Below are positions 1 through 64,000 of a stretch of DNA of 64,000 bases, one piece after another. Positions within the stretch are counted from its first letter, which is position 1. Each line of letters starts with the position of its first letter. The position numbers and the translations under genes were made by a program. Origin of the DNA: Tamlana sp. I1 (GTDB lineage Bacteria; Bacteroidota; Bacteroidia; Flavobacteriales; Flavobacteriaceae). Below the pieces are notes generated by a model. It worked only from the letters and a program-made list of their open reading frames with translations. It was not told the DNA's origin and did no database searches. The stretch is taken from assembly GCF_015355625.1 (NCBI RefSeq), contig NZ_JACLAF010000007.1, positions 124,001-188,000 on the forward strand. The letters run 5' to 3'.

Positions 1-132
1 GTATCTTCCTGTGAAGGATTTTAAGCTGTTATTTTTATGTTGATTCAATCTAACTTTTAATTGTTTTGATCGCCCAACATAAAGAACAGTATGATTTTTA
101 TTGGTTAATATGTAAACATAATGAACATCCAT
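1..132 (-). CDS. GIY-YIG family nuclease, N-terminal fragment
   Basis: This is an open frame running off the left edge; 44 codons are visible from the ATG at 132. The translation starts MDVHYVYILTNKNHTVLYVG. It shows the two halves of the GIY-YIG signature (V-Y-I and Y-V-G about ten residues apart), followed by the expected basic stretch (R-S-K). Small stand-alone GIY-YIG (UvrC/URI-like) proteins of about 80-100 residues are common in Bacteroidetes; their cellular role is mostly unknown. It lies on the same strand as, and 43 bp after, trpB, where trpA would normally be expected. A perfect hairpin (147-166) sits directly upstream. The family call is firm. Length, completeness and function cannot be judged from the fragment. 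Confidence 0.8.
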   Translation of the reverse strand, partial: MDVHYVYILTNKNHTVLYVGRSKQLKVRLNQHKNNSLKSFTGRY

Positions 133-146
133 ATTCAATTAATGAG

Positions 147-166
147 ATTTCCGCCTTCGCGGAAAT
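147..166. repeat. Short perfect hairpin, ATTTCCGC-cttc-GCGGAAAT
   Basis: An 8-bp perfect stem with a 4-base loop lies between trpB and the GIY-YIG gene. Related stems occur at 4342-4361 and 5110-5129, and the core TTCCGCGRAAG recurs inside three coding regions of this window. It looks like one copy of a small dispersed palindromic repeat. It lacks a long T-run on the trpB side, so it is a poor intrinsic terminator. Confidence 0.6.
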
Positions 167-174
167 GAAAAAAA

Positions 175-1359
175 TTAAATCTTGAAATACTCAATATAAT
201 TCTGTAAATCCTTATCACCACGACCAGATAAACTCACCACCACAACATCTGTTGGTTTAAATTTGCGTTGCTCAAAAATCGCTAAGGCGTGCGAACTTTC
301 GATGGCTGGAATAATGCCTTCTAGCTTACATAAATCGAGTCCGGCATTCATCGCTTGATCGTCGGTAATGGCCATAAATTCGGCACGTCCTGTTTTGCAA
401 AGATGTGCGTGCATCGGGCCAACACCAGGGTAATCCAATCCAGCTGAAATCGAATACGGCTCGGTTATTTGTCCGTCTTTAGTTTGCATTAACATGGTTT
501 TACAACCGTGAATAATGCCTTCTTTTCCTAAAACAGAAGTGGCTGCACTTTCACCAGAATCGACGCCCAAACCGGCAGCTTCAACAGCAATAATGCCTAC
601 TTCTTCCTCGTGTAAATAGTGGTAATAGGTTCCAGCGGCGTTCGATCCACCACCAATACAAGCCACCACATAATCGGGGTTTTCACGACCTTCTTGTTCT
701 TTTAATTGCCATTTAATTTCTTCGGAAATCACAGCTTGAAAACGTGTAACCATGTCTGGGTAGGGGTGCGGACCAATAGCTGAACCAATGATGTAATGGG
801 TGTCTACAGGGTTGTTAATCCAATCGCGAATGGCTTCGTTAGTCGCATCTTTAAGGGTGCGGCTTCCTGATTTTGCAGGCACAACGGTTGCGCCAAGCAT
901 TTTCATTCTTGCCACGTTTGGAGCCTGTCTGGCAATGTCAATTTCGCCCATATACACGATACACTCCAGTCCCATTAAAGCACAAACTGTTGCCGTAGCC
1001 ACACCGTGCTGTCCCGCGCCAGTTTCGGCAATAATACGGGTTTTTCCAAGGCGTTTCGCCATTAAAATCTGACCAATAGTGTTGTTGATTTTATGAGCGC
1101 CTGTATGGTTTAAATCTTCGCGTTTTAAATATATTTTGGTATTGTATTTTTCTGAAAGACGCTTCGCAAAATAAAGCGGCGAGGGGCGGCCTACGTAATC
1201 TTTTAAAAGTTTATCGAATTCTGCTTTAAAATCGGGTTCGGCCATCACTTTTAGATAGTTTTGGCGTAATTCTTCTACATTAGGATATAGCATTTCTGGA
1301 ATAAAAGCGCCTCCAAATTCGCCATAATAACCTTTTTCGTTTACGTTGTAATTATTCAT
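175..1359 (-). CDS. trpB: Tryptophan synthase beta chain
   Basis: This pyridoxal-phosphate enzyme condenses indole with L-serine to give L-tryptophan, in the cytoplasm as an alpha2-beta2 complex with TrpA. The protein is 394 residues, the normal length. It has the PLP lysine in HTGAHKINN (K90), the glycine-rich phosphate loop GGGSNA and the family C-terminal S-G-R-G-D-K-D. The N-terminal [12 protein letters not shown] is typical of TrpB. It is the last trp gene visible on the minus strand, 35 bp after trpF. trpA, usually the next gene, is not here: a GIY-YIG gene follows. Expression should depend on the attenuator upstream of trpE. Confidence 0.97.
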
Positions 1360-1394
1360 AATCTTTAATATTCCTTCGAAGTATGGATTCCGTT

Positions 1395-2117
1395 TTATTT
1401 ACGAAATGACAAACTTTTTATAAATTCTTTTAATAATTCTATGTTTTTTAATCCGGGCTCGATTTCAAATTTACTGTTTACATCTAAAGCGTAACAGTAC
1501 TTTGAAGCTGGACTTTCTATAAATTTCTTAACATCCTCAACTTGATTTGGGCCAATACCACCGCTTAAAAAGAATGGTTTTGTAGACGGGTAGTCGTTTA
1601 AAACATTCCAATCGAAGGTGTAACCGTTTCCGCCAGGTAATTTTCCTTTGGTATCAAATAGAAAGTAATCGCAAACCGTTTCATAAGGCTTTAATTCTTC
1701 AAAATTGAAGCTGTCTTTTATTGAAAAAACTTTGATGATTTCTGGTTTTTTAAGCAGGACATCATCAAGTATATATTGCGTGTGTCGCAAGGTATCGCAG
1801 TATTCTGGCGATTCATGACCGTGTAATTGAACGGCTTGTAGGCCAAGAGTGGTAACTTTTTCAATTACAAAATTGATTTCGGCATTAACAAAAACGCCTG
1901 TTTTTTTTATAGAACTAGGTATTTCAGGAATGCTGCTTTCGTCAAAGTTTCTTGCTGAATCTTCATAAAAAATAAATCCTAGATAATCGGGTTGTAATGC
2001 GGCAACTTCTTCGATATTATCTGAATACTTCATGCCGCAAATTTTGAGGAGCAGCCCCTCACTATCCTTAGGGGAGAGCATTGATTGCGGTGTATGTTGT
2101 TTGTCTTTATTATTCAT
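1395..2117 (-). CDS. trpF: Phosphoribosylanthranilate isomerase
   Basis: TrpF performs the Amadori rearrangement of phosphoribosylanthranilate to CdRP, the third step of the tryptophan pathway. The TIM-barrel family start LLLKICGM (catalytic Cys) begins only at about residue 23. The later motifs V-Q-L-H-G-H and F-L-S-G-G-I-G-P, and the catalytic Asp in ALDVNSKFE, are all present. At 240 residues it is longer than the usual 200-210. The extra N-terminus is encoded partly by a palindromic repeat (2054-2078). An internal ATG (residue 13, position 2081) sits at the edge of that repeat and could be the real start. It lies 46 bp after trpC. Function is firm; the start is uncertain. Confidence 0.93.
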
Positions 2118-2161
2118 AACAGTGATTATTCACATGAGTAAGCGTCCTCCTCCTTTGGAGG
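2054..2161. repeat. Pair of small palindromes at the trpC-trpF junction
   Basis: Two G/C-rich palindromes bracket the junction. One, CCTCC-ttt-GGAGG at 2149-2161, starts 2 bp from the trpC stop codon. The other, CCCCT...AGGGG at 2055-2074, is translated as part of the TrpF N-terminus. They resemble the two palindrome types in the array at 54377-55470 in base composition and order, but sequence identity is too low to claim they are the same element. They probably reflect insertion of short repeats into the operon. Confidence 0.45.
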
Positions 2162-2163
2162 CG

Positions 2164-2946
2164 CTAGAGGAGATTCTTTATAAATTCTGTTGCACTTGCT
2201 CCTGGATTATCGGTTTTCATGAAATTTTCACCAATTAAAAAACCTTGGTATCCATATGGTTGTAATTCTTTAATGGCTTCAATATTACTGATACCGCTTT
2301 CGGAAACTTTAACGAAATCATTAGGAATAAGTGGGCTTAAAGATTTGCTCGTGTTTAAGCTAACATCAAAGGTTTTTAAATTTCTGTTGTTTACACCTAA
2401 CATGTCTAGGCTTGGCATGATGGACTTGTGCAATTCTTCTTCGTTATGTACTTCCAAAAGCACATCTAGATTTAGGCTTTTTGCAAACTCTGAATATTTT
2501 TTAATCTCGTCGCGGGTTAAAATTGCGGCGATTAAAAGGATAACATCGGCGCCATAAGCTTTGGCTTCTAGAAGCTGATATTCATCTATAATAAATTCTT
2601 TCCTTAAAAGCGGCAGGTTACAGCTTGCTCTAGCGGTAAGTAAATCGTCTAAAGAACCTCCAAAATATTTGCCGTCTGTCAACACAGACATACCGCAAAC
2701 ACCAGCATCTTCATAACCTTTTGCCACATCTTGAACGCTTAAGGTGTGGTTAATAACCGATTTAGATGGCGATCGGCGTTTGTGTTCGGCGATGATTCCT
2801 GTTTTACTGTTACGTAGTTTTTCAGATAGAGAAACTGTTGGTCTTTCGAATAAAACAGACTGTTCTAATTGCGAGGTGGGAATTAAACTTTTTCTAAGTT
2901 CAACTTCTTTTCTCTTATCGAGGGTTATTTTATCTAGTATGTTCAT
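2164..2946 (-). CDS. trpC: Indole-3-glycerol-phosphate synthase
   Basis: TrpC closes the indole ring, converting CdRP to indole-3-glycerol phosphate with loss of CO2 and water. The protein is 260 residues, a standard single-domain IGPS not fused to TrpF. Visible motifs are A-E-H-K-R-R-S-P-S (catalytic Lys at the end of strand 1), LLRKEFIIDEYQL (second catalytic Lys), G-V-N-N-R-N-L and S-E-S-G-I for phosphate binding. The start MNILDKITLDKRKEVE matches the family. The last codons and the TAG stop abut a CCTCC/GGAGG palindrome. It lies in the trp operon between trpD, about 390 bp upstream, and trpF. Confidence 0.97.
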   Translation of the reverse strand: MNILDKITLDKRKEVELRKSLIPTSQLEQSVLFERPTVSLSEKLRNSKTGIIAEHKRRSPSKSVINHTLSVQDVAKGYEDAGVCGMSVLTDGKYFGGSLDDLLTARASCNLPLLRKEFIIDEYQLLEAKAYGADVILLIAAILTRDEIKKYSEFAKSLNLDVLLEVHNEEELHKSIMPSLDMLGVNNRNLKTFDVSLNTSKSLSPLIPNDFVKVSESGISNIEAIKELQPYGYQGFLIGENFMKTDNPGASATEFIKNLL

Positions 2947-3045
2947 TTTTAAAAGTCTGTAGTTTTAGTTTGTAGTTTAAATTAGCATGTCTGCTTACTG
3001 AAAACTGTGACTGAAAACTTTTTAATTTTTATTTTAAACTTGTTT

Positions 3046-3208
3046 CTGTTCATTTTGTCTTGATACAAAACGAACCAAAAAATCAAATTAATCTGATGGA
3101 ATTCCTTCGGAACATTCGCTTTCGGAATTACGTGCTTGAAGCTCCGCTTCGCATCTCCATTCCTTCGTTCATTATTCCTGCAGATTAATGCTTCGGACGT
3201 TGTCCGAA
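3046..3208. repeat. Intergenic stem-rich repeat between trpD and trpC
   Basis: The 390-bp gap between trpC and trpD holds nested inverted repeats. There is a near-perfect GTTCATTTTGT / ACAAAACGAAC stem, then ATTAATCTG (3087-3095) pairing with CAGATTAAT (3181-3189) around an 85-bp G/C-richer core, then a perfect hairpin TTCGGAC-gtt-GTCCGAA (3192-3208). The trpG-trpD gap (about 4380-4440) has a shorter, decayed relative. No open frame is supported. It looks like a dispersed structured repeat; a role in trpD-trpC mRNA processing is possible but unproven. Confidence 0.5.
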
Positions 3209-3281
3209 ATTTGGTGTTGACTTTCTGCTATTTTCTTTTTATTACTGATATTGTTTTATTTCTAAACTAGGTTTCGTTTTT

Positions 3282-3344
3282 TTAACTATTAACTATTAAC
3301 TATTAACTATTAACTATTAACTATTAACTATTAACTATTAACTC
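3282..3344. repeat. Heptanucleotide tract (TTAACTA)x8 at the trpD 3' end
   Basis: Eight perfect copies of TTAACTA are followed by a ninth, TTAACTC. On the trpD sense strand this reads AGTTAATAGTTAATAG, so the trpD stop codon TAA is part of the first heptad. Similar tracts follow trpG, trpE, the gene at 18760, ccoG and the VWA gene. Confidence 0.9.
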
Positions 3345-4336
3345 AGTTCAATTAACTTTTCTAAACTAGCTTTCGCTTTTCCTGAGAATAACGATTCTTT
3401 AGCCATTTCAAACCCTTCTTGATGTGAAATTTGATTTGTTGTTGCAATGGCTAGACCAGCATTGGCACAAACCACGTTGTGTTGCGCATCGGTACCTTCG
3501 CCGTTTATTACTTTTTTAAATATTTTGGCCGATTCTTCAACAGAACTACCTCCAAAAATGTCTTCTTGTTTTATGGCTGAAAGACCTAAGCTTTCAGGCG
3601 TAAAAAGGGTTTCGGCGTTATTGGAAATGATTTTAGCTTTTCCCGTTAAGGAAATTTCATCGTAACCATCTAAAGCGTGTACAATGCTATAATTTTTATC
3701 GGTTTTCTGATATAAGTAACCGTATAAACGTTGTAATTCTAGATTGAAAACACCAACCATTTGATTTTTAGGAAAGGCAGGGTTAACCATGGGACCTAAC
3801 ATATTAAAAAAGGTTTTTACACCCAATTCACGACGTATTGGTCCGACTTCTTTCATAGCGGGGTGGAATAGGGGGGCATGTAACACACAAATTCCTGTTT
3901 GCTCTATAGAACGTTTTAGGAAATCGACATCGTTAGAAAATTTAATCCCTAAATGTTCCATAACGTTTGAAGATCCACAAGAAGAGGATACACCGTAATT
4001 ACCATGTTTTGCTACATTTACGCCTGCTCCTGCGGTAATAAATGAAGCTAGAGTAGAAATGTTAAACGTGTCCTTGCCATCTCCACCAGTTCCGCATAAA
4101 TCAATGGGGTTAAAATCTTTTAAATCTACCGCAATACATAAATCGAGAAGTGCGTCCCTAAAGCCACTTAATTCGTTAATAGTAATGCTACGCATCATAT
4201 AAATAGAAAGAAAACAAACAATTTGAGATTGGTTATACATACCTTTTGATATGTTTACAATGATTTGTTTGGCCTCTTCGTTTGAAAGGGTTTCGTGATT
4301 TATTAATCTATTTAATACGTCTTTCATTAATTTCAA
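3338..4336 (-). CDS. trpD: Anthranilate phosphoribosyltransferase
   Basis: TrpD transfers phosphoribose from PRPP to anthranilate. The protein is 332 residues, a normal length, with the PRPP loop C-G-T-G-G-D-G-K-D-T-F-N-I-S-T, the K-H-G-N motif with G-S-S-N-V-M-E, and G-P-I-R-R-E-L-G-V-K-T-F-F-N-M-L-G-P for anthranilate binding. It is a stand-alone transferase: the glutamine amidotransferase is encoded by the separate trpG upstream. Two in-frame ATGs (4336 and 4327) are possible starts. The stop codon forms part of a heptad repeat tract. It lies between trpG and trpC in the attenuator-controlled operon. Confidence 0.97.
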   Translation of the reverse strand: MKLMKDVLNRLINHETLSNEEAKQIIVNISKGMYNQSQIVCFLSIYMMRSITINELSGFRDALLDLCIAVDLKDFNPIDLCGTGGDGKDTFNISTLASFITAGAGVNVAKHGNYGVSSSCGSSNVMEHLGIKFSNDVDFLKRSIEQTGICVLHAPLFHPAMKEVGPIRRELGVKTFFNMLGPMVNPAFPKNQMVGVFNLELQRLYGYLYQKTDKNYSIVHALDGYDEISLTGKAKIISNNAETLFTPESLGLSAIKQEDIFGGSSVEESAKIFKKVINGEGTDAQHNVVCANAGLAIATTNQISHQEGFEMAKESLFSGKAKASLEKLIELS

Positions 4337-4341
4337 TTTTC

Positions 4342-4361
4342 ATTCTCGCGAAAGCGGGAAT
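4342..4361. repeat. Hairpin ATTCTCGC-gaaa-GCGGGAAT upstream of trpD
   Basis: An 8-bp stem (one G.U-type pair) with a 4-base loop lies 5 bp before the trpD start. It has the same architecture as the stems at 147-166 and 5110-5129: ATTC/ATTT end, C/G-rich middle, four-base loop. Confidence 0.55.
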
Positions 4362-4483
4362 CTATTTTATCTCTACTAATTTTATCTGGTTTAATAAACC
4401 AAGCCAAAATTCAATTTAATTTGATGCAATTTGTTCGAAATATTTTTTCCAAAGTTTTTGTTATCCAGATCAGATTGACTTTT

Positions 4484-4539
4484 TTAACCATTAACCATTA
4501 ACCATTAACCATTAACCATTAACCATTAACTATTAACTA
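4484..4539. repeat. Heptanucleotide tract (TTAACCA)x6(TTAACTA)x2 at the trpG 3' end
   Basis: This is an uninterrupted 56-bp run of 7-bp units. The last unit contains the trpG stop codon (TAA on the minus strand), in the same phase as in the trpD tract. On the trpG sense strand the run contains no C. The unit changes from TTAACTA next to the gene to TTAACCA further away. Confidence 0.9.
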
Positions 4540-5102
4540 TTCACCCAATTCTCTAAAATTTTCTTGCCATCTGGTGTTAATACCGATTCTGGATGGTATT
4601 GTACACCACGAACATCGTAAACTTTATGTCTTAAGGACATGACTTGTCCGTTGTCATCAAACGAAGTGGCTTCCAAACAATCTGGTAGGTCTGCATTAAC
4701 CACCCAAGAATGATAACGGCCAACTTCGATGTTTTTATTTAAGCCTTTAAAAATAGGTTCATCGTCCACACAAATTTCAACAGGTGTTGCAACACCGTGA
4801 TAAACATTGTCTAAATTCACTAAAGAACCTCCAAAAACTTCACCTATAGCTTGCTGACCTAAGCACACACCAAAAATACTTTTTGTAGGCGCATATTTTT
4901 CAATAATAGCTTTTAGTAAACCTGCTTCATCTGGAATTCCAGGCCCTGGCGATAATACAATTTTATCAAAAGGTTCTACATCCTCTAAGGTTAATTTATC
5001 GTTTCTAACTACAGTAACATCACAATCTAAATCTTCTAAATAATGAACTAGATTATATGTGAAACTGTCGTAATTATCTATAACTAATACTTTCTTATTC
5101 AT
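4533..5102 (-). CDS. trpG: Anthranilate synthase component II (glutamine amidotransferase)
   Basis: TrpG hydrolyses glutamine and channels ammonia to TrpE for anthranilate synthesis. It is a 189-residue class I amidotransferase. The nucleophile C80 lies in F-G-V-C-L-G-Q-Q-A, the catalytic His170 and Glu172 in VQYHPES, and the oxyanion motif is SPGPGIP near residue 51. Length and start (MNKKVLVIDNYDSFTYN) match the family. It lies between trpE and trpD on the minus strand. In some bacteria the same subunit serves p-aminobenzoate synthesis. The position directly after trpE argues for tryptophan synthesis here. Confidence 0.95.
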   Translation of the reverse strand: MNKKVLVIDNYDSFTYNLVHYLEDLDCDVTVVRNDKLTLEDVEPFDKIVLSPGPGIPDEAGLLKAIIEKYAPTKSIFGVCLGQQAIGEVFGGSLVNLDNVYHGVATPVEICVDDEPIFKGLNKNIEVGRYHSWVVNADLPDCLEATSFDDNGQVMSLRHKVYDVRGVQYHPESVLTPDGKKILENWVNS

Positions 5103-5109
5103 CTCTTAT

Positions 5110-5129
5110 ATTCCTGCGTAGGCAGGAAT
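5110..5129. repeat. Perfect hairpin ATTCCTGC-gtag-GCAGGAAT upstream of trpG
   Basis: An 8-bp perfect stem with a 4-base loop lies 7 bp before the trpG start, as a similar stem does before trpD. It is another member of the small palindrome family also seen at 147-166 and 4342-4361. Confidence 0.6.
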
Positions 5130-5158
5130 CTGTTTTAAGTTATACTTTATATTTTTTT

Positions 5159-5186
5159 AACCAACAACCAACAACCAACAACCAAC
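5159..5186. repeat. Heptanucleotide tract (AACCAAC)x4 after trpE
   Basis: Four perfect 7-bp units end 1 bp from the trpE stop codon (TGA on the minus strand, 5188-5190). On the sense strand the tract reads GTTGGTT repeated. It contains no stop codon, so the tracts cannot all serve as stop-codon traps. Confidence 0.85.
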
Positions 5187-5187
5187 A

Positions 5188-6603
5188 TCAAATATCCTCC
5201 GCCAAGGTTATTGCTTTTGTTAAAGCACCTAGTTTATGAAAAACTTCTTGTAATTCACTTTCGGTATCCGATTTAGATACCAATCCGGCGCCAGCTTGCC
5301 AATTTAATTTGTAGTTTTTACTTAAAAACGTACGTATCATAATGGCGTGATTAAAATTCCCATCAAAATCCATAAAACCAATTGAGCCACCGTAATAACC
5401 ACGACTTGTTTTTTCGTATTTCTCAATAAGTTGCATGGCATTGTGTTTTGGCGCACCGCTTAGTGTTCCTGCTGGAAAAGTATCGGCAACCACTTGCATT
5501 GTAGGAGTTTCGGCGTGTTTTTGTCCTGTAACCTTACTTACCAAGTGAATGACGTGCGAAAACAACTGAACTTCACGATACGTAACCACTTTTACACCAC
5601 TTCCGTGGCGGCTTAGGTCGTTTCTTGCTAAATCGACAAGCATCACGTGTTCGGCATTTTCTTTATCGTCAAGCTTTAAAGCTTCGGCAAGCGCTTCATC
5701 TTGAATATCGTCGCCAGTACGTTTAAAAGTTCCTGCAATGGGGTGAATTTCGGCCATGCCATCGCTTACAATAAGTTGCGCTTCAGGCGAACTGCCAAAA
5801 ATTCTAAAATCACCATAATCAAAATAAAATAAATAGGGTGACGGATTAATGCTTCTTAAAGCACGATACACATTAAAATCGTCGCCTGTAAATTCTTGCG
5901 AAAAGCGTCTTGAAAGTACCAATTGAAACACATCGCCTCGATTACAATGTTTTCTAGCGACTTCAACCTGATTTCTAAATTCATCATCGGTTAAGTTCGA
6001 TTGAATATCGCCTTTAGCATCAAAGCTGTACTCGGCAAAATTTTGAGTATTGATTAATTTATCAATAGCGTCAATATTATTTTCTTGATCTTCGTAACAG
6101 TGTGCAAAAATATAAGCCTCATTTTTAAAATGATTAATCGCAATTATATTCTTGTAAACCGCATAATAAATATCTGGAACAGTAACCGAATCGTCTTTTT
6201 TGCTAATTTGAATATCTTCAAAATAACGCACGGCATCATAAGCAGTATAACCAAAAATGCCGTTGTTTATAAACTTGAAATCTTCTTCAGTATTCACATC
6301 AAAGCGCTTTGTGAATTTGTAAATTTCATCAACCACGTTAACATCTTCGGTAATGTTTAAAGACGTTGAACTTCCGTCGGGAAAAGTTTGAGAAATTACT
6401 TCGTTTTCAACTTTAATGCTTGCAATTGGATTAAAACAGATGTATGAAAAGTTCTTATGACTTCTATGATAATCGCCACTTTCAAGCAGAATACTGTTGG
6501 GGTATTTGTCGCGTATTTTATAGTAAACCGTTACGGGTGTAATCGTGTCGGTTAATATTCTTTTATGATGGGTGTATAGGCTAAATTTTTTCATATGTAA
6601 CAT
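5188..6603 (-). CDS. trpE: Anthranilate synthase component I
   Basis: TrpE converts chorismate to anthranilate using ammonia from TrpG, the committed and normally Trp-inhibited step. The protein is 471 residues with the chorismate-binding C-terminal half: FQLVLSRRF, S-P-S-P-Y-L-F-Y, SSPEAQL, the P-I-A-G-T motif, D-L-A-R-N-D, P-A-G-T-L-S-G-A-P-K, GGSIGFMDFDG and the final G-A-G-L-V-S-K-S-D. The N-terminal LLESGDYHRSHKNFSYI carries the region that binds feedback tryptophan in the family. The ATG at 6603 directly follows the terminator T-run; the ATG at 6594 (MKKFSLYTHHK) is an equally likely start. It is the first structural gene after the attenuator. Confidence 0.96.
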   Translation of the reverse strand: MLHMKKFSLYTHHKRILTDTITPVTVYYKIRDKYPNSILLESGDYHRSHKNFSYICFNPIASIKVENEVISQTFPDGSSTSLNITEDVNVVDEIYKFTKRFDVNTEEDFKFINNGIFGYTAYDAVRYFEDIQISKKDDSVTVPDIYYAVYKNIIAINHFKNEAYIFAHCYEDQENNIDAIDKLINTQNFAEYSFDAKGDIQSNLTDDEFRNQVEVARKHCNRGDVFQLVLSRRFSQEFTGDDFNVYRALRSINPSPYLFYFDYGDFRIFGSSPEAQLIVSDGMAEIHPIAGTFKRTGDDIQDEALAEALKLDDKENAEHVMLVDLARNDLSRHGSGVKVVTYREVQLFSHVIHLVSKVTGQKHAETPTMQVVADTFPAGTLSGAPKHNAMQLIEKYEKTSRGYYGGSIGFMDFDGNFNHAIMIRTFLSKNYKLNWQAGAGLVSKSDTESELQEVFHKLGALTKAITLAEDI

Positions 6604-6634
6604 AAAAAAGGCTTGTCGTGAATGACAAGCCTTT
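6604..6634 (-). terminator. trp attenuator hairpin
   Basis: On the minus strand the stem is AAAGGCTTGTC-attcac-GACAAGCCTTT (11 bp perfect, 6-base loop) followed at once by six T residues, ending 1 base before the trpE ATG. It lies 45 bp downstream of a leader peptide with three Trp codons. It is positioned as the terminator arm of a transcription attenuator. Confidence 0.88.
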
Positions 6635-6679
6635 GGATATTTTGATTTTTAAATATACTAGGATTTTACTTCACGAAGA

Positions 6680-6727
6680 TTAGTTTCGAAAGCACCACCA
6701 CCAAGTATTGTTTAAAATAGTTTTCAT
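6680..6727 (-). CDS. trpL: trp operon leader peptide MKTILNNTWWWCFRN
   Basis: This 15-codon open frame starts with an ATG at 6727 and ends with TAA. It contains three consecutive TGG codons at positions 9-11. It lies downstream of a TAnnTTTG promoter and upstream of the hairpin with T-run before trpE. This is the layout of ribosome-mediated attenuation: when charged tRNA-Trp is scarce the ribosome stalls on the Trp codons and the terminator does not form. It is called from the sequence alone. An alternative antiterminator pairing should exist between the region around the Trp codons and the 5' terminator arm; I have not folded it in full. Confidence 0.88.
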   Translation of the reverse strand: MKTILNNTWWWCFRN

Positions 6728-6746
6728 TGTTAAGTTTTAATCAGCC

Positions 6747-6779
6747 CAAATATAGAAATGAAAATGTGATTACACAAAA
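6747..6779 (-). promoter_or_regulatory. Bacteroidetes-type promoter of the trp operon
   Basis: On the minus strand a TATATTTG box (6747-6754) matches the TAnnTTTG -7 consensus of Bacteroidetes. A TTTTG element (6775-6779) lies 20 bp upstream, fitting the -33 TTTG element. Transcription would begin near 6740, about a dozen bases before the leader peptide ATG. Confidence 0.7.
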
Positions 6780-6853
6780 GATTAAAACACTTTTTGACTA
6801 AAAGTTTGTTAAACTAGAAGATATTCAAAGAACTATTAATTAGTTTTATACTT

Positions 6854-7399
6854 ATGAAGTTAAATGTGTTATTTGTTGCCATTCTTTTAATGGCGAGTTG
6901 TGCAAAGCAAAAAAAGAACGAAGCTGCTACTAAAACGGCTTTAAATAAAGTTGAAACCTTAAACACTTCGGAAAGTGAAGTAGATCTTGAAGTCTACGAT
7001 TTTAATGGTTTTGAAAAATTTCTGAATAAAAAAGACGGTAAAATTCATGTGATAAACTTTTGGGCAACTTGGTGTGCGCCCTGCGTTAAAGAATTGCCTT
7101 ATTTTGAGCAATTAAATGAAGCTTATAAAAATAAAAATGTAGAAGTCCTTTTAGTAAGTTTAGATTTTCCGCATTTATACGATTCTAAATTGAAACCTTT
7201 TATTAAGGATAGAAAATTAAAATCGAAAGTCGTTGCTTTAGATGATGCTGATATGAACACTTGGATTCCTAAAGTGGATGAAACTTGGTCGGGTTCGATT
7301 CCTGCAACCATCATTTATAAAAATGATAAAAGATTGTTTTTTGAGCAGTCTTTTACTTATGAAGAATTAGAAAACGAAGTCAAACAATTTATAAACTAA
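6854..7399 (+). CDS. TlpA-like thioredoxin-fold lipoprotein
   Basis: This 181-residue protein has a lipoprotein signal (M-A-S-C, lipidated Cys16), a polar linker, and a thioredoxin fold with the redox motif W-C-A-P-C (C74/C77) in INFWATWCAPCVKELPYF. Proteins of this type reduce or exchange disulphides outside the inner membrane, for example in cytochrome c maturation or oxidative-stress defence; the substrate is unknown. The cis-Pro region (S-I-P-A-T) is present. The next gene starts 12 bp downstream and also encodes an exported thioredoxin-fold protein, so the two are probably co-transcribed. It is divergent from the trp operon. Confidence 0.88.
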   Translation: MKLNVLFVAILLMASCAKQKKNEAATKTALNKVETLNTSESEVDLEVYDFNGFEKFLNKKDGKIHVINFWATWCAPCVKELPYFEQLNEAYKNKNVEVLLVSLDFPHLYDSKLKPFIKDRKLKSKVVALDDADMNTWIPKVDETWSGSIPATIIYKNDKRLFFEQSFTYEELENEVKQFIN

Positions 7400-7411
7400 A
7401 ACCCGATTATC

Positions 7412-8029
7412 ATGAAAAATGTATTTAAAATAATTTCAGCAGGATTACTAGTGCTTTTTATTAGTGCTTTTGCTGTAAAAACGGCACCCGTAAGTGGCTA
7501 TAAAATTGGCGATGTTGCTAAAGATTTTTCGCTTAAAAATATAGATGGCAAGATGGTTTCTATGGCCGATTATAAAGATGCTAAAGGTTTTATCATCACC
7601 TTTACATGTAACACTTGCCCTTATGCGGTGATGTATGAAGATCGAATTATAGAGTTAAACAAAAAATACGCCCCAAAAGGTTATCCTGTAATTGCCATTA
7701 TGCCAAATAATGTTGCGGTTAAACCTGGCGATGCTTTACCAGAAATGAAAAAAAGGGCCGAAGAAAAAGGATTTAATTTTCCGTATTTAATCGATGCCAA
7801 GCAAACGGTTTACCCTAAGTTTGGTGCGACAAAAACACCACATATGTTTGTGTTAGAAAAAACAAGCAAAGGCAATGTGGTAAAATATATTGGTGCGATT
7901 GACGATAATTATAAAGATGCATCGGCAGTTACAACAAAATACGTTGAAGATGCTGTAAATGCTTTGTTAAGCGGTAAAGCTGTACCAGAAACCGAAACGA
8001 AAGCCATTGGTTGTTCCATTAAGGTTTAG
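7412..8029 (+). CDS. Exported thioredoxin/peroxiredoxin-like protein (PRX_like1 type)
   Basis: The protein has 205 residues with an N-terminal signal segment (residues 1-22) and an AhpC/TSA-type redoxin domain. The motif C-N-T-C-P-Y (C66/C69) in FTCNTCPYAVMYEDR is characteristic of the peroxiredoxin-like group often annotated thioredoxin family protein, which has CNxCPY rather than a classic peroxiredoxin Cys. A second cysteine pair member may be C202 near the C-terminus (AIGCSIKV). It follows the TlpA-like lipoprotein by 12 bp and is followed by a terminator. A periplasmic thiol-redox role is inferred; the exact substrate is unknown. Confidence 0.85.
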   Translation: MKNVFKIISAGLLVLFISAFAVKTAPVSGYKIGDVAKDFSLKNIDGKMVSMADYKDAKGFIITFTCNTCPYAVMYEDRIIELNKKYAPKGYPVIAIMPNNVAVKPGDALPEMKKRAEEKGFNFPYLIDAKQTVYPKFGATKTPHMFVLEKTSKGNVVKYIGAIDDNYKDASAVTTKYVEDAVNALLSGKAVPETETKAIGCSIKV

Positions 8030-8046
8030 TTCATAGAAACTTAATT

Positions 8047-8080
8047 AAAATCCGGAGTCGTAATACTTCGGATTTTTTTT
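8047..8080 (+). terminator. Intrinsic terminator after the thioredoxin pair
   Basis: The stem AATCCGGAGT-cgtaat-ACTTCGGATT (one G.U pair) is followed by a run of eight T residues, 20 bp after the stop codon at 8029. It closes the two-gene thioredoxin unit before the rhodanese genes. Confidence 0.8.
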
Positions 8081-8154
8081 CGTCTATAATTTTAGAAGTC
8101 TTAATTTTGTGATAACAATATAGACTAGTATTAAACACATTATATAAAGAAAAC

Positions 8155-8469
8155 ATGGAAGATTTAACACAAGATGAATGGGCAGAGCAATTAGCAAACG
8201 ATACTAATGCCGTTGTATTGGATGTAAGAACCGATGCTGAGGTTGCCGAAGGTATCATCCCAAACGCCATTCATATTGATATCTATAAAGGGCAGGATTT
8301 TATTCATGATTTAGAAGAATTAGACAAAACCAAGAATTACTACGTGTATTGCCGTTCTGGAAAACGATCTGGTCAAGCCTGCCAAATTATGGAGCAAATA
8401 GGTTTTGAAAACGCTTACAATCTTGAAGGTGGTATTTTAGACTGGACAGGCGATATTGTGGACATGTAG
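8155..8469 (+). CDS. Rhodanese-like sulfurtransferase, cytoplasmic
   Basis: A single rhodanese domain fills the whole 104 residues, with no signal peptide. The active-site loop is Y-C-R-S-G-K-R (Cys66), matching the single-domain PspE/GlpE type, and LDVRTDAEVAEG provides the conserved CH2A region. It probably transfers sulfane sulfur from a persulfide to an acceptor that cannot be identified here. It is followed 9 bp later by a second rhodanese gene with a lipoprotein signal, giving a cytoplasmic/exported pair. A TAATTTTG sequence at 8102-8109 could be its -7 box. Confidence 0.88.
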   Translation: MEDLTQDEWAEQLANDTNAVVLDVRTDAEVAEGIIPNAIHIDIYKGQDFIHDLEELDKTKNYYVYCRSGKRSGQACQIMEQIGFENAYNLEGGILDWTGDIVDM

Positions 8470-8478
8470 TTCAATACT

Positions 8479-8880
8479 ATGAAAACTTATATTTTAACGT
8501 TTTGCGCTGCTTTGATGCTTACTTTTTTTAGTTGCAATCAATTGGCATCGCAAGACGGTTATAGTGATTTGGATGCTCAAGCATTTAATAAAGCTGTAGC
8601 TGAAGATAGCATGCTGCTTATTGATGTGCGTACGCCTAAAGAATTTGAAGCAGGTCATTTGAAAAACGCATTAAATATTGACTTCCTTGCGGATGATTTT
8701 GCTGAAAACATTAAAAAATTAAACTCCGAAAAACCTGTTTATATTTATTGCCGTTCTGGAAAACGCAGTAAAAAAAGTGTTGAAATTTTTCAAAAAGCAG
8801 GATTTACTCAAATTTATAATCTGGATTCTGGTTTTTTAGGCTGGAAATCTGAAAACTTACCGATAGTTTTTGAAGATTAA
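8479..8880 (+). CDS. Rhodanese-like lipoprotein
   Basis: This 133-residue single rhodanese domain follows a lipoprotein signal (TFFSC, lipidated Cys19). The active-site loop Y-C-R-S-G-K-R (Cys91) is identical to that of the preceding cytoplasmic rhodanese, and IDVRTPKEFEAGHLKNA is a canonical rhodanese segment. It is anchored in the periplasm or outer membrane. The two genes are 9 bp apart and likely arose by duplication with a gain of the export signal. The nearby exported thioredoxins suggest a shared thiol/sulfur redox role, which is inference. Confidence 0.87.
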   Translation: MKTYILTFCAALMLTFFSCNQLASQDGYSDLDAQAFNKAVAEDSMLLIDVRTPKEFEAGHLKNALNIDFLADDFAENIKKLNSEKPVYIYCRSGKRSKKSVEIFQKAGFTQIYNLDSGFLGWKSENLPIVFED

Positions 8881-8963
8881 CGATTTTTAGCTGTCTGTTT
8901 TAACTTTCAACTAGTATTTTAGTCATTCACCTTTTTTATTTTAACGTAAAGGTCTGTTTTTTA

Positions 8964-8971
8964 TACCTTTG
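8964..8971 (+). promoter_or_regulatory. Candidate -7 box TACCTTTG
   Basis: An exact TAnnTTTG match within TATACCTTTGG lies about 79 bp before the ATG of the small membrane protein at 9050. No clear -33 TTG was seen, and AT-rich spacers produce this motif by chance. Confidence 0.4.
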
Positions 8972-9049
8972 GAATATAACTGTAGGTTATTTGATCCCTT
9001 GAATAACGATGCAGATTGTTTTAATTAATTAACTAGAACTTTAAATAGC

Positions 9050-9319
9050 ATGGAAAACGGATTCGTAATTTTAGGAATTGTTGCATTATTATTCTTAAGT
9101 ATGTATGGATACTCTTATTTATCAGTCGCTCGTGAAATGGCGAAGATGAAAAAGGAAAAACAGATACAAAAAGATAGAGATGAATTGAGACGCGAAAGAC
9201 GGCTCAAGCATCAGGCAATTATAGATGAGAAAGTTAGAAAATTTAACGAAAGGAGAGAGGAAATTCAACGAGAATTAAAATTGTTGAAGGACATGAAAAA
9301 CAAACAAAAAGTTGGTTAG
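9050..9319 (+). CDS. Small membrane protein with basic coiled-coil tail
   Basis: The protein has 89 residues and no recognised family. One hydrophobic segment (about residues 4-24, FVILGIVALLFLSMYGYSYL) is followed by a highly charged, Lys/Arg/Glu-rich tail predicted to be one long helix or coiled coil. The topology suggests an inner-membrane anchor with a cytoplasmic helical tail. It has its own candidate promoter (8964-8971) and a strong terminator immediately after. It looks like a real conserved-type small gene: consistent codon use and clean boundaries. Its function is not inferable. Confidence 0.65.
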   Translation: MENGFVILGIVALLFLSMYGYSYLSVAREMAKMKKEKQIQKDRDELRRERRLKHQAIIDEKVRKFNERREEIQRELKLLKDMKNKQKVG

Positions 9320-9340
9320 TTTAAATAGTTTTTATCCTTT

Positions 9341-9377
9341 AAAAAGCCCATGTAGTCAAATTACATGGGCTTTTTTT
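9341..9377. terminator. Bidirectional terminator
   Basis: The stem AAAAAGCCCATGTA (9341-9354) pairs with TACATGGGCTTTTT (9362-9375) around a 7-base loop, with T-runs on both strands. It serves the plus gene ending at 9319 and the minus gene ending at 9376, whose stop codon overlaps the stem's T-run. Confidence 0.88.
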
Positions 9378-10323
9378 ATGGCATTATATAATTATTAGCT
9401 AAAAGCCAATTTTCGCAAGCTTTGGGCCAGTTGGTATGTGTGCCCTTTGTCCCTAAGCCAAAACCATGTCCGCCATCTTCATAAATATGTAGCTCGGCAG
9501 GAACGTTGTTTTCCTTTAAAGCTAAGTAATAATTGATGCTATTTTCAACAGGAACGGCACCATCATTAGAGGCATGAATTAAGAAAGTAGGCGCTGTGTT
9601 TGCATTAACATGATTTTCGTTTGAATATTTTTCAACTAATTCTTCCGAAGGCGATTCACCTAAAAGATTCTTTTTAGAACCTTGATGTGTTATCCCATCT
9701 TTCATGGAAATTACAGGATAAATTAAGATGGAGAAATCTGGTTGGGCGCTAGTTTTATCATGCTTATACACTTTATCAGCATAATGTGTAGAAAGCGTTG
9801 ATGCTAGATGACCGCCAGCCGAAAAACCTATAATTCCAATTTTATTGGGGTTTATGTGCCAATCTTTGGCGTGCCTTCTTACGGTTCTTAAGGCTTCTTG
9901 AGCATCCTGTAACGGACCAATACTTTTATCTTTCATAATCTCATCACTAGGTAATCTGTATTTAAGTACAAATGCAGAAATCCCTAAAGTATTAAGCCAT
10001 TTTGCAATTTTGTCGCCTTCTTTATCATGTGATAATACGGCGTAGCCGCCTCCAGGGCAAATCACTACAGCCGTATTATTTGTTTTGTTGTTATCGGCTA
10101 AAAAAACTTTTAATCTCGGGTTGGTTACTTTACGAATTCCTGTAGCTTCCCCTTCATCATTTAATCGAAATTCTTCTTGATAATGGTCACTTTTAATAGA
10201 ATTAGGCACTTCATCCCAAAGAGGAATCTCTTCATTTTGAGAAAATGTTTTTGTAGAGCTACCAAAAAGCAAAATCATAATCCATATTTTATATTTCAGT
10301 GATGAAGTTACTACGTTTTTCAT
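9376..10323 (-). CDS. Secreted alpha/beta-hydrolase esterase
   Basis: This 315-residue protein has an N-terminal signal sequence (cleavage near T-F-S-Q, residue 29) and an alpha/beta-hydrolase fold. The oxyanion motif is I-C-P-G-G-G-Y (about 88-94), the nucleophile elbow G-F-S-A-G-G (Ser168), and the acid/His motifs are ASNDGAVPVENS and D-G-G-H-G-F-G. This layout fits the BD-FAE/acetyl-xylan-esterase-like group that removes acyl groups from plant or algal polysaccharides. It lies 45 bp after a PL9 pectate lyase on the same strand, so pectin deacylation is a reasonable inference. Substrate specificity cannot be proven from sequence. Confidence 0.85.
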   Translation of the reverse strand: MKNVVTSSLKYKIWIMILLFGSSTKTFSQNEEIPLWDEVPNSIKSDHYQEEFRLNDEGEATGIRKVTNPRLKVFLADNNKTNNTAVVICPGGGYAVLSHDKEGDKIAKWLNTLGISAFVLKYRLPSDEIMKDKSIGPLQDAQEALRTVRRHAKDWHINPNKIGIIGFSAGGHLASTLSTHYADKVYKHDKTSAQPDFSILIYPVISMKDGITHQGSKKNLLGESPSEELVEKYSNENHVNANTAPTFLIHASNDGAVPVENSINYYLALKENNVPAELHIYEDGGHGFGLGTKGTHTNWPKACENWLLANNYIMP

Positions 10324-10368
10324 ATCAGTTACCTGTCAAATTAAAGTTATAGATAAGGAATTATCTCG

Positions 10369-11931
10369 TTATTTTATCGTAATTAACTTACTAGTTCTTA
10401 ATTGATCTTCACCTTTTAAAACAAGCAAATAATTTCCTGAAGCTAAATTATTTCGTTTTAAAGTTAAAGTATTATTACCAGCAGGGTAAGTTTTATCATT
10501 AAAATCAAAAACTTTAATACCCATTAAATTATAAACGGCAATATTAAGTTTTAAGGCTTGTTTTAAGTTGAAAATAATACGGGTTTCTTCAGAAAAAGGG
10601 TTCGGATAGTTAGCAATGCCTGCTTCAAAAACAAAATCATTAATACCTAAGGTTCCTGTTTCAAACGGACCAATATCTGGTGCTGTGCCATTAAAAGGCA
10701 GACCCACATCCATTCCAGCATCAATTAAATCACTGCCAGCAACAAGTTTCATAAATTCAACATCTGGTAAACTACCGTCTGCTTTTCTTTCGGCTAATAA
10801 TAAATTGATGTCTAAGCTTTCAAAGTCACTGTTATTTGTTGTTAAACCATTTTGCCAGCTGTTATTTTGTACAATTAATGTAGTAGCTCTGTAGCTATCG
10901 CTACCGCTTGTAGGCGCGTAACTAATGGTGTTTTTAATTTCCAATTTTTCAGCAATATTGGAGCTGCTAAAATTAATGTTTCTACCATTTTGGTAAGCAC
11001 CACAATTGTACATAGTAATACTACCTCTGTTGCTATTATGGTCGAAACCATCGTATATATTTCCTGCAGAAATACAGTTTTTGTAAATCGCATTATGTTT
11101 TAATAATTTAATGTTATTAACCGCATCGCTACCACCAGTTTTAAAACCGTTACCATCGCCTTGACCTGCGCTACCGTTTTTTAAGTAACCATTTTTAATT
11201 GCCCAACAATTTTCGTAGGTTGTTGTTATGTTATCGGTGCCTCTAAGATAACCATCCCAACCATCATCTAGATTTTGCCATGCACGACAGCCTACAAATT
11301 TGTTGCCTGTACCCGCATCTAGTTTACAAGCAAAACCATCGGCGTTTTCTAAACTCGCATCGGCGTTGTAAAATGAATCGCAATTAATAATGGTATTGTT
11401 ACTACCCCCAGAACCTATTTGTAAGCCTGTATCTTTACACTCGCTAAACGTACAAAATTCTATAGTGTTATTGTTTCCGCCAATAAACATACCGTTATCG
11501 CCAGCTCCAAAAATATCAATGCCTTTAAAATGCCAATAATTTCCACCTAAAGAAATGGCGCGATTGGATGAGCTTTCAGACATGCTAGAAAAATCGAAAA
11601 AAGGTCGAGTGGTATTGTCTGGATGTGGTAATACTGAAATAAGGTTTCCAGCTGTACCACTTCTAGAAATGCTTACTCTTGAAGTAAACACATAATTACC
11701 ATTTTTTATATAGATAATATCTCCGGCAGAAGCATTTGAAATCGCTGTATTAAACTCTGCAACGGTACTTACCGTAATATCGGCATACATTGTACTAATG
11801 TGTTTTTGCTGAGTTTGTTGTGTGTTCGTTTCGCTTTGATTTTTCTGTGATTTAGGCAATGCAAAACTTGCCATATGACACATTATAAAGCAAGTTAATA
11901 TCATGATGGTTTGTGTAATTTTTGAAGTCAT
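10369..11931 (-). CDS. PL9-type pectate lyase with type IX secretion C-terminal domain
   Basis: This 520-residue secreted protein has a signal peptide to about residue 24, a right-handed parallel beta-helix (about 50-420) rich in N-G/D-G turns, and a C-terminal Por sorting domain starting N-Y-P-N-P-F (about 445-520). The calcium site of family PL9 is visible: a D-G-F-A-C-K motif (Asp198) and D-D-G-W-D (Asp222, Asp223, Asp226), with the same 24-residue spacing known from Pel9A. Lys264 in N-G-F-K-T-G-G is the probable catalytic base. It should cleave polygalacturonate by beta-elimination at the cell surface. It forms a two-gene unit with the downstream esterase. Confidence 0.88.
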   Translation of the reverse strand: MTSKITQTIMILTCFIMCHMASFALPKSQKNQSETNTQQTQQKHISTMYADITVSTVAEFNTAISNASAGDIIYIKNGNYVFTSRVSISRSGTAGNLISVLPHPDNTTRPFFDFSSMSESSSNRAISLGGNYWHFKGIDIFGAGDNGMFIGGNNNTIEFCTFSECKDTGLQIGSGGSNNTIINCDSFYNADASLENADGFACKLDAGTGNKFVGCRAWQNLDDGWDGYLRGTDNITTTYENCWAIKNGYLKNGSAGQGDGNGFKTGGSDAVNNIKLLKHNAIYKNCISAGNIYDGFDHNSNRGSITMYNCGAYQNGRNINFSSSNIAEKLEIKNTISYAPTSGSDSYRATTLIVQNNSWQNGLTTNNSDFESLDINLLLAERKADGSLPDVEFMKLVAGSDLIDAGMDVGLPFNGTAPDIGPFETGTLGINDFVFEAGIANYPNPFSEETRIIFNLKQALKLNIAVYNLMGIKVFDFNDKTYPAGNNTLTLKRNNLASGNYLLVLKGEDQLRTSKLITIK

Positions 11932-11953
11932 TTGTTATTCTAGTTTAATTAAT

Positions 11954-11972
11954 GTAATCGATAACAAAGATA
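11954..11972 (-). promoter_or_regulatory. Candidate promoter/operator of the pectate lyase unit
   Basis: On the minus strand a TATCTTTG box (11965-11972, TAnnTTTG consensus) is followed at once by GTTATCGATTAC (11954-11965), a near-palindrome with a central CG like LacI-family operators, ending 22 bp before the ATG. The predicted start site falls inside the palindrome, so a repressor would block initiation. No regulator gene is adjacent. This is inference. Confidence 0.4.
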
Positions 11973-12203
11973 TAAGATTTAATGTTTCAAACCATTTAAA
12001 TTTTGTTTCTGATGCAAAAAAACAACAAAAAAGGGAGTGAACTAAGGGGTGAATTTTATAAATAGAGGAGTGTTTACCTTGTGTAAAAGGTTATTTATAG
12101 TTTAAAGAATAATTACTAAGATTGGTTGAATAATGAAGTAGACTGATGAAAATATTTTAAAGAAGAATGATTTTCATCTGAGAAGTTATGCTAAACCTTC
12201 TTT

Positions 12204-12563
12204 TTAATTTAGAAATTCATTTTGGGTGTTTGTTCTAAAACATTGTTCTGTGCCAAGAAATTCTGGGTCGCCTTGTTCTTCAGACCAAAATCCTTCTAAT
12301 ACATTTTTAGAAAGACATTTGTAAACCACAACGCCTTTAAAAATAGCGTCGTTTTCTCCTAAGTAATGAAAATTTATAACTAAAATGTTGTCTTTGAAAA
12401 ATCCGTTACCTAATTGAATTTGATTATTATTGATAATCCACTTGGCTTTAATCCGCTCGTTTTGGTCTAATGTTAAATGCAAAGTGCCTTTATAGGTGTT
12501 TTGATCTTCATTTTGATTGCTTCCAATTATCGAATATTCCCCAACTAAATCTTGAATGGTCAT
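12204..12563 (-). CDS. Small beta-rich hypothetical protein
   Basis: The protein has 119 residues, no signal peptide and no recognised family. It begins MTIQDLVGEYSIIGSN and has regularly alternating short hydrophobic segments with turns (G-N-G, G-E-N-D, E-E-Q-G), which suggests an all-beta barrel or lipocalin-like fold. EGFWSEE near the C-terminus resembles a closing strand. Clean start and stop and typical codon use support a real gene. It is isolated: the pectate lyase gene is about 270 bp away and the plus-strand gene at 12714 is divergent. I cannot assign a function. Confidence 0.55.
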   Translation of the reverse strand: MTIQDLVGEYSIIGSNQNEDQNTYKGTLHLTLDQNERIKAKWIINNNQIQLGNGFFKDNILVINFHYLGENDAIFKGVVVYKCLSKNVLEGFWSEEQGDPEFLGTEQCFRTNTQNEFLN

Positions 12564-12713
12564 GTTTGTGTTGTAAATTTTTCCTTAAAAAAGGAAGTTA
12601 ATCGTAATTATAGAGAATTTAAACCATTATCTTTTAAAAAATTTCAATAGAAGATTAAAAAAATTAATTTTGATATGAATATCCATTTTGAAAACAACTA
12701 AACCCCAATTACT

Positions 12714-14414
12714 TTGATTAAATATTTTTGCTTTTTTTTATTTTCATTACATCTGTTTTCTCAAGATGCTAACATCCCTACACAGTTTTTTCAAGACGGA
12801 AATTTTTATAGAAATCTAAATGAAAATTTAAATGAATTGTCTAATCCTATTGGTCCGTTTCTAGAAGGCGAGGCCTGTGTTGTTATACAGTTTTTAGGTA
12901 GAGATAATTATAAAATCAAGTACAAGGGCAAGGTTGGTATTGTAAAAGTGGACGATTTAGAAGTTACCGAAGCGATGACCGATTTGTATTATGCTTATCA
13001 GAAAAAGGAGCGTGAGGAATTGATTGAAGCTGAGGCCAAGCGAAAAGAAAACATATATCAAATTGTACATAAGGAAGAAATAGAAAAACGCAAGCAGGAT
13101 TCCATAGCGCAAAGTATAGCTACGCAGAAGGCTTTAGAGGAAAAACGTATTATGGAAGCTCAGGCTGCAAAGCTTGCCAATGAAAGGGCTTTGGCGGCAC
13201 AACGCAAGCATGATTCTATTGCTGAACAAAAAGCACTTGAAGCCAAACGTATAAAGAAGGCCAATGCACAGCGTCTTATCGAAGCCCAAGCTTTAGAGGA
13301 AAAACGTATACAAGATTCTATAGCTATACGAATTGCTAATGAAAAAGCAATACAAGTACAACAGAAAAAGCAGGATTCCATTGCACAGCATTTAGCACTT
13401 CAAAAAGAACTTGAAGCTAAACGTATTAAGGAAGCTAATGAAAAATATGCCGAAAATCAGCGCGCGTTAGAAGCAAAGCGTATTCAGGATTCTATAGACT
13501 TGCGCATTGCTAATGAAAAAGCCCTAAAACAAAAGCGTATTAATGATTCTATCTCAGCTATTGTCGCTGCAAAAAGAACTTTTGAAGCGAAACAGAAAAT
13601 TAAAGAAGAGAATGCTCAATATATAGCCAAACAAAAACAAATCGAAGCACAACGCATTAAGGATTCTATAGCTTTACATGATGCCAATAAGCGTGCTTTG
13701 GAGCAAAAACGTATGGCCGATTCTTTAGCGCGAATCCCTAAAAGTTCGGTTTCACAAAATAAGAAGCCTGTTATTGCTACAACTACGAGTCTTGAAACTC
13801 AAAAAGCTTTGTATGAAAAGCGTATTAAAGATTCCATTATACGTAGTATGGCCGCTCAAAAAGCTTTGTATGAAAAACGTATAAAAGATTCAATTATTCG
13901 TAGTCTTTCAGGACAAAAAATACCTCAAATTGCAAATTCAGAAATAGCACATAAGGCTTCAGCTAAAGAGAAATTAAGATTAGAGCGTATAAAATTTAAA
14001 GATTCTTGTCGCTATGTAATGAATGATTTCGACCCATTTTACAATGTGAGAACAGTACGAACAGAGGCTTATCCGCTTAGCGATAATTTAACTGTTGAAT
14101 TATACCGTCAAGGTCTCAAAATAAACGTGTTTTTTAATTCGAAAGAAGATTTGGGCTGTGTTAGTTATTTTTCACATAACCGTTCGTCGGTTACTGTGAC
14201 TTTGGAAAATGGCAAGTATATTTCATTTTATCATTCCTGGGATATGGAATGTGGCCAGTTTTCATTTAAAGGCAACTTGTCTAAATCGCAAATGGCATTA
14301 CTAAAGGAATCGCCTGTTAAATCCGTAAAGTTAAAAGGTACAAAAGGCACTGCTGAAATTACAGATATTGATTATGATGCTTTTTTTATGCATAAACTTC
14401 ACTGTTTAGATTAA
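12714..14414 (+). CDS. Exported protein with 19-residue helical repeats
   Basis: No in-frame ATG precedes the signal sequence, so the start is taken as TTG at 12714: IKYFCFFLFSLHLFS is a good signal peptide ending at S-Q-D. After an SH3-like N-terminal region (about 30-95), residues about 100-430 form a charged helical rod. Its repeats follow K-R-I-x-D-S-I-A-x-x-x-A-x-x-K-A-L-E-x (19 residues), with two copies near the end almost identical (ALYEKRIKDSII). A globular C-terminus (about 430-566) contains one Cys pair candidate (C-G / C-L-D). It is probably periplasmic or cell-envelope structural. The family is not recognised. Confidence 0.7.
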   Translation: MIKYFCFFLFSLHLFSQDANIPTQFFQDGNFYRNLNENLNELSNPIGPFLEGEACVVIQFLGRDNYKIKYKGKVGIVKVDDLEVTEAMTDLYYAYQKKEREELIEAEAKRKENIYQIVHKEEIEKRKQDSIAQSIATQKALEEKRIMEAQAAKLANERALAAQRKHDSIAEQKALEAKRIKKANAQRLIEAQALEEKRIQDSIAIRIANEKAIQVQQKKQDSIAQHLALQKELEAKRIKEANEKYAENQRALEAKRIQDSIDLRIANEKALKQKRINDSISAIVAAKRTFEAKQKIKEENAQYIAKQKQIEAQRIKDSIALHDANKRALEQKRMADSLARIPKSSVSQNKKPVIATTTSLETQKALYEKRIKDSIIRSMAAQKALYEKRIKDSIIRSLSGQKIPQIANSEIAHKASAKEKLRLERIKFKDSCRYVMNDFDPFYNVRTVRTEAYPLSDNLTVELYRQGLKINVFFNSKEDLGCVSYFSHNRSSVTVTLENGKYISFYHSWDMECGQFSFKGNLSKSQMALLKESPVKSVKLKGTKGTAEITDIDYDAFFMHKLHCLD

Positions 14415-14430
14415 CCTACATAAACTAGAT

Positions 14431-14579
14431 TATAAAAAAAGCCTGTCTAAAAAGTCAGTTAAATTTGATTTGTCAGGTTGAGATTGTCAAAACCGATATT
14501 GATTAGCAATCAGTTAAAAATATTTTGACAAGCTGAATATGACATCAATTACATTTTTTAAGACAGGCTTTTTTTTATA
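14431..14579. repeat. 149-bp dispersed repeat with terminator-like arms
   Basis: Arms TATAAAAAAAGCCTGTCT (14431-14448) and AGACAGGC plus T-run (14561-14579) pair almost perfectly and carry T-runs, so they can terminate both convergent neighbours. The interior (about 14459-14499) shares a core with the element at 29148-29286 (ATTTGATTTGT, then GTTGAG, TTGT, AAACCG). Confidence 0.75.
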
Positions 14580-14652
14580 AATATCTGCAATACCTTGTAA
14601 CTCAGGAATAAAAATGCGGTCCTTGTTTTGTCGATTTTCTACCCTAAAAGTT

Positions 14653-15069
14653 TTAGTTAATCACAGGGACTTCAATGGTAAAAAAGGTGTCTTGTCCGCT
14701 AGAATCTTCACCTTGATAAAATTCAAAAATATAAGTTTCTCGCTGTAAAGCCTGTACGGGGATAGAAAATGTAACTTCTCGAACGTCTTCGGTGCAAGAT
14801 ATGCCATCATCTACATGTGCAATGGGATAAATAAATCGGGAAGTTCCTTCATAGAAATAATCGTATTGATTATAGTAAAAGTAACAGCTGTTAGGTAATT
14901 CAATAGTAACTTCAATGCGGTAGGTGTTTCCATACTCAAATTCAGAAGGCACGTTCGCATCAATCGCGCCGATATATTCTAAATGGTATTCGTGGTAGTA
15001 AGCATCGTCATCATTACTACAGCTAAAAGTTAAAAAAGCAACTAGGATAAGAGGGATAAAATGTCTCAT
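14653..15069 (-). CDS. Surface-type lipoprotein, function unknown
   Basis: The protein has 138 residues. The signal M-R-H-F-I-P-L-I-L-V-A-F-L-T-F-S ends at a lipobox Cys17 followed by S-N-D-D-D, matching the Cys-Ser-acidic lipoprotein export signal that sends Bacteroidetes lipoproteins to the outer face of the outer membrane. The rest is Tyr/Phe-rich and likely all beta (about 100 residues), possibly an immunoglobulin-like fold. Two further cysteines (in N-S-C-Y-F and I-S-C-T-E) could form a disulphide. It is a single gene with no partner, ending next to the stem repeat at 14431-14579. I do not recognise the family. Confidence 0.65.
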   Translation of the reverse strand: MRHFIPLILVAFLTFSCSNDDDAYYHEYHLEYIGAIDANVPSEFEYGNTYRIEVTIELPNSCYFYYNQYDYFYEGTSRFIYPIAHVDDGISCTEDVREVTFSIPVQALQRETYIFEFYQGEDSSGQDTFFTIEVPVIN

Positions 15070-15313
15070 GATAAATTAAAATTTAAAAAGATTAGACAAA
15101 TGTTTTATGGTGAACTGATATAAATTTACATTTTTTTTAAATATTTATGAAGTTATTCATTGTTAAATGGTTGTTGTTTAGTGTGTTGTTAGGTTTCTGA
15201 TTATTTTCTGTAAGCTGTTTTACAGTTCTATTATTCGTTAATAACTCCTAAAAAGAACTTTTTTAAAAACTATTTTAATGTTCTATTTTGCAGGTCTGTT
15301 TTAAAAGAGATTC

Positions 15314-17617
15314 ATGAAAGTTTGTATAGCCGAAAAACCTAGTGTTGCCCGTGAAATTGCTACTGTTTTAGGAGCAAACACAAAACGCGATGGCTATTTT
15401 GAAGGCAATGGTTATGCGGTAACCTATACGTTTGGTCATTTATGCACGCTTAAGGAACCTAACGATTACAAACCCTATTGGAAAAGTTGGGATTTAAATA
15501 ACCTCCCCATGCTTCCCGAAAAGTTTGAAACTAAAGTGGTTTCTAATTCAGGGATTCAGAAGCAATTTAATATTGTAAAAAGTTTATTTGATAAAGCCGA
15601 ATTGGTTATAAACTGTGGCGATGCCGGGCAGGAGGGAGAACTTATTCAGCGTTGGGTGATGAATGAGGCCAACTACAAAGGCGAAGTACAGCGTTTGTGG
15701 ATTTCGTCCTTAACCACAGAAGCCATTAAAGAAGGGTTTGAAAGTTTAAAACCAGCATCAGATTACGATAATTTATATTACGCCGGGTTTTCAAGAGCGA
15801 TTGGCGACTGGTTATTAGGTATGAATGCCACACGATTATATACGGTTAAACACGGTGGTTATAAGCAAGTTTTATCGGTTGGTCGTGTGCAAACTCCAAC
15901 TCTCGCTATGGTTGTAAATCGTTTTAAGGAAATTGAAAACTTTAAACCACAGCCGTATTGGGAGCTACAAACCTTATATCGCGACACGCTTTTTAGTTAT
16001 GAAGAAGGCCGTTTTTTAAAGAAAGAAGATGGTGAAGCTTTAGCTAATAAAGTTAAGGAGAGTGATTTTGAAATTGATTCCATCACCAAAAAGAAAGGTA
16101 AAGAATACGCACCAAAATTATTCGATTTAACCGGGTTGCAGGTGTATTGTAATACCAAATTCGGATTTTCGGCCGATGAAACTCTAAAAATTGTTCAGGC
16201 TTTATATGAACGAAAAGTGGTAACTTATCCTAGAGTAGATACCACTTTTTTACCAAACGATATTTATCCGAAAGTACCAGGCATTCTTCAGAAGTTAACC
16301 AATTACGCAACTCTAACACAACCTCTTTTAGGGAAGAAAATTAAAAAATCGTCTAAGGTTTTTAACGATAAAAAAGTCACCGATCACCATGCTATTATTC
16401 CAACGGGCATGCAAACCAATTTGCAATACAACCAGCAGCAGGTTTACGATATTATTGTAAAACGATTTATTGCGGTTTTTTATGACGATTGTACGGTTTC
16501 GAACACCACCGTTTTAGGAAATGCAGCCAAAATCGTGTTTAAAACTACAGGTAAAGAAATTATAGAAAAGGGCTGGCGTGTTGTTTTTGAAAACCCAGAT
16601 GCAAAGGAAAAAGAATCGGGTATTTTACCAACTTTTGTAAAGGGCGAAAAAGGCCCACATGAACCTTCGTTTTTAGAAAAGGAAACCAAGCCGCCAAATC
16701 AATATACAGAAGCTTCGTTACTTCGAGCCATGGAAACCGCAGGCAAGCAGGTAGACGATGAAGAATTACGTGATTTAATGAAGGAAAATGGTATTGGACG
16801 ACCATCTACTCGAGCCAATATTATAGAAACGCTTTTCAGAAGAAAATATATAAAACGAAATAAAAAACAGGTTCTGCCAACAGTAACAGGCATTCAGTTG
16901 ATAGATACGATTCAGAATGATTTATTGAAATCGGCAGAATTGACAGGTTCTTGGGAGAAGCAACTCAAAGATATTGAGAAAGGCGAGTTTAGTGCAGCTG
17001 CTTTTATTAGAAATATGAAGCAGATGGTTGATGCCTTGGTTTATGAGGTGCGTAGCGAAACCAAACGCGCTAATATTTCGCAGTTTGTTACCGTTAAAAA
17101 TCGCGAAGCCAAAGCCGCCAAGAAAAAAGTAGCAGGCATTTTGAATGAAGATTGTCCGAAATGTAAAAAAGCAAAACTTTTAAAGGGAAAAACTGCTTAC
17201 GGTTGCAGCGGTTATAAAGACGGCTGCGATTTTGTGTTGCCCTTTAATTTTGCTGATAAAAAAATATCTGAAAAACAGTGGATACGTCTGCTTCAAAAAG
17301 GTTCTACGGTAAATTTAAAAGGTTTTAAAATAGACGGCGCTGCGGTTGAAGGTTTGCTGCGTTTTGATGAAAATTTCAAAATAAAGTTAGAACCTAAAAA
17401 GACTTCCGCGAAAGCGACACCTAAACCAACTTCAGACGAGTTAGCGTGTCCGAAATGTAAAAAAGGCACGGTACTAAAAGGCAAAACGGCCTACGGTTGC
17501 AGTGCCTACAAAACGGGCTGCGATTTTAAAATGACTTTCGATGCCGTAAGAACCGCTATGAACGGCCAAAAACCTACCAAAGCCTTGGTGCATCAAATAT
17601 TAAATGGAAGCATCTAA
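15314..17617 (+). CDS. topB: DNA topoisomerase III (type IA)
   Basis: This 767-residue enzyme relaxes and decatenates DNA through a single-strand break held by a tyrosyl link. Visible parts are the TOPRIM domain (AEKPSVAREIA; acidic motif G-D-A-G-Q-E-G-E at 102-109), the S-V-G-R-V-Q-T-P-T-L helix (188-197), the active-site Tyr305 in V-T-Y-P-R-V-D-T, and G-I-G-R-P-S-T-R-A. Two C-terminal zinc-ribbon repeats of C-P-K-C-K-K...C-S-x-Y-K-x-G-C-D-F follow. The TOPRIM motif has Gly105 where E. coli TopB has the middle Asp, a variant common in TopB. The linker between the ribbons contains a copy of the TTCCGCGAAAG palindromic motif. Its stop overlaps the start of the next gene. Confidence 0.95.
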   Translation: MKVCIAEKPSVAREIATVLGANTKRDGYFEGNGYAVTYTFGHLCTLKEPNDYKPYWKSWDLNNLPMLPEKFETKVVSNSGIQKQFNIVKSLFDKAELVINCGDAGQEGELIQRWVMNEANYKGEVQRLWISSLTTEAIKEGFESLKPASDYDNLYYAGFSRAIGDWLLGMNATRLYTVKHGGYKQVLSVGRVQTPTLAMVVNRFKEIENFKPQPYWELQTLYRDTLFSYEEGRFLKKEDGEALANKVKESDFEIDSITKKKGKEYAPKLFDLTGLQVYCNTKFGFSADETLKIVQALYERKVVTYPRVDTTFLPNDIYPKVPGILQKLTNYATLTQPLLGKKIKKSSKVFNDKKVTDHHAIIPTGMQTNLQYNQQQVYDIIVKRFIAVFYDDCTVSNTTVLGNAAKIVFKTTGKEIIEKGWRVVFENPDAKEKESGILPTFVKGEKGPHEPSFLEKETKPPNQYTEASLLRAMETAGKQVDDEELRDLMKENGIGRPSTRANIIETLFRRKYIKRNKKQVLPTVTGIQLIDTIQNDLLKSAELTGSWEKQLKDIEKGEFSAAAFIRNMKQMVDALVYEVRSETKRANISQFVTVKNREAKAAKKKVAGILNEDCPKCKKAKLLKGKTAYGCSGYKDGCDFVLPFNFADKKISEKQWIRLLQKGSTVNLKGFKIDGAAVEGLLRFDENFKIKLEPKKTSAKATPKPTSDELACPKCKKGTVLKGKTAYGCSAYKTGCDFKMTFDAVRTAMNGQKPTKALVHQILNGSI

Positions 17618-18194
17618 AACCAGTCATAGGCACTTTATAATCTACAAACCCTACGGTTTTTTAAGTCAGTTTAAAAGCCATGACTCTAAACAACAATCTA
17701 AAAATTTCTTGGGTACGCTTCACGATTTTCCGGAAGGCATTATGGCCATTGGAAGATTAGATGAGAAGTCGGAAGGCTTGTTATTACTTACTACCGATGG
17801 AAAAATGAGCGATTATGTAAACAGTCGTAAAGTTGAAAAGGAATATTATGCTCAAGTAGACGGCGCTATTTCCGCGGAAGCGATAACAAAAATGAGTGAA
17901 GGTGTAGAAATTGGATTTAACGGTAAAAAATACCAAACCAAGCCTTGCAAAGTTTTTGCTTTAGAAGGGATTCCCGATTTGCCAATACGCTCGAAAAAAA
18001 TTAGAGACGAACGCCACGGACCAGCGCCATGGATTTCGGTAACTTTAAAAGAAGGGAAATTTCGTCAAGTTCGAAAAATGACTTCTGCCGTTGGGTTTCC
18101 AACTTTGCGTTTAGTGCGTGTTCGCGTTGGCGATATTCTTTTAAATAATATGCAGCCAGGTGATGTTGTTGAGGTTGATGATTTGAGGGTTTAG
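17604..18194 (+). CDS. rluE: RsuA/RluE-family pseudouridine synthase
   Basis: This 196-residue protein isomerises uridine to pseudouridine in rRNA. The catalytic Asp53 lies in GRLDEKSEGLLLLTTDG. The conserved KPYGFLSQF start, K-E-Y-Y-A-Q-V-D-G and the C-terminal E-G-K-F-R-Q-V-R-K-M are all present. There is no N-terminal S4 domain, which fits RluE (23S rRNA, position 2457 in E. coli numbering) rather than RsuA or RluB/F. The start ATG overlaps the end of topB by 14 bp, so the two are translationally coupled. The sequence Ile-Ser-Ala-Glu-Ala is encoded by a copy of the TTTCCGCGGAAGCG palindrome. The target site is inferred. Confidence 0.87.
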   Translation: MEASKTSHRHFIIYKPYGFLSQFKSHDSKQQSKNFLGTLHDFPEGIMAIGRLDEKSEGLLLLTTDGKMSDYVNSRKVEKEYYAQVDGAISAEAITKMSEGVEIGFNGKKYQTKPCKVFALEGIPDLPIRSKKIRDERHGPAPWISVTLKEGKFRQVRKMTSAVGFPTLRLVRVRVGDILLNNMQPGDVVEVDDLRV

Positions 18195-18200
18195 ATGTGT

Positions 18201-18540
18201 AAATGTTTAATCGTTGAATGGTTTAATTGTGTAATCGAGGGGTTTCACTTGCGTAGGCTTGTCATACCGACGATAGGAGGTATCTCATCAAATAAGAATG
18301 TCGCTTAAATGATGTTTCACTGCGTTCGACATGACAGACAGGTAGAATTGTATAAAATGTTTAATCGTTGAATTGTTTAACTGTGTAATCGAAGGTTTCA
18401 CTTGCGTAGGCTTGTTATACCGACGATAGGAGGTATCTCATCAAATAAAGTTATCGTTTAAAAGATGTCTCACTGCGTTCGACATGACAGGCAGAATTGT
18501 ATAAAATGTTTAATCTTTGAATGGTTTAATTGAGCGGTCA
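18201..18540. repeat. Tandem ~150-bp repeat, 2.2 copies
   Basis: Copies start at 18201, 18355 and 18504 (the last truncated), each with AAATGTTTAATC. The first two share a core with GTCATACCGACGATAGGAGG and end in GCGTTCGACATGACAG. GTCAT near the start and ATGAC near the end of each core are inverted, so each copy can fold back. The region between rluE and 18760 (565 bp) holds only this repeat, some TTTCA-rich direct repeats (18541-18570) and the heptad tract that follows; no gene is supported. Confidence 0.8.
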
Positions 18541-18685
18541 GAGTTTCAGAGTTTCAAAGTTTCAAAGATTTCGAGTGGTTTAGGTGATTTCCTGCTTTGG
18601 GTTTATTGTCTTCAATCAATAGTAGAGAAATTGTTGATATGTTTTTTTGTGTAATTGGGAGGTCAAAGTTTCAATTTGTAGTTTT

Positions 18686-18748
18686 CTTTTAACTTTTAAC
18701 TTTTAACTTTTAACTTTTAACTTTTAACTTTTAACTTTTAACTTTTAA
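18686..18748. repeat. Heptanucleotide tract (CTTTTAA)x9
   Basis: Nine perfect units lie 11 bp beyond the stop codon of the minus-strand gene at 18760. On that gene's sense strand the unit reads AGTTAAA and contains no C, like the tracts after trpD and trpG. Confidence 0.9.
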
Positions 18749-18759
18749 CTAATAAAACT

Positions 18760-19392
18760 TCAAACCTCCAACTTCTTTAATTCCTTATAGTTTCTATTCA
18801 ATCGTTTTAAAAGTAAACCGTAAAGGAGCTTGTAAAACAACCAAAAACACAACACTAGAGCTGCCACAAAAGCAACTTCGATAGCGTACATGATAAGCAT
18901 GAAATTATCATCTGCATTTTCTAACTTTTCTGTAATTTCAGGTGTTTGATTAACTCCAAAATAAATGCCAATAACCATAGATACAAACACAACAATCAAG
19001 TTATATAACACATAGTATTTTATAATTTTTCTTGTTTTTATAATGCTTTCCATGAGTTTTTTTGCATTATCGGTTACCGAAATGGCTTTATGCGATTTAA
19101 ATAATAAGTAGACAAACAGCAGGATAACCGAGTAGCTAAAAATATTGATAAGCACTAAAACTGTTTTATTGGTGTAAACCAAATCCAGTTGTTCGTTAAA
19201 CGTTTTAGAAAAAAAGAAGGGCAGCACATTGAGGAGTGTCCAAAAAACGAGCTCGGCAATACTTATATAAAATAATGTTTTTACTATAGATGACGATTTT
19301 TTATGCAGCATAGCATAAATTTCTTTTGCAGAAATTTTCGTGCTGTTGGAAGTCTTGTTCCAATCCTTTTTTAGTAAATCTAATTCATCCAT
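18760..19392 (-). CDS. Membrane protein co-encoded with an ECF sigma factor
   Basis: This 210-residue protein has a soluble N-terminal region (MDELDLLKKDWNKT...) and four predicted transmembrane segments (about 45-65, 80-98, 122-142 and 165-190). It lies 4 bp after the sigma factor gene on the same strand. That gene order and the cytoplasmic N-terminus followed by membrane segments suggest an anti-sigma factor or sensor controlling it. No zinc-binding anti-sigma motif (HxxxCxxC) is present, so this is inference from context. A heptad repeat tract follows its stop codon. Confidence 0.65.
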   Translation of the reverse strand: MDELDLLKKDWNKTSNSTKISAKEIYAMLHKKSSSIVKTLFYISIAELVFWTLLNVLPFFFSKTFNEQLDLVYTNKTVLVLINIFSYSVILLFVYLLFKSHKAISVTDNAKKLMESIIKTRKIIKYYVLYNLIVVFVSMVIGIYFGVNQTPEITEKLENADDNFMLIMYAIEVAFVAALVLCFWLFYKLLYGLLLKRLNRNYKELKKLEV

Positions 19393-19396
19393 AAGT

Positions 19397-19891
19397 TTAC
19401 GGATTTAAAATGGTTTTAAGTTTCGTTTTAATTCGGTTCATCTTCACGCGGGCATTCACTTCACTAATTCCCAAAGTTTCACTTATTTCTCGGTAGTCTT
19501 TGTCTTCTAAATACAAAAACACCAATGCTTTTTCAATATCGTTTAATTGATGCACGGCTTTGTAAAGTACTTTTAATTGCTGCTCTTCGGTATCGTCGTA
19601 ATCTTCAGCTTTTATTTTAAAAGCAACGCCTTCAAAATCTTGTGTGTTTATGGTGCGTTTCGATTTTCGGTAGAGCGTAATGGCAGTATTTAACCCCACA
19701 CGATACATCCAGGTGCTAAACTTGGCGTCGCCCCTAAATTTAGGATAGGCTTTCCAAAGTTGTATGGTAATTTCCTGAAACAAATCGTTATGCGCATCGT
19801 AATTATTGGTGTACAAACGGCACACCTTATGCACAATATTTTGGTGCTTTTCCAGTAACTCAACAAAACTATGTTCTAGCTCTTTATTCAA
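19397..19891 (-). CDS. ECF-family RNA polymerase sigma factor
   Basis: The protein has 164 residues with sigma region 2 (about 20-85: DLFQEITIQLWKAYPKF, F-S-T-W-M-Y-R-V) and region 4 (about 105-160: Y-L-E-D-K-D-Y-R-E-I-S-E-T-L-G-I-S with a helix-turn-helix). There is no region 1 or 3, so it is an ECF sigma factor. It is co-transcribed with a four-helix membrane protein that likely controls it. The regulon cannot be deduced. The 460-bp gap upstream separates it from a divergent TonB-type gene. Confidence 0.9.
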   Translation of the reverse strand: MNKELEHSFVELLEKHQNIVHKVCRLYTNNYDAHNDLFQEITIQLWKAYPKFRGDAKFSTWMYRVGLNTAITLYRKSKRTINTQDFEGVAFKIKAEDYDDTEEQQLKVLYKAVHQLNDIEKALVFLYLEDKDYREISETLGISEVNARVKMNRIKTKLKTILNP

Positions 19892-20285
19892 TGTATTGGT
19901 TTAGTTATAGAGTAAGTGTTTTAAAATTTAAAAATGTTACAGTTTGTTGAATTTTATTTTTTTAAAACATCTGTAAAATTGATGCAAATTATTGGTGAGT
20001 AGCTTGTTAAAGAAATAAATAAACTAAAAAAACGAATTTAAAAATGAAGTTAAATAAATGGATGTAATGAGTTTTTGTAAACAGCTGGTTTTTAAAAGGT
20101 TAAATAATGTATATAGATAAAATCTATAACATGATTTTATGTTAAAAACAAGTTAAATAGTTGATTTTGAGTTGCTAATATAGTAAAAAATAGACTAAAG
20201 TACTGTGCTAGTTTTTATAGGATAAAACGAAAGTCCTTTTAAACGAATCTTATAAAATGTACTCAATTGATTTGAAGTGTTTTGT
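19892..20285. other. Gene-free AT-rich spacer
   Basis: This spacer between divergent genes is strongly AT-rich and T-tract rich. I see no supported open frame, RNA gene or repeat. It must contain the promoter of the sigma factor operon, but no convincing box stood out. Confidence 0.5.
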
Positions 20286-20329
20286 ATGATAAATGTCATA
20301 GTGTTTTTTACAGGGAAACTGTATTTTTT
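20286..20329 (+). promoter_or_regulatory. FNR-like operator and -7-like box upstream of the TonB-type gene
   Basis: ATGATAAATGTCAT (20286-20299) is the exact reverse complement of the site upstream of ccoS (49866-49879). TATTTTTT (20322-20329; 7 of 8 to TAnnTTTG) begins 29.5 bp after the palindrome centre, the same spacing as at ccoS, hemN and ccoI. The gene starts at 20356. Confidence 0.65.
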
Positions 20330-20355
20330 TACTATAAAATATAAATCTAGAAATC

Positions 20356-21093
20356 ATGCTACCCAAAAAAAATCCTAAAATAGAAATAGGTAGAAATAGC
20401 AGTTTATATTTTGCTATCGGCCTTAATTTGATGTTGTTACTTTCTTGGCGTGTTTTAGAGTATAAAACATACGACAAGGATGATGTTGTGATAGATACGG
20501 TTACTATGAATGCAGAAGTTGAAGACGATATTCCCATTGTAAAAATGAATGCTTTGCCACCACCGCCACCGCCACCAGCCGTTATTCAAGAAGATATTAA
20601 AATTGTAGAAGACGAAATAGAAGTAGAAGAAACTGTTTTTGAAAGTACAGAAGCTGGTCAAGACATAGCCATTGTTGAGCAACCGCAAGAAGTAGGTGTA
20701 GCCGATGTAGAAGTAGAAGAATTTGAAGAAGAAGCCGAAGTTGCTTTTGCGATAATAGAAAACATACCTGTATTTCCAGGCTGCGAAGGTTTATCGAAAG
20801 AAGCTGCAAAAGCCTGTTTTCAAGAAAAAATACAAGCTCATATTATTAAAAATTTACAGTATCCAGAAACGGCTCTCGAGTTAGGCATACAAGGTCGAGT
20901 ATCGGTACTTTTTATAATAGATAGTCAGGGTGTTACAACCAATGTACGTTCACGTGGTCCCGATAAAATTTTAGAAAAGGAAGCAGAGCGCATCATCAAA
21001 TTATTGCCTAAAATGAAACCAGGCACACAACGCGGTAAACCTGTAAAAGTAGCCTATGCGGTGCCTATATTTTTTAAATTTCAAGAAAGATGA
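20356..21093 (+). CDS. TonB-family energy transducer
   Basis: This 245-residue protein has one N-terminal transmembrane segment (about 18-34), a proline run (PPPPPPP, about 68-74), a long acidic Glu/Val-rich linker (75-130), and a C-terminal TonB domain. The domain starts at I-P-V-F-P-G-C-E and includes Y-P-x-x-A-L-E-L-G-I-Q-G-R-V and K-M-K-P-G-T-Q-R-G-K-P-V-K-V. It would span the periplasm and couple the proton-motive force to outer-membrane TonB-dependent receptors. The linker is acidic rather than Lys/Pro-rich as in classic TonB. Its promoter carries the same palindrome as the cbb3 oxidase promoters, suggesting control by low oxygen. Confidence 0.9.
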   Translation: MLPKKNPKIEIGRNSSLYFAIGLNLMLLLSWRVLEYKTYDKDDVVIDTVTMNAEVEDDIPIVKMNALPPPPPPPAVIQEDIKIVEDEIEVEETVFESTEAGQDIAIVEQPQEVGVADVEVEEFEEEAEVAFAIIENIPVFPGCEGLSKEAAKACFQEKIQAHIIKNLQYPETALELGIQGRVSVLFIIDSQGVTTNVRSRGPDKILEKEAERIIKLLPKMKPGTQRGKPVKVAYAVPIFFKFQER

Positions 21094-21118
21094 TTTTAAT
21101 TTAGAATCTACGAAGAGC

Positions 21119-21187
21119 CAAGAGCTGATAGTCAAGAGTCAAGAACTAAGAAACCAAGACGCTTATTTTTAGGTTTCTTGGTTTTTT
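21119..21187 (+). terminator. Degenerate heptads and terminator after the TonB-type gene
   Basis: About six 7-bp units (AAGAGCC, AAGAGCT, GATAGTC, AAGAGTC, AAGAACT, AAGAAAC) run into a hairpin. AAGAAACC (21148-21155) can pair with GGTTTCTT (21172-21179), or AACCAAGA (21152-21159) with TCTTGGTT (21176-21183), followed by T-rich sequence. Confidence 0.6.
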
Positions 21188-21230
21188 GTTTATTTATGAG
21201 ATATAGCTGTTTTTATACTAAGAATATTTT

Positions 21231-22226
21231 TTAAAATTGATTTTTATAGATATCTAAAATTATTTCCGTAGCATTTCTAGCAGATTCACCAGAAATTAAA
21301 GGCGTTCTATTTAAATGAATGGCATCTATAAAATCTTTAATAATTAATTCGTGATTTGTGGTGTCTTCAACCGATGCTGAGGCTGCTCCTGTGTGGGTGT
21401 TTTTATTTTGTAATTGCTCGCTTGGGTTTTCCAATCCTTCAATCTCCCATTGGGTTATCACGTCATTTTCTAAAATTAAATATCCCTTATTCGTGTAAAT
21501 TTCCATTTTTGCAGGAAACCCAGGTTTAGTGGCGGTTGAAGCTGTTATGGTGCCAATCATTCCAGAATCATGTAAACAAATTGCTGCGCCATGATCTTCA
21601 ACTTCTATGTCGTGCACAAATGTGCCCAGTTTGCTAGTTAGTTTACTTGGTTTTCCAAAAAACCAATAATATAAATCGATATAATGTGAGGCTTGTTGAA
21701 TAAAAGGCCCACCACCATCAATTTTATAGGTACCTCTGTAATCTGCCGAATTATAGTAGTTAGCATCTCTATAATTTTTAACCGAAAGGTCTACCGAAAA
21801 GATATTACCTAACAAACCTTTTTCTATTAAGCTTTTTACAATAGGGTTGTCCGAGCTGTATCGACGTTGATACGCCACCGCAAGTTTTACGCCGCTCGTT
21901 TTACAACTGTTAATCATCTTGTCAATAGCATCTAGGGTAATATCAATAGGTTTTTCGCAAAGCACATGTTTGCCTAGTTTGGCGGCTTCAATAGCGCTAA
22001 TATGGTGGTAGCCATTTGGTGTGCAGATAATAACGGCATCAAAATGAATGTTAACATCCTGTAACGTTTTAAAAGCAGGAAGTTGGCTGAATTTTTCTGA
22101 TTTTGTAGTTTTTTGTGAAACTAGGCCAACAACTTCAGCTTGTTTCAAATTTTTTATTGCAGAAAAATAAGTGTTAGCAATATTCCCGCTTCCTATAATT
22201 ATAAAATGAATGGTTTTGTGCGTCAT
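21231..22226 (-). CDS. Gfo/Idh/MocA-family NAD(P)-dependent oxidoreductase
   Basis: The protein has 331 residues. The Rossmann motif I-G-S-G-N-I-A-N-T (11-19), the conserved C-E-K-P (90-93) and the catalytic-region His181 in G-G-P-F-I-Q-Q-A-S-H-Y-I-D are all visible. Family members oxidise or reduce sugar-derived hydroxyls using NAD(P), often UDP- or inositol-type sugars. The H-Y-I-D-L-Y-Y-W-F-F-G segment resembles enzymes of nucleotide-sugar (UDP-HexNAc uronate) pathways, but no sugar cluster is adjacent. It is a single gene, and the substrate cannot be assigned. Confidence 0.85.
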   Translation of the reverse strand: MTHKTIHFIIIGSGNIANTYFSAIKNLKQAEVVGLVSQKTTKSEKFSQLPAFKTLQDVNIHFDAVIICTPNGYHHISAIEAAKLGKHVLCEKPIDITLDAIDKMINSCKTSGVKLAVAYQRRYSSDNPIVKSLIEKGLLGNIFSVDLSVKNYRDANYYNSADYRGTYKIDGGGPFIQQASHYIDLYYWFFGKPSKLTSKLGTFVHDIEVEDHGAAICLHDSGMIGTITASTATKPGFPAKMEIYTNKGYLILENDVITQWEIEGLENPSEQLQNKNTHTGAASASVEDTTNHELIIKDFIDAIHLNRTPLISGESARNATEIILDIYKNQF

Positions 22227-22413
22227 TCAGCTAAATTAACTGAAAATAGTGAGTAAATCAATCTCTTAAAAATAGAATGTAACATAGGTTTAGCATTTTA
22301 ATCGAAGCGATTACAATTCATCTTAAATATTTTACAGTTCGGTAACCCAGTTTTTTAAAATGAAGTCTGCTGACTGATATTTGCCTCATAATCATTCAAA
22401 AAACAAATAAATT

Positions 22414-22512
22414 ATGAAATCACTGAGTTTATTACTAGCTTTTTTAAAAGCATCACTTCCATTTAAAAACAAAGACAGTCCAAACACAATTTTAAGGTTT
22501 GTTAAGATTTAG
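22414..22512 (+). CDS. Possible 32-residue peptide upstream of the histidine kinase
   Basis: The 350-bp gap before the kinase gene contains a short ATG frame beginning MKSLSLLLAFLKASLPF. It has a hydrophobic start and a basic tail and ends at TAG, 66 bp before the kinase ATG. It could be a small expressed peptide or chance. Nothing else in the gap is recognisable. Confidence is low. Confidence 0.25.
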   Translation: MKSLSLLLAFLKASLPFKNKDSPNTILRFVKI

Positions 22513-22578
22513 TCCATCCCAGCCAACTTTTCATTAAATTTAAAGCAACATAGATTAAAAATTACCTAAAAGTTAAAC

Positions 22579-23919
22579 ATGAAAAATCCTATTAGAAACA
22601 TATATATTACCTTTTTTATAGGTCTTGTCGTATTTGTTATTGGAAGTTTTCTTCATAACGGATTTAATTATGAAAGTACCAATAGCCTCCTTATAGCCTT
22701 TATGTTTTATGAGTTGTACGCCTTTGTTTTAGGTTATTCACAAATGTATTTTTTTAATCTTTTGTCTAAACGCCAATGGAAAAAAAAGGATGTTGCTAAA
22801 AGAATCGGTATTGGTATTGTAGGTTCGGTTTTAATAACCATTGTAGGCTTGTTTTTTCTTAGATCGGCAACCGCTGTTTTTTTTGAAAAAATCACTTTTG
22901 AAGACTTTCTAGCCCAAGAATCCTTTAAAAACTATCAATTCGGAATTTGGATTACATTAACCATTGTAGCTGTATTTCACGTTATTTATTTTTATAACAG
23001 GTATCAGCAAAACCGAATTAAAGAACAAAAGGTTATTGCGGGCACGGCAAGCGCTAAGTTTGATGCTTTAAAAAATCAGTTAGATCCTCATTTTCTATTC
23101 AATAGCTTAAATGTTTTAACCAGTTTAATTGAAGAAAACCCTGAAAACGCACAAAAATTCACCACCGGCTTATCCAAAGTATACCGTTATGTTTTAGAAC
23201 AAAAAAACAAGGAATTGGTCTCGGTAGACGAGGAGTTGCAGTTTGCCAAAACCTATATGACTTTACTTAAAATGCGGTTTGAGGACAGTATTGTGTTTAA
23301 CATGCCAGAGCAGGCGTTAAATCCAGAAAGTAAGGTGGTGCCGCTTTCCTTACAGTTGCTATTAGAAAATGCTGTAAAACACAATATGGTAAACTCAAAC
23401 AAACCTTTGCATATTAACATTTATGAAGACCAAGATTATTTGGTTGTCGAAAACAATTTTCAACCCAAACAAATTGTAAAAAAGAGCAGTGGTGTTGGGC
23501 TAAATAATATAAACCAACGTTACCACTTGCTCACCAATAAAAAAGTAAATATCACAAAAGAAGCAAACCGTTTTGCCGTAGCAATACCAATGCTTACTAA
23601 ACAAATATCTATTATGAGAACAGAATCAAGATCAACCCTAGACGATAGTTACGTAAGAGCGCGTAACCATGTAGACGAACTAAAAGGCTTTTATTACGGC
23701 CTTATATCCTATTGCGTTGTCATTCCTTTTTTAATTTATATAAACTACAGCACCTCTTGGGGATTTCAATGGTTTTGGTTTCCCATGTTTGGTTGGGGCA
23801 TTGGTTTAGTTATTCATGCATTTAAAGTGTTTGTAACCGAAGGGACTTTTGGCAGACGCTGGGAAGCACGAAAATTAAAAGAATTTATGCAGGAAGAAGA
23901 TGAAAACCGTTGGAAATAA
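22579..23919 (+). CDS. LytS-type sensor histidine kinase with C-terminal 2TM domain
   Basis: The protein has 446 residues: four transmembrane segments (about 10-30, 37-60, 75-95, 121-140), then a His_kinase domain with the phospho-acceptor His171 in Q-L-D-P-H-F-L-F-N-S-L-N. The ATPase part follows (LLLENAVKHN, GVGLNNINQRY). After about residue 345 comes a 2TM domain (V-R-A-R-N-H-V-D-E-L-K-G-F-Y...G-W-G-I-G-L-V-I-H-A-F-K-V-F), the same module encoded alone by the next two genes. The kinase should phosphorylate the LytTR regulator at 24769. The signal sensed is unknown. Confidence 0.9.
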   Translation: MKNPIRNIYITFFIGLVVFVIGSFLHNGFNYESTNSLLIAFMFYELYAFVLGYSQMYFFNLLSKRQWKKKDVAKRIGIGIVGSVLITIVGLFFLRSATAVFFEKITFEDFLAQESFKNYQFGIWITLTIVAVFHVIYFYNRYQQNRIKEQKVIAGTASAKFDALKNQLDPHFLFNSLNVLTSLIEENPENAQKFTTGLSKVYRYVLEQKNKELVSVDEELQFAKTYMTLLKMRFEDSIVFNMPEQALNPESKVVPLSLQLLLENAVKHNMVNSNKPLHINIYEDQDYLVVENNFQPKQIVKKSSGVGLNNINQRYHLLTNKKVNITKEANRFAVAIPMLTKQISIMRTESRSTLDDSYVRARNHVDELKGFYYGLISYCVVIPFLIYINYSTSWGFQWFWFPMFGWGIGLVIHAFKVFVTEGTFGRRWEARKLKEFMQEEDENRWK

Positions 23920-23932
23920 AAAAACAGAAATC

Positions 23933-24238
23933 ATGGAAAAATCACCAAACTTTAACGAAGAAAAAAAATATTTACGCGCCCGAAAACGTGTCGACGATTT
24001 AAAAGGATTTTACCTTCATCTTCTCGCATATTGTTTATTTATCCCCTTTATAATTTTTATTAATTACAAAACCTATTGGGCCTTTAAATGGTTTTGGTTT
24101 TCGGCCATTGGCTGGGGTATTGGCTTAGGCATTCATGCGTTTCGCGTTTTTGTAAACCAAGGCATTTTAGGTAGCCAATGGGAAGAACGTAAAATAGAAG
24201 AATTAATGCGAAAAGAAGAAAACAAACGTTGGGAATAA
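23933..24238 (+). CDS. Stand-alone 2TM domain protein
   Basis: This 101-residue protein consists of one 2TM domain: Y-L-R-A-R-K-R-V-D-D-L-K-G-F-Y-L-H, two hydrophobic segments, the G-W-G-I-G-L-G-I-H-A-F-R-V-F loop, and W-E-E-R-K-I-E-E-L-M. The ATG at 23933 (MEKSPNFNEEKKY) is preferred. An upstream in-frame ATG at 23900 lies inside the kinase gene and would add 11 residues. It is about 60% identical by eye to the C-terminus of the kinase, so it looks like a duplicated module. It probably sits in the inner membrane and may interact with the kinase; that is inference. Confidence 0.8.
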   Translation: MEKSPNFNEEKKYLRARKRVDDLKGFYLHLLAYCLFIPFIIFINYKTYWAFKWFWFSAIGWGIGLGIHAFRVFVNQGILGSQWEERKIEELMRKEENKRWE

Positions 24239-24248
24239 AAAGACTATC

Positions 24249-24575
24249 ATGGAAACAAATAACAATAAATATTCAAGAAATTACAGTAAAGAAGAAGCGT
24301 ATTTAAAAGCCCAAAAACGCATAAAAAACATAAAAGGTTTCTATTGGCACGCCTTCTGGTATGTTGCGGTAAATATCTTTATCCTTGCCATGATTATACC
24401 CAATACACACGGAAATATTTGGAATTTAGGCGTGTTTTCAACACCATTATTTTGGGGTATTGGTCTGGCATTTCACGGTTTAAGCGTATTTGGTAAAAAC
24501 ATTATTTTTGGAAAAGCCTGGGAAGATCGCAAAATTCAAGAGTATATGGATAAAGATAAAAAGCATTGGGAATAA
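24249..24575 (+). CDS. Second stand-alone 2TM domain protein
   Basis: The protein has 108 residues with the same architecture as its neighbour: YLKAQKRIKNIKGFYWHAFWY, two transmembrane segments, W-G-I-G-L-A-F-H-G-L-S-V-F and a W-E-D-R-K-I-Q-E-Y-M end. It is more diverged from the kinase copy than the preceding gene. It lies 10 bp after that gene and before the structured element at 24584-24732, in the operon leading to the LytTR regulator. Confidence 0.8.
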   Translation: METNNNKYSRNYSKEEAYLKAQKRIKNIKGFYWHAFWYVAVNIFILAMIIPNTHGNIWNLGVFSTPLFWGIGLAFHGLSVFGKNIIFGKAWEDRKIQEYMDKDKKHWE

Positions 24576-24583
24576 AATGTTTT

Positions 24584-24732
24584 GGGCGTTACCACAAGGG
24601 TCGGGCTTTCCACTATATCTTTTGCTTTTACTATTTCCATCAAGGCAGGAATGTGTTAGGAAGTATTCAGGAGTGGCCAAAGTTCTGGTAAATCAAAAAA
24701 AAGCAAAAGGATGCCGTTTCAATCCCTAACGC
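24584..24732. repeat. 149-bp stem-forming dispersed element, copy 1
   Basis: The closing stem GCGTTA (24586-24591) / TAACGC (24727-24732) and the inner stem CTTTTGCTTTT (24619-24629) / AAAAGCAAAAG (24699-24709) are perfect. The conserved blocks GGTCGGGCTTTC and TCAATCCCTAA also occur in the element at 44586-44666, where the closing stem is GCATT/AATGC. It is located between the second 2TM gene and the response regulator gene. It may be a repeat or a structured RNA; no match to a named family could be checked. Confidence 0.65.
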
Positions 24733-24768
24733 AAATCCAGGTTCAAATTAAAAGTACAACTAAATAAA

Positions 24769-25524
24769 ATGAACATAATTATAATAGAAGACGAAAAACC
24801 ATCAGCACGACGTTTACAGCGCATGCTTCAAAAGTTAGACTTAAAAACAGAAGTCATGCTACATTCCGTTGAAGAATCCATTCAATGGTTTCAAAACAAC
24901 GCGCACCCCGATTTAATTTTTTTAGACATTCAATTAAGCGATGGTTTATCTTTCGAGATCTTTGAAGCCATCAACATTAAATCAGCCATTATTTTCACTA
25001 CTGCTTACGATGAATATGCACTTAAAGCCTTCAAACTAAACAGTATCGACTATTTATTAAAACCCATCGATGAAGACGAATTAGCAACAGCCGTTCAAAA
25101 ATATAAAGCACGCACGCCGCAAACCCAAGGCGTTACTGTCGATTTTAATGACATTAAAAAACTACTTGTAAACCCCATAGACAGGGTTTATAAAAAGCGC
25201 TTTGCGGTAAAAGTTGGTCAGCATTTAAAACTTATAAATATTGATGATATTGAATGTGTTTACAGCGAAAATAAAGGCACTTATGTATACACCACCGAAG
25301 GCCGAAATTATTTGTTAGATAGTACTTTAGATTTTTTAGAAAACGAATTAGAACCACAAACCTTCTTCAGGATAAATAGAAAATTCTATGTAAATATCAA
25401 CGCTATAAAAGACATGATAAGTTATACCAACTCGCGTTTACAAATTAAATTAAAAACCTATAACGAGCAAGAAGTTATTGTAGCACGCGAGCGTGTTAAG
25501 GATTTTAAAGAGTGGTTGGAATAG
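24769..25524 (+). CDS. LytTR-family response regulator
   Basis: The protein has 251 residues: a receiver domain (1-115, phospho-acceptor Asp53 in LIFLDIQLSDG, Lys of L-L-K-P-I-D) and a LytTR DNA-binding domain (about 150-251, F-A-V-K-V-G-Q-H-L-K...F-F-R-I-N-R-K-F-Y-V-N). It acts as a transcription factor phosphorylated by the LytS-type kinase encoded three genes upstream. Its stop codon is 3 bp from that of the convergent lpxD-type gene, so the two share terminator space. Confidence 0.92.
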   Translation: MNIIIIEDEKPSARRLQRMLQKLDLKTEVMLHSVEESIQWFQNNAHPDLIFLDIQLSDGLSFEIFEAINIKSAIIFTTAYDEYALKAFKLNSIDYLLKPIDEDELATAVQKYKARTPQTQGVTVDFNDIKKLLVNPIDRVYKKRFAVKVGQHLKLINIDDIECVYSENKGTYVYTTEGRNYLLDSTLDFLENELEPQTFFRINRKFYVNINAIKDMISYTNSRLQIKLKTYNEQEVIVARERVKDFKEWLE

Positions 25525-25527
25525 GTT

Positions 25528-26520
25528 TTATTTCTTCGTCATTCGACGTATAGCCACCCATTGTTTCAGCATTTCTCTAGAGTCTTGTGCAGGATAGCCC
25601 AATACGGTTTTACCAGCTTCAACATCGTTCATAACGCCAGAACCTGCGCCAACTGTGGCACCAGAATGTATGGTGGTATGGTCTTTTATAGAGGCGCTAC
25701 CGCCAATTATTACACCATCGCCCAAAGTTACAGAGCCTGCAAGCCCACTGTGCCCTGCCATAATACAAAAACGTCCTAAAACACTATTGTGTGCAATTTG
25801 TACCAAGTTATCAATTTTACAACCATCGCCAATAATGGTAGCACTATATTTAGCGCGATCTACACAGGAGTTTGCGCCAATTTCTACGTAATGACCAATA
25901 ATAACATTTCCTATTTGCGGAATTTTAACCAAACCACGACCGTCGTCGCTCGGTCTGTAGCCAAAGCCATCGGCACCAATACTCACGTTGGTATGAAAAA
26001 TACAGTGGCTTCCTATAATACAACGTTCTCTAATAATGGTTCCAGACCACACCGTGGTATAGTCGCCAATAATAGTTTCGTCAAAAACACAAACATTTGG
26101 GTATAAAGTTACACCATCACCAAGAACAACATTAGGGCCGATGTAACAATTGGGGCCAATTTTACAATCGCTTCCAATTGAAACCGTTTCATGAATAACA
26201 GCCGTTGGGTGAATGTCGTTTTCAAACTCAGGGGCTGGCGGACTAAACAATTCTAAAATCTTTGCCATGGCCAAATCGGCATTGGGTACTTTAATTAAAG
26301 CCTTGTTTGCTCCAGGTTCAACGGTTAGATTATCATTTACAATAGCCGCACAAGCTTGCGATGTAGCCCATTGCTTCACATATTTGGAACTTCCAATAAA
26401 AGTAATATGATTGTTTTTAGCATTTTGTAACTGCTCGGGACCTTCAATAAGCACATCGGTATGGCCAATTAATTCGCCTTTTAAAATATCATTAATTTCT
26501 TGGATAGTATAAGAAGTCAT
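25528..26520 (-). CDS. lpxD: UDP-3-O-(3-hydroxyacyl)glucosamine N-acyltransferase
   Basis: LpxD adds the second hydroxyacyl chain in lipid A synthesis. From the ATG at 26520 the protein has 330 residues, a normal length. An upstream in-frame ATG at 26607 would add a 29-residue Phe/Thr-rich tail unlike the family and is rejected. An N-terminal uridine-binding domain (1-100) is followed by left-handed beta-helix hexapeptide repeats. The catalytic His244 is in Q-I-A-H-N-S-V-L-G, and G-A-D-G-F-G-Y (183-189) is typical. It might be one of several LpxD-like acyltransferases, since it stands alone without lpxC/A. The enzyme class is firm. Confidence 0.87.
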   Translation of the reverse strand: MTSYTIQEINDILKGELIGHTDVLIEGPEQLQNAKNNHITFIGSSKYVKQWATSQACAAIVNDNLTVEPGANKALIKVPNADLAMAKILELFSPPAPEFENDIHPTAVIHETVSIGSDCKIGPNCYIGPNVVLGDGVTLYPNVCVFDETIIGDYTTVWSGTIIRERCIIGSHCIFHTNVSIGADGFGYRPSDDGRGLVKIPQIGNVIIGHYVEIGANSCVDRAKYSATIIGDGCKIDNLVQIAHNSVLGRFCIMAGHSGLAGSVTLGDGVIIGGSASIKDHTTIHSGATVGAGSGVMNDVEAGKTVLGYPAQDSREMLKQWVAIRRMTKK

Positions 26521-26581
26521 GGGGTCTTTTAGTTTGGTTGTGGTTGTAAATCTAAAAGAAAAAAAATAAAAACAGCTTGTT

Positions 26582-27754
26582 TTAGTCGTCAATCCTGTTT
26601 TCATCAAAAGCTGAAGGCAAAAGCTTTGGGATGAATTTTATAACTAAAGGCAGCAATAGCGCACCTCCCGGCAATAAAAATATGGCTAAACTTGGAATGG
26701 ATTTAAAAATATCTAAAAGCTGTTCCTGTACTTTTTTTTGCTCTTCTTTGGTTAAATCGCGAACAGTAGACTGGGTAATAAGCACCATAAGTTCTTTACT
26801 GTCTTTAATTTCTTGGTACAAACGTTTGCTGTTTCTAGTAATCAGTTTCAAAACCATTTTACTAGAATTGTTGTAAAAAGTTTGCACAATATTAGAAGTG
26901 CCCAAAAGTGCAATATGCTTTTTATTTACAGTATAAAAATGATTAACCGTTTTTATGGATTGATGAATAATAGATAAATTCAACTCTAAATCCAGTCCTA
27001 GTTTTTCTAAATATTGATGTTCTTCCAAATCTATCATTTGGTCGCCCCAAGTTGCCATACAAGCTAAATCTAAAATATATTGTTTTTCGCGATCAGTATT
27101 TAAGTACGAAACGGCTTTGTTGTAATCAATTGAGCTGCGATCATGATACCTTAATGAAGCTTCAAAAAGCTTAATTAAACTATCATCATATTGATTTTTT
27201 ATGTCTTTTGAATTTAGAACTCCCAAAGTAATCGCCACGATTGAAGCTTCTAGGTTTTTAAGATAATCTAGAGTGATTGATTCTTGACGTAAATATTCGG
27301 TGTAAGCCAACACATCGGCGTACAACAAAGCATTTATAATAAAATAGTTGAAGTTTTTAGTAAGGATATTATCATCTATTTGAATGCGTTTATGAATAAT
27401 TTTTTCAAGCTGCTCACTAGACTTTCTTCCGCCCAGAATATCATCAAAAAGCGATGTTTTTATCGCACTAATTTTGGTGTAAAAGTTAATAATACTTTCG
27501 GTAAAAGGGTGGGGGCTATTAGAGTAGCCGTGGGCATAAACAAGCGATAATATTAAGTTTGTTTTGCAAATTTCTTCTTCCGTAAGATCTTTTTTAGGAA
27601 AAATTTGTGCTACCACATCTAAATTATTTCCATAAATAAAACCACAAGAACGCAACCCCATGTAAAATTCTTCTTCTGTAAATTTTAAGAAGAGGTTGTT
27701 TTTAGAAAGCTCTTTAAGTAATTTATTTATCCAGCCTGTAGATGATGGGTTCAT
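26582..27754 (-). CDS. LETM1-like protein
   Basis: This 390-residue protein is mostly alpha-helical and soluble. It ends in a LETM1-type segment (LTKEEQKKVQEQLLDIFKSI, then a hydrophobic stretch LAIFLLPGGALLLPLVIKFIP, about 340-380). Bacterial LETM1-related proteins are described in Bacteroidetes but have no proven function; the eukaryotic family is linked to mitochondrial ion exchange. A TerB-like pattern of acidic helices is possible in the middle (residues 230-265, A-C-M-A-T-W-G-D-Q-M-I-D). It lies upstream of lpxD on the same strand with a 61-bp gap. The family call is moderately sure; the function is unknown. Confidence 0.6.
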   Translation of the reverse strand: MNPSSTGWINKLLKELSKNNLFLKFTEEEFYMGLRSCGFIYGNNLDVVAQIFPKKDLTEEEICKTNLILSLVYAHGYSNSPHPFTESIINFYTKISAIKTSLFDDILGGRKSSEQLEKIIHKRIQIDDNILTKNFNYFIINALLYADVLAYTEYLRQESITLDYLKNLEASIVAITLGVLNSKDIKNQYDDSLIKLFEASLRYHDRSSIDYNKAVSYLNTDREKQYILDLACMATWGDQMIDLEEHQYLEKLGLDLELNLSIIHQSIKTVNHFYTVNKKHIALLGTSNIVQTFYNNSSKMVLKLITRNSKRLYQEIKDSKELMVLITQSTVRDLTKEEQKKVQEQLLDIFKSIPSLAIFLLPGGALLLPLVIKFIPKLLPSAFDENRIDD

Positions 27755-27908
27755 GGTTTGCTACAATCTATTTTGCTGCAAAAGTAATGCTTTTCAAAAA
27801 TTTTCACCGAAATAATTTCTTTAACATAATTTTAACAAAACCGCTATTTCTTTTTTTTCGTAGGTATGCTTGAGAATGAAAAAATAACCTTAAAAATCTC
27901 AACAAATT

Positions 27909-28559
27909 ATGAAAAATTTAAAAGTAGTATTAGGAATTGGAGTCATCGCAATAGCTGGTTTCTTCATTATTGCAGCCGATCATATTGATGCGCCTGCGGT
28001 ACAAGGTGGTCATAGCGACATTACCGATTTTTATGCCTTTCAAGGCGAAAACACTAACAACATGGTTTTTGTAGCTAACCTTCAAGGCTTATTAAGTCCG
28101 GCTATGACAGATGCGGCCATGTTTGATGAAAATGTATTGGTAGAGTTTAATATCGATACCAACAACGATTTTGTTGAAGACCTCGTTATTCAGGCCATTC
28201 CAAAAGATGGTAAAATGTGGTTTTTTGGTCCTGTAGCACCCTCTCAAACAGGATTAAAAAGTACCATTCAAACCAATGCATTGTCTGGTGGTGTAGTTGA
28301 TATTTCAGCCTATGGGTCTAGTCCGAAAATAACATCAAATGCAGGCATGTCCTTTTTTGCAGGACCACGTGACGATCCGTTTTTTATGGATTTTGCACAG
28401 TATTCAGAAATTATTGCAGGTAACGCATCAAGCTTCAACACGCCTGGAGCAGATACTTTCGCAGGAACTAATGTGATGTCTATTGTAGTAGAAGTTCCAA
28501 AATCGATGATAGGAACTTCGGGATCAATCAATACTTGGGTAGAATCTAAAAGAAAATAA
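27909..28559 (+). CDS. DUF4331 domain protein, N-terminal-type half
   Basis: The protein has 216 residues with a signal/anchor segment (4-22) directly followed by A-D-H-I-D-A-P and D-I-T-D-F-Y-A-F, the diagnostic opening of DUF4331. The domain is usually about twice this long; the second half-like part is on the next gene (28586). The stop codon is clean and both genes have separate export signals, so this looks like a natural split or paralogous pair rather than a frameshift. It starts a four-gene unit with a TPR lipoprotein and a TonB-dependent receptor. Function is unknown. Confidence 0.8.
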   Translation: MKNLKVVLGIGVIAIAGFFIIAADHIDAPAVQGGHSDITDFYAFQGENTNNMVFVANLQGLLSPAMTDAAMFDENVLVEFNIDTNNDFVEDLVIQAIPKDGKMWFFGPVAPSQTGLKSTIQTNALSGGVVDISAYGSSPKITSNAGMSFFAGPRDDPFFMDFAQYSEIIAGNASSFNTPGADTFAGTNVMSIVVEVPKSMIGTSGSINTWVESKRK

Positions 28560-28585
28560 TAACAACAACTTAAAAATATACTAAA

Positions 28586-29140
28586 ATGAAAACTTTAAAA
28601 ATAGTATTAGCAACTTTAGTCGTTTCGCTAGCAGCATACAATTGTTCTAACGACGATGATAATCAAAATATAACTCCTGGACCAGATTTTTCTGGAACCT
28701 TTACTCAAGAAGATCAAATGGGGCGCCCTGCTGTAAACACGGTGTTTGTAGCTTCGGCCGACAAAGATATGTTTAATGTTACGGTGCCGTCTAACCAAGA
28801 TGCAGCATTTCAAAGTAAATTTCAAGCCAACTTAATGGCTTTAAGTCCAGCCTTTGCAAACGATGGCGACATGAATGCCTTAGGTCAAGATGCTGCTGCA
28901 TTTACAGGGTTATTAGCAACCGATGTCTTAAATGTGTCTTTAGACGGAACCACTACTTTTTACGATGGCACCAATGTATTAACCGGTAGAGCCTTGGCAG
29001 ACGATGTAATCACTGTGGAACTGCTGTTAATTTTTGGTGGTGAAGATTTTATGGAAAATCCAGGTTTGTCTAATGATAATGTTGACGCTAACGACAAAGC
29101 CTTTTTATCCTCATTCCCTTATTTAGCATCTCCTCACTAA
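28586..29140 (+). CDS. DUF4331-like lipoprotein, C-terminal-type half
   Basis: The protein has 184 residues. The lipoprotein signal ends A-Y-N-C-S-N-D-D-D, a Bacteroidetes surface-export type. The segment M-G-R-P-A-V-N-T-V-F-V (about 48-58) and the ending N-V-D-A-N-D-K-A-F-L-S-S-F-P-Y-L-A-S-P-H match the C-terminal half of DUF4331 proteins. It lies 26 bp after the N-half gene. It probably acts with that gene and with the receptor encoded downstream at the outer membrane. Function is unknown; the domain identification rests on remembered family signatures. Confidence 0.72.
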   Translation: MKTLKIVLATLVVSLAAYNCSNDDDNQNITPGPDFSGTFTQEDQMGRPAVNTVFVASADKDMFNVTVPSNQDAAFQSKFQANLMALSPAFANDGDMNALGQDAAAFTGLLATDVLNVSLDGTTTFYDGTNVLTGRALADDVITVELLLIFGGEDFMENPGLSNDNVDANDKAFLSSFPYLASPH

Positions 29141-29147
29141 ATAAGTT

Positions 29148-29286
29148 AGAGGCTGTCTGAATACCATTTTAATTTGATTTGTTAAGTTGAGCTTGTTGAA
29201 ACCGTTACTGGTTTCTTAAAACGTGCTTATTTCGAATGGCTTAAAATGGTAGAAAAAATACTTTTCAGATGGCCTCTTTTTTTTTA
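29148..29286. repeat. Dispersed stem repeat, copy 2
   Basis: AGAGGCTGTCTGAA (29148-29161) pairs with the arm near 29265-29278 allowing two G.U pairs. Directly inside, TACCATTTTAA (29162-29172) pairs perfectly with TTAAAATGGTA (29241-29251). A T-run follows, so it can terminate transcription of the DUF4331 pair. The interior core matches the element at 14431-14579. Confidence 0.7.
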
Positions 29287-29316
29287 ACCGAAACAAAAAC
29301 TTAAAACACAAACATT

Positions 29317-30609
29317 ATGAAACCTTTTCAACTTACTGGCTTTGCATTTTTACTGCTACTTCAATTTAGTTGTAACACGCAACCTAAGCAAATAACCAGC
29401 ACAAAAGACTATCAATCCTATTTAGAAACGGATGAGAATAAAATGTTGGAAAAAACGATTCAGGATTTCAACTTTTGGGAAACAAAGCTGGAAAAAGCCC
29501 CGAACCAGTTTCCTTATTTAGTAAAAGCTTCAGCATCACAATCTCAAATATTTCAAAAAACAGGCCGTATTGAAGCTCTTGTTGCAGCCGAAGATTATTT
29601 AATAAAAGCCAACGAGGCTACTCATTTTGCAAAAGCGGGATATTTAAGGGCTTTGGCTAGAAATTACATTTCTCAGCATAAATTTAAAGAAGCGCTTGAC
29701 TTATTAAAGCAAGCAGAATCGCATGGCGAAGATTTAAAAGCTTCAGAAAAAATGCTATTTGATGTGTATATGGAATTGGGCGAGTATAAACTGGCTAAAA
29801 TTTATCTTGAAAAGATTAGAAAAGCATCCGATTTCGATTATTTAATCCGACTCTCAAAATGGTCCGATCATAAAGGAAATTTAGATGCAGCCATAAAATA
29901 TTTGGAACAAGCCAAAACTATTATTGAATCTTCTAATATTCCTTTTAAAAATAAATGGGTTTATACTAATTTAGCAGATTTTTATGGGCATGCAGGGGAG
30001 GTGGAAACGTCTTACAAGTACTACCTAAAAGCATTAAATATCGATGCTAATGATGCTTATGCCAAAAAAGGCATTGCATGGATTGTGTATTCCCATGAAA
30101 AAAATCCAGACGAAGCATTACGCATACTAAACAGTATTACAGCACATTATATGGCGCCAGATTATTATTTATTGAAAGCTGAAATTGCTCAGTTTAAAGG
30201 AGATTCTACGCTTGAAAAACAGCAGCTAGATTTGTATAAACAAGCGGTAAAAAGCCCTTTGTATGGTAATATGTATAATGCTTACAATGCTTTGCTATAT
30301 GCTGAAGATTCCGAAAAAAACGCCGAAGCTTTATTAATTGCTTTACATGAAATTGAAAATAGACCAACGCCAGAGTCTTACGATTTATTGGCTTGGACTT
30401 ATTTTAACCAGGGCCATTATAAAAAAGCTTTAATGGTTGCCGAAAATCATATCGCTTTGAAAACTTCAGAGCCCAATATATTGTTTCATTTAGCCCAAAT
30501 TTATAAGGCTAACGGAAAAATAAGTGAAGCTAAAGCCTTAAAAAAGGAACTGTTAGAAAGCTCTTTTGAATTAGGCCCACTAATGGCTGTAAACATAAAT
30601 AAAATATAA
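29317..30609 (+). CDS. TPR-repeat lipoprotein
   Basis: The protein has 430 residues. The lipoprotein signal ends L-Q-F-S-C-N-T (Cys19). The mature part consists of tetratricopeptide-type helix pairs from about residue 90 to the end, for example F-K-E-A-L-D-L-L-K-Q-A-E, GNLDAAIKYLEQAKTII and HYKKALMVAENHIALKTSEP. It likely works as a protein-interaction scaffold in the envelope. It lies between the DUF4331 genes and the TonB-dependent receptor and is separated from the receptor ATG by 11 bp, suggesting a joint role. Confidence 0.8.
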   Translation: MKPFQLTGFAFLLLLQFSCNTQPKQITSTKDYQSYLETDENKMLEKTIQDFNFWETKLEKAPNQFPYLVKASASQSQIFQKTGRIEALVAAEDYLIKANEATHFAKAGYLRALARNYISQHKFKEALDLLKQAESHGEDLKASEKMLFDVYMELGEYKLAKIYLEKIRKASDFDYLIRLSKWSDHKGNLDAAIKYLEQAKTIIESSNIPFKNKWVYTNLADFYGHAGEVETSYKYYLKALNIDANDAYAKKGIAWIVYSHEKNPDEALRILNSITAHYMAPDYYLLKAEIAQFKGDSTLEKQQLDLYKQAVKSPLYGNMYNAYNALLYAEDSEKNAEALLIALHEIENRPTPESYDLLAWTYFNQGHYKKALMVAENHIALKTSEPNILFHLAQIYKANGKISEAKALKKELLESSFELGPLMAVNINKI

Positions 30610-30620
30610 CCTTGAATTGT

Positions 30621-32855
30621 ATGAAAACCCTAAACGCATTTGTTTTTTTAGTTGTTATTTTAATTTTTAATAAGCTGCATGCACAGCAAGTTAAGGGTTT
30701 TGTTATCAACGAATCAAAACAGCCTCTTGAAGCCGCGTATGTTTATAATTTGAATTCTAAAAGTCATGCGCATTCTTCAGAAACAGGTAGTTTTATTTTA
30801 GAAAACACGAAAGTTGGCGACTCCATTAAATTTGGATTATTAGGCTATGAAAATCAAATTTTGGTTATGAATACCTCGAATTTAGCGTCGAAGTTAACGG
30901 TAACATTAAAAGAAAAGTTATATCAATTGGATGAATTGGTTATTCGTGAAGAATTAAATCCCTTAAGTACAATCGCACGATTGGATTTAAGTATTTCGCC
31001 TGTAAAATCATCTCAAGAAGTATTACGTAAAATCCCAGGTTTAATTATTGGTCAGCATGCAGGAGGAGGCAAAGCCGAGCAGATTTTTTTAAGAGGTTTT
31101 GATGTTGATCATGGTACCGATATTTCAATTTCTGTTGATGGTATGCCTGTTAATATGGTGTCGCATGCTCATGGGCAGGGGTATAGCGATTTACACTTCT
31201 TAATCCCTGAAACCATCAAGAAAATAGATTTTGGAAAAGGACCATATTATGCCAACGAAGGTGATTTTGATACGGCAGGTTATATCGATTTTTCTACCAA
31301 AGATTATTTAAATGAAAGTCTCGTTTCCTTTTCAGTTGGGCAGTTTAATTCCTTAAAAACTTTGGGAATGTTCGATTTGATGGAGCATACTAAAAATCAA
31401 AGCGCTTATATGGCTTTTGAATATATTGCAACAGATGGTTTTTTTGAATCGCCTCAAAATTTTAACCGTCTGAATATGTTTGGTAAATATGTGATGTTCT
31501 CTCCCGAAAATGATAAATTATCCCTCACATTATCTCATTTTACAAGCCGTTGGGATGCCTCTGGGCAAATTCCACAACGCGAAGTTGATAATGGTAACAT
31601 TTCCCGTTTTGGTGCTATTGATGACACCGAAGGCGGAAATACACAACGTACCAACTTCAATTTAGAATATACTAAGCAAGTTTCAGAACAATCTATTTTA
31701 AAAACCAATGCTTTTTATGTGCATAATGTCTTTGAGTTGTATTCAAATTTCACTTTTTTTCTTGAAGACCCCATTAATGGCGATCAAATTAGACAAAAAG
31801 AAAACAGAGATATTTTTGGATTAAACACCATACTCACCAATGAAGATTATTGGGGAAATACTGCTGTAAAATTAACATCTGGTTTTGGTTTAAGACAAGA
31901 TATTACAAAGGATACCGAGTTGTCTAAAACTTTAAATAGAACCACTACTTTAGAGCGCGTGCAATTGGGCGATATCAATCAAACCAACATTTATGGGTTT
32001 GTAAATACCGAATTCGATTTAGGAAAACTAACCATTGCACCCGCATTGCGTTTAGATTATTTTAAGTTTATGTATAATGATAAGCTTCAAACAAATTATG
32101 AAACCTTATCGGAAACCAAAACGATTCTTTCTCCTAAACTAAACTTTTTCTATACCGCTAAAGATAATTTGCAATTGTATGTAAAGTCAGGAATTGGCTT
32201 CCATTCTAATGATGCTCGCGTGGTGATAAGCAATCAAACTGAAGATATTTTACCAAAAGCTTACGGTGTTGATGTAGGGACAATTTGGAAGCCAAGCTCT
32301 AAATTCATCGTAAATTCAGCTTTATGGTATTTGTTTTTAGAGCAAGAATTTGTGTATGTTGGCGATGCCGGAATTGTAGAACCTAGCGGGAAAACGCAAC
32401 GTTTTGGCTTAGATTTAGGGCTGAGGTATCAGTTTAACGATTTCTTGTTTTTTGACACTGATGCAACATTAACGAAAGCTAGAAGTTTAGAGGCTCCAAA
32501 AGGTGAAGATTATATTCCATTGGCACCAAATGTTACCTTGTCAGGCGGGCTTTCAGTAAGTGATTGGCATGATTTTTCAGGCGGAATACGTTATCGTTAT
32601 CTTGGTGATAGACCTGCAAATGAAGACGATAGCATTACTGCTGAAGGCTATTTTGTTACCGATTTTAATGTGAATTATACCATCGGGGCTGTAACTTTAG
32701 GTTTGGTTATTGAAAATCTTTTTGATGTCGATTGGAACGAAACACAGTTTGCTACAGAATCAAGACTTCAAAATGAACCTCAGTCGGTTACCGAAATTCA
32801 TTTCACACCTGGCACACCTTTTTATGCTAGCGGAACGATTTCATATAAGTTTTAA
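30621..32855 (+). CDS. TonB-dependent outer-membrane receptor
   Basis: The protein has 744 residues from the ATG at 30621 (a TTG 9 bp upstream is less likely). The order is: signal peptide to about residue 22 (H-A-Q-Q), a carboxypeptidase-D-regulatory-like domain (about 25-105), a plug (about 120-235; E-V-L-R-K-I-P-G-L-I-I-G, I-F-L-R-G-F-D-V-D-H-G-T-D), and a 22-strand-type barrel ending Y-K-F. The plug's H-A-H-G-Q-G-Y-S-D-L-H loop is histidine-rich and might bind a metal or metal complex. There is no SusD partner, so it is more like a metal/siderophore-type receptor than a glycan SusC. The ligand is unknown. Confidence 0.88.
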   Translation: MKTLNAFVFLVVILIFNKLHAQQVKGFVINESKQPLEAAYVYNLNSKSHAHSSETGSFILENTKVGDSIKFGLLGYENQILVMNTSNLASKLTVTLKEKLYQLDELVIREELNPLSTIARLDLSISPVKSSQEVLRKIPGLIIGQHAGGGKAEQIFLRGFDVDHGTDISISVDGMPVNMVSHAHGQGYSDLHFLIPETIKKIDFGKGPYYANEGDFDTAGYIDFSTKDYLNESLVSFSVGQFNSLKTLGMFDLMEHTKNQSAYMAFEYIATDGFFESPQNFNRLNMFGKYVMFSPENDKLSLTLSHFTSRWDASGQIPQREVDNGNISRFGAIDDTEGGNTQRTNFNLEYTKQVSEQSILKTNAFYVHNVFELYSNFTFFLEDPINGDQIRQKENRDIFGLNTILTNEDYWGNTAVKLTSGFGLRQDITKDTELSKTLNRTTTLERVQLGDINQTNIYGFVNTEFDLGKLTIAPALRLDYFKFMYNDKLQTNYETLSETKTILSPKLNFFYTAKDNLQLYVKSGIGFHSNDARVVISNQTEDILPKAYGVDVGTIWKPSSKFIVNSALWYLFLEQEFVYVGDAGIVEPSGKTQRFGLDLGLRYQFNDFLFFDTDATLTKARSLEAPKGEDYIPLAPNVTLSGGLSVSDWHDFSGGIRYRYLGDRPANEDDSITAEGYFVTDFNVNYTIGAVTLGLVIENLFDVDWNETQFATESRLQNEPQSVTEIHFTPGTPFYASGTISYKF

Positions 32856-32875
32856 GGCATAGTGCATTTTGAATA

Positions 32876-33062
32876 ACATTTGTCAATTCGAGTGATGCGC
32901 CATAAGTGTGTGGTGTCGAGAATCTTTTTGTTTAATGAGTAAATCAGAATAAACTAAAATTTAAGAATAATATTACCAAACCTTAATTATAGTGTTTGTT
33001 TTTAGGGTTTTTGTTAGGTTGGAAAGTGTTCAATGCTGTTATGGTGTTGGGCACTTTTTTTT
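32876..33062. repeat. Dispersed repeat fragment plus terminator
   Basis: The 319-bp gap after the receptor contains a repeat-like stretch (32876-32932, with GTCAATTCGAGTGATG and GGTGTCGAGAATC). A terminator hairpin follows at 33023-33062: AAAGTGTTCAA pairs with TTGGGCACTTT using G.U pairs, then a run of T. I see no gene in the rest of the gap. Confidence 0.6.
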
Positions 33063-33174
33063 AATAAGATTTAAAAAATTATAGTGAAATTATGCTGTTT
33101 TATCATTTATTGATAATCAAGTCTTGATTCTTACAGTGAAGTGGTTTGTAATCTTTCGAAGCGAAAAATCGTTT

Positions 33175-33540
33175 CTACTTAATTTTAATCACTCCGCTTT
33201 TATACAAATCCAAAGCTTGATGAATGATAGTATCAATAGTTTTAATGGGTAAATCTTGATTTGGATGTATTCTTAAGATCTTCATACGCGATCTATTTCC
33301 TGTTTCCAATGCTGGATGTTCAATTCGGTTGCCTTCAACAATTAAATAATAAGGTTCAAGGGTTTTTTTGTCCACCCAGATATAGCAAAACATTTTTCCT
33401 TTATAGCAAAAACAGGGCATGCCGTATTTTGTGGTTTCTGTTATGTGTGTGTCGTAATTCAGTAAAACAGCACGCATAGCAAGTAAACAACTCTTTAGAG
33501 GTTCGTCCTGTTTTAAATAGAAGTTCTCATTGCTACTCAT
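33175..33540 (-). CDS. DUF1801 domain protein
   Basis: The protein has 121 residues without a signal peptide. Its pattern fits DUF1801 (YdhG-like): T-K-Y-G-M-P-C-F-C-Y-K-G-K-M-F-C-Y-I-W, then the C-terminal helix A-L-D-L-Y-K-S-G-V-I-K. Several Cys are close together (C-F-C), so metal or redox sensitivity is possible but unproven. It lies 21 bp after the anti-sigma gene on the same strand and could be the last gene of the sigma operon. Function is unknown. Confidence 0.75.
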   Translation of the reverse strand: MSSNENFYLKQDEPLKSCLLAMRAVLLNYDTHITETTKYGMPCFCYKGKMFCYIWVDKKTLEPYYLIVEGNRIEHPALETGNRSRMKILRIHPNQDLPIKTIDTIIHQALDLYKSGVIKIK

Positions 33541-33561
33541 AAATGGAAATCACAAAAGATA

Positions 33562-34365
33562 TTAAGTGGCATTAACAACACCCAGGGTATAAAGTTGTTC
33601 CATGGTTGGCGTTTTGCTTCCGCCAGCAGGTTCTAAAGTAATACCAAACGCTTCACTTTCATGACTGTTTTGTATTTCAAAAATCTTATTGCTGTCTGTT
33701 TTAAAGCTATCAATAGTACCTAAACTTGTTGGGGTTAGCGGACTTAGTTTTAACGACCAAACCTGATAAACTTTGCCTTCAGGAGGTTCGGGTAAGCCTT
33801 GAGCATCTAAAAATATGCGCTTTGCGTTTTTATCCCAATACACTTTAGCATACGTGTTTGAAAAATTCCCTTGTCCGTTTAGTGGAATTCTGGCAATATT
33901 ATCATCACGTAAAACAGAGATTAATGTATGGGCTTCTTCTAAATTACTTTTAGAATTTTCAATTTGAGTTTCTAATAATAATTGCTGTGTTTCAGCGGTT
34001 TGAATACTAGATTTTAATTGATTGTTTTGGTTGATAAGCCATAGTAAACCAACACCCAACACAAACGCTGCTGCCCACCCAGAATAGCTAATCCAGTTGT
34101 TTTTTGGTTTGTTAATAGGAATAACTTGGGTATCAGAATCATCAAAGCCTAGTTTTTGTTTTATATTTTGATAAACCGCGTTATCACTTCCTTGCGAAGT
34201 CGCTGCCGTAAGTTTAACAATAGCGGCTTCAATATCTAAAACTTCTTGAAGAATTTCAGGATGTTTTTGCATAAGCGCATAAACCTCTTCATTTTCTTTT
34301 TCAGAAAGTGTTCCAGCTACATATAGCTCTAAAATTCCAGATTCTATGTAGGCATTAATATCCAT
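33562..34365 (-). CDS. Anti-sigma factor, RskA-like
   Basis: From the ATG at 34365 the protein has 267 residues (a TTG 6 bp upstream overlaps the sigma stop). A short N-terminal helical domain, D-I-N-A-Y-I-E-S-G-I-L-E-L-Y-V-A-G, is typical of anti-sigma-K proteins without a zinc site. One transmembrane segment (about 92-108) is followed by a coiled stretch (110-145) and a periplasmic RskA C-terminal domain (G-K-V-Y-Q-V-W-S-L, F-G-I-T-L-E-P-A-G-G-S). It should bind and inhibit the sigma factor encoded 2 bp upstream until a periplasmic signal triggers its loss. Confidence 0.87.
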   Translation of the reverse strand: MDINAYIESGILELYVAGTLSEKENEEVYALMQKHPEILQEVLDIEAAIVKLTAATSQGSDNAVYQNIKQKLGFDDSDTQVIPINKPKNNWISYSGWAAAFVLGVGLLWLINQNNQLKSSIQTAETQQLLLETQIENSKSNLEEAHTLISVLRDDNIARIPLNGQGNFSNTYAKVYWDKNAKRIFLDAQGLPEPPEGKVYQVWSLKLSPLTPTSLGTIDSFKTDSNKIFEIQNSHESEAFGITLEPAGGSKTPTMEQLYTLGVVNAT

Positions 34366-34367
34366 AA

Positions 34368-34898
34368 TCAATTTAAAACCATGTTTCTAAGTTCCTTAAT
34401 ACAATTTCTATTTCGTGTCTTTATAGTGCCAATAGGCATATCAAGGGTTTCAGACGCTTCATTTTGGGTATAGCCTTTAAAATAGAGAAGTTCTATAACT
34501 TCAATACACTTTTTAGCTAGTTTACCCACATATTGAGATATACCAATGGCGTCCGTTGAATCATTTAAATTTTCACTGGTTTCAAGTATATCTACGAAAA
34601 AATTAGAATCTAGGTTTTGTTTGGAATTCTTAAAGTTTTTGGAGCGTGTTTTATCGATGGCGGCATTTCTTGAAATGTTTAAAATCCATGTGAAAAACCG
34701 CCCTTTTTGATTAGAATAGGTATCCGATTTATGCCAGGCTTTTATAAAAACATCCTGCATCACTTCTTCAGCAATATCATGATCCCTTACTATATTGTAG
34801 ATAACACCTAGCATGCTGTCTTTATACATATTATATAAAGCCTCAAAAGCTTTCTCATCTTTTTTCTTAAAATTTTCAACAAGAATGTCTAGGTGCAT
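34368..34898 (-). CDS. ECF sigma factor (SigK-type partner)
   Basis: The protein has 176 residues with sigma region 2 (I-A-E-E-V-M-Q-D-V-F-I-K-A-W, G-R-F-F-T-W-I-L-N-I-S-R-N) and region 4 (L-L-Y-F-K-G-Y-T-Q-N-E-A-S-E-T-L-D-M-P-I-G-T-I-K-T-R). It is transcribed with the RskA-like anti-sigma factor and directly follows yceI. Systems of this type often respond to oxidative or photo-oxidative stress; YceI is a frequent member of such regulons. Target promoters were not identified. Confidence 0.92.
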   Translation of the reverse strand: MHLDILVENFKKKDEKAFEALYNMYKDSMLGVIYNIVRDHDIAEEVMQDVFIKAWHKSDTYSNQKGRFFTWILNISRNAAIDKTRSKNFKNSKQNLDSNFFVDILETSENLNDSTDAIGISQYVGKLAKKCIEVIELLYFKGYTQNEASETLDMPIGTIKTRNRNCIKELRNMVLN

Positions 34899-34944
34899 AT
34901 TGAGGTTTAATTTTTGTAAAGGTTAAAATAATTAGGCTGTAAAA

Positions 34945-35574
34945 CTAGTTTTCGCGAAGAAAAGCGTTTACTTCAATAGCAACATCTTCCCAAGTTTTAC
35001 TTACCCCATCGGCACCTTTATGTAAATCGAAACACACTTTGTTTAACGATGCTAAGGCATCTAAAGCTTTCCATTCTGCTAAATTCATGGTCCCCGTTAA
35101 AGTTACACGTCTTTCGTCTGTAATTTTAACATCCATTGGTAAATTATTGGTTTCGCCATTCATTGTAACAGAAGCCACTACCGAACCATTTACGTATTTT
35201 ATAGTTCCCGTAATTAAATCGGTGTCTAACATGGCGCCAAAAAACGAAGTTTTAATTTTAGCATCACGCGTGTTTGTGGCGTCGTTAGTAAATAAACTGC
35301 TAACAGGAATTGAAAATTTTAAATTGTTTAAAGCCTCCTCTGGAGTCGCTCCCGATTTTTCGTCAAAATTAACAGTAGTGAATTCTCCACCAACGCCAAC
35401 TTTGTCTGTAGTTTTATAAGCTGTAAATTTTACAGAAGTTCCTTCTGGTTTTATTACAAATTGTTTAGCAGCAGAAACTTCGGTTGCAGCTTCAGTTTTA
35501 GTTTCTTTTTTCTCTTGTTTACAAGACGTTAGACTTATAGCCATGGCTATAAATAACAAACTTATTTTTTTCAT
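34945..35574 (-). CDS. YceI-family lipoprotein
   Basis: The protein has 209 residues with a lipoprotein signal ending S-L-T-S-C-K (Cys18). A YceI beta-barrel follows (about 40-205), starting F-V-I-K-P-E-G-T-S-V-K-F-T-A-Y-K and including G-E-F-T-T-V-N-F-D. YceI proteins bind isoprenoid quinone-like lipids inside the barrel in known structures. It lies 46 bp upstream of the sigma/anti-sigma pair on the same strand. The divergent hemN promoter with its FNR-like site lies on the other side. Confidence 0.87.
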   Translation of the reverse strand: MKKISLLFIAMAISLTSCKQEKKETKTEAATEVSAAKQFVIKPEGTSVKFTAYKTTDKVGVGGEFTTVNFDEKSGATPEEALNNLKFSIPVSSLFTNDATNTRDAKIKTSFFGAMLDTDLITGTIKYVNGSVVASVTMNGETNNLPMDVKITDERRVTLTGTMNLAEWKALDALASLNKVCFDLHKGADGVSKTWEDVAIEVNAFLREN

Positions 35575-35634
35575 TTTATAGGATTTTATTTATCCGAAAG
35601 TTAAGGAATAATAAACGATTGGCAAATAACAAGC

Positions 35635-35678
35635 ATGACAAATGTCATGTTTTCAAAGCTGATTTTAATCTAATTTTG
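35635..35678 (+). promoter_or_regulatory. FNR-like operator and -7 box of hemN
   Basis: The perfect palindrome ATGACA-AA-TGTCAT (35635-35648) is centred 29.5 bp before the first base of TAATTTTG (35671-35678), an exact TAnnTTTG box. The predicted transcription start near 35685 puts the palindrome at about -43, a class II activator position. The ATG is at 35696. Confidence 0.72.
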
Positions 35679-35695
35679 AATATCAATTATATAAC

Positions 35696-37060
35696 ATGTC
35701 TAACGTTTTAGTTAATAAATATAATATCGCTGGCCCGAGATACACAAGTTATCCTACGGTGCCTTATTGGGATAGTGCTACTTTTTCTTTGGAAAAATGG
35801 AAGCAATCTTTAAAAAAATCGTTTGAAGAAAGCAATGCAACTGAAGGTATTAGCTTGTATATTCATTTGCCTTTTTGCGAAAGTTTATGCACCTTTTGTG
35901 GCTGTAATAAGCGTATTACTAAGCAACACAGTGTAGAATCGCCATATATTAAAGCGGTTTTAAAAGAGTGGCAATTGTATTTGAATTTGTTTGATGAAAA
36001 GCCTGTAATTAAAGAATTACATCTTGGTGGTGGTACCCCCACTTTTTTTAGTCCAGAGCATTTAACTCAATTAATTCAAGGGATTTTTGAAGGTGCCACA
36101 TGTGCCGAAAATCATGAGTTTAGTTTTGAAGGGCACCCCAATAATACCACAAAAGAACATTTACAAGCTTTGTATGATGTAGGTTTCAGACGCGTAAGTT
36201 ACGGGGTTCAAGACTACAATGAAACGGTTCAAAAAGCCATTCATCGTATTCAACCTTTTGAAAACGTAAAACGTGCTACCGAGTTGGCTAGAGAAATTGG
36301 TTATACATCGGTTGGTCATGATATTATTTTTGGTTTGCCTTTTCAAACTTTCGAACATGTACAGGAAACCATTTTAAAAACCAAAGAGTTACTGCCCGAT
36401 AGATTGGCGTTTTATAGCTATGCGCATGTGCCTTGGATTAAAGGCAACGGGCAACGTGGTTTTAAAGAATCCGATTTGCCTTCGCCAGCTTTAAAAAGAA
36501 AACAGTACGAATTAGGCAAACAATTATTAGCCGAAGTGGGTTACGAAGAAATTGGGATGGATCACTTTGCGTTGAAGTCAGATTCACTATATAAATCTAT
36601 GGTTTCGGGTGATTTGCATCGTAATTTTATGGGCTATACCGCATCGAAAACTCAGGCTATGATTGGTTTGGGCGTGTCTTCAATTAGCGATAGTTGGTAT
36701 GGTTTTGCTCAAAATGTAAAGGATATTGAAAGCTATTATAAGCTTTTAGCTGAAGATGTTATTCCTGTTTATCGCGGCCATATTTTAAATGATGAAGATT
36801 TAATCATTCGTAAGCACATCCTTAATTTAATGTGCCGATTTAAAACCACTTGGACTTCCGATACCCTTTATTTTGATGAACTGCCCGATGCACTCATCAA
36901 ATTAAAAGAAATGGAACGCGATGGATTGCTTTTAATTAATAAGAATAGCATTGAAGTTACAGCGAAAGGACAACCTTTTGTTAGAAATATTTGTATGGCG
37001 TTTGATGTGTTGTTGCAACGGAAACAACCCGATACGCAATTGTTTTCCATGACGATTTAA
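35696..37060 (+). CDS. hemN: Oxygen-independent coproporphyrinogen III oxidase
   Basis: This radical-SAM enzyme decarboxylates coproporphyrinogen III without oxygen for haem synthesis. The protein has 454 residues, the length of true HemN rather than the shorter HemW. The cluster motif C-E-S-L-C-T-F-C-G-C (C61, C65, C68, then C70) includes the extra Cys of HemN. HLGGGTPTFFSPEHL and S-Y-G-V-Q-D are present, and the N-terminus Y-N-I-A-G-P-R-Y-T-S-Y-P-T-V is characteristic of HemN. The promoter carries an FNR-like site in the same geometry as the cbb3 oxidase genes, as expected for low-oxygen induction. Confidence 0.95.
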   Translation: MSNVLVNKYNIAGPRYTSYPTVPYWDSATFSLEKWKQSLKKSFEESNATEGISLYIHLPFCESLCTFCGCNKRITKQHSVESPYIKAVLKEWQLYLNLFDEKPVIKELHLGGGTPTFFSPEHLTQLIQGIFEGATCAENHEFSFEGHPNNTTKEHLQALYDVGFRRVSYGVQDYNETVQKAIHRIQPFENVKRATELAREIGYTSVGHDIIFGLPFQTFEHVQETILKTKELLPDRLAFYSYAHVPWIKGNGQRGFKESDLPSPALKRKQYELGKQLLAEVGYEEIGMDHFALKSDSLYKSMVSGDLHRNFMGYTASKTQAMIGLGVSSISDSWYGFAQNVKDIESYYKLLAEDVIPVYRGHILNDEDLIIRKHILNLMCRFKTTWTSDTLYFDELPDALIKLKEMERDGLLLINKNSIEVTAKGQPFVRNICMAFDVLLQRKQPDTQLFSMTI

Positions 37061-37130
37061 TGGGGCATAATGCCTTGTTGCTACTCAGATTGATTAAGAT
37101 AGACGAAACACGAATTTAACTAAAGTGATT

Positions 37131-37964
37131 ATGAAAAAAATAATTGTACCTGTAGATTTTTCTGAACATTCAGAATACGCTTTAGAAACTGCCGCAAAAT
37201 TGGCTGAAAAATACGATGCAGAATTATTAGTACTGCACATGTTAGAAATGTCTGATATCGTGTTAACCGCTGAAGGAGGTTTGCAAAACCAGAAATTATT
37301 GTTTTTTCTTCAACTCGCTGAACAGCGGTTTGAGAAATTTTTAGATAAGAGTTACTTAAAAGCATTAAAAGTAACACCAATTATTAAACATTTTAAAGTG
37401 TTTAGTGAGGTTAACGATGTGGCTTTAGAAAATGAAGCAGACCTTATAGTTATGGGGACTCATGGCGTAAATGGTTTTAAAGAAATTTTTCTAGGCTCGA
37501 ATACAGAGCGTGTTATTCGTTATGCCGATGTGCCTGTTTTGGTAGTTAAAAATAAAGTGCTAGACGTTAATTTCGATGTGGTTTCTTTTGCCTGCGATTT
37601 TAATGAAGCCAGCATTCCAAGCTTTAAAAAAGCAATAGATATGTTTGAAGGTATGGGGGCTAAAGCATATACAGTCCATGTGAATTTACCTCATGATAAA
37701 TTTAAAAGCTCTCAAGAAATTGAAAAAAAGGTGGTTAAGTTTTTTACTAAGGCTTATCTGAATTTAGATAGAATGAAAGATGTGCACTACGTATCCGATT
37801 ATAGTATTGAAGGAGGCGTTTTAAATTTTTCGAATAAAATTGGCGCCGATTTAATAGCGGTGCTAACCCATGGAAAAAAAGGGTTGGCTCACTTTTTTGA
37901 AGGCAGCGTTGGCGAAGATGTTGCTAATCATGCCACATTACCTGTAATAACTTTTAAAATATAA
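37131..37964 (+). CDS. Tandem universal stress protein
   Basis: The protein has 277 residues from the ATG at 37131 (a GTG 6 bp upstream is possible). Two UspA domains are present. The first (1-140) has K-K-I-I-V-P-V-D-F-S-E-H-S and the nucleotide-binding signature M-G-T-H-G-V-N-G-F-K-E-I-F-L-G-S-N-T-E-R-V. The second (about 150-277) is weaker, with L-T-H-G-K-K-G-L-A-H-F-F-E-G-S-V-G-E-D-V. It probably binds ATP. USPs are often induced with low-oxygen genes. It lies 70 bp after hemN but has no FNR-like palindrome, so co-transcription with hemN is possible. Confidence 0.87.
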   Translation: MKKIIVPVDFSEHSEYALETAAKLAEKYDAELLVLHMLEMSDIVLTAEGGLQNQKLLFFLQLAEQRFEKFLDKSYLKALKVTPIIKHFKVFSEVNDVALENEADLIVMGTHGVNGFKEIFLGSNTERVIRYADVPVLVVKNKVLDVNFDVVSFACDFNEASIPSFKKAIDMFEGMGAKAYTVHVNLPHDKFKSSQEIEKKVVKFFTKAYLNLDRMKDVHYVSDYSIEGGVLNFSNKIGADLIAVLTHGKKGLAHFFEGSVGEDVANHATLPVITFKI

Positions 37965-38002
37965 GTTTTTTAATAGCAACAATTACTTATTACTCAGAGA
38001 AG

Positions 38003-38032
38003 GCAGTTAAATTATTTTAGCTGCTTTTTTTT
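38003..38032. terminator. Terminator between usp and the exporter operon
   Basis: The stem GCAG-t-TAAA / TTTA-g-CTGC with a 4-base loop is followed by eight T residues on the plus strand. It lies between convergent genes and may serve both. Confidence 0.7.
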
Positions 38033-39425
38033 ATAAAATTGATACAGAAAGCACATTAAATAAATTTGCTTTGGTGTTAAAAAAGTCGTTTTCAAGAGAA
38101 ATAGCCTTAAGTTTTGCATCTATAAGCTTCGATTCTCTAGAGTTTACAAGAAACAAAGAACTTTCGCCTAAAAAGAATTTACGTTCTTCAGCTTTTAGCA
38201 TTTTGTTGTAGTCTTCAACAATCACTTCGGTATAATCGTTTTGCAAAACAAAAGATTGCAGCTCCTGGTTAATCGCGTTAATTTTATTTTTTAGAGCGAT
38301 ACGCGTAGATTGAATTTCGTACTGGGTATCTTGTATTTTTAGTTTGGCTAATTTTAAATCGCTGCGTTCTTTCCTTAAAAACAAAGGGAAACTTACGTTT
38401 ACACCACTTTTGTAATTTGCTGTATTAAAGGAATTCATCGCCTCTGGTGTTTCCGATAAAAAGTTGTACTGCAAATCAATTTGAGGCAAAAGATTGTTTA
38501 GTTTCAATCGTTTTTCAATATTCAAACTTTGAAATTTATAATCTAAAGATTGTAATTTAGGGTGTTCTTCTAAGTTTAAACTTTCAATATCTAAAAGTGA
38601 GGTATTCAGAGTTTGATCTATGGTGTTGAAAGTATTTATGTCTGGAATAATATCATCATTAATTTCAATAGGCGTATTATCATTCAACCATAAAAAATTG
38701 GATAACTCTAATGAAGATTTTATAAATTTTATTCGAGATTTTTCAAGATTTAACTTTCTGTTATTCAGTGTAATTCTGGCTTCAAGAGTGTCTATGGCGG
38801 GTTTGTCGCCCACTTCATAACTTTTCTTAATGCCATCAAAACGAATTTGGGCATTATTTAAAAAATCTTCATAAACCCGTTTTTCATTGTAGGTTTTTAA
38901 CCAGTTAAAATAGGTTACTGTCGCTTTATATAAAATGTTATTAACCAGTAGTTGTCTGTCTGCTTTAGCTTGATTTACAAACATTTTGGCTTGTTTCAAC
39001 ATGGCCATACGTTCGTTAGTTAAAAGCCCTTTAGCTACCGAAACAGAAACACCAACGCTGTATAAACCATCTGTAGGTACATAAGATTCAGGATTTAAAT
39101 ACGCCCCTGAATTTTCTTCAAAATTCCCTTTTAGTTCCACACCATACCAAGTTGGTATTTTAAAAGCTGCATTAAGTTTATCATAATATTCGGTGTTTTT
39201 GAATTTTTTCCGATTATAATCAACTTCCAATTTCGGGTCAAAAGCTCCTCGAGCTTTCATTAACTTAATTTCACTTTCGTTAATAATAAGGTTGGCCTGT
39301 TTCACTATAGGATGAAAAGATTTAACATAGCCTAAGTATTCGGGCAGGCTTATTATTTTAGTGCTATCCTGAGCCTGAACTAAGGTTGCAGCGCATAATA
39401 AGATATGAAATATAAAGCGTTTCAT
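38031..39425 (-). CDS. TolC-type outer-membrane efflux protein
   Basis: The protein has 464 residues. A signal peptide (1-18, ending V-Q-A-Q-D) is followed by two OEP repeats of long amphipathic helices and beta segments typical of TolC channels, for example Y-E-V-G-D-K-P-A-I-D-T-L-E-A-R-I-T-L-N-N-R and the second-repeat F-L-G-E-S-S-L-F-L-V-N-S-R-E. It forms the outer-membrane duct of the tripartite exporter with the membrane fusion protein (3 bp upstream) and ABC protein. It is the last gene of the TetR-led operon. Confidence 0.9.
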   Translation of the reverse strand: MKRFIFHILLCAATLVQAQDSTKIISLPEYLGYVKSFHPIVKQANLIINESEIKLMKARGAFDPKLEVDYNRKKFKNTEYYDKLNAAFKIPTWYGVELKGNFEENSGAYLNPESYVPTDGLYSVGVSVSVAKGLLTNERMAMLKQAKMFVNQAKADRQLLVNNILYKATVTYFNWLKTYNEKRVYEDFLNNAQIRFDGIKKSYEVGDKPAIDTLEARITLNNRKLNLEKSRIKFIKSSLELSNFLWLNDNTPIEINDDIIPDINTFNTIDQTLNTSLLDIESLNLEEHPKLQSLDYKFQSLNIEKRLKLNNLLPQIDLQYNFLSETPEAMNSFNTANYKSGVNVSFPLFLRKERSDLKLAKLKIQDTQYEIQSTRIALKNKINAINQELQSFVLQNDYTEVIVEDYNKMLKAEERKFFLGESSLFLVNSRESKLIDAKLKAISLENDFFNTKANLFNVLSVSIL

Positions 39426-39428
39426 TTT

Positions 39429-40784
39429 TTATTTTGTTTTGTTAGAACCTTTTTTGTTTTCGGTTGGCTGATAATAATTTGGTGGGAAACTGTTAATTTG
39501 TCGCCACAATTCAAACCAAATTGGCACATCGTCAAGTAAGGCAATGGTTCGTGCTCCAGAGCCAATTCTAATAGCTTCGGGCCATTTAGAATCTTCTTTG
39601 TCTGGGGCTAATAAAACACGGTATTTGCCATTGTCGCTTATAAATTTTTCAATAGCGACTACTTTGGCGCCGTAGGTTCCGTAAGATGCATTTGGCCATC
39701 CGCTAAAAACAATGGCTGGCCATCCGTCAAATTGTACACGAACTTTTTCGCCTACGTGAAGCAAGGGTAAATCTATAGGCTTTACGAAAGTTTCTACAGC
39801 TAAATCGTATTTAGAAGGCATGATACCTACCAATTCTTGACCTTCTTTAAACGTAATTCCAAGTCCGCCAGCTAAAGCTCTATTTATATAGCCATCTTGT
39901 GGAGCCGTTACATAAAGCAAACTATTTCGAGCTTTGTAGTTGGAATAGGTGTTTTCTAGTTTTGTAACTTGTGCTTTGGCATCATATCCGCTGGATTGTG
40001 CCGTATACATATCACTTTGTGCTTTTGATATTTTATCGGCATAAGACGCACTAATTCTAGAAAGTTCAAGTTGAGCGTTTAAAACTTCATTTTGGCTTGC
40101 TATATATTTGTTTTCTTGCGATATTAATTTGGCCTGAGTTTCTTGTAGTTTTAATCGCTTTTCCTCGACATCTTTTACGGCTTTTAATCCTTCTTCTTGC
40201 AGTGTTTCAATACGGTTAAATTGGCGTTCGGCAATGGTTAAATTCGTTTTTGCAGCCTCCAAATCAATACTGTCGCTTTTTACTTTTAACCGGGCTTGTA
40301 TTAACTTGTTTTCGGTTTGCTTAAATTTTAATTTTTGCTCGCTAAGTAAGGCGTTTATTTGTCTGTTTAAAGCGTTTACTTTGCCTTGATAAGCATTTAC
40401 AGAAGATGCTTTGGCCTCAATTTGTTGGTTTGTTCGTTCAACTAATTGGTCATCAAAGTATTCACTTTTTATTTCAGATATTCTTAAAATGGTATCGCCT
40501 TTTTTAACATAATCGCCCTCTTGTACAAACCATTCTTCAATTCGTCCAGGAATTTGAGACATAATATGTTGTGGGCGTTGGTCTGGTTTTAAGGTGGTTA
40601 CAGTACCGTTTCCGGATATGTTTTGGGTCCAAGGTAAGAACAGTACAATAATACCAATTATAGCTATGGCTATTAAAAACTTATTGAATTGTTTGTAATA
40701 ACGCTTGTTGAAAATATCTTTACTAGACTTAAATTGGGTTAAATCTATCTTTTTATTTAATTGATTGTTAGATATATTTAGCAT
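39429..40784 (-). CDS. HlyD-type membrane fusion protein
   Basis: The protein has 451 residues. A cytoplasmic N-terminus and one transmembrane segment (about 36-54, FLIAIAIIGIIVLFLPW) are followed by a biotinyl/lipoyl-like domain (G-R-I-E-E-W-F-V-Q-E-G-D-Y-V-K-K-G-D), a long coiled-coil hairpin (about 110-280) and the return lipoyl half Y-V-T-A-P-Q-D-G-Y-I. A beta-barrel with E-K-V-R-V-Q-F-D-G-W-P-A-I completes it. It bridges the inner-membrane ABC protein and the TolC-type channel. The start is 3 bp downstream of the ABC gene. Confidence 0.9.
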   Translation of the reverse strand: MLNISNNQLNKKIDLTQFKSSKDIFNKRYYKQFNKFLIAIAIIGIIVLFLPWTQNISGNGTVTTLKPDQRPQHIMSQIPGRIEEWFVQEGDYVKKGDTILRISEIKSEYFDDQLVERTNQQIEAKASSVNAYQGKVNALNRQINALLSEQKLKFKQTENKLIQARLKVKSDSIDLEAAKTNLTIAERQFNRIETLQEEGLKAVKDVEEKRLKLQETQAKLISQENKYIASQNEVLNAQLELSRISASYADKISKAQSDMYTAQSSGYDAKAQVTKLENTYSNYKARNSLLYVTAPQDGYINRALAGGLGITFKEGQELVGIMPSKYDLAVETFVKPIDLPLLHVGEKVRVQFDGWPAIVFSGWPNASYGTYGAKVVAIEKFISDNGKYRVLLAPDKEDSKWPEAIRIGSGARTIALLDDVPIWFELWRQINSFPPNYYQPTENKKGSNKTK

Positions 40785-40787
40785 AAA

Positions 40788-42455
40788 TTATAAGTTTTGA
40801 AGCGTTGCGTTTCCTTTTTCTAAGGTTAATAATTCATTACAGCTATTTGCCCAATTTTTATCGTTGCTTACCACAATTACGGCCCAAGGATTTTGCTTAT
40901 TGGTTATAAAATTTATAATTTCTAAAGATTCTTCCTTGTTGGTTCTATCTAAAGGGTTTTCTAGAATTAAAACTTTTGGCGATTTTAGAATAGCGCGAGC
41001 TAAAATAATTTTCTTTGAAACCGTATACGATAACTGATTGCCTTCGGCCTTTAAATCGGTTTGTAGTCCGTTGGGCTGGTCTTTAATAAAATCCCTTAAG
41101 CCTACTTTGTCTAAAACTTCAAAAATTTTATCGTCGGATATCGCAGGGTTACCAAAGGTTAAATTTTCTTTAATCGTGCCTTCAAACGGCGTTTCTTCCG
41201 AAAGAGAAACCCCTAATTGCGATCTAAAATGGTTTATATTTAAACTGCTTATAGACATGTTATTGACGTAAACATGACCCGAAGTGGCTTCAATTACACC
41301 AGCAATAACTCGTAATAATGTCGATTTTCCTGCGCCACTTTCTCCCGTTATTAGAATACGACTATCTTTTTTTATGTTTAGTGATATGTCCTTTAAAATA
41401 GGTTTGTCTTTATTAGAAACGGCGTACGATACATGCTCTAATTCGATATTTAAACCATCTTTAAAAATAGGCATATCTCCATCTTGACTCTCTAAGTTTT
41501 TATCTACAATTTGACCTATTTTTTCTATTGAAGTTAAAGCATCATAAAACGATTCTAAGCCTAGAATAAGTTTTTCAACCGATGCTATAATAAGTAATAT
41601 GATAATTTCGGCAGCAACAAACTGACCAATATTCATTTCCTGATTTAAAACCAATGCCCCTCCAATTAATAAAAGACTGGCCGTAACAATCAATTTAAAA
41701 CCAATCATTTGTATAAATTGCAGCATGAGTATTTTAAAGTGATTTTCTCGAGATTTTAAGTAACCACTAACAAAATCATCGTTTTTGCTCAGCCCTAAAT
41801 TGGTGTTTCCAGCTAGTTTAAAACTGGTTACCGTTCTAGCAATTTCTTGAATCCAGTGTGCTACTTGATATTTGTTTTTAGATTCTTTTAAACTGGTATC
41901 AAGTCCTTTTTTTGCAGTAAACTTAAAAATCACAAAGATTAAAACCAGTAATAGAAGTCCGAAAATAATGAAGAATGGATGATAAAACGATAGCAGAATT
42001 AAAGCAAACAGGGTTTGCAAAACCGCAGAAGGTATATCGATAAGGATTTTCGATAAACTTTTTTGAATGGTTAAGGTATCAAAAAATCTATTGGCTAATT
42101 CTGGTGGATGATAGTTACGTAATTCGGCCATTTTTATTTTAGGAAAACGGTAGCTTAATTCGAAAGACGCTCGCATAAACACACGTTGCTGTATGGTTTC
42201 TAAAATGCGTAATTGCATAATTTTTAAACCTCCATCAAAAGCAACACCAAGGGTTACCAAGATAATAAGAACAATCCATGAGGTTGAAACTTGTGCGCCT
42301 TGTATTAAATTTATAATGGCCTGGATTCCTAATGGCAGGGATAGTGATATAACCCCAGAAAAAATAGCGTAGTAGAATATTTGAAAAATGTCCTTTTTTT
42401 CAAGTTCTAATAATCCTAATAAACGTTGCCAAGGCGTCATTGTGGGTTCGGTCAT
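40788..42455 (-). CDS. ABC exporter subunit with degraded ATPase motifs
   Basis: The 555-residue protein fuses six transmembrane segments (about 25-310) to a nucleotide-binding domain (about 335-550), as in type I secretion/HlyB-type exporters but without a peptidase domain. Walker A is intact (G-E-S-G-A-G-K-S-T, 371-379). The signature loop reads Q-L-S-Y-T-V-S-K-K (474-482) instead of LSGGQ. Walker B ends L-I-L-E-N (no catalytic Glu, Asp to Glu), the H-loop position is S-N (530-531) and the Q-loop lacks Gln (near 416). ATP binding may remain but hydrolysis looks impaired. It lies in an operon with MFP and OMF genes. Confidence 0.87.
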   Translation of the reverse strand: MTEPTMTPWQRLLGLLELEKKDIFQIFYYAIFSGVISLSLPLGIQAIINLIQGAQVSTSWIVLIILVTLGVAFDGGLKIMQLRILETIQQRVFMRASFELSYRFPKIKMAELRNYHPPELANRFFDTLTIQKSLSKILIDIPSAVLQTLFALILLSFYHPFFIIFGLLLLVLIFVIFKFTAKKGLDTSLKESKNKYQVAHWIQEIARTVTSFKLAGNTNLGLSKNDDFVSGYLKSRENHFKILMLQFIQMIGFKLIVTASLLLIGGALVLNQEMNIGQFVAAEIIILLIIASVEKLILGLESFYDALTSIEKIGQIVDKNLESQDGDMPIFKDGLNIELEHVSYAVSNKDKPILKDISLNIKKDSRILITGESGAGKSTLLRVIAGVIEATSGHVYVNNMSISSLNINHFRSQLGVSLSEETPFEGTIKENLTFGNPAISDDKIFEVLDKVGLRDFIKDQPNGLQTDLKAEGNQLSYTVSKKIILARAILKSPKVLILENPLDRTNKEESLEIINFITNKQNPWAVIVVSNDKNWANSCNELLTLEKGNATLQNL

Positions 42456-42457
42456 TG

Positions 42458-43132
42458 TTAAAGTTTTAGTGTGTTTAAGCTTAAGTTTATAAAAAAATGT
42501 GATGGGGTTTTAGCTTCATCACAATCGGTTATGGTTGAAAAATGATCCTTTAGAAAATGCTGATGCAAACCGCCTTCAATAATGGTGCTGGCCAAAGATG
42601 TAGGGAAATTGTAAAGCGGTGCAGCTTCTGTAATAATTGTACTTAATCGCGTAATTAAACGCTTGTAAACAACAAAATAACCATCTTTGTTCTCTTGGTC
42701 GACTTCCTTGGTTAAAAAGGATTTTGAGTTTTCGTTTATTATAATGTTGTTTAAAAGAACTTCGTTAATATGTGAAAAGTTAGAATCTTCTTTTGTTGTC
42801 CTGCACAAAATTTCAATCGCCTTTTCTAGTTTCTCTTTTTTATCGTTAATACTATAGGTTTCAAATACCATTTGATATTCCAACCAAGCCCAATACCATG
42901 ACGATAAGTAAAGCAGTAATTTATGTTTGTTTTCAAAATACCTATAAATAGAACTTTCGTTCGAGGCAATTTTACACCCTAATTTTTTAAAGGTAAATGC
43001 ATCAAAGCCAATCTCATGTATTAAAAGGATGCTGTGTTCTATAATACGTTTGCCTAATTCAGAAGATTCAGGGTCTTTTACGTAAATTTTGTCAGGAACA
43101 GCAATTTTAAGATTTGTTAGTAGATTATGCAT
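42458..43132 (-). CDS. TetR/AcrR-family regulator of the exporter
   Basis: The protein has 224 residues. Its N-terminal TetR helix-turn-helix is at about residues 25-70 (G-F-D-A-F-T-F-K-K-L-G-C-K-I-A-S-N-E-S-S-I-Y-R-Y-F-E-N-K), with an all-helical C-terminal ligand domain. It is the first gene of the exporter operon, 2 bp upstream of the ABC gene. A perfect 17-bp palindrome 25 bp before its ATG is the likely operator, so it should repress its own operon. The inducer is unknown. Confidence 0.9.
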   Translation of the reverse strand: MHNLLTNLKIAVPDKIYVKDPESSELGKRIIEHSILLIHEIGFDAFTFKKLGCKIASNESSIYRYFENKHKLLLYLSSWYWAWLEYQMVFETYSINDKKEKLEKAIEILCRTTKEDSNFSHINEVLLNNIIINENSKSFLTKEVDQENKDGYFVVYKRLITRLSTIITEAAPLYNFPTSLASTIIEGGLHQHFLKDHFSTITDCDEAKTPSHFFINLSLNTLKL

Positions 43133-43156
43133 GATTAATTAATTTGATTTCAAAAA

Positions 43157-43173
43157 TAATAGTATTACTATTA
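43157..43173 (-). promoter_or_regulatory. Probable TetR operator, perfect 17-bp palindrome
   Basis: TAATAGTA-T-TACTATTA is a perfect palindrome 25 bp upstream of the TetR-type ATG. A half-site-like ACTATTATT occurs about 15 bp further upstream. The position and size fit autoregulation by the TetR-family protein. Confidence 0.65.
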
Positions 43174-43268
43174 ATTATAAAACTAAAACTATTATTTATT
43201 CTTATAAGCAATCAATAAAATCTATACGTGTGAGATTTGATGGAAATACTAGTGTTTAAAAATCATGA

Positions 43269-43970
43269 TTAATGACAATCAATTTCGCTAGAAGCGGCAT
43301 CAAAAACGGGGGCAGGCGAGAGGTAAGGAATGCCTAAACCCAATCCGCGAATAATAAATAACAAGCCAATAATTACAACAAAAACAGGAATTAAATTTTG
43401 AATACGTTGTCGTGCTTTTCCTTTTAAAAACTGACTAAAATAAATTGCGGTAGTCATTAAAGGAATTGTACCTAAGCCAAAAACACTCATGTAAAGACTT
43501 CCTTCTAAAATGCTACCTGTTGCAATGGCAGCAAAAAGTGCCATGTACACCAAACCACAGGGTAAAAAACCGTTTAAAAAACCAATGGTTAAAAAAGTAT
43601 CGAAAGTTTTTTTCTTTAAAGCGCTGCCTAAAGCCGATTTAATTTTAGAAATGATTTTGTAAATAGGTTTAGATAGGTTGTATTTGTTGAAGATTTTCTG
43701 CGGAATTAAAACCACCACAATCATTAAAACCCCAATAATTATAGAAAGTTGCTGCTGAAATCCGAAAAGGTATAACCGCTGCCCAATAAACCCAAAAATG
43801 AGTCCGATAATGCTATAGGCAAGCAATCTTCCAAAATGATAAATCGCTATTTGGCTTACTTTTTTGAAGTTATTTGTTCGGTCTACCGGAAGCATAAAAG
43901 CAATCGGGCCGCACATGCCAACGCAATGAAAACTTCCTAATAAACCTAATATAAATGCAGAAAAAAGCAT
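43269..43970 (-). CDS. SafE/DsbD-like membrane protein of the cbb3 locus
   Basis: The protein has 233 residues and six predicted transmembrane segments, opening with F-H-C-V-G-M-C-G-P-I-A (Cys at 17 and 21) and containing N-G-F-L-P-C-G-L-V-Y-M. These Cys-Pro/Gly motifs are typical of the sulfite exporter TauE/SafE-like, DsbD-related group that in Bacteroidetes regularly follows fixH. It starts 1 bp after the fixH stop codon. A role in delivering copper or reductant to the cbb3 oxidase is inferred from position. It ends in D-C-H, a possible metal ligand. Confidence 0.82.
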   Translation of the reverse strand: MLFSAFILGLLGSFHCVGMCGPIAFMLPVDRTNNFKKVSQIAIYHFGRLLAYSIIGLIFGFIGQRLYLFGFQQQLSIIIGVLMIVVVLIPQKIFNKYNLSKPIYKIISKIKSALGSALKKKTFDTFLTIGFLNGFLPCGLVYMALFAAIATGSILEGSLYMSVFGLGTIPLMTTAIYFSQFLKGKARQRIQNLIPVFVVIIGLLFIIRGLGLGIPYLSPAPVFDAASSEIDCH

Positions 43971-43971
43971 G

Positions 43972-44418
43972 TTAATAATGTATCGCTTCCTTAAATAAAT
44001 AAGGTTTTCCGTTGTATTGCCAATCTATTTTAAGGTTCCAACGGCCTTCAACTAACCGATTTTCAGGAATTATTAAATAAGTGTTAGATAAATTGATGTC
44101 AGTTTCAAAATCTAAACTTTTTTTAGAAGGTCTGTACAAAAATATTTTTCCTGTAATATTTTTAAAGTCAAGATTCTCCGGAAATTTAATCTTCAGGCCT
44201 TCGCTAGATTTTTCATAGCTAATATTTTCGCTAAGTGTATTGGCATTATTTAGTTTATCAATATCGCCTTGATAAGTTAACTCTGCACCGTAATAATCCT
44301 CTGTAACCAGCTCGTGTTTATAAGCTTTGTCTACATTCATGGTGATAACAAAGTATAAAATGAAGGAAATAAATCCTATAAACGCCAACACAATTCCGGT
44401 TCCCCAATTAAACTTCAT
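43972..44418 (-). CDS. fixH: FixH family protein
   Basis: This 148-residue protein has one N-terminal transmembrane segment (about 7-27) followed by a periplasmic domain (MNVDKAYKHELVTEDYYGAE, then a beta-rich region with G-R-W-N-L-K-I-D-W). FixH is an assembly factor of cbb3 oxidases; it lies here between ccoG and the SafE-like gene. The gap to ccoG (349 bp) is unusually long for this locus and filled with repeats, so a separate promoter is possible. Confidence 0.88.
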   Translation of the reverse strand: MKFNWGTGIVLAFIGFISFILYFVITMNVDKAYKHELVTEDYYGAELTYQGDIDKLNNANTLSENISYEKSSEGLKIKFPENLDFKNITGKIFLYRPSKKSLDFETDINLSNTYLIIPENRLVEGRWNLKIDWQYNGKPYLFKEAIHY

Positions 44419-44548
44419 ATCTTATTTTTAAATTAACAATGTACAATTAACAAAGTGCAATTAACAGTGAACAATTAATAATTAACAGTTAAAAGTGACT
44501 AATTAGCAATTAACACTTATCAGTTAATAATTAAAAGTGAATAATTAA

Positions 44549-44762
44549 CCAAAAACCAACAACCAGTAACCAGTAACCAATTCATGGCATTCCCTCCGTG
44601 CCTCCGGTCGGGCTTTCGGCAGTCGCTCTTTGCAACGAGCTCCAACAATGCCTCAATCCCTAATGCAGCTATCCGCCAAAAACAGTTTTTAAACTAATCT
44701 AAAGGCTATCCACCAAAAACCAAAAACCAGTAACCAATAACTAACAACTAACAACCAACAAC
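44549..44762. repeat. Heptad tracts flanking stem element copy 2
   Basis: The 349-bp gap between ccoG and fixH contains degenerate 7-bp units (44549-44583, CCAAAAA / CCAACAA / CCAGTAA). The G/C-richer element at 44586-44666 follows, with GGTCGGGCTTTC and TCAATCCCTAA and a closing stem GCATT/AATGC. Then seven heptads (44714-44762, CAAAAAC to CAACAAC) end 5 bp from the ccoG stop codon. An AATTAACA-rich stretch lies at 44425-44540. No gene is supported. Confidence 0.75.
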
Positions 44763-44767
44763 AAAAT

Positions 44768-46192
44768 CTACTTAAAACTCCGTGGACCTAAAAAATTAGC
44801 TGTGGTGGTTTCAATTAAATCGTCGCCATTGTAAACGCCAATTTCAATTTTATTACGATCGCCAGTTAAAGCGGCATTATTTATTTCAACAAACAAGGTG
44901 CCTTCTACTAAGCCTTGCTTTGGTACAGAAAGTTTATCGCTAGTTGCTACCAATTTTAAAGTGCCTTTATGGGATAATAATTTTAAAGTCACATCATCAA
45001 AATCTCGCGTGGTTTTATTTACTAACTTATAGGTAAATACATTACTAATAATGTTATTTTCTTTGTGCTCGTAAAGCTGACCAGGAAGCCTTAAAATATT
45101 AGCCTCAATGTCGTTTCTTAAAAATAACATGCCTGTTAACAAGCCTGTTAAAATCACTAAAACAGCAATATAACCTTTCATTCTTGCTGTAACTTTAAAA
45201 GGCTTTTTATTTTCTATTTCCTCTTCGCTAGCATAGCGTATTAAACCTTTAGGCAAATTGATGCTTTCCATAATATGGTCGCATTCATCAATACAAGCAG
45301 TACAGTTTACACATTCTAACTGCGTGCCGTTTCTAATATCAATGCCTGTAGGGCATACATTTACACATTGCATGCAGTCAATACAATCGCCATGTCCTAA
45401 AGCTTCACGGTCTTCGTTTTTCTTGAATTTTTTTCTGCCATTTTCTGCTTCACCGCGTTTGTGGTCGTAAGCCACTACAATCGATTTGGTGTCTAAAAGT
45501 ACACCTTGTAATCTTCCGTAAGGACAAGCGATAATACAAACCTGTTCTCTAAACCAGGCAAAAACAAAGTAAAAAACAGCGGTAAAAATAATTAAGGAAA
45601 TCAGGGTGCTAACATGGTTTAATGGCCCTGCTTTAATGTATTGTATAAGTTTATCGCTACCAATTAAGTAAGCTAAAAAGACATTAGCTATAATGAATGA
45701 TATTAATAAGAAAATAAAAAGCTTCAGACCTTTTTTTCTAATTTTCTCAGCATTCCATGGTTGTTTTGCTAAGCGCATTTGCTTGCCGCGATCGCCTTCA
45801 ATCCAATATTCTATGCGACGAAAAACCATTTCCATGAAAATGGTTTGCGGACAAATCCATCCGCAGAAAATTCTACCAAATGCTACAGTAAAAAGCGCTA
45901 TAAAAATAACGCCAATAAGCATGGAGATTACAAATAAATAAAAATCTTGTGGCCAGAACGGGAATCCGAAAATATTAAAACGACGTTCTAAAACATTAAA
46001 CATTAAAAACTGGTTGCCGTTTATTTTAATAAACGGTGCAGCCACTAGAAAAGTTAAAAGGAAATAGCTAACGTACTTGCGGTATTTGTAAAGTTTTCCG
46101 CTTGGCTTTTTAGGAAATACCCAGGCGCGCTTACCGTCTTTTGTAACAGTGCCAATTGAATCTCTGAATATTTCATTTTCTGGAGTTTCCAA
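44768..46192 (-). CDS. ccoG: Cbb3 oxidase accessory protein CcoG (polyferredoxin-type)
   Basis: The protein has 474 residues. Transmembrane segments fill the N-terminal half (about 40-60, 85-108, 155-178, 192-212) with the F-C-G-W-I-C-P-Q-T motif. Two ferredoxin-type 4Fe-4S motifs follow (D-C-I-D-C-M-Q-C-V-N-V-C-P and E-C-V-N-C-T-A-C-I-D-E-C-D, about 265-310). A further transmembrane segment (about 340-357) precedes a periplasmic Ig-like C-terminal domain. CcoG helps assemble the cbb3 oxidase, with a proposed Cu(II) reductase role. It follows ccoP. Confidence 0.94.
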   Translation of the reverse strand: METPENEIFRDSIGTVTKDGKRAWVFPKKPSGKLYKYRKYVSYFLLTFLVAAPFIKINGNQFLMFNVLERRFNIFGFPFWPQDFYLFVISMLIGVIFIALFTVAFGRIFCGWICPQTIFMEMVFRRIEYWIEGDRGKQMRLAKQPWNAEKIRKKGLKLFIFLLISFIIANVFLAYLIGSDKLIQYIKAGPLNHVSTLISLIIFTAVFYFVFAWFREQVCIIACPYGRLQGVLLDTKSIVVAYDHKRGEAENGRKKFKKNEDREALGHGDCIDCMQCVNVCPTGIDIRNGTQLECVNCTACIDECDHIMESINLPKGLIRYASEEEIENKKPFKVTARMKGYIAVLVILTGLLTGMLFLRNDIEANILRLPGQLYEHKENNIISNVFTYKLVNKTTRDFDDVTLKLLSHKGTLKLVATSDKLSVPKQGLVEGTLFVEINNAALTGDRNKIEIGVYNGDDLIETTTANFLGPRSFK

Positions 46193-46208
46193 TGCTTTTG
46201 TGATTTAA

Positions 46209-46237
46209 GACCCCCTGAGTTGGTAATTCAGGAGGTC
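46209..46237 (-). other. Stem-loop between ccoP and ccoG
   Basis: On the minus strand GACCTCCTGA pairs with TCAGGGGGTC (one G.U pair) around a 9-base loop. No T-run follows, so it is more likely an mRNA processing or stability element than a terminator. It could set different ccoP and ccoG levels. Confidence 0.5.
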
Positions 46238-46266
46238 AATCTTAATTTTAATGCAAGCGTCTAGTT

Positions 46267-47220
46267 TTATTCTGTAACAGTCTCAGTAGGCGTTTCGTTT
46301 TCTACTGGTGCTTCTTCAGTAGCCTCTGCTGTTGGCGTTTCTGCACCATGAGCAACAATAATATCACCTTCTGGATCTTTTGGGTTTGCAGGCGTAGTAC
46401 CTTGAAAAGTTAAAACATAACTGGCTACTTGAGCAATTTCCAATGGTTTTAATTGGGCTTTCCAAGCAATCATACCTTTACCTGAACGGCCACCTTCACT
46501 AACCGTGTGAAAGATACTTTTTATATCGCCTCCTAGAATCCAGTGTGTATCGGTTAAATTCGGACCAATCCCACCGCCACCATCGGCCATATGGCAAGCA
46601 ACACAATTGGTTTCAAATACTTTTTTTCCAGCTGCTAAATCCGATGCTTCTGTTAATTGTGTTACGGTATTAACATCAACTAAATCTTTAGCATTTTTTT
46701 TGTAAGCTTCAATAGCTGTTTTTGCTTCAGCTAATTCGGTTTCAAATTCATCAATTTGACTCGGACCACTAAATACTTCATATCTTAATAGATAAACCAC
46801 GGCAAATACAATTGAAATGTAAAATGCATACAGCCACCATGGTGGTAAATTGTTGTCCAATTCGCGAATACCATCATAACTATGGTCTAAAATAATTTCG
46901 CTTTCTTTTTCAATGGGTTTAGATCCTAATAGTTTTAAGTATGTTCTTTTTAGCCAAGGAAATTCGGCAGCTTTATTTTTTTCTGCAATAAAACGTGCTT
47001 TGGCTTCGGGATCTAATTTTTGAAACATTACATTTTCTAAAGCGCCCACAATCCCTTCAATAGCTATCAAAATAAATAGCACTAAAAACAAGAAGGCTAA
47101 AACTACGGGGTATTCTATAAATGCAGGTTTATTCCCAGAATCTACGAAAAATTCTACAGTTCCTACAATAATCAAAAATAGGAGTGGAACACGAACCCAG
47201 GAAGGAATTAAGTTTCTCAT
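46267..47220 (-). CDS. ccoP: Cbb3 oxidase cytochrome c subunit CcoP, single haem
   Basis: The protein has 317 residues with transmembrane segments near the N-terminus (about 10-24 and 36-58) and a third at about 128-146. One cytochrome c domain has N-C-V-A-C-H (about 204-209) and distal Met in G-M-I-A-W-K. Proteobacterial CcoP has two haem motifs; only one is visible here, as in other Bacteroidetes. The Glu/Thr/Pro-rich tail (about 285-317) is probably disordered. Its ATG overlaps the ccoQ stop (ATGA). Confidence 0.92.
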   Translation of the reverse strand: MRNLIPSWVRVPLLFLIIVGTVEFFVDSGNKPAFIEYPVVLAFLFLVLFILIAIEGIVGALENVMFQKLDPEAKARFIAEKNKAAEFPWLKRTYLKLLGSKPIEKESEIILDHSYDGIRELDNNLPPWWLYAFYISIVFAVVYLLRYEVFSGPSQIDEFETELAEAKTAIEAYKKNAKDLVDVNTVTQLTEASDLAAGKKVFETNCVACHMADGGGGIGPNLTDTHWILGGDIKSIFHTVSEGGRSGKGMIAWKAQLKPLEIAQVASYVLTFQGTTPANPKDPEGDIIVAHGAETPTAEATEEAPVENETPTETVTE

Positions 47221-47405
47221 AATATATCGTCTTTTTGGTGGTTGTCTAAAGGCAAGTTGCTTACTCTATTAATGTAGTCTTTTTTAGCGGTAAAAACCCA
47301 CCAAAAAAGTACTACAAAAAAACTGAAAAAGATCAGTAAGGAAATTATTGGGTATATTTCTATACCTGCAATAGTTTCCATATGGTGTTTGATGTATTTT
47401 AACAT
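47217..47405 (-). CDS. ccoQ: CcoQ-like small subunit
   Basis: The protein has 62 residues with one transmembrane segment (about 17-40, IYPIISLLIFFSFFVVLFWW) and a short polar tail. It lies between ccoNO and ccoP and overlaps the ccoP start by 4 bp. The sequence itself is weakly conserved; assignment rests on size, topology and gene order. CcoQ stabilises the cbb3 complex. Confidence 0.82.
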   Translation of the reverse strand: MLKYIKHHMETIAGIEIYPIISLLIFFSFFVVLFWWVFTAKKDYINRVSNLPLDNHQKDDIL

Positions 47406-47420
47406 GGTTCGTTTTTATAT

Positions 47421-49610
47421 TTATTGTGCTACGTCTACTTTTATATCTGTTCCTAATCGTTGTAAATACGCGATTAAAGCAACAATTTCTCTGTTTTTCA
47501 TTTCGATAAATGCTTCGCCGTTTTCCGTAGCATATTTTTTATCTGCTTCGTAAGCTTTAACAAAATCAGGGTCTGAATATAAGTTCTTTTCAATTTGAGA
47601 ACCTTGGTCTAGCATGTGTTGTTGCGCATTAGCAATGTCTTCATCAGAATAAGGCACGCCTAATGTTACCATCGCTTCCATTTTGGCTTCGGTCATCGAT
47701 TTGTCTAACTCGCTACTTTCTCCTGTTATTAACCAAGGATAACGTGGCATGATAGAACCCGATGAGGTACTTTGTGGGTCGTACATGTGATTAAAATGCC
47801 AGTTGTCTGAATATTTCTGACCAATTCTATGAATGTCTGGTCCTGTACGTTTGCTACCCCAGAGGAATGGATGATCGTAAACATATTCGCCAGCTTTAGA
47901 GTATTCACCATAACGCTCAACTTCGTGTCTAAACGGACGAATCATTTGTGAATGGCAACTCACACAACCTTCTCTAATATAAATATCACGACCTTCTAAT
48001 TCTAAAGGTGTATAAGGCTTTACACTTGCAATGGTTGGGATATTAGACTTAATCATAATGGTAGGAACAATTTGAATGATACCACCAATTAAAATAGCCA
48101 CCGTTGCTAAAATGGTTAATTGAATAGGTCTACGCTCTAACCAAGTATGCCATCCTTCAGAAGCAGTACGCTTGTTGGTTACTTTTTCTAAAGCAGGAGC
48201 TTCAGCCAATTCATCTTCAACTTGACTACCTTGTCTTACCGTAGCAATAACGTTGTAAACCAGGATGAACATTCCTAAAATATATAAGGTTCCTCCAATG
48301 GCACGCATCCAATACATAGGCATGATTTCGGTTACGGTTTCTAAAAAGTTTCCGTAAACTAAAGTACCATCAGGGTTAAATTGTTGCCACATTGAATACT
48401 GTGTAAATCCAGCAACATATAATGGTAAGGCGTACATGATAATCCCTAAAGTCCCTAACCAGAAATGTAAATTAGCTAAGCCTAAAGAGTATAGTTTTGT
48501 TTTGAATAAACGCGGAATTAAATAGTAAATAATACCAAAGGCCATAAAACCGTTCCAGGCTAACGCACCAACGTGAACGTGAGCGATAATCCAATCGGTA
48601 AAATGCGCTACAGCATTTACATTTTTTAAAGAAAGCATTGGGCCTTCAAAAGTTGCCATACCATAACCGGTAATGGCGACTACCATAAATTTTAAAACAG
48701 GATCTGTACGGACTTTATCCCAAGCGCCACGCAAGGTTAAAAGGCCGTTTATCATACCACCCCAAGAAGGCATTAATAACATAACAGAAAAAGCAACCCC
48801 TAAGTTTTGTGCCCATTCCGGTAAAGCTGTGTATAATAAATGGTGAGGTCCTGCCCAGATATAGATAAAAATTAAAGACCAAAAGTGAATAATTGAAAGT
48901 CTGTAAGAGTAAACCGGTCTGTTTGCCGCTTTAGGTACGAAATAGTACATTAAACCTAAAAAAGGTGTGGTTAAAAAGAAGGCCACCGCATTATGGCCGT
49001 ACCACCATTGCACTAAAGCATCTTGAACCCCAGCGTACACCGAATAACTTTTCATGGCGCTTACTGGTAACTCTAAACTATTAAAAATATGAAGTACCGC
49101 TACGGTAACAAAAGTGGCAATGTAAAACCAAATAGCAACATATAAATGGCGCTGTCTACGTTTTAAAATCGTCCAAATCATATTGATACCAAAAACCACC
49201 CAAATCACAGCGATAGCAATATCGATTGGCCATTCCAGTTCGGCGTATTCTTTAGATGAGGTGTAACCTAACGGAAGTGAAATCGCGGCAGCAACAATAA
49301 TAAGTTGCCAACCCCAAAAGTTAATGTTGCTAAGTAAATCACTTGCCATACGGGCTTTTAGTAAACGCTGAAGCGAATAATAAATTCCAGCAAACATGGC
49401 GTTTCCAACAAAGGCGAAAATTACGGCGTTTGTATGTAAAGGTCTTAACCGACCAAAACTAAGCCATGAAATGCCATCGGTAAGGTTTGGGAATAGAAAC
49501 AAAAAAGCAAGTAGCAAACCTACTGCCATACCTACCACACCAAAAACTATTGTAGCGTAGATAAATTTGGTAACGATTTTGTTATCGTAATGAAACTGTT
49601 GCATCTCCAT
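47421..49610 (-). CDS. ccoNO: Fused CcoN-CcoO cbb3 oxidase subunit
   Basis: The 729-residue protein joins the catalytic haem-copper subunit CcoN (about 1-480; 12 or more transmembrane segments) to the monohaem cytochrome CcoO (about 520-729). CcoN ligand regions are visible: HTNAVIFAFVGN, W-Y-G-H-N-A-V-A-F-F-L-T, G-P-H-H-L-L-Y-T (CuB His pair) and H-V-H-V-G-A-L-A-W-N-G. The CcoO haem motif is GCVSCHSQMIRPF. Fusion of these subunits is known in Bacteroidetes. The enzyme reduces oxygen with high affinity. It lies 10 bp after ccoS, under the FNR-like site at 49866. Confidence 0.95.
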   Translation of the reverse strand: MEMQQFHYDNKIVTKFIYATIVFGVVGMAVGLLLAFLFLFPNLTDGISWLSFGRLRPLHTNAVIFAFVGNAMFAGIYYSLQRLLKARMASDLLSNINFWGWQLIIVAAAISLPLGYTSSKEYAELEWPIDIAIAVIWVVFGINMIWTILKRRQRHLYVAIWFYIATFVTVAVLHIFNSLELPVSAMKSYSVYAGVQDALVQWWYGHNAVAFFLTTPFLGLMYYFVPKAANRPVYSYRLSIIHFWSLIFIYIWAGPHHLLYTALPEWAQNLGVAFSVMLLMPSWGGMINGLLTLRGAWDKVRTDPVLKFMVVAITGYGMATFEGPMLSLKNVNAVAHFTDWIIAHVHVGALAWNGFMAFGIIYYLIPRLFKTKLYSLGLANLHFWLGTLGIIMYALPLYVAGFTQYSMWQQFNPDGTLVYGNFLETVTEIMPMYWMRAIGGTLYILGMFILVYNVIATVRQGSQVEDELAEAPALEKVTNKRTASEGWHTWLERRPIQLTILATVAILIGGIIQIVPTIMIKSNIPTIASVKPYTPLELEGRDIYIREGCVSCHSQMIRPFRHEVERYGEYSKAGEYVYDHPFLWGSKRTGPDIHRIGQKYSDNWHFNHMYDPQSTSSGSIMPRYPWLITGESSELDKSMTEAKMEAMVTLGVPYSDEDIANAQQHMLDQGSQIEKNLYSDPDFVKAYEADKKYATENGEAFIEMKNREIVALIAYLQRLGTDIKVDVAQ

Positions 49611-49620
49611 AGTGTAAATG

Positions 49621-49806
49621 TTATTCTTTTTTGGTTAGTATTGATTTTTTTGGTTTTTCTTTTACGAGTTCATCTTCAAATAACATGCGTACGGAAGGCG
49701 TATAGCTGTCATCGTATTGCCCGCTTTTTACGGCTACAACAAAGGCTATAAAGAAGCCAATGGCTACTATAATGCTGATAGCTAGTAGAATATATATTAC
49801 GCTCAT
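49621..49806 (-). CDS. ccoS: Cbb3 oxidase maturation protein CcoS
   Basis: This 61-residue protein has one transmembrane segment (3-26) and the family continuation A-V-K-S-G-Q-Y-D-D followed by an acidic region. CcoS is needed for cofactor insertion into the cbb3 oxidase. It is the first gene after the palindrome/-7 box pair at 49836-49879 and so the first gene of the ccoS-NO-Q-P(-G) transcript. It is separated from ccoI by 69 bp. Confidence 0.9.
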   Translation of the reverse strand: MSVIYILLAISIIVAIGFFIAFVVAVKSGQYDDSYTPSVRMLFEDELVKEKPKKSILTKKE

Positions 49807-49835
49807 GCCGAGATGTCGAATTGTAGTTTATTTTT

Positions 49836-49879
49836 CAAATGTATTTTTATCTAGTACTCTAAAATATGACATTTATCAT
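49836..49879 (-). promoter_or_regulatory. FNR-like operator and -7 box of the ccoS-NOQP unit
   Basis: The palindrome ATGACATTTATCAT (49866-49879) is centred 29.5 bp upstream of the first base of TACATTTG (minus strand, 49836-49843), an exact TAnnTTTG box. The palindrome overlaps the ccoI stop codon. Predicted transcription starts near 49829, about 23 bp before the ccoS ATG. Confidence 0.75.
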
Positions 49880-52269
49880 GTTTTTTCAACCTTCTGTTGA
49901 ATTTTTTTTCCTACGAAGTTAGTGCTAATTGTTGTAAAAACTACAATACTTATAGAACTAAGTGGCATTAAAATAGCAGCGATAACAGGTGCTAATTGAC
50001 CAGTAACCGCAAAATATAATCCTATGCAGTTATAGATTAACGATAAAGCAAAACTCCATTTTATAATCTTGATAGCCGATTTTGATGCTTTTATAAAGTT
50101 GAATAACTGGTTGAAATTGGAAGCATCTAAAATGGCATCGCAAGCCGGAGAAAAAACATTCACATTTTCTGAAATCGCAATACCTACATCACTTTGTGCC
50201 AAAGCGCCAGCATCATTCAACCCGTCACCAATCATTAAAACTTTAGCACCAGAATTTTGATGGTGTTTAATATAGTCTAGTTTATCTTCTGGCTTTTGGT
50301 TAAATAGTAATTTGGTTTTTGCGGGTAATAATTTGGTTAGATTTTCTTGTTCTCCAGAATTGTCGCCCGATAAAATCACCAAATCGTAATCTTTTTTCAA
50401 CTGATTAAAAAGTTTTGAAAGTCCTTTGCGATAGCGGTTATAAAAAGTAAATTTCCCTCTGTACGTATTGTTTGTGCTTACATGCACCGCTGTATTTAAG
50501 GTTTCGGTTTCTTGGGAATAACCAACAAAAGGTGCAGAGCCAATTTTTATAGAATCTTGATGGTATTTAGCCTCAATCCCTTTGCCTATATGTTCTTCAT
50601 AGTTTTCAATAGTGACAATATCGTGTTCATTTAACAACGCATATAAAGAACGGCTTAAAGGATGATTGGAATTTCGCAAGGTGCTTTTAAGAAAGGATTC
50701 TTCGGCTGTAGAAAGTTTAGAACCTTCATAAGCAATGGTGGTTTCTTTATTTGCTGTAATCGTACCCGTTTTATCGAAAATAATGGTATTTATTTCAGCT
50801 AGTTGTTCAATAACTGATGCGTTTTTGGCATAAAATTTCTGTTTTCCAAAAATACGTAGCATGTTTCCTAAAGTGAAAGGCGCAGCCAAAGCAATTGCAC
50901 AAGGACAGGCAATTATAAGTACTGAAGTAAAAACATTTAGTGCTTTTGAAGCATCTGTAAAAAGCCAAAAGGCAGTCGCTATAAAGGCAATGCTTAAAAT
51001 GGCAATGGTAAAGCGTTTACTTATCGCGTTTGTTAGGGTGGTAAAAGCATCTTCTTTATTTTTACTAAAAATATCGTTGCTCCAAAGTTGGGTTAAATAA
51101 CTTTGTTCCACACTTTTTAAAACATCTACTTCGATACTGCCTTGAAGTTGTTTTCCGCCAGCATAAAGTTTATCGCCAGATTGTTTCGAAACCGCTTCAG
51201 ATTCACCAGTTACAAAACTATAATCTATACGCGCTTTTCCTTTTATTAAAATACAATCAACCGGTATGAGTTCTTCATTTCTAATAAGCAATCGATCACC
51301 TTTTTGTATATCGTAAACTTGAATCGATTCCTCGGTTTCTTCCGAAGTTATTTTTGTAATTCCTATAGGAAAATACGATTTGTAATCGCGTTCAAAAGAT
51401 AAAAAGCTATAGGTTTTTTGCTGAAAAAACTTCCCAAGCAATAAAAAGAAAATTAAACCCGCTAAGCTATCAAAAAAGCCAGTACCGATGTCTAAAATAA
51501 TTTCGGCAGTACTCCTTATAAATAAAACGGCAGCACCTAAAGCAATAGGTACATCAATATTTAGAATTCGTGATTTTAACCCTTTGTAAGCCGAAATAAA
51601 ATAATCTTGGGCTGAATAAAACACTACGGGCACCGAAAAACTAAACATCAACCATCTAAAAAGGTGTTTAAATTGTTCGAGCCAATATTCGTTAACTTGA
51701 AAATATTCAGGAAACGATAAAAACATAATGTTTCCAAAGGCAAAACCAGCAACACCTAATTTATAAATTAGCGAGCGGTCTACGTTCTTTTTTCCAACCG
51801 AATAATCGTCTAAACTAATAAATGGTTCGTAACCAATACTGCTTAGTAGTTTTACTAAATTTTTTAATGAAAGATTTTCAGGGTTATAAGATATACGAAC
51901 CGTTTTCTTGCCAAAATTTACAATTGATGATGAAATGGAAGCATTTAATTTATTCAAGTTTTCAAGAATCCAAATACAGGAACTACAATGAATATGCGGG
52001 ATGTAAAGTGTGATGATTTGAGTTTTTTCATCATCAAACTCAAGCAAACTTTCAACAATTTTAGCATTGTCTAAAAAGTTGTATTTGCCTTCAATTTCTT
52101 TAGGAGTTGCACCCGGAGCCTGTTGTAAATCGTAATAGGAAGTTAAATCGTTTGCAGAAAAAATCTCGTAAACGGTTTTACATCCCTGACAGCAAAACGA
52201 TTTTTCATCATAAATAATTTCAACCGAAGAAGAATCTAAACCGCAGTGGAAACAGGTCCTATGTTCCAT
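49876..52269 (-). CDS. ccoI: Copper-transporting P-type ATPase CcoI/FixI
   Basis: The 797-residue P1B-ATPase exports copper for cbb3 assembly. A Cys-rich N-terminal zinc-binding-like domain (C-F-H-C-G...F-C-C-Q-G-C, 6-31) is typical of the FixI subgroup. An HMA domain (H-I-H-C-S-S-C-I-W-I-L, C95/C98 region), eight transmembrane segments, A-C-P-C-A-I-A-L-A-A-P, D-K-T-G-T-I-T (phospho-Asp) and M-I-G-D-G-L-N-D-A follow. It is divergent from the FNR-like gene, with a palindrome and CATTTTTG box in its promoter. Its stop codon lies inside the next promoter's operator. Confidence 0.95.
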   Translation of the reverse strand: MEHRTCFHCGLDSSSVEIIYDEKSFCCQGCKTVYEIFSANDLTSYYDLQQAPGATPKEIEGKYNFLDNAKIVESLLEFDDEKTQIITLYIPHIHCSSCIWILENLNKLNASISSSIVNFGKKTVRISYNPENLSLKNLVKLLSSIGYEPFISLDDYSVGKKNVDRSLIYKLGVAGFAFGNIMFLSFPEYFQVNEYWLEQFKHLFRWLMFSFSVPVVFYSAQDYFISAYKGLKSRILNIDVPIALGAAVLFIRSTAEIILDIGTGFFDSLAGLIFFLLLGKFFQQKTYSFLSFERDYKSYFPIGITKITSEETEESIQVYDIQKGDRLLIRNEELIPVDCILIKGKARIDYSFVTGESEAVSKQSGDKLYAGGKQLQGSIEVDVLKSVEQSYLTQLWSNDIFSKNKEDAFTTLTNAISKRFTIAILSIAFIATAFWLFTDASKALNVFTSVLIIACPCAIALAAPFTLGNMLRIFGKQKFYAKNASVIEQLAEINTIIFDKTGTITANKETTIAYEGSKLSTAEESFLKSTLRNSNHPLSRSLYALLNEHDIVTIENYEEHIGKGIEAKYHQDSIKIGSAPFVGYSQETETLNTAVHVSTNNTYRGKFTFYNRYRKGLSKLFNQLKKDYDLVILSGDNSGEQENLTKLLPAKTKLLFNQKPEDKLDYIKHHQNSGAKVLMIGDGLNDAGALAQSDVGIAISENVNVFSPACDAILDASNFNQLFNFIKASKSAIKIIKWSFALSLIYNCIGLYFAVTGQLAPVIAAILMPLSSISIVVFTTISTNFVGKKIQQKVEKT

Positions 52270-52296
52270 AAAATAATTGTTTGTTTAGCACGTTAA

Positions 52297-52340
52297 CAAA
52301 AATGAAAAATCAGCCAAGCATTAAATATGATATTAGTCAT
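52297..52340 (-). promoter_or_regulatory. FNR-like operator and -7-like box of ccoI
   Basis: ATGATATTAGTCAT (52327-52340) is centred 29.5 bp before the first base of CATTTTTG (minus strand, 52297-52304; 7 of 8 to TAnnTTTG). The palindrome lies 36 bp before the FNR-like gene's ATG at 52377, so it could also autoregulate that gene. Confidence 0.65.
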
Positions 52341-52376
52341 GATTTAATTATTTTTACAAAATACAAAATTATAGGT

Positions 52377-53054
52377 ATGGGCAAGTGTGAACAGTGCATA
52401 ATTAAACAGTTTAATTCTTTAAAAGCATTAACAAAAGAGGAACTCGTGCGTATTTCGGCATGCAAAACATCACACACTATAAAAAAAGGTGAGGTTATTT
52501 TTGAAGAAGGCGAAGTTTTAAACGGTGTTTACTGCATAAAAGATGGTATTTGTAAATTATCTAAACTGAGTGAAAACGGTAAGGATCAAATTGTAAAAAT
52601 GGTTGTTAAAGGTCAGCTTTTAGGGCAACGCTCGTTAATTAGCGAAGAGAGCTCTAATTTACAAGCAATTGCACTTAACGATATGGAAGTGTGTTTTATT
52701 CCTAAAAGTGAAATTATTGCCGATTTACAAAAGAATCCGAAATTTTCATTTGAAGTGCTTAAAGATATGGCACACGATTTAAGAGATTCTGATGACATTA
52801 TTGTTAATATGGCTCAAAAATCGGTTCGTCAACGTTTGGCTGAAACCTTAATTTATATTCAAGATAATTTTGGCACCAATCCCGATGATACTTTAAGTGT
52901 ATTGCTTTCTCGTGAAGATTATGCTGGCATCGTAGGAACCGCTACCGAATCTGCTATTCGTGTACTTTCACAATTCAAAAAAGAAGGTTTAATCGAATCG
53001 GTAGGTAAATATATTAGAATAATTGACTTGCCTGGTTTAGAGCGTGTAGAGTAA
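52377..53054 (+). CDS. Crp/FNR-family transcription regulator
   Basis: The start is placed at 52377 (MGKCEQCIIKQFNSL, 225 residues) because a frame opening at 52281 would translate the palindrome and promoter region, and CxxC near the N-terminus is typical of FNR relatives. A cNMP-binding-like fold (about 30-140) precedes a helix-turn-helix (about 175-205: S-R-E-D-Y-A-G-I-V-G-T-A-T-E-S-A-I-R-V-L). Cysteines are at 4, 7, 29, 53, 59 and 106; the spacing differs from E. coli FNR (20, 23, 29, 122), so iron-sulfur binding is possible but not assured. Glu191 and Arg195 match the DNA-contacting pair of FNR. It is next to the cbb3 locus and is the likely activator. Confidence 0.87.
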   Translation: MGKCEQCIIKQFNSLKALTKEELVRISACKTSHTIKKGEVIFEEGEVLNGVYCIKDGICKLSKLSENGKDQIVKMVVKGQLLGQRSLISEESSNLQAIALNDMEVCFIPKSEIIADLQKNPKFSFEVLKDMAHDLRDSDDIIVNMAQKSVRQRLAETLIYIQDNFGTNPDDTLSVLLSREDYAGIVGTATESAIRVLSQFKKEGLIESVGKYIRIIDLPGLERVE

Positions 53055-53141
53055 GGCTATAATTATTTTCTTCAAAGCTATATTCAAATCTAATTGCATC
53101 ATTTTCATTATTCTATAAAAATATAGTATTTTTATAGGGCT

Positions 53142-54272
53142 ATGAATGATAAAAAAACACCTAGAAAAGGTTTCGTATTTAAAGAATATGAAGCACCTTT
53201 TCAATCGCCATTCGATAAACTTTTTGATATCTTCAAAGAATTAATCACGCATACTTCGGGCGATTTTGATGAAGCCATAAGTTGGCTACGCGAATTGGAT
53301 GTGGAATACAAATTAACAACTCCAGAATATACAGTTGATGATTTTATTGAAGACCTAAAAAAGAAAGGGTATATCAAAGAAGAAATCGATCCCGACGGAA
53401 AAAGCGGTGGTGTAAACATCACGGCAAAAACCGAACGCGCCATTAGGCAACAAGCCCTCGATCATATTTTTGGAAAAATAAAACGCAGCGGACAAGGCAA
53501 TCATAAAAGTAAAAGCCCTGGCGTTGGTGACGAGCATACAGGCGATTTTCGAAACTATCAATTTGGTGATGCTTTAGATAAAGTGTCCATGACCGAAAGT
53601 TTAAAAAATGCGCAAATTAGTCACGGTATTGGTGATTTTACCTTATCGGAAGACGATTTAGTTGTTGAAGACACATTGCATAAATCGCAAATGAGCACCG
53701 TACTCATGATCGATATTAGCCACAGTATGATTTTATACGGTGAAGATCGTATTACTCCAGCCAAAAAAGTAGCGATGGCATTAGCCGAACTAATTACTAC
53801 ACGCTACCCAAAAGACACTTTGGATATTTTGGTTTTTGGAAACGATGCTTGGCAAATCGAAATTAAAGATTTACCCTATCTTAAAGTAGGACCGTATCAC
53901 ACCAACACTGTCGCCGGACTACAACTTGCTATGGATTTGTTACGACGAAAACGAAATACAAACAAACAAATTTTTATGATAACCGATGGGAAACCAAGTT
54001 GTTTAAGACTTCCCGATGGCGAGTATTATAAAAACAGCATGGGGTTAGATGGATATATTGTTAATAAATGTTACGCCATGGCGCAGCAAGCCAGACGTTT
54101 GCATATTCCCATAACCACTTTTATGATTGCTCAAGACCCGTATTTAATGCAATTTGTTAGAGAGTTTACCCATGCCAACCAAGGCAAAGCTTTTTATACA
54201 GGCATTAAAGGATTGGGGGAAATGATTTTTGAAGATTATGAAACGAATAGAAAGAAACGGATAAGGGGATAA
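53142..54272 (+). CDS. VWA domain protein
   Basis: The protein has 376 residues. After an N-terminal helical and charged region (1-180), a von Willebrand A domain (about 184-370) shows the MIDAS motif D-I-S-H-S (Asp191, Ser193, Ser195) and the later T-N-T-V-A-G-L and I-T-D-G-K-P-S. There is no signal peptide, so it is cytoplasmic. It pairs functionally with the MoxR-type AAA+ protein (55549), the usual partner, which forms a chaperone-like complex inserting metal or activating an enzyme. The pair is interrupted here by a 1.1-kb repeat array with a DUF559 gene. The target is unknown. Confidence 0.88.
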   Translation: MNDKKTPRKGFVFKEYEAPFQSPFDKLFDIFKELITHTSGDFDEAISWLRELDVEYKLTTPEYTVDDFIEDLKKKGYIKEEIDPDGKSGGVNITAKTERAIRQQALDHIFGKIKRSGQGNHKSKSPGVGDEHTGDFRNYQFGDALDKVSMTESLKNAQISHGIGDFTLSEDDLVVEDTLHKSQMSTVLMIDISHSMILYGEDRITPAKKVAMALAELITTRYPKDTLDILVFGNDAWQIEIKDLPYLKVGPYHTNTVAGLQLAMDLLRRKRNTNKQIFMITDGKPSCLRLPDGEYYKNSMGLDGYIVNKCYAMAQQARRLHIPITTFMIAQDPYLMQFVREFTHANQGKAFYTGIKGLGEMIFEDYETNRKKRIRG

Positions 54273-54376
54273 GTTAGAAGTTAAAAGTTAGAAGTTGAAA
54301 GTTAAAAGTAGGCGATAGGCTTTAAGTTTTATGCTGTAAGCAATATTCGAAACCAAAAAAACAAAAACCAAAAACT
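54271..54376. repeat. Heptad tract after the VWA gene
   Basis: Six clear 7-bp units (AAGTTAG, AAGTTAA, AAGTTAG, AAGTTGA, AAGTTAA, AAGTAGG) start at the A-A of the stop codon. A degenerate continuation with the same 7-bp phase (C-G-A-T-A-G-G, C-T-G-T-A-A-G, CAAAAAC x2) runs up to the first array unit. The array looks inserted into or next to this tract. Confidence 0.8.
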
Positions 54377-54605
54377 AAATTGAACTTGTTCCTTCCTTAT
54401 TTTAAGGGAGGTAGGTTCTGATGACAATCAGAAATCGGAGGGATAAAAGAAAACCGAAGGAATAAAAAACATATTAAATAAAACACCTCTTTCTTTTGAT
54501 TTTTTGTTAAAATCAAAATTCATTCTCCTCTTAAATTTAAGAGGAGAGCAAGTAGAATAAAAAGAGTCAAATCTAAAGAGAATTATCGAAGGTAAACTAT
54601 AATAC
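54377..54605. repeat. Palindromic array, short unit 1 (229 bp)
   Basis: This unit begins AAATTGAACTTGTTCC. Palindrome A is CCTTCCTTA-ttt-TAAGGGAGG (one G.U-type pair), followed by a TTCTGAT-type hairpin. After a short spacer, palindrome B is CTCCTCTTAAA joined directly to its complement (22 bp perfect). It repeats at exactly 229 bp in unit 2. There is no gene, but the spacer aligns with the start of the DUF559 gene of unit 3 followed by a jump to the sequence after its stop codon. Confidence 0.9.
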
Positions 54606-54834
54606 AAATTGAACTTGTTCCTCCCTTATTTTAAGGGAGGTGGGTTCTGATGATAATCAGAATTCGGAGGGATAAAAGAAAATCGAAGGAATAAAAAACA
54701 TATTAAATAAAACACCTCTTTCTTCTGATTTTTTGTAAAAATCAAAATTCATTCTCCTCTTAAATTTAAGAGGAGAGCAAGTAGAATCAAAAGAGAAAAA
54801 GCAAAAGAGAATTATCGAAGTTAAACTAAAATAC
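54606..54834. repeat. Palindromic array, short unit 2 (229 bp)
   Basis: This is a direct copy of unit 1 with perfect palindrome A (CCTCCCTTA-ttt-TAAGGGAGG), hairpin TTCTGAT-gata-ATCAGAA and perfect palindrome B. It differs from unit 1 by scattered substitutions only. Like unit 1 it lacks the 336 bp that carry the nuclease gene in unit 3. Confidence 0.9.
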
Positions 54835-55399
54835 AAATTGAACTTGTTCCTTCTTTATTTTATGTGAGGTGGATTCTGATGACAATCAGAATTCGGAGGG
54901 TTAAAACAGAATATATGAAGCAAAAAATACACACTTTAAAACATCTCAAAGAGAAACGTTCTGATTTAAGACAATCATTAACTCCAGCCGAAGCATATTT
55001 ATGGAAACACTTAAAATCAAGACAGTTTGAAGGAAGAAGATTTAACCGGCAGCATAGTATAAAAAATTACATAGTTGATTTTTATTGTTCAAAAGAAAAA
55101 TTAATAATAGAGTTAGACGGTGAAGTTCATAATAATGCGTTAGCTCTAGAAAAAGATAATGAGCGAACAAGGTTTTTAGAAGGGCTAGGATTTACAGTAA
55201 TTAGATTTGAAAATAAAATGGTGTTTGAAAATTTAGCATCTGTTTTTATGGAGATAAAAGATAATTTTAAATAAAACACCTCTTTCTTTTGATTTTTTAG
55301 TTAAAATCAAAATTCATTCTCCTCTTAAATTTAAGAGGAGAGCGAGTAGAATCAAAAGAGTAAAATCAAAAGAGAAATACCGAAGTTAAACTAAAATAC
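54835..55399. mobile_element. Palindromic array, full unit 3 with DUF559 gene (565 bp)
   Basis: This unit has the same left and right parts as units 1 and 2, with 336 extra bp in the middle holding the DUF559 gene (54915-55274). The right side carries TTTGATTTT/AAAATCAAA and the 22-bp palindrome B. Palindrome A has decayed here (CCTTCTTTA...TATGTGAGG). The structure suggests the full-length element from which the short units derive. Its mobility is inferred. Confidence 0.7.
54915..55274 (+). CDS. DUF559 (PD-(D/E)XK-type) nuclease-like protein
   Basis: This 119-residue protein reads L-R-Q-S-L-T-P-A-E-A-Y-L-W-K-H-L...F-N-R-Q-H-S-I near the N-terminus. The catalytic-type core is Y-I-V-D-F-Y-C (Asp55) and L-I-I-E-L-D-G-E-V-H (Glu66, Asp68, His72), and it ends G-F-T-V-I-R-F-E-N. 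DUF559 belongs to the Vsr-like restriction endonuclease fold. A GTG-started frame opens at 54864 but would translate the palindrome region, so the ATG at 54915 is preferred. The gene is enclosed in a repeat unit; the stop TAA is within the sequence shared with the short units. Enzymatic activity is unproven. Confidence 0.88.
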   Translation: MKQKIHTLKHLKEKRSDLRQSLTPAEAYLWKHLKSRQFEGRRFNRQHSIKNYIVDFYCSKEKLIIELDGEVHNNALALEKDNERTRFLEGLGFTVIRFENKMVFENLASVFMEIKDNFK

Positions 55400-55470
55400 A
55401 AATTGAACTTGTTCCTCCCTTATTTTAAGGGAGGTGGATTCTGATGATAATCAGAATTCGGAGGGATAAA
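55400..55470. repeat. Palindromic array, truncated unit 4
   Basis: Only the left end of a unit is present: AAATTGAACTTG, perfect palindrome A (CCTCCCTTA/TAAGGGAGG), the TTCTGAT hairpin and GGAGGGATAAAA. The sequence then diverges. The array therefore ends with a left terminus, as expected if the ends recombined or one end was left behind by excision. Confidence 0.85.
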
Positions 55471-55500
55471 ATAATATAAATGGTGTAAAACACACAAGAG

Positions 55501-55542
55501 TAAGCACTAAAGGCTAAAAGCAAACAGCCAAAAGCAAAAAAG
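55501..55542. repeat. Degenerate heptads before the AAA+ gene
   Basis: Six 7-bp units (TAAGCAC, TAAAGGC, TAAAAGC, AAACAGC, CAAAAGC, AAAAAAG) end 6 bp before the ATG at 55549. Together with the tract at 54271-54376 they flank the palindromic array on both sides. Confidence 0.6.
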
Positions 55543-55548
55543 AAAAAC

Positions 55549-57015
55549 ATGAAAATAGAAACTATAAAAACACTTGGGGATTTAAAAAAGTCAGGCTATC
55601 AGTCGAAGTCGATAAAGGACGAATTGAGGACTAATCTTATTCAGAAAATAAAAAACAAAGAAACCACTTTTGAAGGTGTTCACGGTTATGAAAACACCGT
55701 GATTCCTGAGTTGGAACGCGCTATTTTATCGCGACATAATATTAATTTATTAGGATTACGTGGTCAGGCAAAAACCAGATTGGCGCGTTTAATGTTAAAT
55801 TTGTTAGACGAATACATTCCGTATGTTTCAGGTTCCGAAATTAATGACGACCCTCTAAAACCCATTTCCAGATTTGCTATAGAATTGATTAAAGAAAAAG
55901 GAGATGATACGCCCATTTCATGGTTGCATCGCAGTGAACGTTTTGCTGAAAAATTAGCCACTCCAGATGTTACTGTAGCCGATATTATTGGCGATGTAGA
56001 CCCAATAAAGGCTGCCAATTTAAAATTGAGTTACGCCGATGATCGTGTGATTCATTACGGCATGATTCCTAGGGCGAACCGCTGCATATTTGTTATTAAT
56101 GAGTTACCCGATTTACAAGCTAGAATTCAAGTGGCTTTATTTAATATTTTGCAAGAAGGCGATATTCAAATTCGCGGTTTTAAACTGCGATTGCCTTTAG
56201 ATATTCAGTTTTTGTTTACCGCAAACCCTGAAGATTACACCAACAGAGGCAGTATTGTAACACCATTAAAAGATAGAATAGGTTCGCAAATTTTAACGCA
56301 TTATCCTATAAATATTGAAACAGCAAGACAAATTACAGAGCAGGAAGCCAGGGTGGTTGAGAGTCAGAAATCCATGGTTGTTGTGCCAGATTTAGCAAGA
56401 GATTTGTTAGAGCAAATTGTTTTTGAGGCTAGAGAAAGCGAGTATATAGATGCTAAAAGCGGTGTAAGTGCACGTTTAAGTATTACAGCCTTAGAAAATT
56501 TATTAAGTACTGCCGAACGTCGGGCTTTAATGACTGAAGAAACACATACCACGGTGCGTTTATCAGATTTTGTAGGCATCATACCTTCAATTACAGGAAA
56601 GGTTGAATTGGTTTACGAAGGCGAGCAAGAAGGAGCAGCTTTGGTGGCTTATAATTTAATAGGAGAAGCTGTTAAAAGTTTGTTTCCAGAGTTTTTCCCT
56701 AATATAGAGAAACTTCAAAAACAAGAAGAAGAAGGCGAGTATGACGATATTGTGTCTTGGTTTTTCAATTTGAAGGAAGGTTTTGAATTGCTTGACGATT
56801 TAAGAGATAAAGAATACATGCGTTTACTCGATTCGGTTTCGCCTTTAGATGATTTATTAGCGAAATATCAACCTAATTTATCAAAAGAAGACAGCTATTT
56901 TGTGAAAGAATTTGTGCTTTGGGCTTTAGTTGAATTTAAACAATTAAGCAAACACAGATTTACCGAAGGACTTCAATTTAAAGATCCGTATGGAAGTTTT
57001 ATTAGTGGAATTTAA
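55549..57015 (+). CDS. MoxR/magnesium-chelatase-type AAA+ ATPase
   Basis: The protein has 488 residues. Walker A G-L-R-G-Q-A-K-T (69-76), Walker B and sensor region F-V-I-N-E-L-P-D-L (about 182-190, with Glu), L-F-T-A-N-P-E-D-Y (sensor 1) and an arginine-finger-like R-I-G-S-Q match the chelatase/MoxR group. The long N-terminal and C-terminal helical extensions are typical of the Bacteroidetes form. It should power the VWA partner encoded at 53142. A 1.3-kb region with the DUF559 array separates the two genes, so co-transcription may be reduced. The client protein is unknown. Confidence 0.88.
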   Translation: MKIETIKTLGDLKKSGYQSKSIKDELRTNLIQKIKNKETTFEGVHGYENTVIPELERAILSRHNINLLGLRGQAKTRLARLMLNLLDEYIPYVSGSEINDDPLKPISRFAIELIKEKGDDTPISWLHRSERFAEKLATPDVTVADIIGDVDPIKAANLKLSYADDRVIHYGMIPRANRCIFVINELPDLQARIQVALFNILQEGDIQIRGFKLRLPLDIQFLFTANPEDYTNRGSIVTPLKDRIGSQILTHYPINIETARQITEQEARVVESQKSMVVVPDLARDLLEQIVFEARESEYIDAKSGVSARLSITALENLLSTAERRALMTEETHTTVRLSDFVGIIPSITGKVELVYEGEQEGAALVAYNLIGEAVKSLFPEFFPNIEKLQKQEEEGEYDDIVSWFFNLKEGFELLDDLRDKEYMRLLDSVSPLDDLLAKYQPNLSKEDSYFVKEFVLWALVEFKQLSKHRFTEGLQFKDPYGSFISGI

Positions 57016-57143
57016 GATGTTTTTCAATTTTCATATTCATGATGTTCTGGACTTAAATTTTTAAATACATATTTTCAAGTCTGTTATTTTTTTATTCTGA
57101 TAAAATAAATTCAGAATTCCATATCATATTCCGTTTTGGGTGG

Positions 57144-57230
57144 TTTTTGGTGATTTTTTACGTAAATTAAGCAAATAACCTTGTTTTTTTGGTTGTTTTT
57201 AGTGAAAATCAATCAAAATCACTCAAAATG
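57144..57230. promoter_or_regulatory. Direct and inverted repeats upstream of the sucrose cluster
   Basis: The 227-bp gap contains AATCAATCAAA and AATCACTCAAA as adjacent near-direct repeats (57208-57229), and TTGGTGATTTT (57147-57157) in roughly inverted orientation to AAAATCACT. They lie 13 bp before the ATG at 57243 and could bind a regulator of sugar genes. No regulator gene is adjacent. Weak evidence. Confidence 0.3.
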
Positions 57231-57242
57231 TTTTTTTGATAT

Positions 57243-59327
57243 ATGGATACAAATCGTATTAAAAAGAGTCCTATCAAGCTCTTGTCTTTCGATATTGATA
57301 ACACTTTAATAGACTTCCATACCTATAAAAGTAATTTTCGGAAAATATGGAAAAAATATAAGCCGTCAGACCAAGTTATACTTACCTACAACACAGGACG
57401 CTTAATAAATGATGTTTTAAACCTTATTGAAACTCGTGTATTGCCAAAGCCAGATTATATTATTTCTGGGGTAGGCACACATATTTACAACTATAAAACC
57501 AAAAGTGTTGTAAAAGAATTTAGCGACGTTTTAGACGATGGGTGGAATTTAGATGCTGTAGAGGCTATTATAAAAGGCATAAAGCACCCAATAAGCGACC
57601 AACCAACAAAATTTCAGCACGCTTACAAAAGAAGTTACTTTTTACATGATGCTTCGCCAGTACTTATTGAAAGTATAGAACAGGATTTTATCACTGCGAA
57701 AATGGACATCAATGTGGTGTATTCTGGAGATAAATTCTTGGATATTCTGCCAAAATGGGCCAATAAAGGCAATGCTTTGCAATGGCTTTTACGAACGTTA
57801 AATATAAGCCCTTGTGATGTTATTGTGGCAGGCGATAGTGGTAACGATTCCGCCATGTTCGATTTAAAAGATGTTAAAGGCATTGTTGTTGCCAATGCTC
57901 ACGAAGAACTTTATCATTATACAAAACACCGCCAGGTTTATCACGCCGAAAAATGTCAGGGTGATGGTATTATTGAAGGCTTAATTTTTTACGAGGTGTT
58001 GCCTAAGGAAGCTGAGATTGATAGTAATATTGATCATAAAGATGATTTTTTTATTCAGCAAGAATTAAATCATATTGCTTCAGAAGATGAAGATGAAAAA
58101 ATCGCATTAATCCGCGAAGGCTATGAGAAAGCTGTTGAGGCCCTCAAAAAAAATATAACGCCGTTAGGGTTTTCAGCGTGTTCGATTGCAGATAATGTTG
58201 CGCATGGTACCGACGAGAATTATTATAGTGTTTGGGCAAGAGACGGAGCCATCACTGTAATTGGTTCATTGCCGCTAATACACGATGAAGAAATTCATAA
58301 ATGCCAGCGTCAAACGCTTTTAACCTTATTTGAACACATTTCAAGAAACGGGCAAATTCCTTCAAACGTTCGCATAAAAGATAATGTTCCCGATTATTCA
58401 GGTGTTGGTGGTATTTGCTCTATTGATAGTGGTATTTGGGTGGTTATCGCATTTTACGAATATGTAAATGTGACAAAAGATATCGAGTTTCTTAGAACAC
58501 ACATCGACGACATTAAGAAAACCATGGTTTGGCTAGGTGCGCACGATAGTAACAACGATGCTTTATTGGAAATTCCAGAAGCGGGCGATTGGACCGATTT
58601 ATTTGGAAGAAGTTATAATATTCTGTACGACGAAATTTTATGGTACCGTGCTAATGTCTGTTTTGGTCGTATGCTAGAAATGTTAGGAGACTCCGAGCAA
58701 GCAGGCGAGTATATTCGTTGGTCGCAGGTTATTAAAAAAGAAATCGTTCAAAATTTTTGGCCGTCAACAAAACAACAAATGTTTAACGCCATTTCGTTTG
58801 CCGAAAAACAATTTACGCTAGGCGATACCTCCTATTTAATCGCACAAATTACGCCTTTCGATTTTAGTTGGCGCTGCGATACTTTAGGTAATATTTTAGC
58901 TTTTTTACATGGTACTATCGATGCCGAAAAGGCACACCAAACCTTCCGTTTTATGCTGGGGGTTGGGGTAAACGATCCTTTTCCGGTGGCCAATGTGTAC
59001 CCTGTAGTTACTCCTGGCGATCCCGATTGGCGCCCCTATTATACCGTGAATCTATTAAACCTACCTAACCATTATCACAACGGAGGTATTTGGCCTTTTG
59101 TGGGCGGTTTTTGGGTCAAGTTCGTCAACAAACTAGGGCTTAAAGAAATGGCGATTTCCGAATTGCACAAGCTTGCTTTAATTAATAAAGAAGGGATAAA
59201 CGATGCTTGGGAATTTACCGAATGGGCACACGGAACCACAGGAAAACCCATGGGGAAAGCATATCAAGCCTGGTCGGCAGCACAGTACATTTCAGCTTGT
59301 CATGATTTAAAAATTATTAAAAAGTAA
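57243..59327 (+). CDS. Bifunctional sucrose-phosphate phosphatase / six-hairpin glycoside hydrolase
   Basis: This 694-residue protein has two parts. Residues 1-255 form a HAD-IIB phosphatase: catalytic F-D-I-D-N-T (Asp17/Asp19), G-V-G-T-H-I-Y and A-G-D-S-G-N-D-S-A-M (about 197-206), typical of sucrose-phosphate phosphatase. Residues about 290-694 form an alpha/alpha six-hairpin hydrolase similar to amylo-alpha-1,6-glucosidase or neutral invertase: V-W-A-R-D-G-A-I-T, G-D-W-T-D-L-F-G and H-N-G-G-I-W-P-F. It begins a three-gene cluster with a sucrose-phosphate-synthase-like transferase and a fructokinase. A role in both making and splitting sucrose is inferred; the hydrolase substrate is uncertain. 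Confidence 0.83.
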   Translation: MDTNRIKKSPIKLLSFDIDNTLIDFHTYKSNFRKIWKKYKPSDQVILTYNTGRLINDVLNLIETRVLPKPDYIISGVGTHIYNYKTKSVVKEFSDVLDDGWNLDAVEAIIKGIKHPISDQPTKFQHAYKRSYFLHDASPVLIESIEQDFITAKMDINVVYSGDKFLDILPKWANKGNALQWLLRTLNISPCDVIVAGDSGNDSAMFDLKDVKGIVVANAHEELYHYTKHRQVYHAEKCQGDGIIEGLIFYEVLPKEAEIDSNIDHKDDFFIQQELNHIASEDEDEKIALIREGYEKAVEALKKNITPLGFSACSIADNVAHGTDENYYSVWARDGAITVIGSLPLIHDEEIHKCQRQTLLTLFEHISRNGQIPSNVRIKDNVPDYSGVGGICSIDSGIWVVIAFYEYVNVTKDIEFLRTHIDDIKKTMVWLGAHDSNNDALLEIPEAGDWTDLFGRSYNILYDEILWYRANVCFGRMLEMLGDSEQAGEYIRWSQVIKKEIVQNFWPSTKQQMFNAISFAEKQFTLGDTSYLIAQITPFDFSWRCDTLGNILAFLHGTIDAEKAHQTFRFMLGVGVNDPFPVANVYPVVTPGDPDWRPYYTVNLLNLPNHYHNGGIWPFVGGFWVKFVNKLGLKEMAISELHKLALINKEGINDAWEFTEWAHGTTGKPMGKAYQAWSAAQYISACHDLKIIKK

Positions 59328-59404
59328 CTAAAAATTTAAAAGGATGAATTGATAAATCAACATTAATAGAAATCACTTAATATTTAACCTAAAAATACAA
59401 ACAG

Positions 59405-60679
59405 ATGAAATCAATACTAATGATCTCGCTACATGGTTATGTAGCAGCAAACCCAGAACTAGGTAAACCCGATACAGGCGGACAAGTTGTTTATGTGTTA
59501 GAACTTGCCGATCGTTTTAGCCGATTAGGTAGAACGGTAGACTTGGTAACACGGCAATTTGAAGATCAGCCAGAATATGATCATGTAGATGAAAATTTTA
59601 GCGTTTGGCGCATCCCTTTTGGTGGTAAAAAGTTTATTAGAAAGGAAGATATGCACGATCATCTAAAAAAGTTTGTAACCAATACTTTAGCCGCTATAAA
59701 AAAAGAGCGCAAAAAATACGATATCGTTTATTCTCATTACTGGGATGCGGGTTGGGCAGGGCAGAAAATTGCCGAAGAACTTGGTATTTCTCATGTCCAT
59801 ACACCACATTCTTTAGGCTGGTGGAAGCAGCATTCTATGGGTAGCGATATGGATGAAAAGGAAATGGAGAAAACCTATCGTTTTAAAGAACGTATCAGGA
59901 AAGAGTATTTTGTGTATCAAATGTGTAATTATGTAATTGCTACAACATTGCCTCAAGTCGATTTGTTGGTGCAGCAATATGATATGCTAACGCGTAATTG
60001 TGGTATGATTCCTCCGGGGATTGATGAAAACCGTTTTTTTCCTGTACCGACTAAAGAAAATGATAAAATACGACAGAAATACGACATTCATCCCACAGAT
60101 ATTTTGGCCTTAGGACGTATGGCGCATAATAAGGGCTACGATTTGTTAATTCAGGCTTTGCCTACCGTTTTTGAACTTTGTCCAGAGGCTCGATTAGTTG
60201 CCGCAGTTGGTGGTGAATCTAAACAAGATGAACAGGGCATTGAAAAATTACAAAAGTTAGCGAATGAGTTAGGGGTAGCCGATAAAATTAAGTGGAAAAA
60301 TTATATTGCAGATGAAGATTTAGCCAACGTGTACCGCTCGGCAAATATTTTCGCAATGCCTTCAAGATACGAGCCTTTTGGAATGGTTGCCATTGAGGCT
60401 ATGGCCTGTGGAACGCCTAGTGTGGTAACGGTTCATGGTGGTTTATATGATTTGATAGATTTTGGAAATCAAGCGCTTTTTGCCGATCCACATCGTCCTA
60501 TTGAGTTTGGTGCCATGCTATCTATGCCTTTGCTTTATCCGAATTTAAGAAATGAATTGTCGGTTGAAGGTGCGCGTTTTGCGCGTCGAAATTTTGGTTG
60601 GACAGGTATTGCAAAACGAATTTTGGAAATTTTTAAAAACTCTATAAATCAGCGTACTATGGAGTCGAATATCTATTAA
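59405..60679 (+). CDS. Sucrose-phosphate-synthase-like GT4 glycosyltransferase
   Basis: The protein has 424 residues without a membrane segment: a GT-B fold of family GT4. The N-terminal H-G-Y-V-A-A-N-P-E-L-G-K-P-D-T-G-G-Q-V-V-Y-V matches the sucrose synthase/SPS group. The C-terminal half has the UDP-binding E-P-F-G-M-V-A-I-E (E-x7-E, about 307-315) and the H-T-P-H-S-L-G region. In this family the donor is UDP-glucose and the acceptor fructose-6-phosphate. It lies 77 bp after the phosphatase gene, whose first domain would remove the phosphate. Sucrose synthesis is inferred from this neighbourhood. Confidence 0.82.
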   Translation: MKSILMISLHGYVAANPELGKPDTGGQVVYVLELADRFSRLGRTVDLVTRQFEDQPEYDHVDENFSVWRIPFGGKKFIRKEDMHDHLKKFVTNTLAAIKKERKKYDIVYSHYWDAGWAGQKIAEELGISHVHTPHSLGWWKQHSMGSDMDEKEMEKTYRFKERIRKEYFVYQMCNYVIATTLPQVDLLVQQYDMLTRNCGMIPPGIDENRFFPVPTKENDKIRQKYDIHPTDILALGRMAHNKGYDLLIQALPTVFELCPEARLVAAVGGESKQDEQGIEKLQKLANELGVADKIKWKNYIADEDLANVYRSANIFAMPSRYEPFGMVAIEAMACGTPSVVTVHGGLYDLIDFGNQALFADPHRPIEFGAMLSMPLLYPNLRNELSVEGARFARRNFGWTGIAKRILEIFKNSINQRTMESNIY

Positions 60680-60724
60680 AAAGGATTAATTTTATATGAA
60701 ATTAGTATTCTAAAAATTAAAACT

Positions 60725-61609
60725 ATGTCGCATATTGTTTGTTTTGGTGAAGTGCTTTGGGATGTTTTTCCGAAGCATAAAAAAATAGGAGGCGCTCCGT
60801 TAAATGTGGCGCTTCGGTTGGCTGCATTTGAACATAAAGTTGCAATGATTAGTGCTGTAGGAACTGATGAGTTAGGCGAAGTTTTGTTGAAGTATGTATC
60901 GGAAAATAATATCAACACGACTTACATTCAAAAGTTGGAAAGTTATAAAACAGGCGAGGTACAAGTCGTTTTAAACGCTAAAGGATCGGCAAGTTATAGC
61001 ATAGAATATCCACGGGCATGGGATAAAATTAATTTAAAACAAGATGCTAAGTTAGCGGTTGAAGCTTCAGATGCTTTTGTTTTTGGAAGTTTAGTAACTC
61101 GCGATGAACTTTCAAAACAAACCTTATTTGACCTGATTGAAGTAGCCAAATTTAGAGTGTTCGACCTTAATTTAAGACCGCCTTTTTACAATAAAGAACT
61201 TTTAATTTATTTAATGAATAAGGCCAATTTTATAAAATTTAATGATGATGAACTCTATGAAGTTTGCCATTATTTAGGGTCTAAATATCATGGCTTAGAA
61301 CAAAATTTAAGGTTTATAGCTCAAGAAACAAACACGAATCAAATTTGTGTTACTAAAGGGCAACATGGTGCCGTTTTATTGTATGAAAATCGTTTGTATT
61401 ATAACAGTGGTTATCAAATTCAAGTTCAGGATACGGTAGGTGCTGGCGATTCTTTTTTAGCTTCATTACTTAGTAAATTATTGAATAAAGTAGCGCCACA
61501 AGACGCTGTAGATTTTGCTTGTGCGGTAGGGGCATTGGTTGCTCAGCGTGAAGGTGCAAACCCGCCATTATCTACTTTTGATATTGAAACTTTTATAAAC
61601 CCAGAGTGA
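60725..61609 (+). CDS. PfkB-family fructokinase-like sugar kinase
   Basis: The protein has 294 residues. The PfkB signatures are I-G-G-A-P-L-N-V-A-L-R-L-A near the N-terminus and D-T-V-G-A-G-D-S-F-L-A (catalytic Asp, about residue 240) near the C-terminus. G-E-V-L-W-D-V-F-P is typical of fructokinases. It would phosphorylate fructose released from sucrose to fructose-6-phosphate, the acceptor of the upstream transferase. It is the third gene of the cluster, starting 45 bp downstream. The substrate is inferred from context. It ends 1 bp before the convergent gene at 61611. Confidence 0.85.
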   Translation: MSHIVCFGEVLWDVFPKHKKIGGAPLNVALRLAAFEHKVAMISAVGTDELGEVLLKYVSENNINTTYIQKLESYKTGEVQVVLNAKGSASYSIEYPRAWDKINLKQDAKLAVEASDAFVFGSLVTRDELSKQTLFDLIEVAKFRVFDLNLRPPFYNKELLIYLMNKANFIKFNDDELYEVCHYLGSKYHGLEQNLRFIAQETNTNQICVTKGQHGAVLLYENRLYYNSGYQIQVQDTVGAGDSFLASLLSKLLNKVAPQDAVDFACAVGALVAQREGANPPLSTFDIETFINPE

Positions 61610-61610
61610 A

Positions 61611-62177
61611 TTACCGCATTTTTTTATTGGCGGCACAAAGGTTTATAATCTCTGCGATTCTTTTTATTTGGGTTTCCTCACGTTTGGCACTTTGCAAATA
61701 GGTTAAATACGATTTTTGATACCCTTTTGCGAAGTTTTTAAAGTTTTCAAACGCTTGTTCATTTTCATTAAAAGCTTTTTGTAGCGCATCTGGAATGATG
61801 CCTTTTTCAACGGCATCCATGGCAGTCCATGTGCCTGTTTTTTTAGCAAAATTTACCATTTTTAAACCAGCTTCTTGCATTAAATTTTCAGCAATCAAGG
61901 TTTTAACATAGGTTTTGTTTAAGGCACTCCAATTGCTTTTTGGATTTCTCGGGCAGAAATATTGCCTGCGTTTACCATGGCCTAAACTTTTTACTGTAGA
62001 ATCAATCCATCCAAAGCATAACGCTACTTTTACAGCTTCTTCCCAACGCATGGTTGGCATGTTTGTTTCTAGTTTGTAAAAAATCAAATAAACCCCGTTT
62101 ACTTTATTGTGGTTTTTTAATAGCCAATCATACCAATCGGTATCGCGTTCAAAATATATTTCAGGATAGTCTTCCAA
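61611..62177 (-). CDS. YdeI/OmpD-associated family protein
   Basis: The protein has 188 residues without a signal peptide. The segments F-E-R-D-T-D-W-Y-D-W-L-L-K-N-H, W-E-E-A-V-K-V-A-L-C-F-G-W-I-D-S-T-V-K-S-L and R-Q-Y-F-C-P-R-N-P-K-S-N-W-S match the YdeI-like family. The tail K-A-F-N-E-N-E-Q-A-F-E-N-F and Y-L-T-Y-L-Q-S-A-K-R-E-E-T-Q-I-K-R is the usual C-terminal part. E. coli YdeI has been linked to stress or antimicrobial tolerance, but the molecular function is unknown. It is encoded 3 bp after the M1 peptidase gene on the same strand. Confidence 0.8.
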   Translation of the reverse strand: MEDYPEIYFERDTDWYDWLLKNHNKVNGVYLIFYKLETNMPTMRWEEAVKVALCFGWIDSTVKSLGHGKRRQYFCPRNPKSNWSALNKTYVKTLIAENLMQEAGLKMVNFAKKTGTWTAMDAVEKGIIPDALQKAFNENEQAFENFKNFAKGYQKSYLTYLQSAKREETQIKRIAEIINLCAANKKMR

Positions 62178-62180
62178 AGC

Positions 62181-63830
62181 CTATATTTTTTTTGATTTCA
62201 CATAAAAGTTCTTATCTATTTTAAAAGTAGACATGTTGTTTTTTACTTTTAAAGTCTGCCATTCTTGTTTTGGATAAAGCCATTGTTCGGAAGCGTTTAT
62301 TGCAATTTTTATAGGCATATCAAAATTCGAAACCGTATTAGTCCAACGGTATCTTAAAATATTGTTTTTAATAGAATATTCTAAAACTGGAATTTTGATA
62401 GTTCTTAGATATTGATTGAAAAATGCACTTAAATCAATTCCAGATTGTTTACTCAAATAATCTTCAATTTGCTGTGTGGTAACCGTTTGGTGGTAAAACG
62501 TTTTGTTTAGTCCTACTAGAATGTTGCGCCATTTTTCATCATCTTCAATAAGTTGTCTTAAAGTATGTAACATGTTGGCGCCTTTGTAATACATATCGCC
62601 AGAACCTTCATTGTTTACATCGTATTTTCCTATTATAGGTATGTCGTTTTTAATGGATTTTCTTGTGCCAATCACGTATTCCGAAGCTGCTTTTTTTCCA
62701 TAGTAATAATCTAAAAATAAACTTTCTGAATATGCGGTAAAACTTTCATGAATCCACATATCAGCAATGTCTTTATTGGTAATGCTGTTTGCAAACCATT
62801 CGTGTCCAGATTCATGAATAATTAAAAAATCAAATTTCAAACCCCAGCCAGTTCCAGACAAATCGCTCCCTAAATACCCCTGTTTGTATTGGTTGCCATA
62901 AGTTACCGAGCTTTGGTGTTCCATACCTAAATAAGGAACTTCAACAAGTTTATAGCCGTCTTCATAAAAAGGATAAGGGCCAAACCAATGTTCGAAGGCT
63001 TTCATCATTTTTGATGCATCTTTAAAATGAATTTTGGCTTTTTCAAGATTGTCTTTAAGCACATAATAATCCATATCCAATTTTCCATTTAGACCGTTAT
63101 AAACTTCCGAAAAGTGTACATAGTCGCCAATATTCACATTAACTCCGTAATTGTTAATGGGGTTTTTTACAAACCATGAATAGGTTTTTGTGTCGTCGTA
63201 ATCTTTTACACTCCTCAGTCTGCCATTTGAAACATCCATAAGGTTTTTAGGAACATTTACGCTTACAAGCATGCTGTCTACTTCATCGTACATGTGGTCT
63301 TTGCAGGGCCACCAAACGCTCGCACCCAAACCTTGGCAGGATGTGGCTACAAAATCATTACCGTTTTTATCTTTTTTCCATGAAAATCCGCCATCCCATG
63401 GGGCGTTAACAGCTTCTTTTGGATGCCCACTGTAAAACACGTCTAAACTTTTAATACTTCCTGGTTTTTGCTTGTTTTTTAATGTAATGAAATGTGCATT
63501 GCCTTCCTTTTTAACTTGTAATTTTTCACCATTTTGAAGGGCTTTCGTAATTTTTAAAGGGGCTTGTAAATCAATTTGTAAGACTTTGTTACTTTTTAAA
63601 ACTTTATATTGAATTGTGTTTTTTCCTGAAATAAATTTAGTTTCAGGATTAACCTTTATATCTAAATGGTAATAGGTTAAATCCCACCATACACGCTCTG
63701 GAGTAATGCTTCCTCGTAATGAATCTTGTCGGGTGAAGTTTGTGTTTTTAGAAAATACACCTTGCGCTTCCGCGGAAGAAAACGCTATTAGTATTGAAAA
63801 AATACAGATGAAGTATACACGTTTTATCAT
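62181..63830 (-). CDS. M1-family metallopeptidase
   Basis: The 549-residue exported aminopeptidase has a signal peptide (1-22, ending S-A-E-A-Q-G), an N-terminal beta domain and the zinc-binding motif H-E-S-G-H-E-W with the downstream Glu in H-E-S-F-T-A-Y-S-E. The exopeptidase-type motif just before it deviates from the canonical G-x-M-E-N: L-G-M-E-H-Q-S-S-V. The protein is shorter than classic M1 enzymes (about 850 residues) but matches a common Bacteroidetes secreted form. The S-A-E-A of the signal is encoded by a TTCCGCGGAAG palindrome. The substrate is unknown. Confidence 0.88.
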   Translation of the reverse strand: MIKRVYFICIFSILIAFSSAEAQGVFSKNTNFTRQDSLRGSITPERVWWDLTYYHLDIKVNPETKFISGKNTIQYKVLKSNKVLQIDLQAPLKITKALQNGEKLQVKKEGNAHFITLKNKQKPGSIKSLDVFYSGHPKEAVNAPWDGGFSWKKDKNGNDFVATSCQGLGASVWWPCKDHMYDEVDSMLVSVNVPKNLMDVSNGRLRSVKDYDDTKTYSWFVKNPINNYGVNVNIGDYVHFSEVYNGLNGKLDMDYYVLKDNLEKAKIHFKDASKMMKAFEHWFGPYPFYEDGYKLVEVPYLGMEHQSSVTYGNQYKQGYLGSDLSGTGWGLKFDFLIIHESGHEWFANSITNKDIADMWIHESFTAYSESLFLDYYYGKKAASEYVIGTRKSIKNDIPIIGKYDVNNEGSGDMYYKGANMLHTLRQLIEDDEKWRNILVGLNKTFYHQTVTTQQIEDYLSKQSGIDLSAFFNQYLRTIKIPVLEYSIKNNILRYRWTNTVSNFDMPIKIAINASEQWLYPKQEWQTLKVKNNMSTFKIDKNFYVKSKKI

Positions 63831-63872
63831 GTCTTAAAATTGATTCAAAATTATCGTAATAAATGGATTCTT

Positions 63873-64000
63873 TTAGTTTTTAATAATGCTATTAGGAAAT
63901 GTAACCACGCTTTCAAAACCCTGATCATCAACTGAAGCAACGCCAAAATAAAAATTATCTATAACGATACCTTGAAGCATGAATTCTGAAACATCACCAA
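63873..64000 (-). CDS. C-terminal end of a gene running off the right edge
   Basis: The minus-strand frame visible from 64000 ends at TAA (63873-63875). The last 41 residues include Q-G-I-V-I-D-N-F-Y-F-G-V-A-S-V-D-D-Q-G-F-E-S-V-V-T-F-P-N. This F-G-V-x-S-V-D-x-x-G-x-E-S-x-V-x-F-P pattern resembles the fibronectin-III-like C-terminus of secreted M28 peptidases of Bacteroidetes. It lies upstream of the M1 peptidase on the same strand, so a peptidase pair is possible. The family call is tentative. Confidence 0.55.
   Translation of the reverse strand, partial: GDVSEFMLQGIVIDNFYFGVASVDDQGFESVVTFPNSIIKN

What the first reader, a model, noticed from the sequence alone, without database searches (positions are those of the whole stretch)
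54377..55470. DUF559 nuclease gene inside a palindromic repeat with apparent non-autonomous copies
Four head-to-tail units start at 54377, 54606, 54835 and 55400. Units 1 and 2 are exactly 229 bp. Unit 3 is 565 bp: the same sequence plus 336 bp holding a 119-residue DUF559 nuclease gene. The short units keep a degenerate version of the gene's first codons (GAAG..AAAAAA.CA) and then jump to the sequence at its stop codon, as an internal-deletion derivative would. Two perfect palindromes (A: CCTCCCTTA-ttt-TAAGGGAGG; B: 22 bp, CTCCTCTTAAA plus its complement) flank the gene. REP/RAYT elements and MITEs are precedents for nuclease plus mini-element pairs; I know of no such description for DUF559.
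Basis: partly seen in the sequence, partly recalled or inferred. Interest (0 to 1): 0.82.

Follow-up and report, generated by a model that had tools for sequence, protein, structure and literature searches.

The report
Nuclease gene between DNA-hairpin repeats
A small bacterial nuclease of unknown job (DUF559) sits between special DNA hairpins, here and in many other bacteria, and whole hairpin-nuclease-hairpin blocks are found dropped into other genes, which suggests a mobile element behind a common repeat whose spread has had no known agent.

Summary
The array is real: three units (229, 229, 565 bp) plus a partial fourth. Unit 3 is a short unit plus 336 bp holding a 119-aa DUF559 gene. One correction: palindrome A next to the gene is degenerate.

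The pattern is general. Of 145 DUF559 loci from three samples, 128 have a pyrimidine/purine hairpin with a G-rich tag within 360 nt, 72 on both sides; windows 1 kb away score 13 of 273. The tag usually mirrors the purine arm (192 of 236 hairpins; 28 shuffled), the anatomy of published intrastrand-triplex repeats (PIT/TM), near which a 2015 study of E. coli found no mobility gene. Hairpin similarity tracks protein identity across genera.

DUF559 blocks with hairpin sequence lie in frame inside recG, leuS and metH; relatives show empty recG and leuS, and gene-deleted recG, the window's own genome among them. Gene-less hairpins occupy the window's orthologous spacer in three other genera. Closest solved folds: a gonococcal homologue, then homing endonuclease I-Bth0305I.

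Best reading: a RAYT/REP-like mobile module with an unrelated nuclease. Association and insertion are well supported; that the nuclease drives movement is inferred.

The parts
54377..54605 (.). Unit 1, 229 bp, hairpin pair A+B without gene
54606..54834 (.). Unit 2, 229 bp, hairpin pair A+B without gene (215/229 identical to unit 1)
54835..55399 (.). Unit 3, 565 bp: hairpin A (degenerate), DUF559 gene, hairpin B
55400..55478 (.). Unit 4, partial: hairpin A and its tag only
54915..55274 (+). DUF559 nuclease gene, 119 aa, ATG start; modelled fold EDxHD/Vsr-like; D55, E66, D68, H72, D81 present
   Evidence: PF04480 3.1e-35; AF2 pLDDT 86; Foldseek 3HRL, 3R3P, 1VSR; conserved residues
54391..54411 (.). 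Hairpin A, unit 1 (one mismatch in the palindrome)
54620..54640 (.). Hairpin A, unit 2 (perfect: CCTCCCTTA-TTT-TAAGGGAGG)
54645..54662 (.). Second stem of A (TTCTGAT-GATA-ATCAGAA) between hairpin and tag
   Evidence: sequence
54666..54671 (+). Tag GGAGGG of A, mirror image of the purine arm end GGGAGG (candidate triplex third strand)
   Evidence: general mirror test
54849..54869 (.). Hairpin A, unit 3, directly upstream of the gene, degenerate
55414..55434 (.). Hairpin A, unit 4 (perfect)
54524..54547 (.). Hairpin B, unit 1, perfect 24-nt palindrome
54753..54776 (.). Hairpin B, unit 2
55318..55341 (.). Hairpin B, unit 3
54484..54493 (-). Pyrimidine tag of B, unit 1 (minus strand GAAAGAGGTG), candidate third strand
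   Evidence: sequence; not tested on its own
53142..54272 (+). Left neighbour, VWA-domain gene; the spacer to the right neighbour is the insertion site
55549..57015 (+). Right neighbour, AAA ATPase gene

Best explanation
The locus is a mobile-element-like module: a small EDxHD/Vsr-fold nuclease gene (DUF559) lying between hairpins that could fold into intrastrand triplexes, plus gene-less copies of the same hairpin pair that look like internal deletions. Most likely the nuclease recognises its own hairpin type, possibly when single-stranded at replication forks, and cuts at or beside it or at a target resembling the hairpin foot; repair copies either the whole module or the short hairpin pair into the cut. 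Hairpin pair plus gene would be the autonomous form, hairpin pairs alone the non-autonomous form, and head-to-tail arrays would grow by recombination or slippage. Shown: the association, the mirror-tag anatomy, block insertion into genes and spacers, gene-deleted alleles, correlation of hairpin and protein similarity. Inferred: that the nuclease cuts hairpins or targets and causes the movement.
For: Association: 128 of 145 loci either side and 72 both sides, against 13 of 273 windows 1 kb away; control gene loci 9 of 892 windows. Mirror tag: 192 of 236 hairpins, 28 shuffled, 88 direct-repeat. Mobility: in-frame DUF559 blocks in recG (5), leuS (3) and metH (3), of which 8 of 11 have a hairpin on the N side, 8 on the C side, 6 on both (host genes identified). 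recG in 30 genomes read: full block 5, gene-deleted remnant 3 (all of the window's genus, its own genome included), other short inserts 4, 33-residue empty form 18. Window site: spacer 1276 nt here, 839 nt with another DUF559 module in G036, 1-209 nt in 27 of 29 genomes read, three of these 27 holding gene-less hairpins. Hairpin-arm similarity against protein identity across genera: Mantel r 0.31, 0 of 2000 permutations. DUF559 genes stand between operon partners such as sufB|sufC and paaD|paaZ. Fold shared with homing endonuclease I-Bth0305I.
Against: No biochemical or transposition evidence. No target-site duplication identified. Exact hairpin types are low-copy in relatives. The hairpin-protein correlation could be joint inheritance, and by a cruder measure (sharing any arm 6-mer) same-genome pairs of different DUF559 genes do as well as cross-genus relatives (6 of 9 against 102 of 152). 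No hairpin was detected at 7 of 50, 2 of 18 and 8 of 77 loci (some of the last visibly carry one). Of 11 in-gene blocks, one metH block (L034) has no detected hairpin. Hairpin tags have no fixed direction relative to the gene. The 16 related copies in this genome lie in a larger element with its own inverted ends, so another enzyme may have moved them. Two of 10 genomes with the GTCCCCT hairpin had no DUF559 hit, and 6 of 13 DUF559 genomes lacked the G/C-rich motif tested.
Confidence: 0.6

Rival explanations
1. Free-standing homing-endonuclease gene: DUF559 cuts the empty allele of a fixed site (VWA-AAA spacer, recG loop, leuS loop) and is copied in by recombination; the hairpins are only tolerated borders or terminators and spread passively.
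For: Same fold as I-Bth0305I; insertion at the same recG and leuS positions and the same VWA-AAA spacer in different genera.
Against: Hairpins flank most DUF559 genes in all three samples, occur without the gene at the same spacer, and correlate with protein identity; homing alone does not explain dispersed hairpins.
Confidence: 0.17
2. Passenger model: triplex hairpins are moved by another system or by replication errors, and DUF559 genes are harmless cargo or landing pads inside hairpin-rich spacers.
For: Hairpins occur without a nearby DUF559; in this genome the dispersed hairpins lie in a frame with separate inverted ends; the 2015 TM paper explains instability by replication stalling (PMC4666352).
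Against: Two-sided flanking in 72 of 145 loci, in-frame block insertion and the hairpin-protein correlation are not expected of a passenger.
Confidence: 0.13
3. Vsr-like DNA-repair enzyme: DUF559 processes mismatches or hairpins at these unstable repeats for the host.
For: Vsr is a structural neighbour; Caulobacter VsrA, which contains a DUF559 domain, is proposed as a Vsr-type mismatch repair enzyme (PMC12907096, passages read).
Against: Patchy presence (46 of 149 relatives), copies with in-frame stops and insertion inside genes fit a selfish gene better.
Confidence: 0.06
4. Local tandem duplication only: an ordinary spacer repeat in which one copy captured or kept a nuclease gene.
For: The 229-bp unit is confined to one locus of this genome.
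Against: The same architecture recurs around DUF559 genes in other genera, families and phyla and at the orthologous spacer without the gene.
Confidence: 0.04

Closest known systems
Intrastrand triplex repeats (PIT / TM motifs; Holder et al. 2015, PMC4666352)
   Same: Pyrimidine-purine hairpin followed by a mirror-image purine third strand; type A and type B motifs, five times in inverted pairs in E. coli K-12; linked with genome instability. One of the 23 listed K-12 copies (no. 9) lies between fabI and the DUF559 gene ycjD.
   Different: The window version is A/T-richer and its linker holds a second stem. The paper reports no mobility gene near the E. coli motifs, and its main text has no mention of DUF559, ycjD or endonuclease.
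REP elements with RAYT (TnpA-REP), REPINs (partly recalled)
   Same: Palindromes flanking a single nuclease gene; gene-less pairs elsewhere; arrays; mostly between genes.
   Different: RAYTs are HUH tyrosine enzymes of the IS200/IS605 type; this protein has a Vsr/EDxHD fold and no such domain hit.
CGTC-tagged REPs (Di Nocera et al. 2013, PMC3733652)
   Same: Short palindromes, often in inverted dimers, said to lack a dedicated transposase; found in Bacteroidetes and alphaproteobacteria among others; some lie inside genes.
   Different: Stems of 8-9 bp that begin with AT, with CGTC and CCA ends; no third strand in the passages read. Treated as a parallel, not as the same family.
EDxHD homing endonucleases (I-Bth0305I)
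   Same: Catalytic fold; insertion at the same positions of host genes in several genera.
   Different: No self-splicing intron or intein seen; bordered by hairpins; 119 aa, without room for the long DNA-binding tail described for I-Bth0305I (PMC3943268, passages).
Vsr endonuclease / Caulobacter VsrA
   Same: Fold; VsrA carries a DUF559 domain.
   Different: Vsr acts on T:G mismatches and works with a cytosine methylase; that link was not looked for here.
MITEs (general knowledge)
   Same: Short gene-less derivatives with imperfect inverted ends of a gene-carrying unit.
   Different: No target-site duplication found; the ends carry hairpins.

Membership tests
Intrastrand triplex (PIT/TM) repeat | Pyrimidine-rich 5' arm / purine-rich 3' arm hairpin | tested here: met
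   Window A and B; 128/145 loci
Intrastrand triplex (PIT/TM) repeat | Mirror-image purine third strand close to the hairpin | tested here: met
   Window A: GGAGGG mirrors GGGAGG; 192/236 hairpins at >=6/7 vs 28 shuffled
Intrastrand triplex (PIT/TM) repeat | E. coli TM consensus sequence itself | tested here: not met
   Window hairpins are of the CCTCCCTTA and TCTCCTCTTAAA types; a slightly relaxed form of the consensus was found in 7 of 13 other DUF559 genomes
Intrastrand triplex (PIT/TM) repeat | Triplex forms physically | not testable with these tools
   Needs CD/NMR
REP/RAYT | HUH Y1 transposase gene between the palindromes | tested here: not met
   Pfam gives DUF559 and MTES_1575 only; closest folds are 3HRL, I-Bth0305I, Vsr
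REP/RAYT | GTAG tetranucleotide at the palindrome foot | not tested
   A GTAG occurs near window B (AAGTAGAA) but was not examined systematically
REP/RAYT | Gene-less palindrome pairs elsewhere | tested here: met
   Same spacer: pairs in G024 and G041, solo in G050; related element at 16 places in this genome; 40 and 14 TM copies in two other DUF559 genomes
CGTC REP | CGTC tag, 8-9 bp stem beginning with AT, CCA tail | tested here: not met
   By eye: window hairpins lack these; some relatives read GAC-GGAGGG (GTC on the other strand) without the AT stem start
EDxHD homing endonuclease | Catalytic fold and acidic/His residues | tested here: met
   3R3P Foldseek E 7.8e-5; D55, E66, H72, D81 invariant and D68 nearly invariant in 36 sequences; the residue-by-residue match to 3R3P was not inspected
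EDxHD homing endonuclease | Located in a self-splicing intron or intein | tested here: not met
   No Rfam family in 54200-55600; free-standing here. In the recG, leuS and metH cases no intein or intron search was run
EDxHD homing endonuclease | Cleaves the empty allele | not testable with these tools
   Biochemistry
Vsr mismatch endonuclease | Coupled to a cytosine methyltransferase | not tested
   Methylases of this genome were not searched
MITE / insertion sequence | Target-site duplication | tested here: inconclusive
   The recG insert has imperfect inverted ends AAGCCCTC...GAGAGGCTT (read by eye in G004) but no clear duplication

The most novel reading that the evidence does not exclude
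Standalone DUF559 genes are the missing autonomous partners of the widespread intrastrand-triplex (PIT/TM) repeats: a class of transposable module, present in many phyla, in which a 120-residue Vsr/EDxHD-fold nuclease recognises folded triplex hairpins at both ends and spreads itself and gene-less hairpin pairs, including in frame into conserved genes.
Probability: 0.42. Interest if true: 0.95.

Novelty: new variant of a known kind. Interest (0 to 1): 0.84.

Why it matters
[quoted passage not shown] coli copies (PMC4666352). DUF559 is still named a protein of unknown function in Pfam. This work links the two across phyla, supplies insertion, empty and gene-deleted alleles, and points to a simple test in laboratory E. 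coli, whose ycjD is a DUF559 gene beside a listed triplex repeat. If right, it adds a second, unrelated enzyme class to the REP/RAYT idea and explains a source of short in-frame peptide inserts in bacterial proteins.

Tried and rejected
Tandem-duplication-only reading: rejected because the same architecture recurs in other genera and phyla and the orthologous spacer holds gene-less hairpins. Known RNA: no Rfam hit in 54200-55600. Plasmid origin: no DNA match to the array in PLSDB. Defence system: PADLOC hits only weak. A strict A pattern (GGAGGTGG..ACGGAGGG) is rare, 4 of 149 genomes, so sequence patterns under-report; structure-based detection was needed. CGTC-REP membership was considered and dropped on the published description. 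Literature: ten searches. In these listings I saw no paper linking DUF559 with triplex or palindromic repeats; most listed papers were not opened and only open-licence PMC papers are held. Papers seen: passages of PMC12907096, PMC12817139, PMC9403480, PMC3943268, PMC8836110; abstract plus passages of PMC3733652; abstract, passages, sections 12 and 15 and the first part of section 20 of PMC4666352; the rest only in listings.

Limits of the counts: of 73 places listed, 68 were covered by 67 loci and five were not fetched; of these 67 loci 50 were standalone, 16 long-frame (fused), 1 truncated. Of 43 plasmid-collection records 18 were fetched. The AAA-gene control gave 1 of 58 flanks with the strict detector and 2 of 58 with the triplex one; those two are the G036 locus with its own DUF559 module and the G024 spacer with gene-less hairpins. 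An earlier run cut away 60 nt next to the plasmid and genome-set genes and gave 11 of 18 and 68 of 76; I replaced it because annotated starts were being trimmed. With the strict detector alone the three samples give 40 of 50, 14 of 18 and 43 of 77. The triplex detector hit 4 of 100, 6 of 36 and 17 of 152 shuffled flanks (relatives, plasmid, genome set), so part of its signal in the last two is composition; the distant windows are the better control. The likely-intergenic baseline had just 20 windows (0 hits). The clade tree has few well-supported forks, so vertical descent versus repeated insertion at the window site is undecided. metH: no empty allele was read.

Full report
OBSERVATION. The four-unit array is as described apart from one point. 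Units 1 and 2 are 229 bp; unit 3 is the same sequence with 336 extra bp and holds a 119-aa gene at 54915-55274, DUF559 by Pfam (3.1e-35). Palindrome B is perfect in all three units. The A palindrome nearest the gene is degenerate; perfect A copies lie in units 2 and 4. After A comes a second stem and then GGAGGG, a mirror image of the purine arm end GGGAGG. The unit occurs at one locus of the 4.04-Mb genome, and this is the only DUF559 match there.

THE PATTERN IS GENERAL. Among 149 relatives, 46 (this genome included) have a match to the protein. Eleven close homologues (L011-L021, 51-67% identity) lie in other genera; I printed their flanks, and hairpins of the same build are visible at each, although the bases differ and in two (L011, L016) only upstream. 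I then measured three samples with one detector (C/T-rich hairpin arm plus G-rich tag within 34 nt, 360-nt flanks): relatives 43 of 50, plasmid-collection loci 16 of 18, genome-contig loci 69 of 77; both sides 26, 7 and 39. Windows about 1 kb away scored 4 of 97, 2 of 36 and 7 of 140; Fisher p (near versus far) 1.6e-23, 2.0e-7 and 6.3e-34. Windows from 82 AAA, recG and leuS loci of the relatives scored 9 of 892; by position four of the nine lie at the G024 spacer or the recG remnants of G002 and G003 discussed below. Record titles and taxonomy lines of loci with a hit cover Bacteroidota, Pseudomonadota (alpha, beta, gamma), Deinococcota, Cyanobacteriota, Chloroflexi, Planctomycetes, a Balneolaceae, a Geobacter and a Kapabacteria bin; a Nitrospirae locus and two Synechocystis plasmid loci scored none.

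WHAT THE HAIRPINS ARE. A frequent form in other phyla is CCCTCTCCC-loop-GGGAGAGGG-TTA-GGGTGAGGGG. A literature search on such strings led to Holder et al. 2015 (PMC4666352): intrastrand triplex motifs, a hairpin plus a third purine strand, in more than 260 genomes, types A and B, 23 copies in E. coli K-12. The authors write that around the E. [quoted passage not shown] In my loci the tag matches the mirror image of the purine arm (at least 6 of 7) in 192 of 236 strict hairpins, against 28 with shuffled flanks and 88 for a direct repeat. So the window hairpins look like an A/T-richer member of that architecture. Number 9 in the paper's table (1,351,204-1,351,239) lies between fabI and ycjD, which is annotated as a DUF559 protein; a second G/A-rich hairpin overlaps the end of ycjD.

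HAIRPINS AND PROTEINS CO-VARY. Over 40 loci with strict hairpins, arm similarity correlates with protein identity between genera (Mantel r 0.31, 0 of 2000 permutations); mean Jaccard is 0.258 for 152 cross-genus pairs of at least 50% identity, 0.116 for 501 cross-genus pairs below 45%, and 0.119 for nine same-genome pairs of different DUF559 genes. Against this, the share of pairs with any common arm 6-mer is the same, 67%, for the first and last groups. Six homologues with the CCTCCCTT/CCCCTCTT pair type (the window's own being variants) form one supported clade (97/95). This may reflect recognition or joint inheritance.

INSERTED BLOCKS, EMPTY SITES, GENE-LESS COPIES. Several long-frame DUF559 hits are in-frame insertions into conserved genes: recG (5), leuS (3), metH (3), host genes identified with NCBIfam for one locus of each; an N6 methylase host was identified with Pfam, other host names are my recognition only. 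Of these 11 blocks, 8 have a hairpin (arm of 5 or more) on the N side of the domain, 8 on the C side, 6 on both, and one (metH, L034) on neither. For recG I read 30 genomes: 5 have the full block (G001, G004 and G005 of the window's genus, G011 and G066 of other genera); 3 of the window's genus, including the window's own genome, keep a 9-12 residue remnant with sequence of the left hairpin and no gene; 4 have other short inserts; 18 have the 33-residue empty form. The full insert's ends in G004 are imperfect inverted repeats (AAGCCCTC...GAGAGGCTT). In leuS the block sits at one loop in three genomes, and a fourth (G007) holds a DUF559-like insert that looks decayed, without hairpin-coded ends, while most of the other genomes read have a 26-residue loop. 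At the window locus the spacer between the VWA and AAA genes is 1276 nt here, 839 nt in G036 (which carries another DUF559 module there), and 1-209 nt in 27 of 29 genomes read, the remaining one being unreadable because the gene match was truncated. Three of those short spacers contain gene-less hairpins: G050 a solo B element almost identical to the window's, G024 and G041 hairpin pairs. In other phyla annotated DUF559 genes stand between operon partners such as sufB and sufC or paaD and paaZ.

DISPERSED COPIES. In this genome a related element is found at 16 places; most copies printed carry an A-type hairpin that shares AACTTG(C/T)TCCTCCCTT with the window unit, inside a frame of roughly 225 bp with inverted ends AGACC(C/T)TTCAGG, some copies being partial. 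Whether this nuclease served them is unknown. CCTCCCTT..AAGGGAGG was found in 10 of 149 genomes, all 10 with a DUF559 match, but in 7 of the 10 a copy lies beside the gene, so this is not independent evidence. GTCCCCTNNAGGGGAC was found in 10 of 89, 8 of them with some DUF559. A slightly relaxed G/C-rich TM motif occurs in 7 of 13 genomes reached through DUF559 loci, 40 copies in a planctomycete and 14 in a Methylomonas, with none for the reversed control. Copy numbers are thus modest.

THE PROTEIN. The model of the window protein (pLDDT 86) matches 3HRL, an endonuclease-like gonococcal protein (Foldseek 3.5e-9; 5.5e-19 by sequence), then the catalytic domain of homing endonuclease I-Bth0305I (7.8e-5), and more weakly Vsr (1.4e-2). 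D55, E66, H72 and D81 are invariant and D68 nearly so in 36 sequences. One paper already calls a DUF559 gene a member of the EDxHD homing endonuclease family (PMC9403480, passage). [quoted passage not shown]

MECHANISM. Most likely the nuclease recognises its hairpin type and cuts there or at a similar target, and repair copies module or short pair (0.6). The steps of cutting and copying are inferred. Rivals: plain homing gene with incidental hairpins (0.17), passenger (0.13), repair enzyme (0.06), local duplication (0.04).

COMPARISON AND NOVELTY. It works like REP/RAYT, but is not a RAYT: the enzyme has no HUH-type domain hit. It has the fold of an EDxHD homing endonuclease but is free-standing here. 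The repeats meet the structural definition of triplex motifs, not the E. coli consensus. I rate it a new variant of a known kind; proof that triplex hairpins are the nuclease's substrate would make it categorically new.

Noticed in passing
G000 contigs outside the window; loci L119-L134: A MITE-like element of about 225 bp with ~36-bp inverted ends (AGACC[C/T]TTCAGGTTTTTAAAACATA..GTGTTCGGAA) and an internal A-type hairpin, at 16 places, some partial.
   Followed up: partly
L150:628-660 and 1068-1100, L151:814-847: Solo ~33-nt palindromes AGACCTTTCAGGTTTT(T)AAAA(A)CCTGAAAGGTCT, like the outer ends of that element, occur without it.
   Followed up: no
L300 and L295/L304 (leuS loop): The LeuS loop that takes DUF559 modules also holds other short in-frame peptides (..SENDGHAELVEAP....VIASETKQS..) that look like translated repeats of other families.
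   Followed up: no
L298 (G007 leuS): A DUF559-like insert in LeuS with the ExDG..H motif changed (EFEG) and no hairpin-coded peptides: apparently a decayed or domesticated copy.
   Followed up: no
L013, L094: DUF559 genes with one in-frame stop but hairpins kept on both sides.
   Followed up: no
L172, L174, L168, L166: DUF559 genes standing between sufB and sufC, between NAD(P) transhydrogenase genes, between paaD and paaZ, and between a GatB/YqeY-domain gene and dnaG in annotated records.
   Followed up: partly
L149:1050-2141: One copy of the MITE-like element carries about 870 extra bp with two small open frames (61 and 115 codons) between its ends.
   Followed up: no
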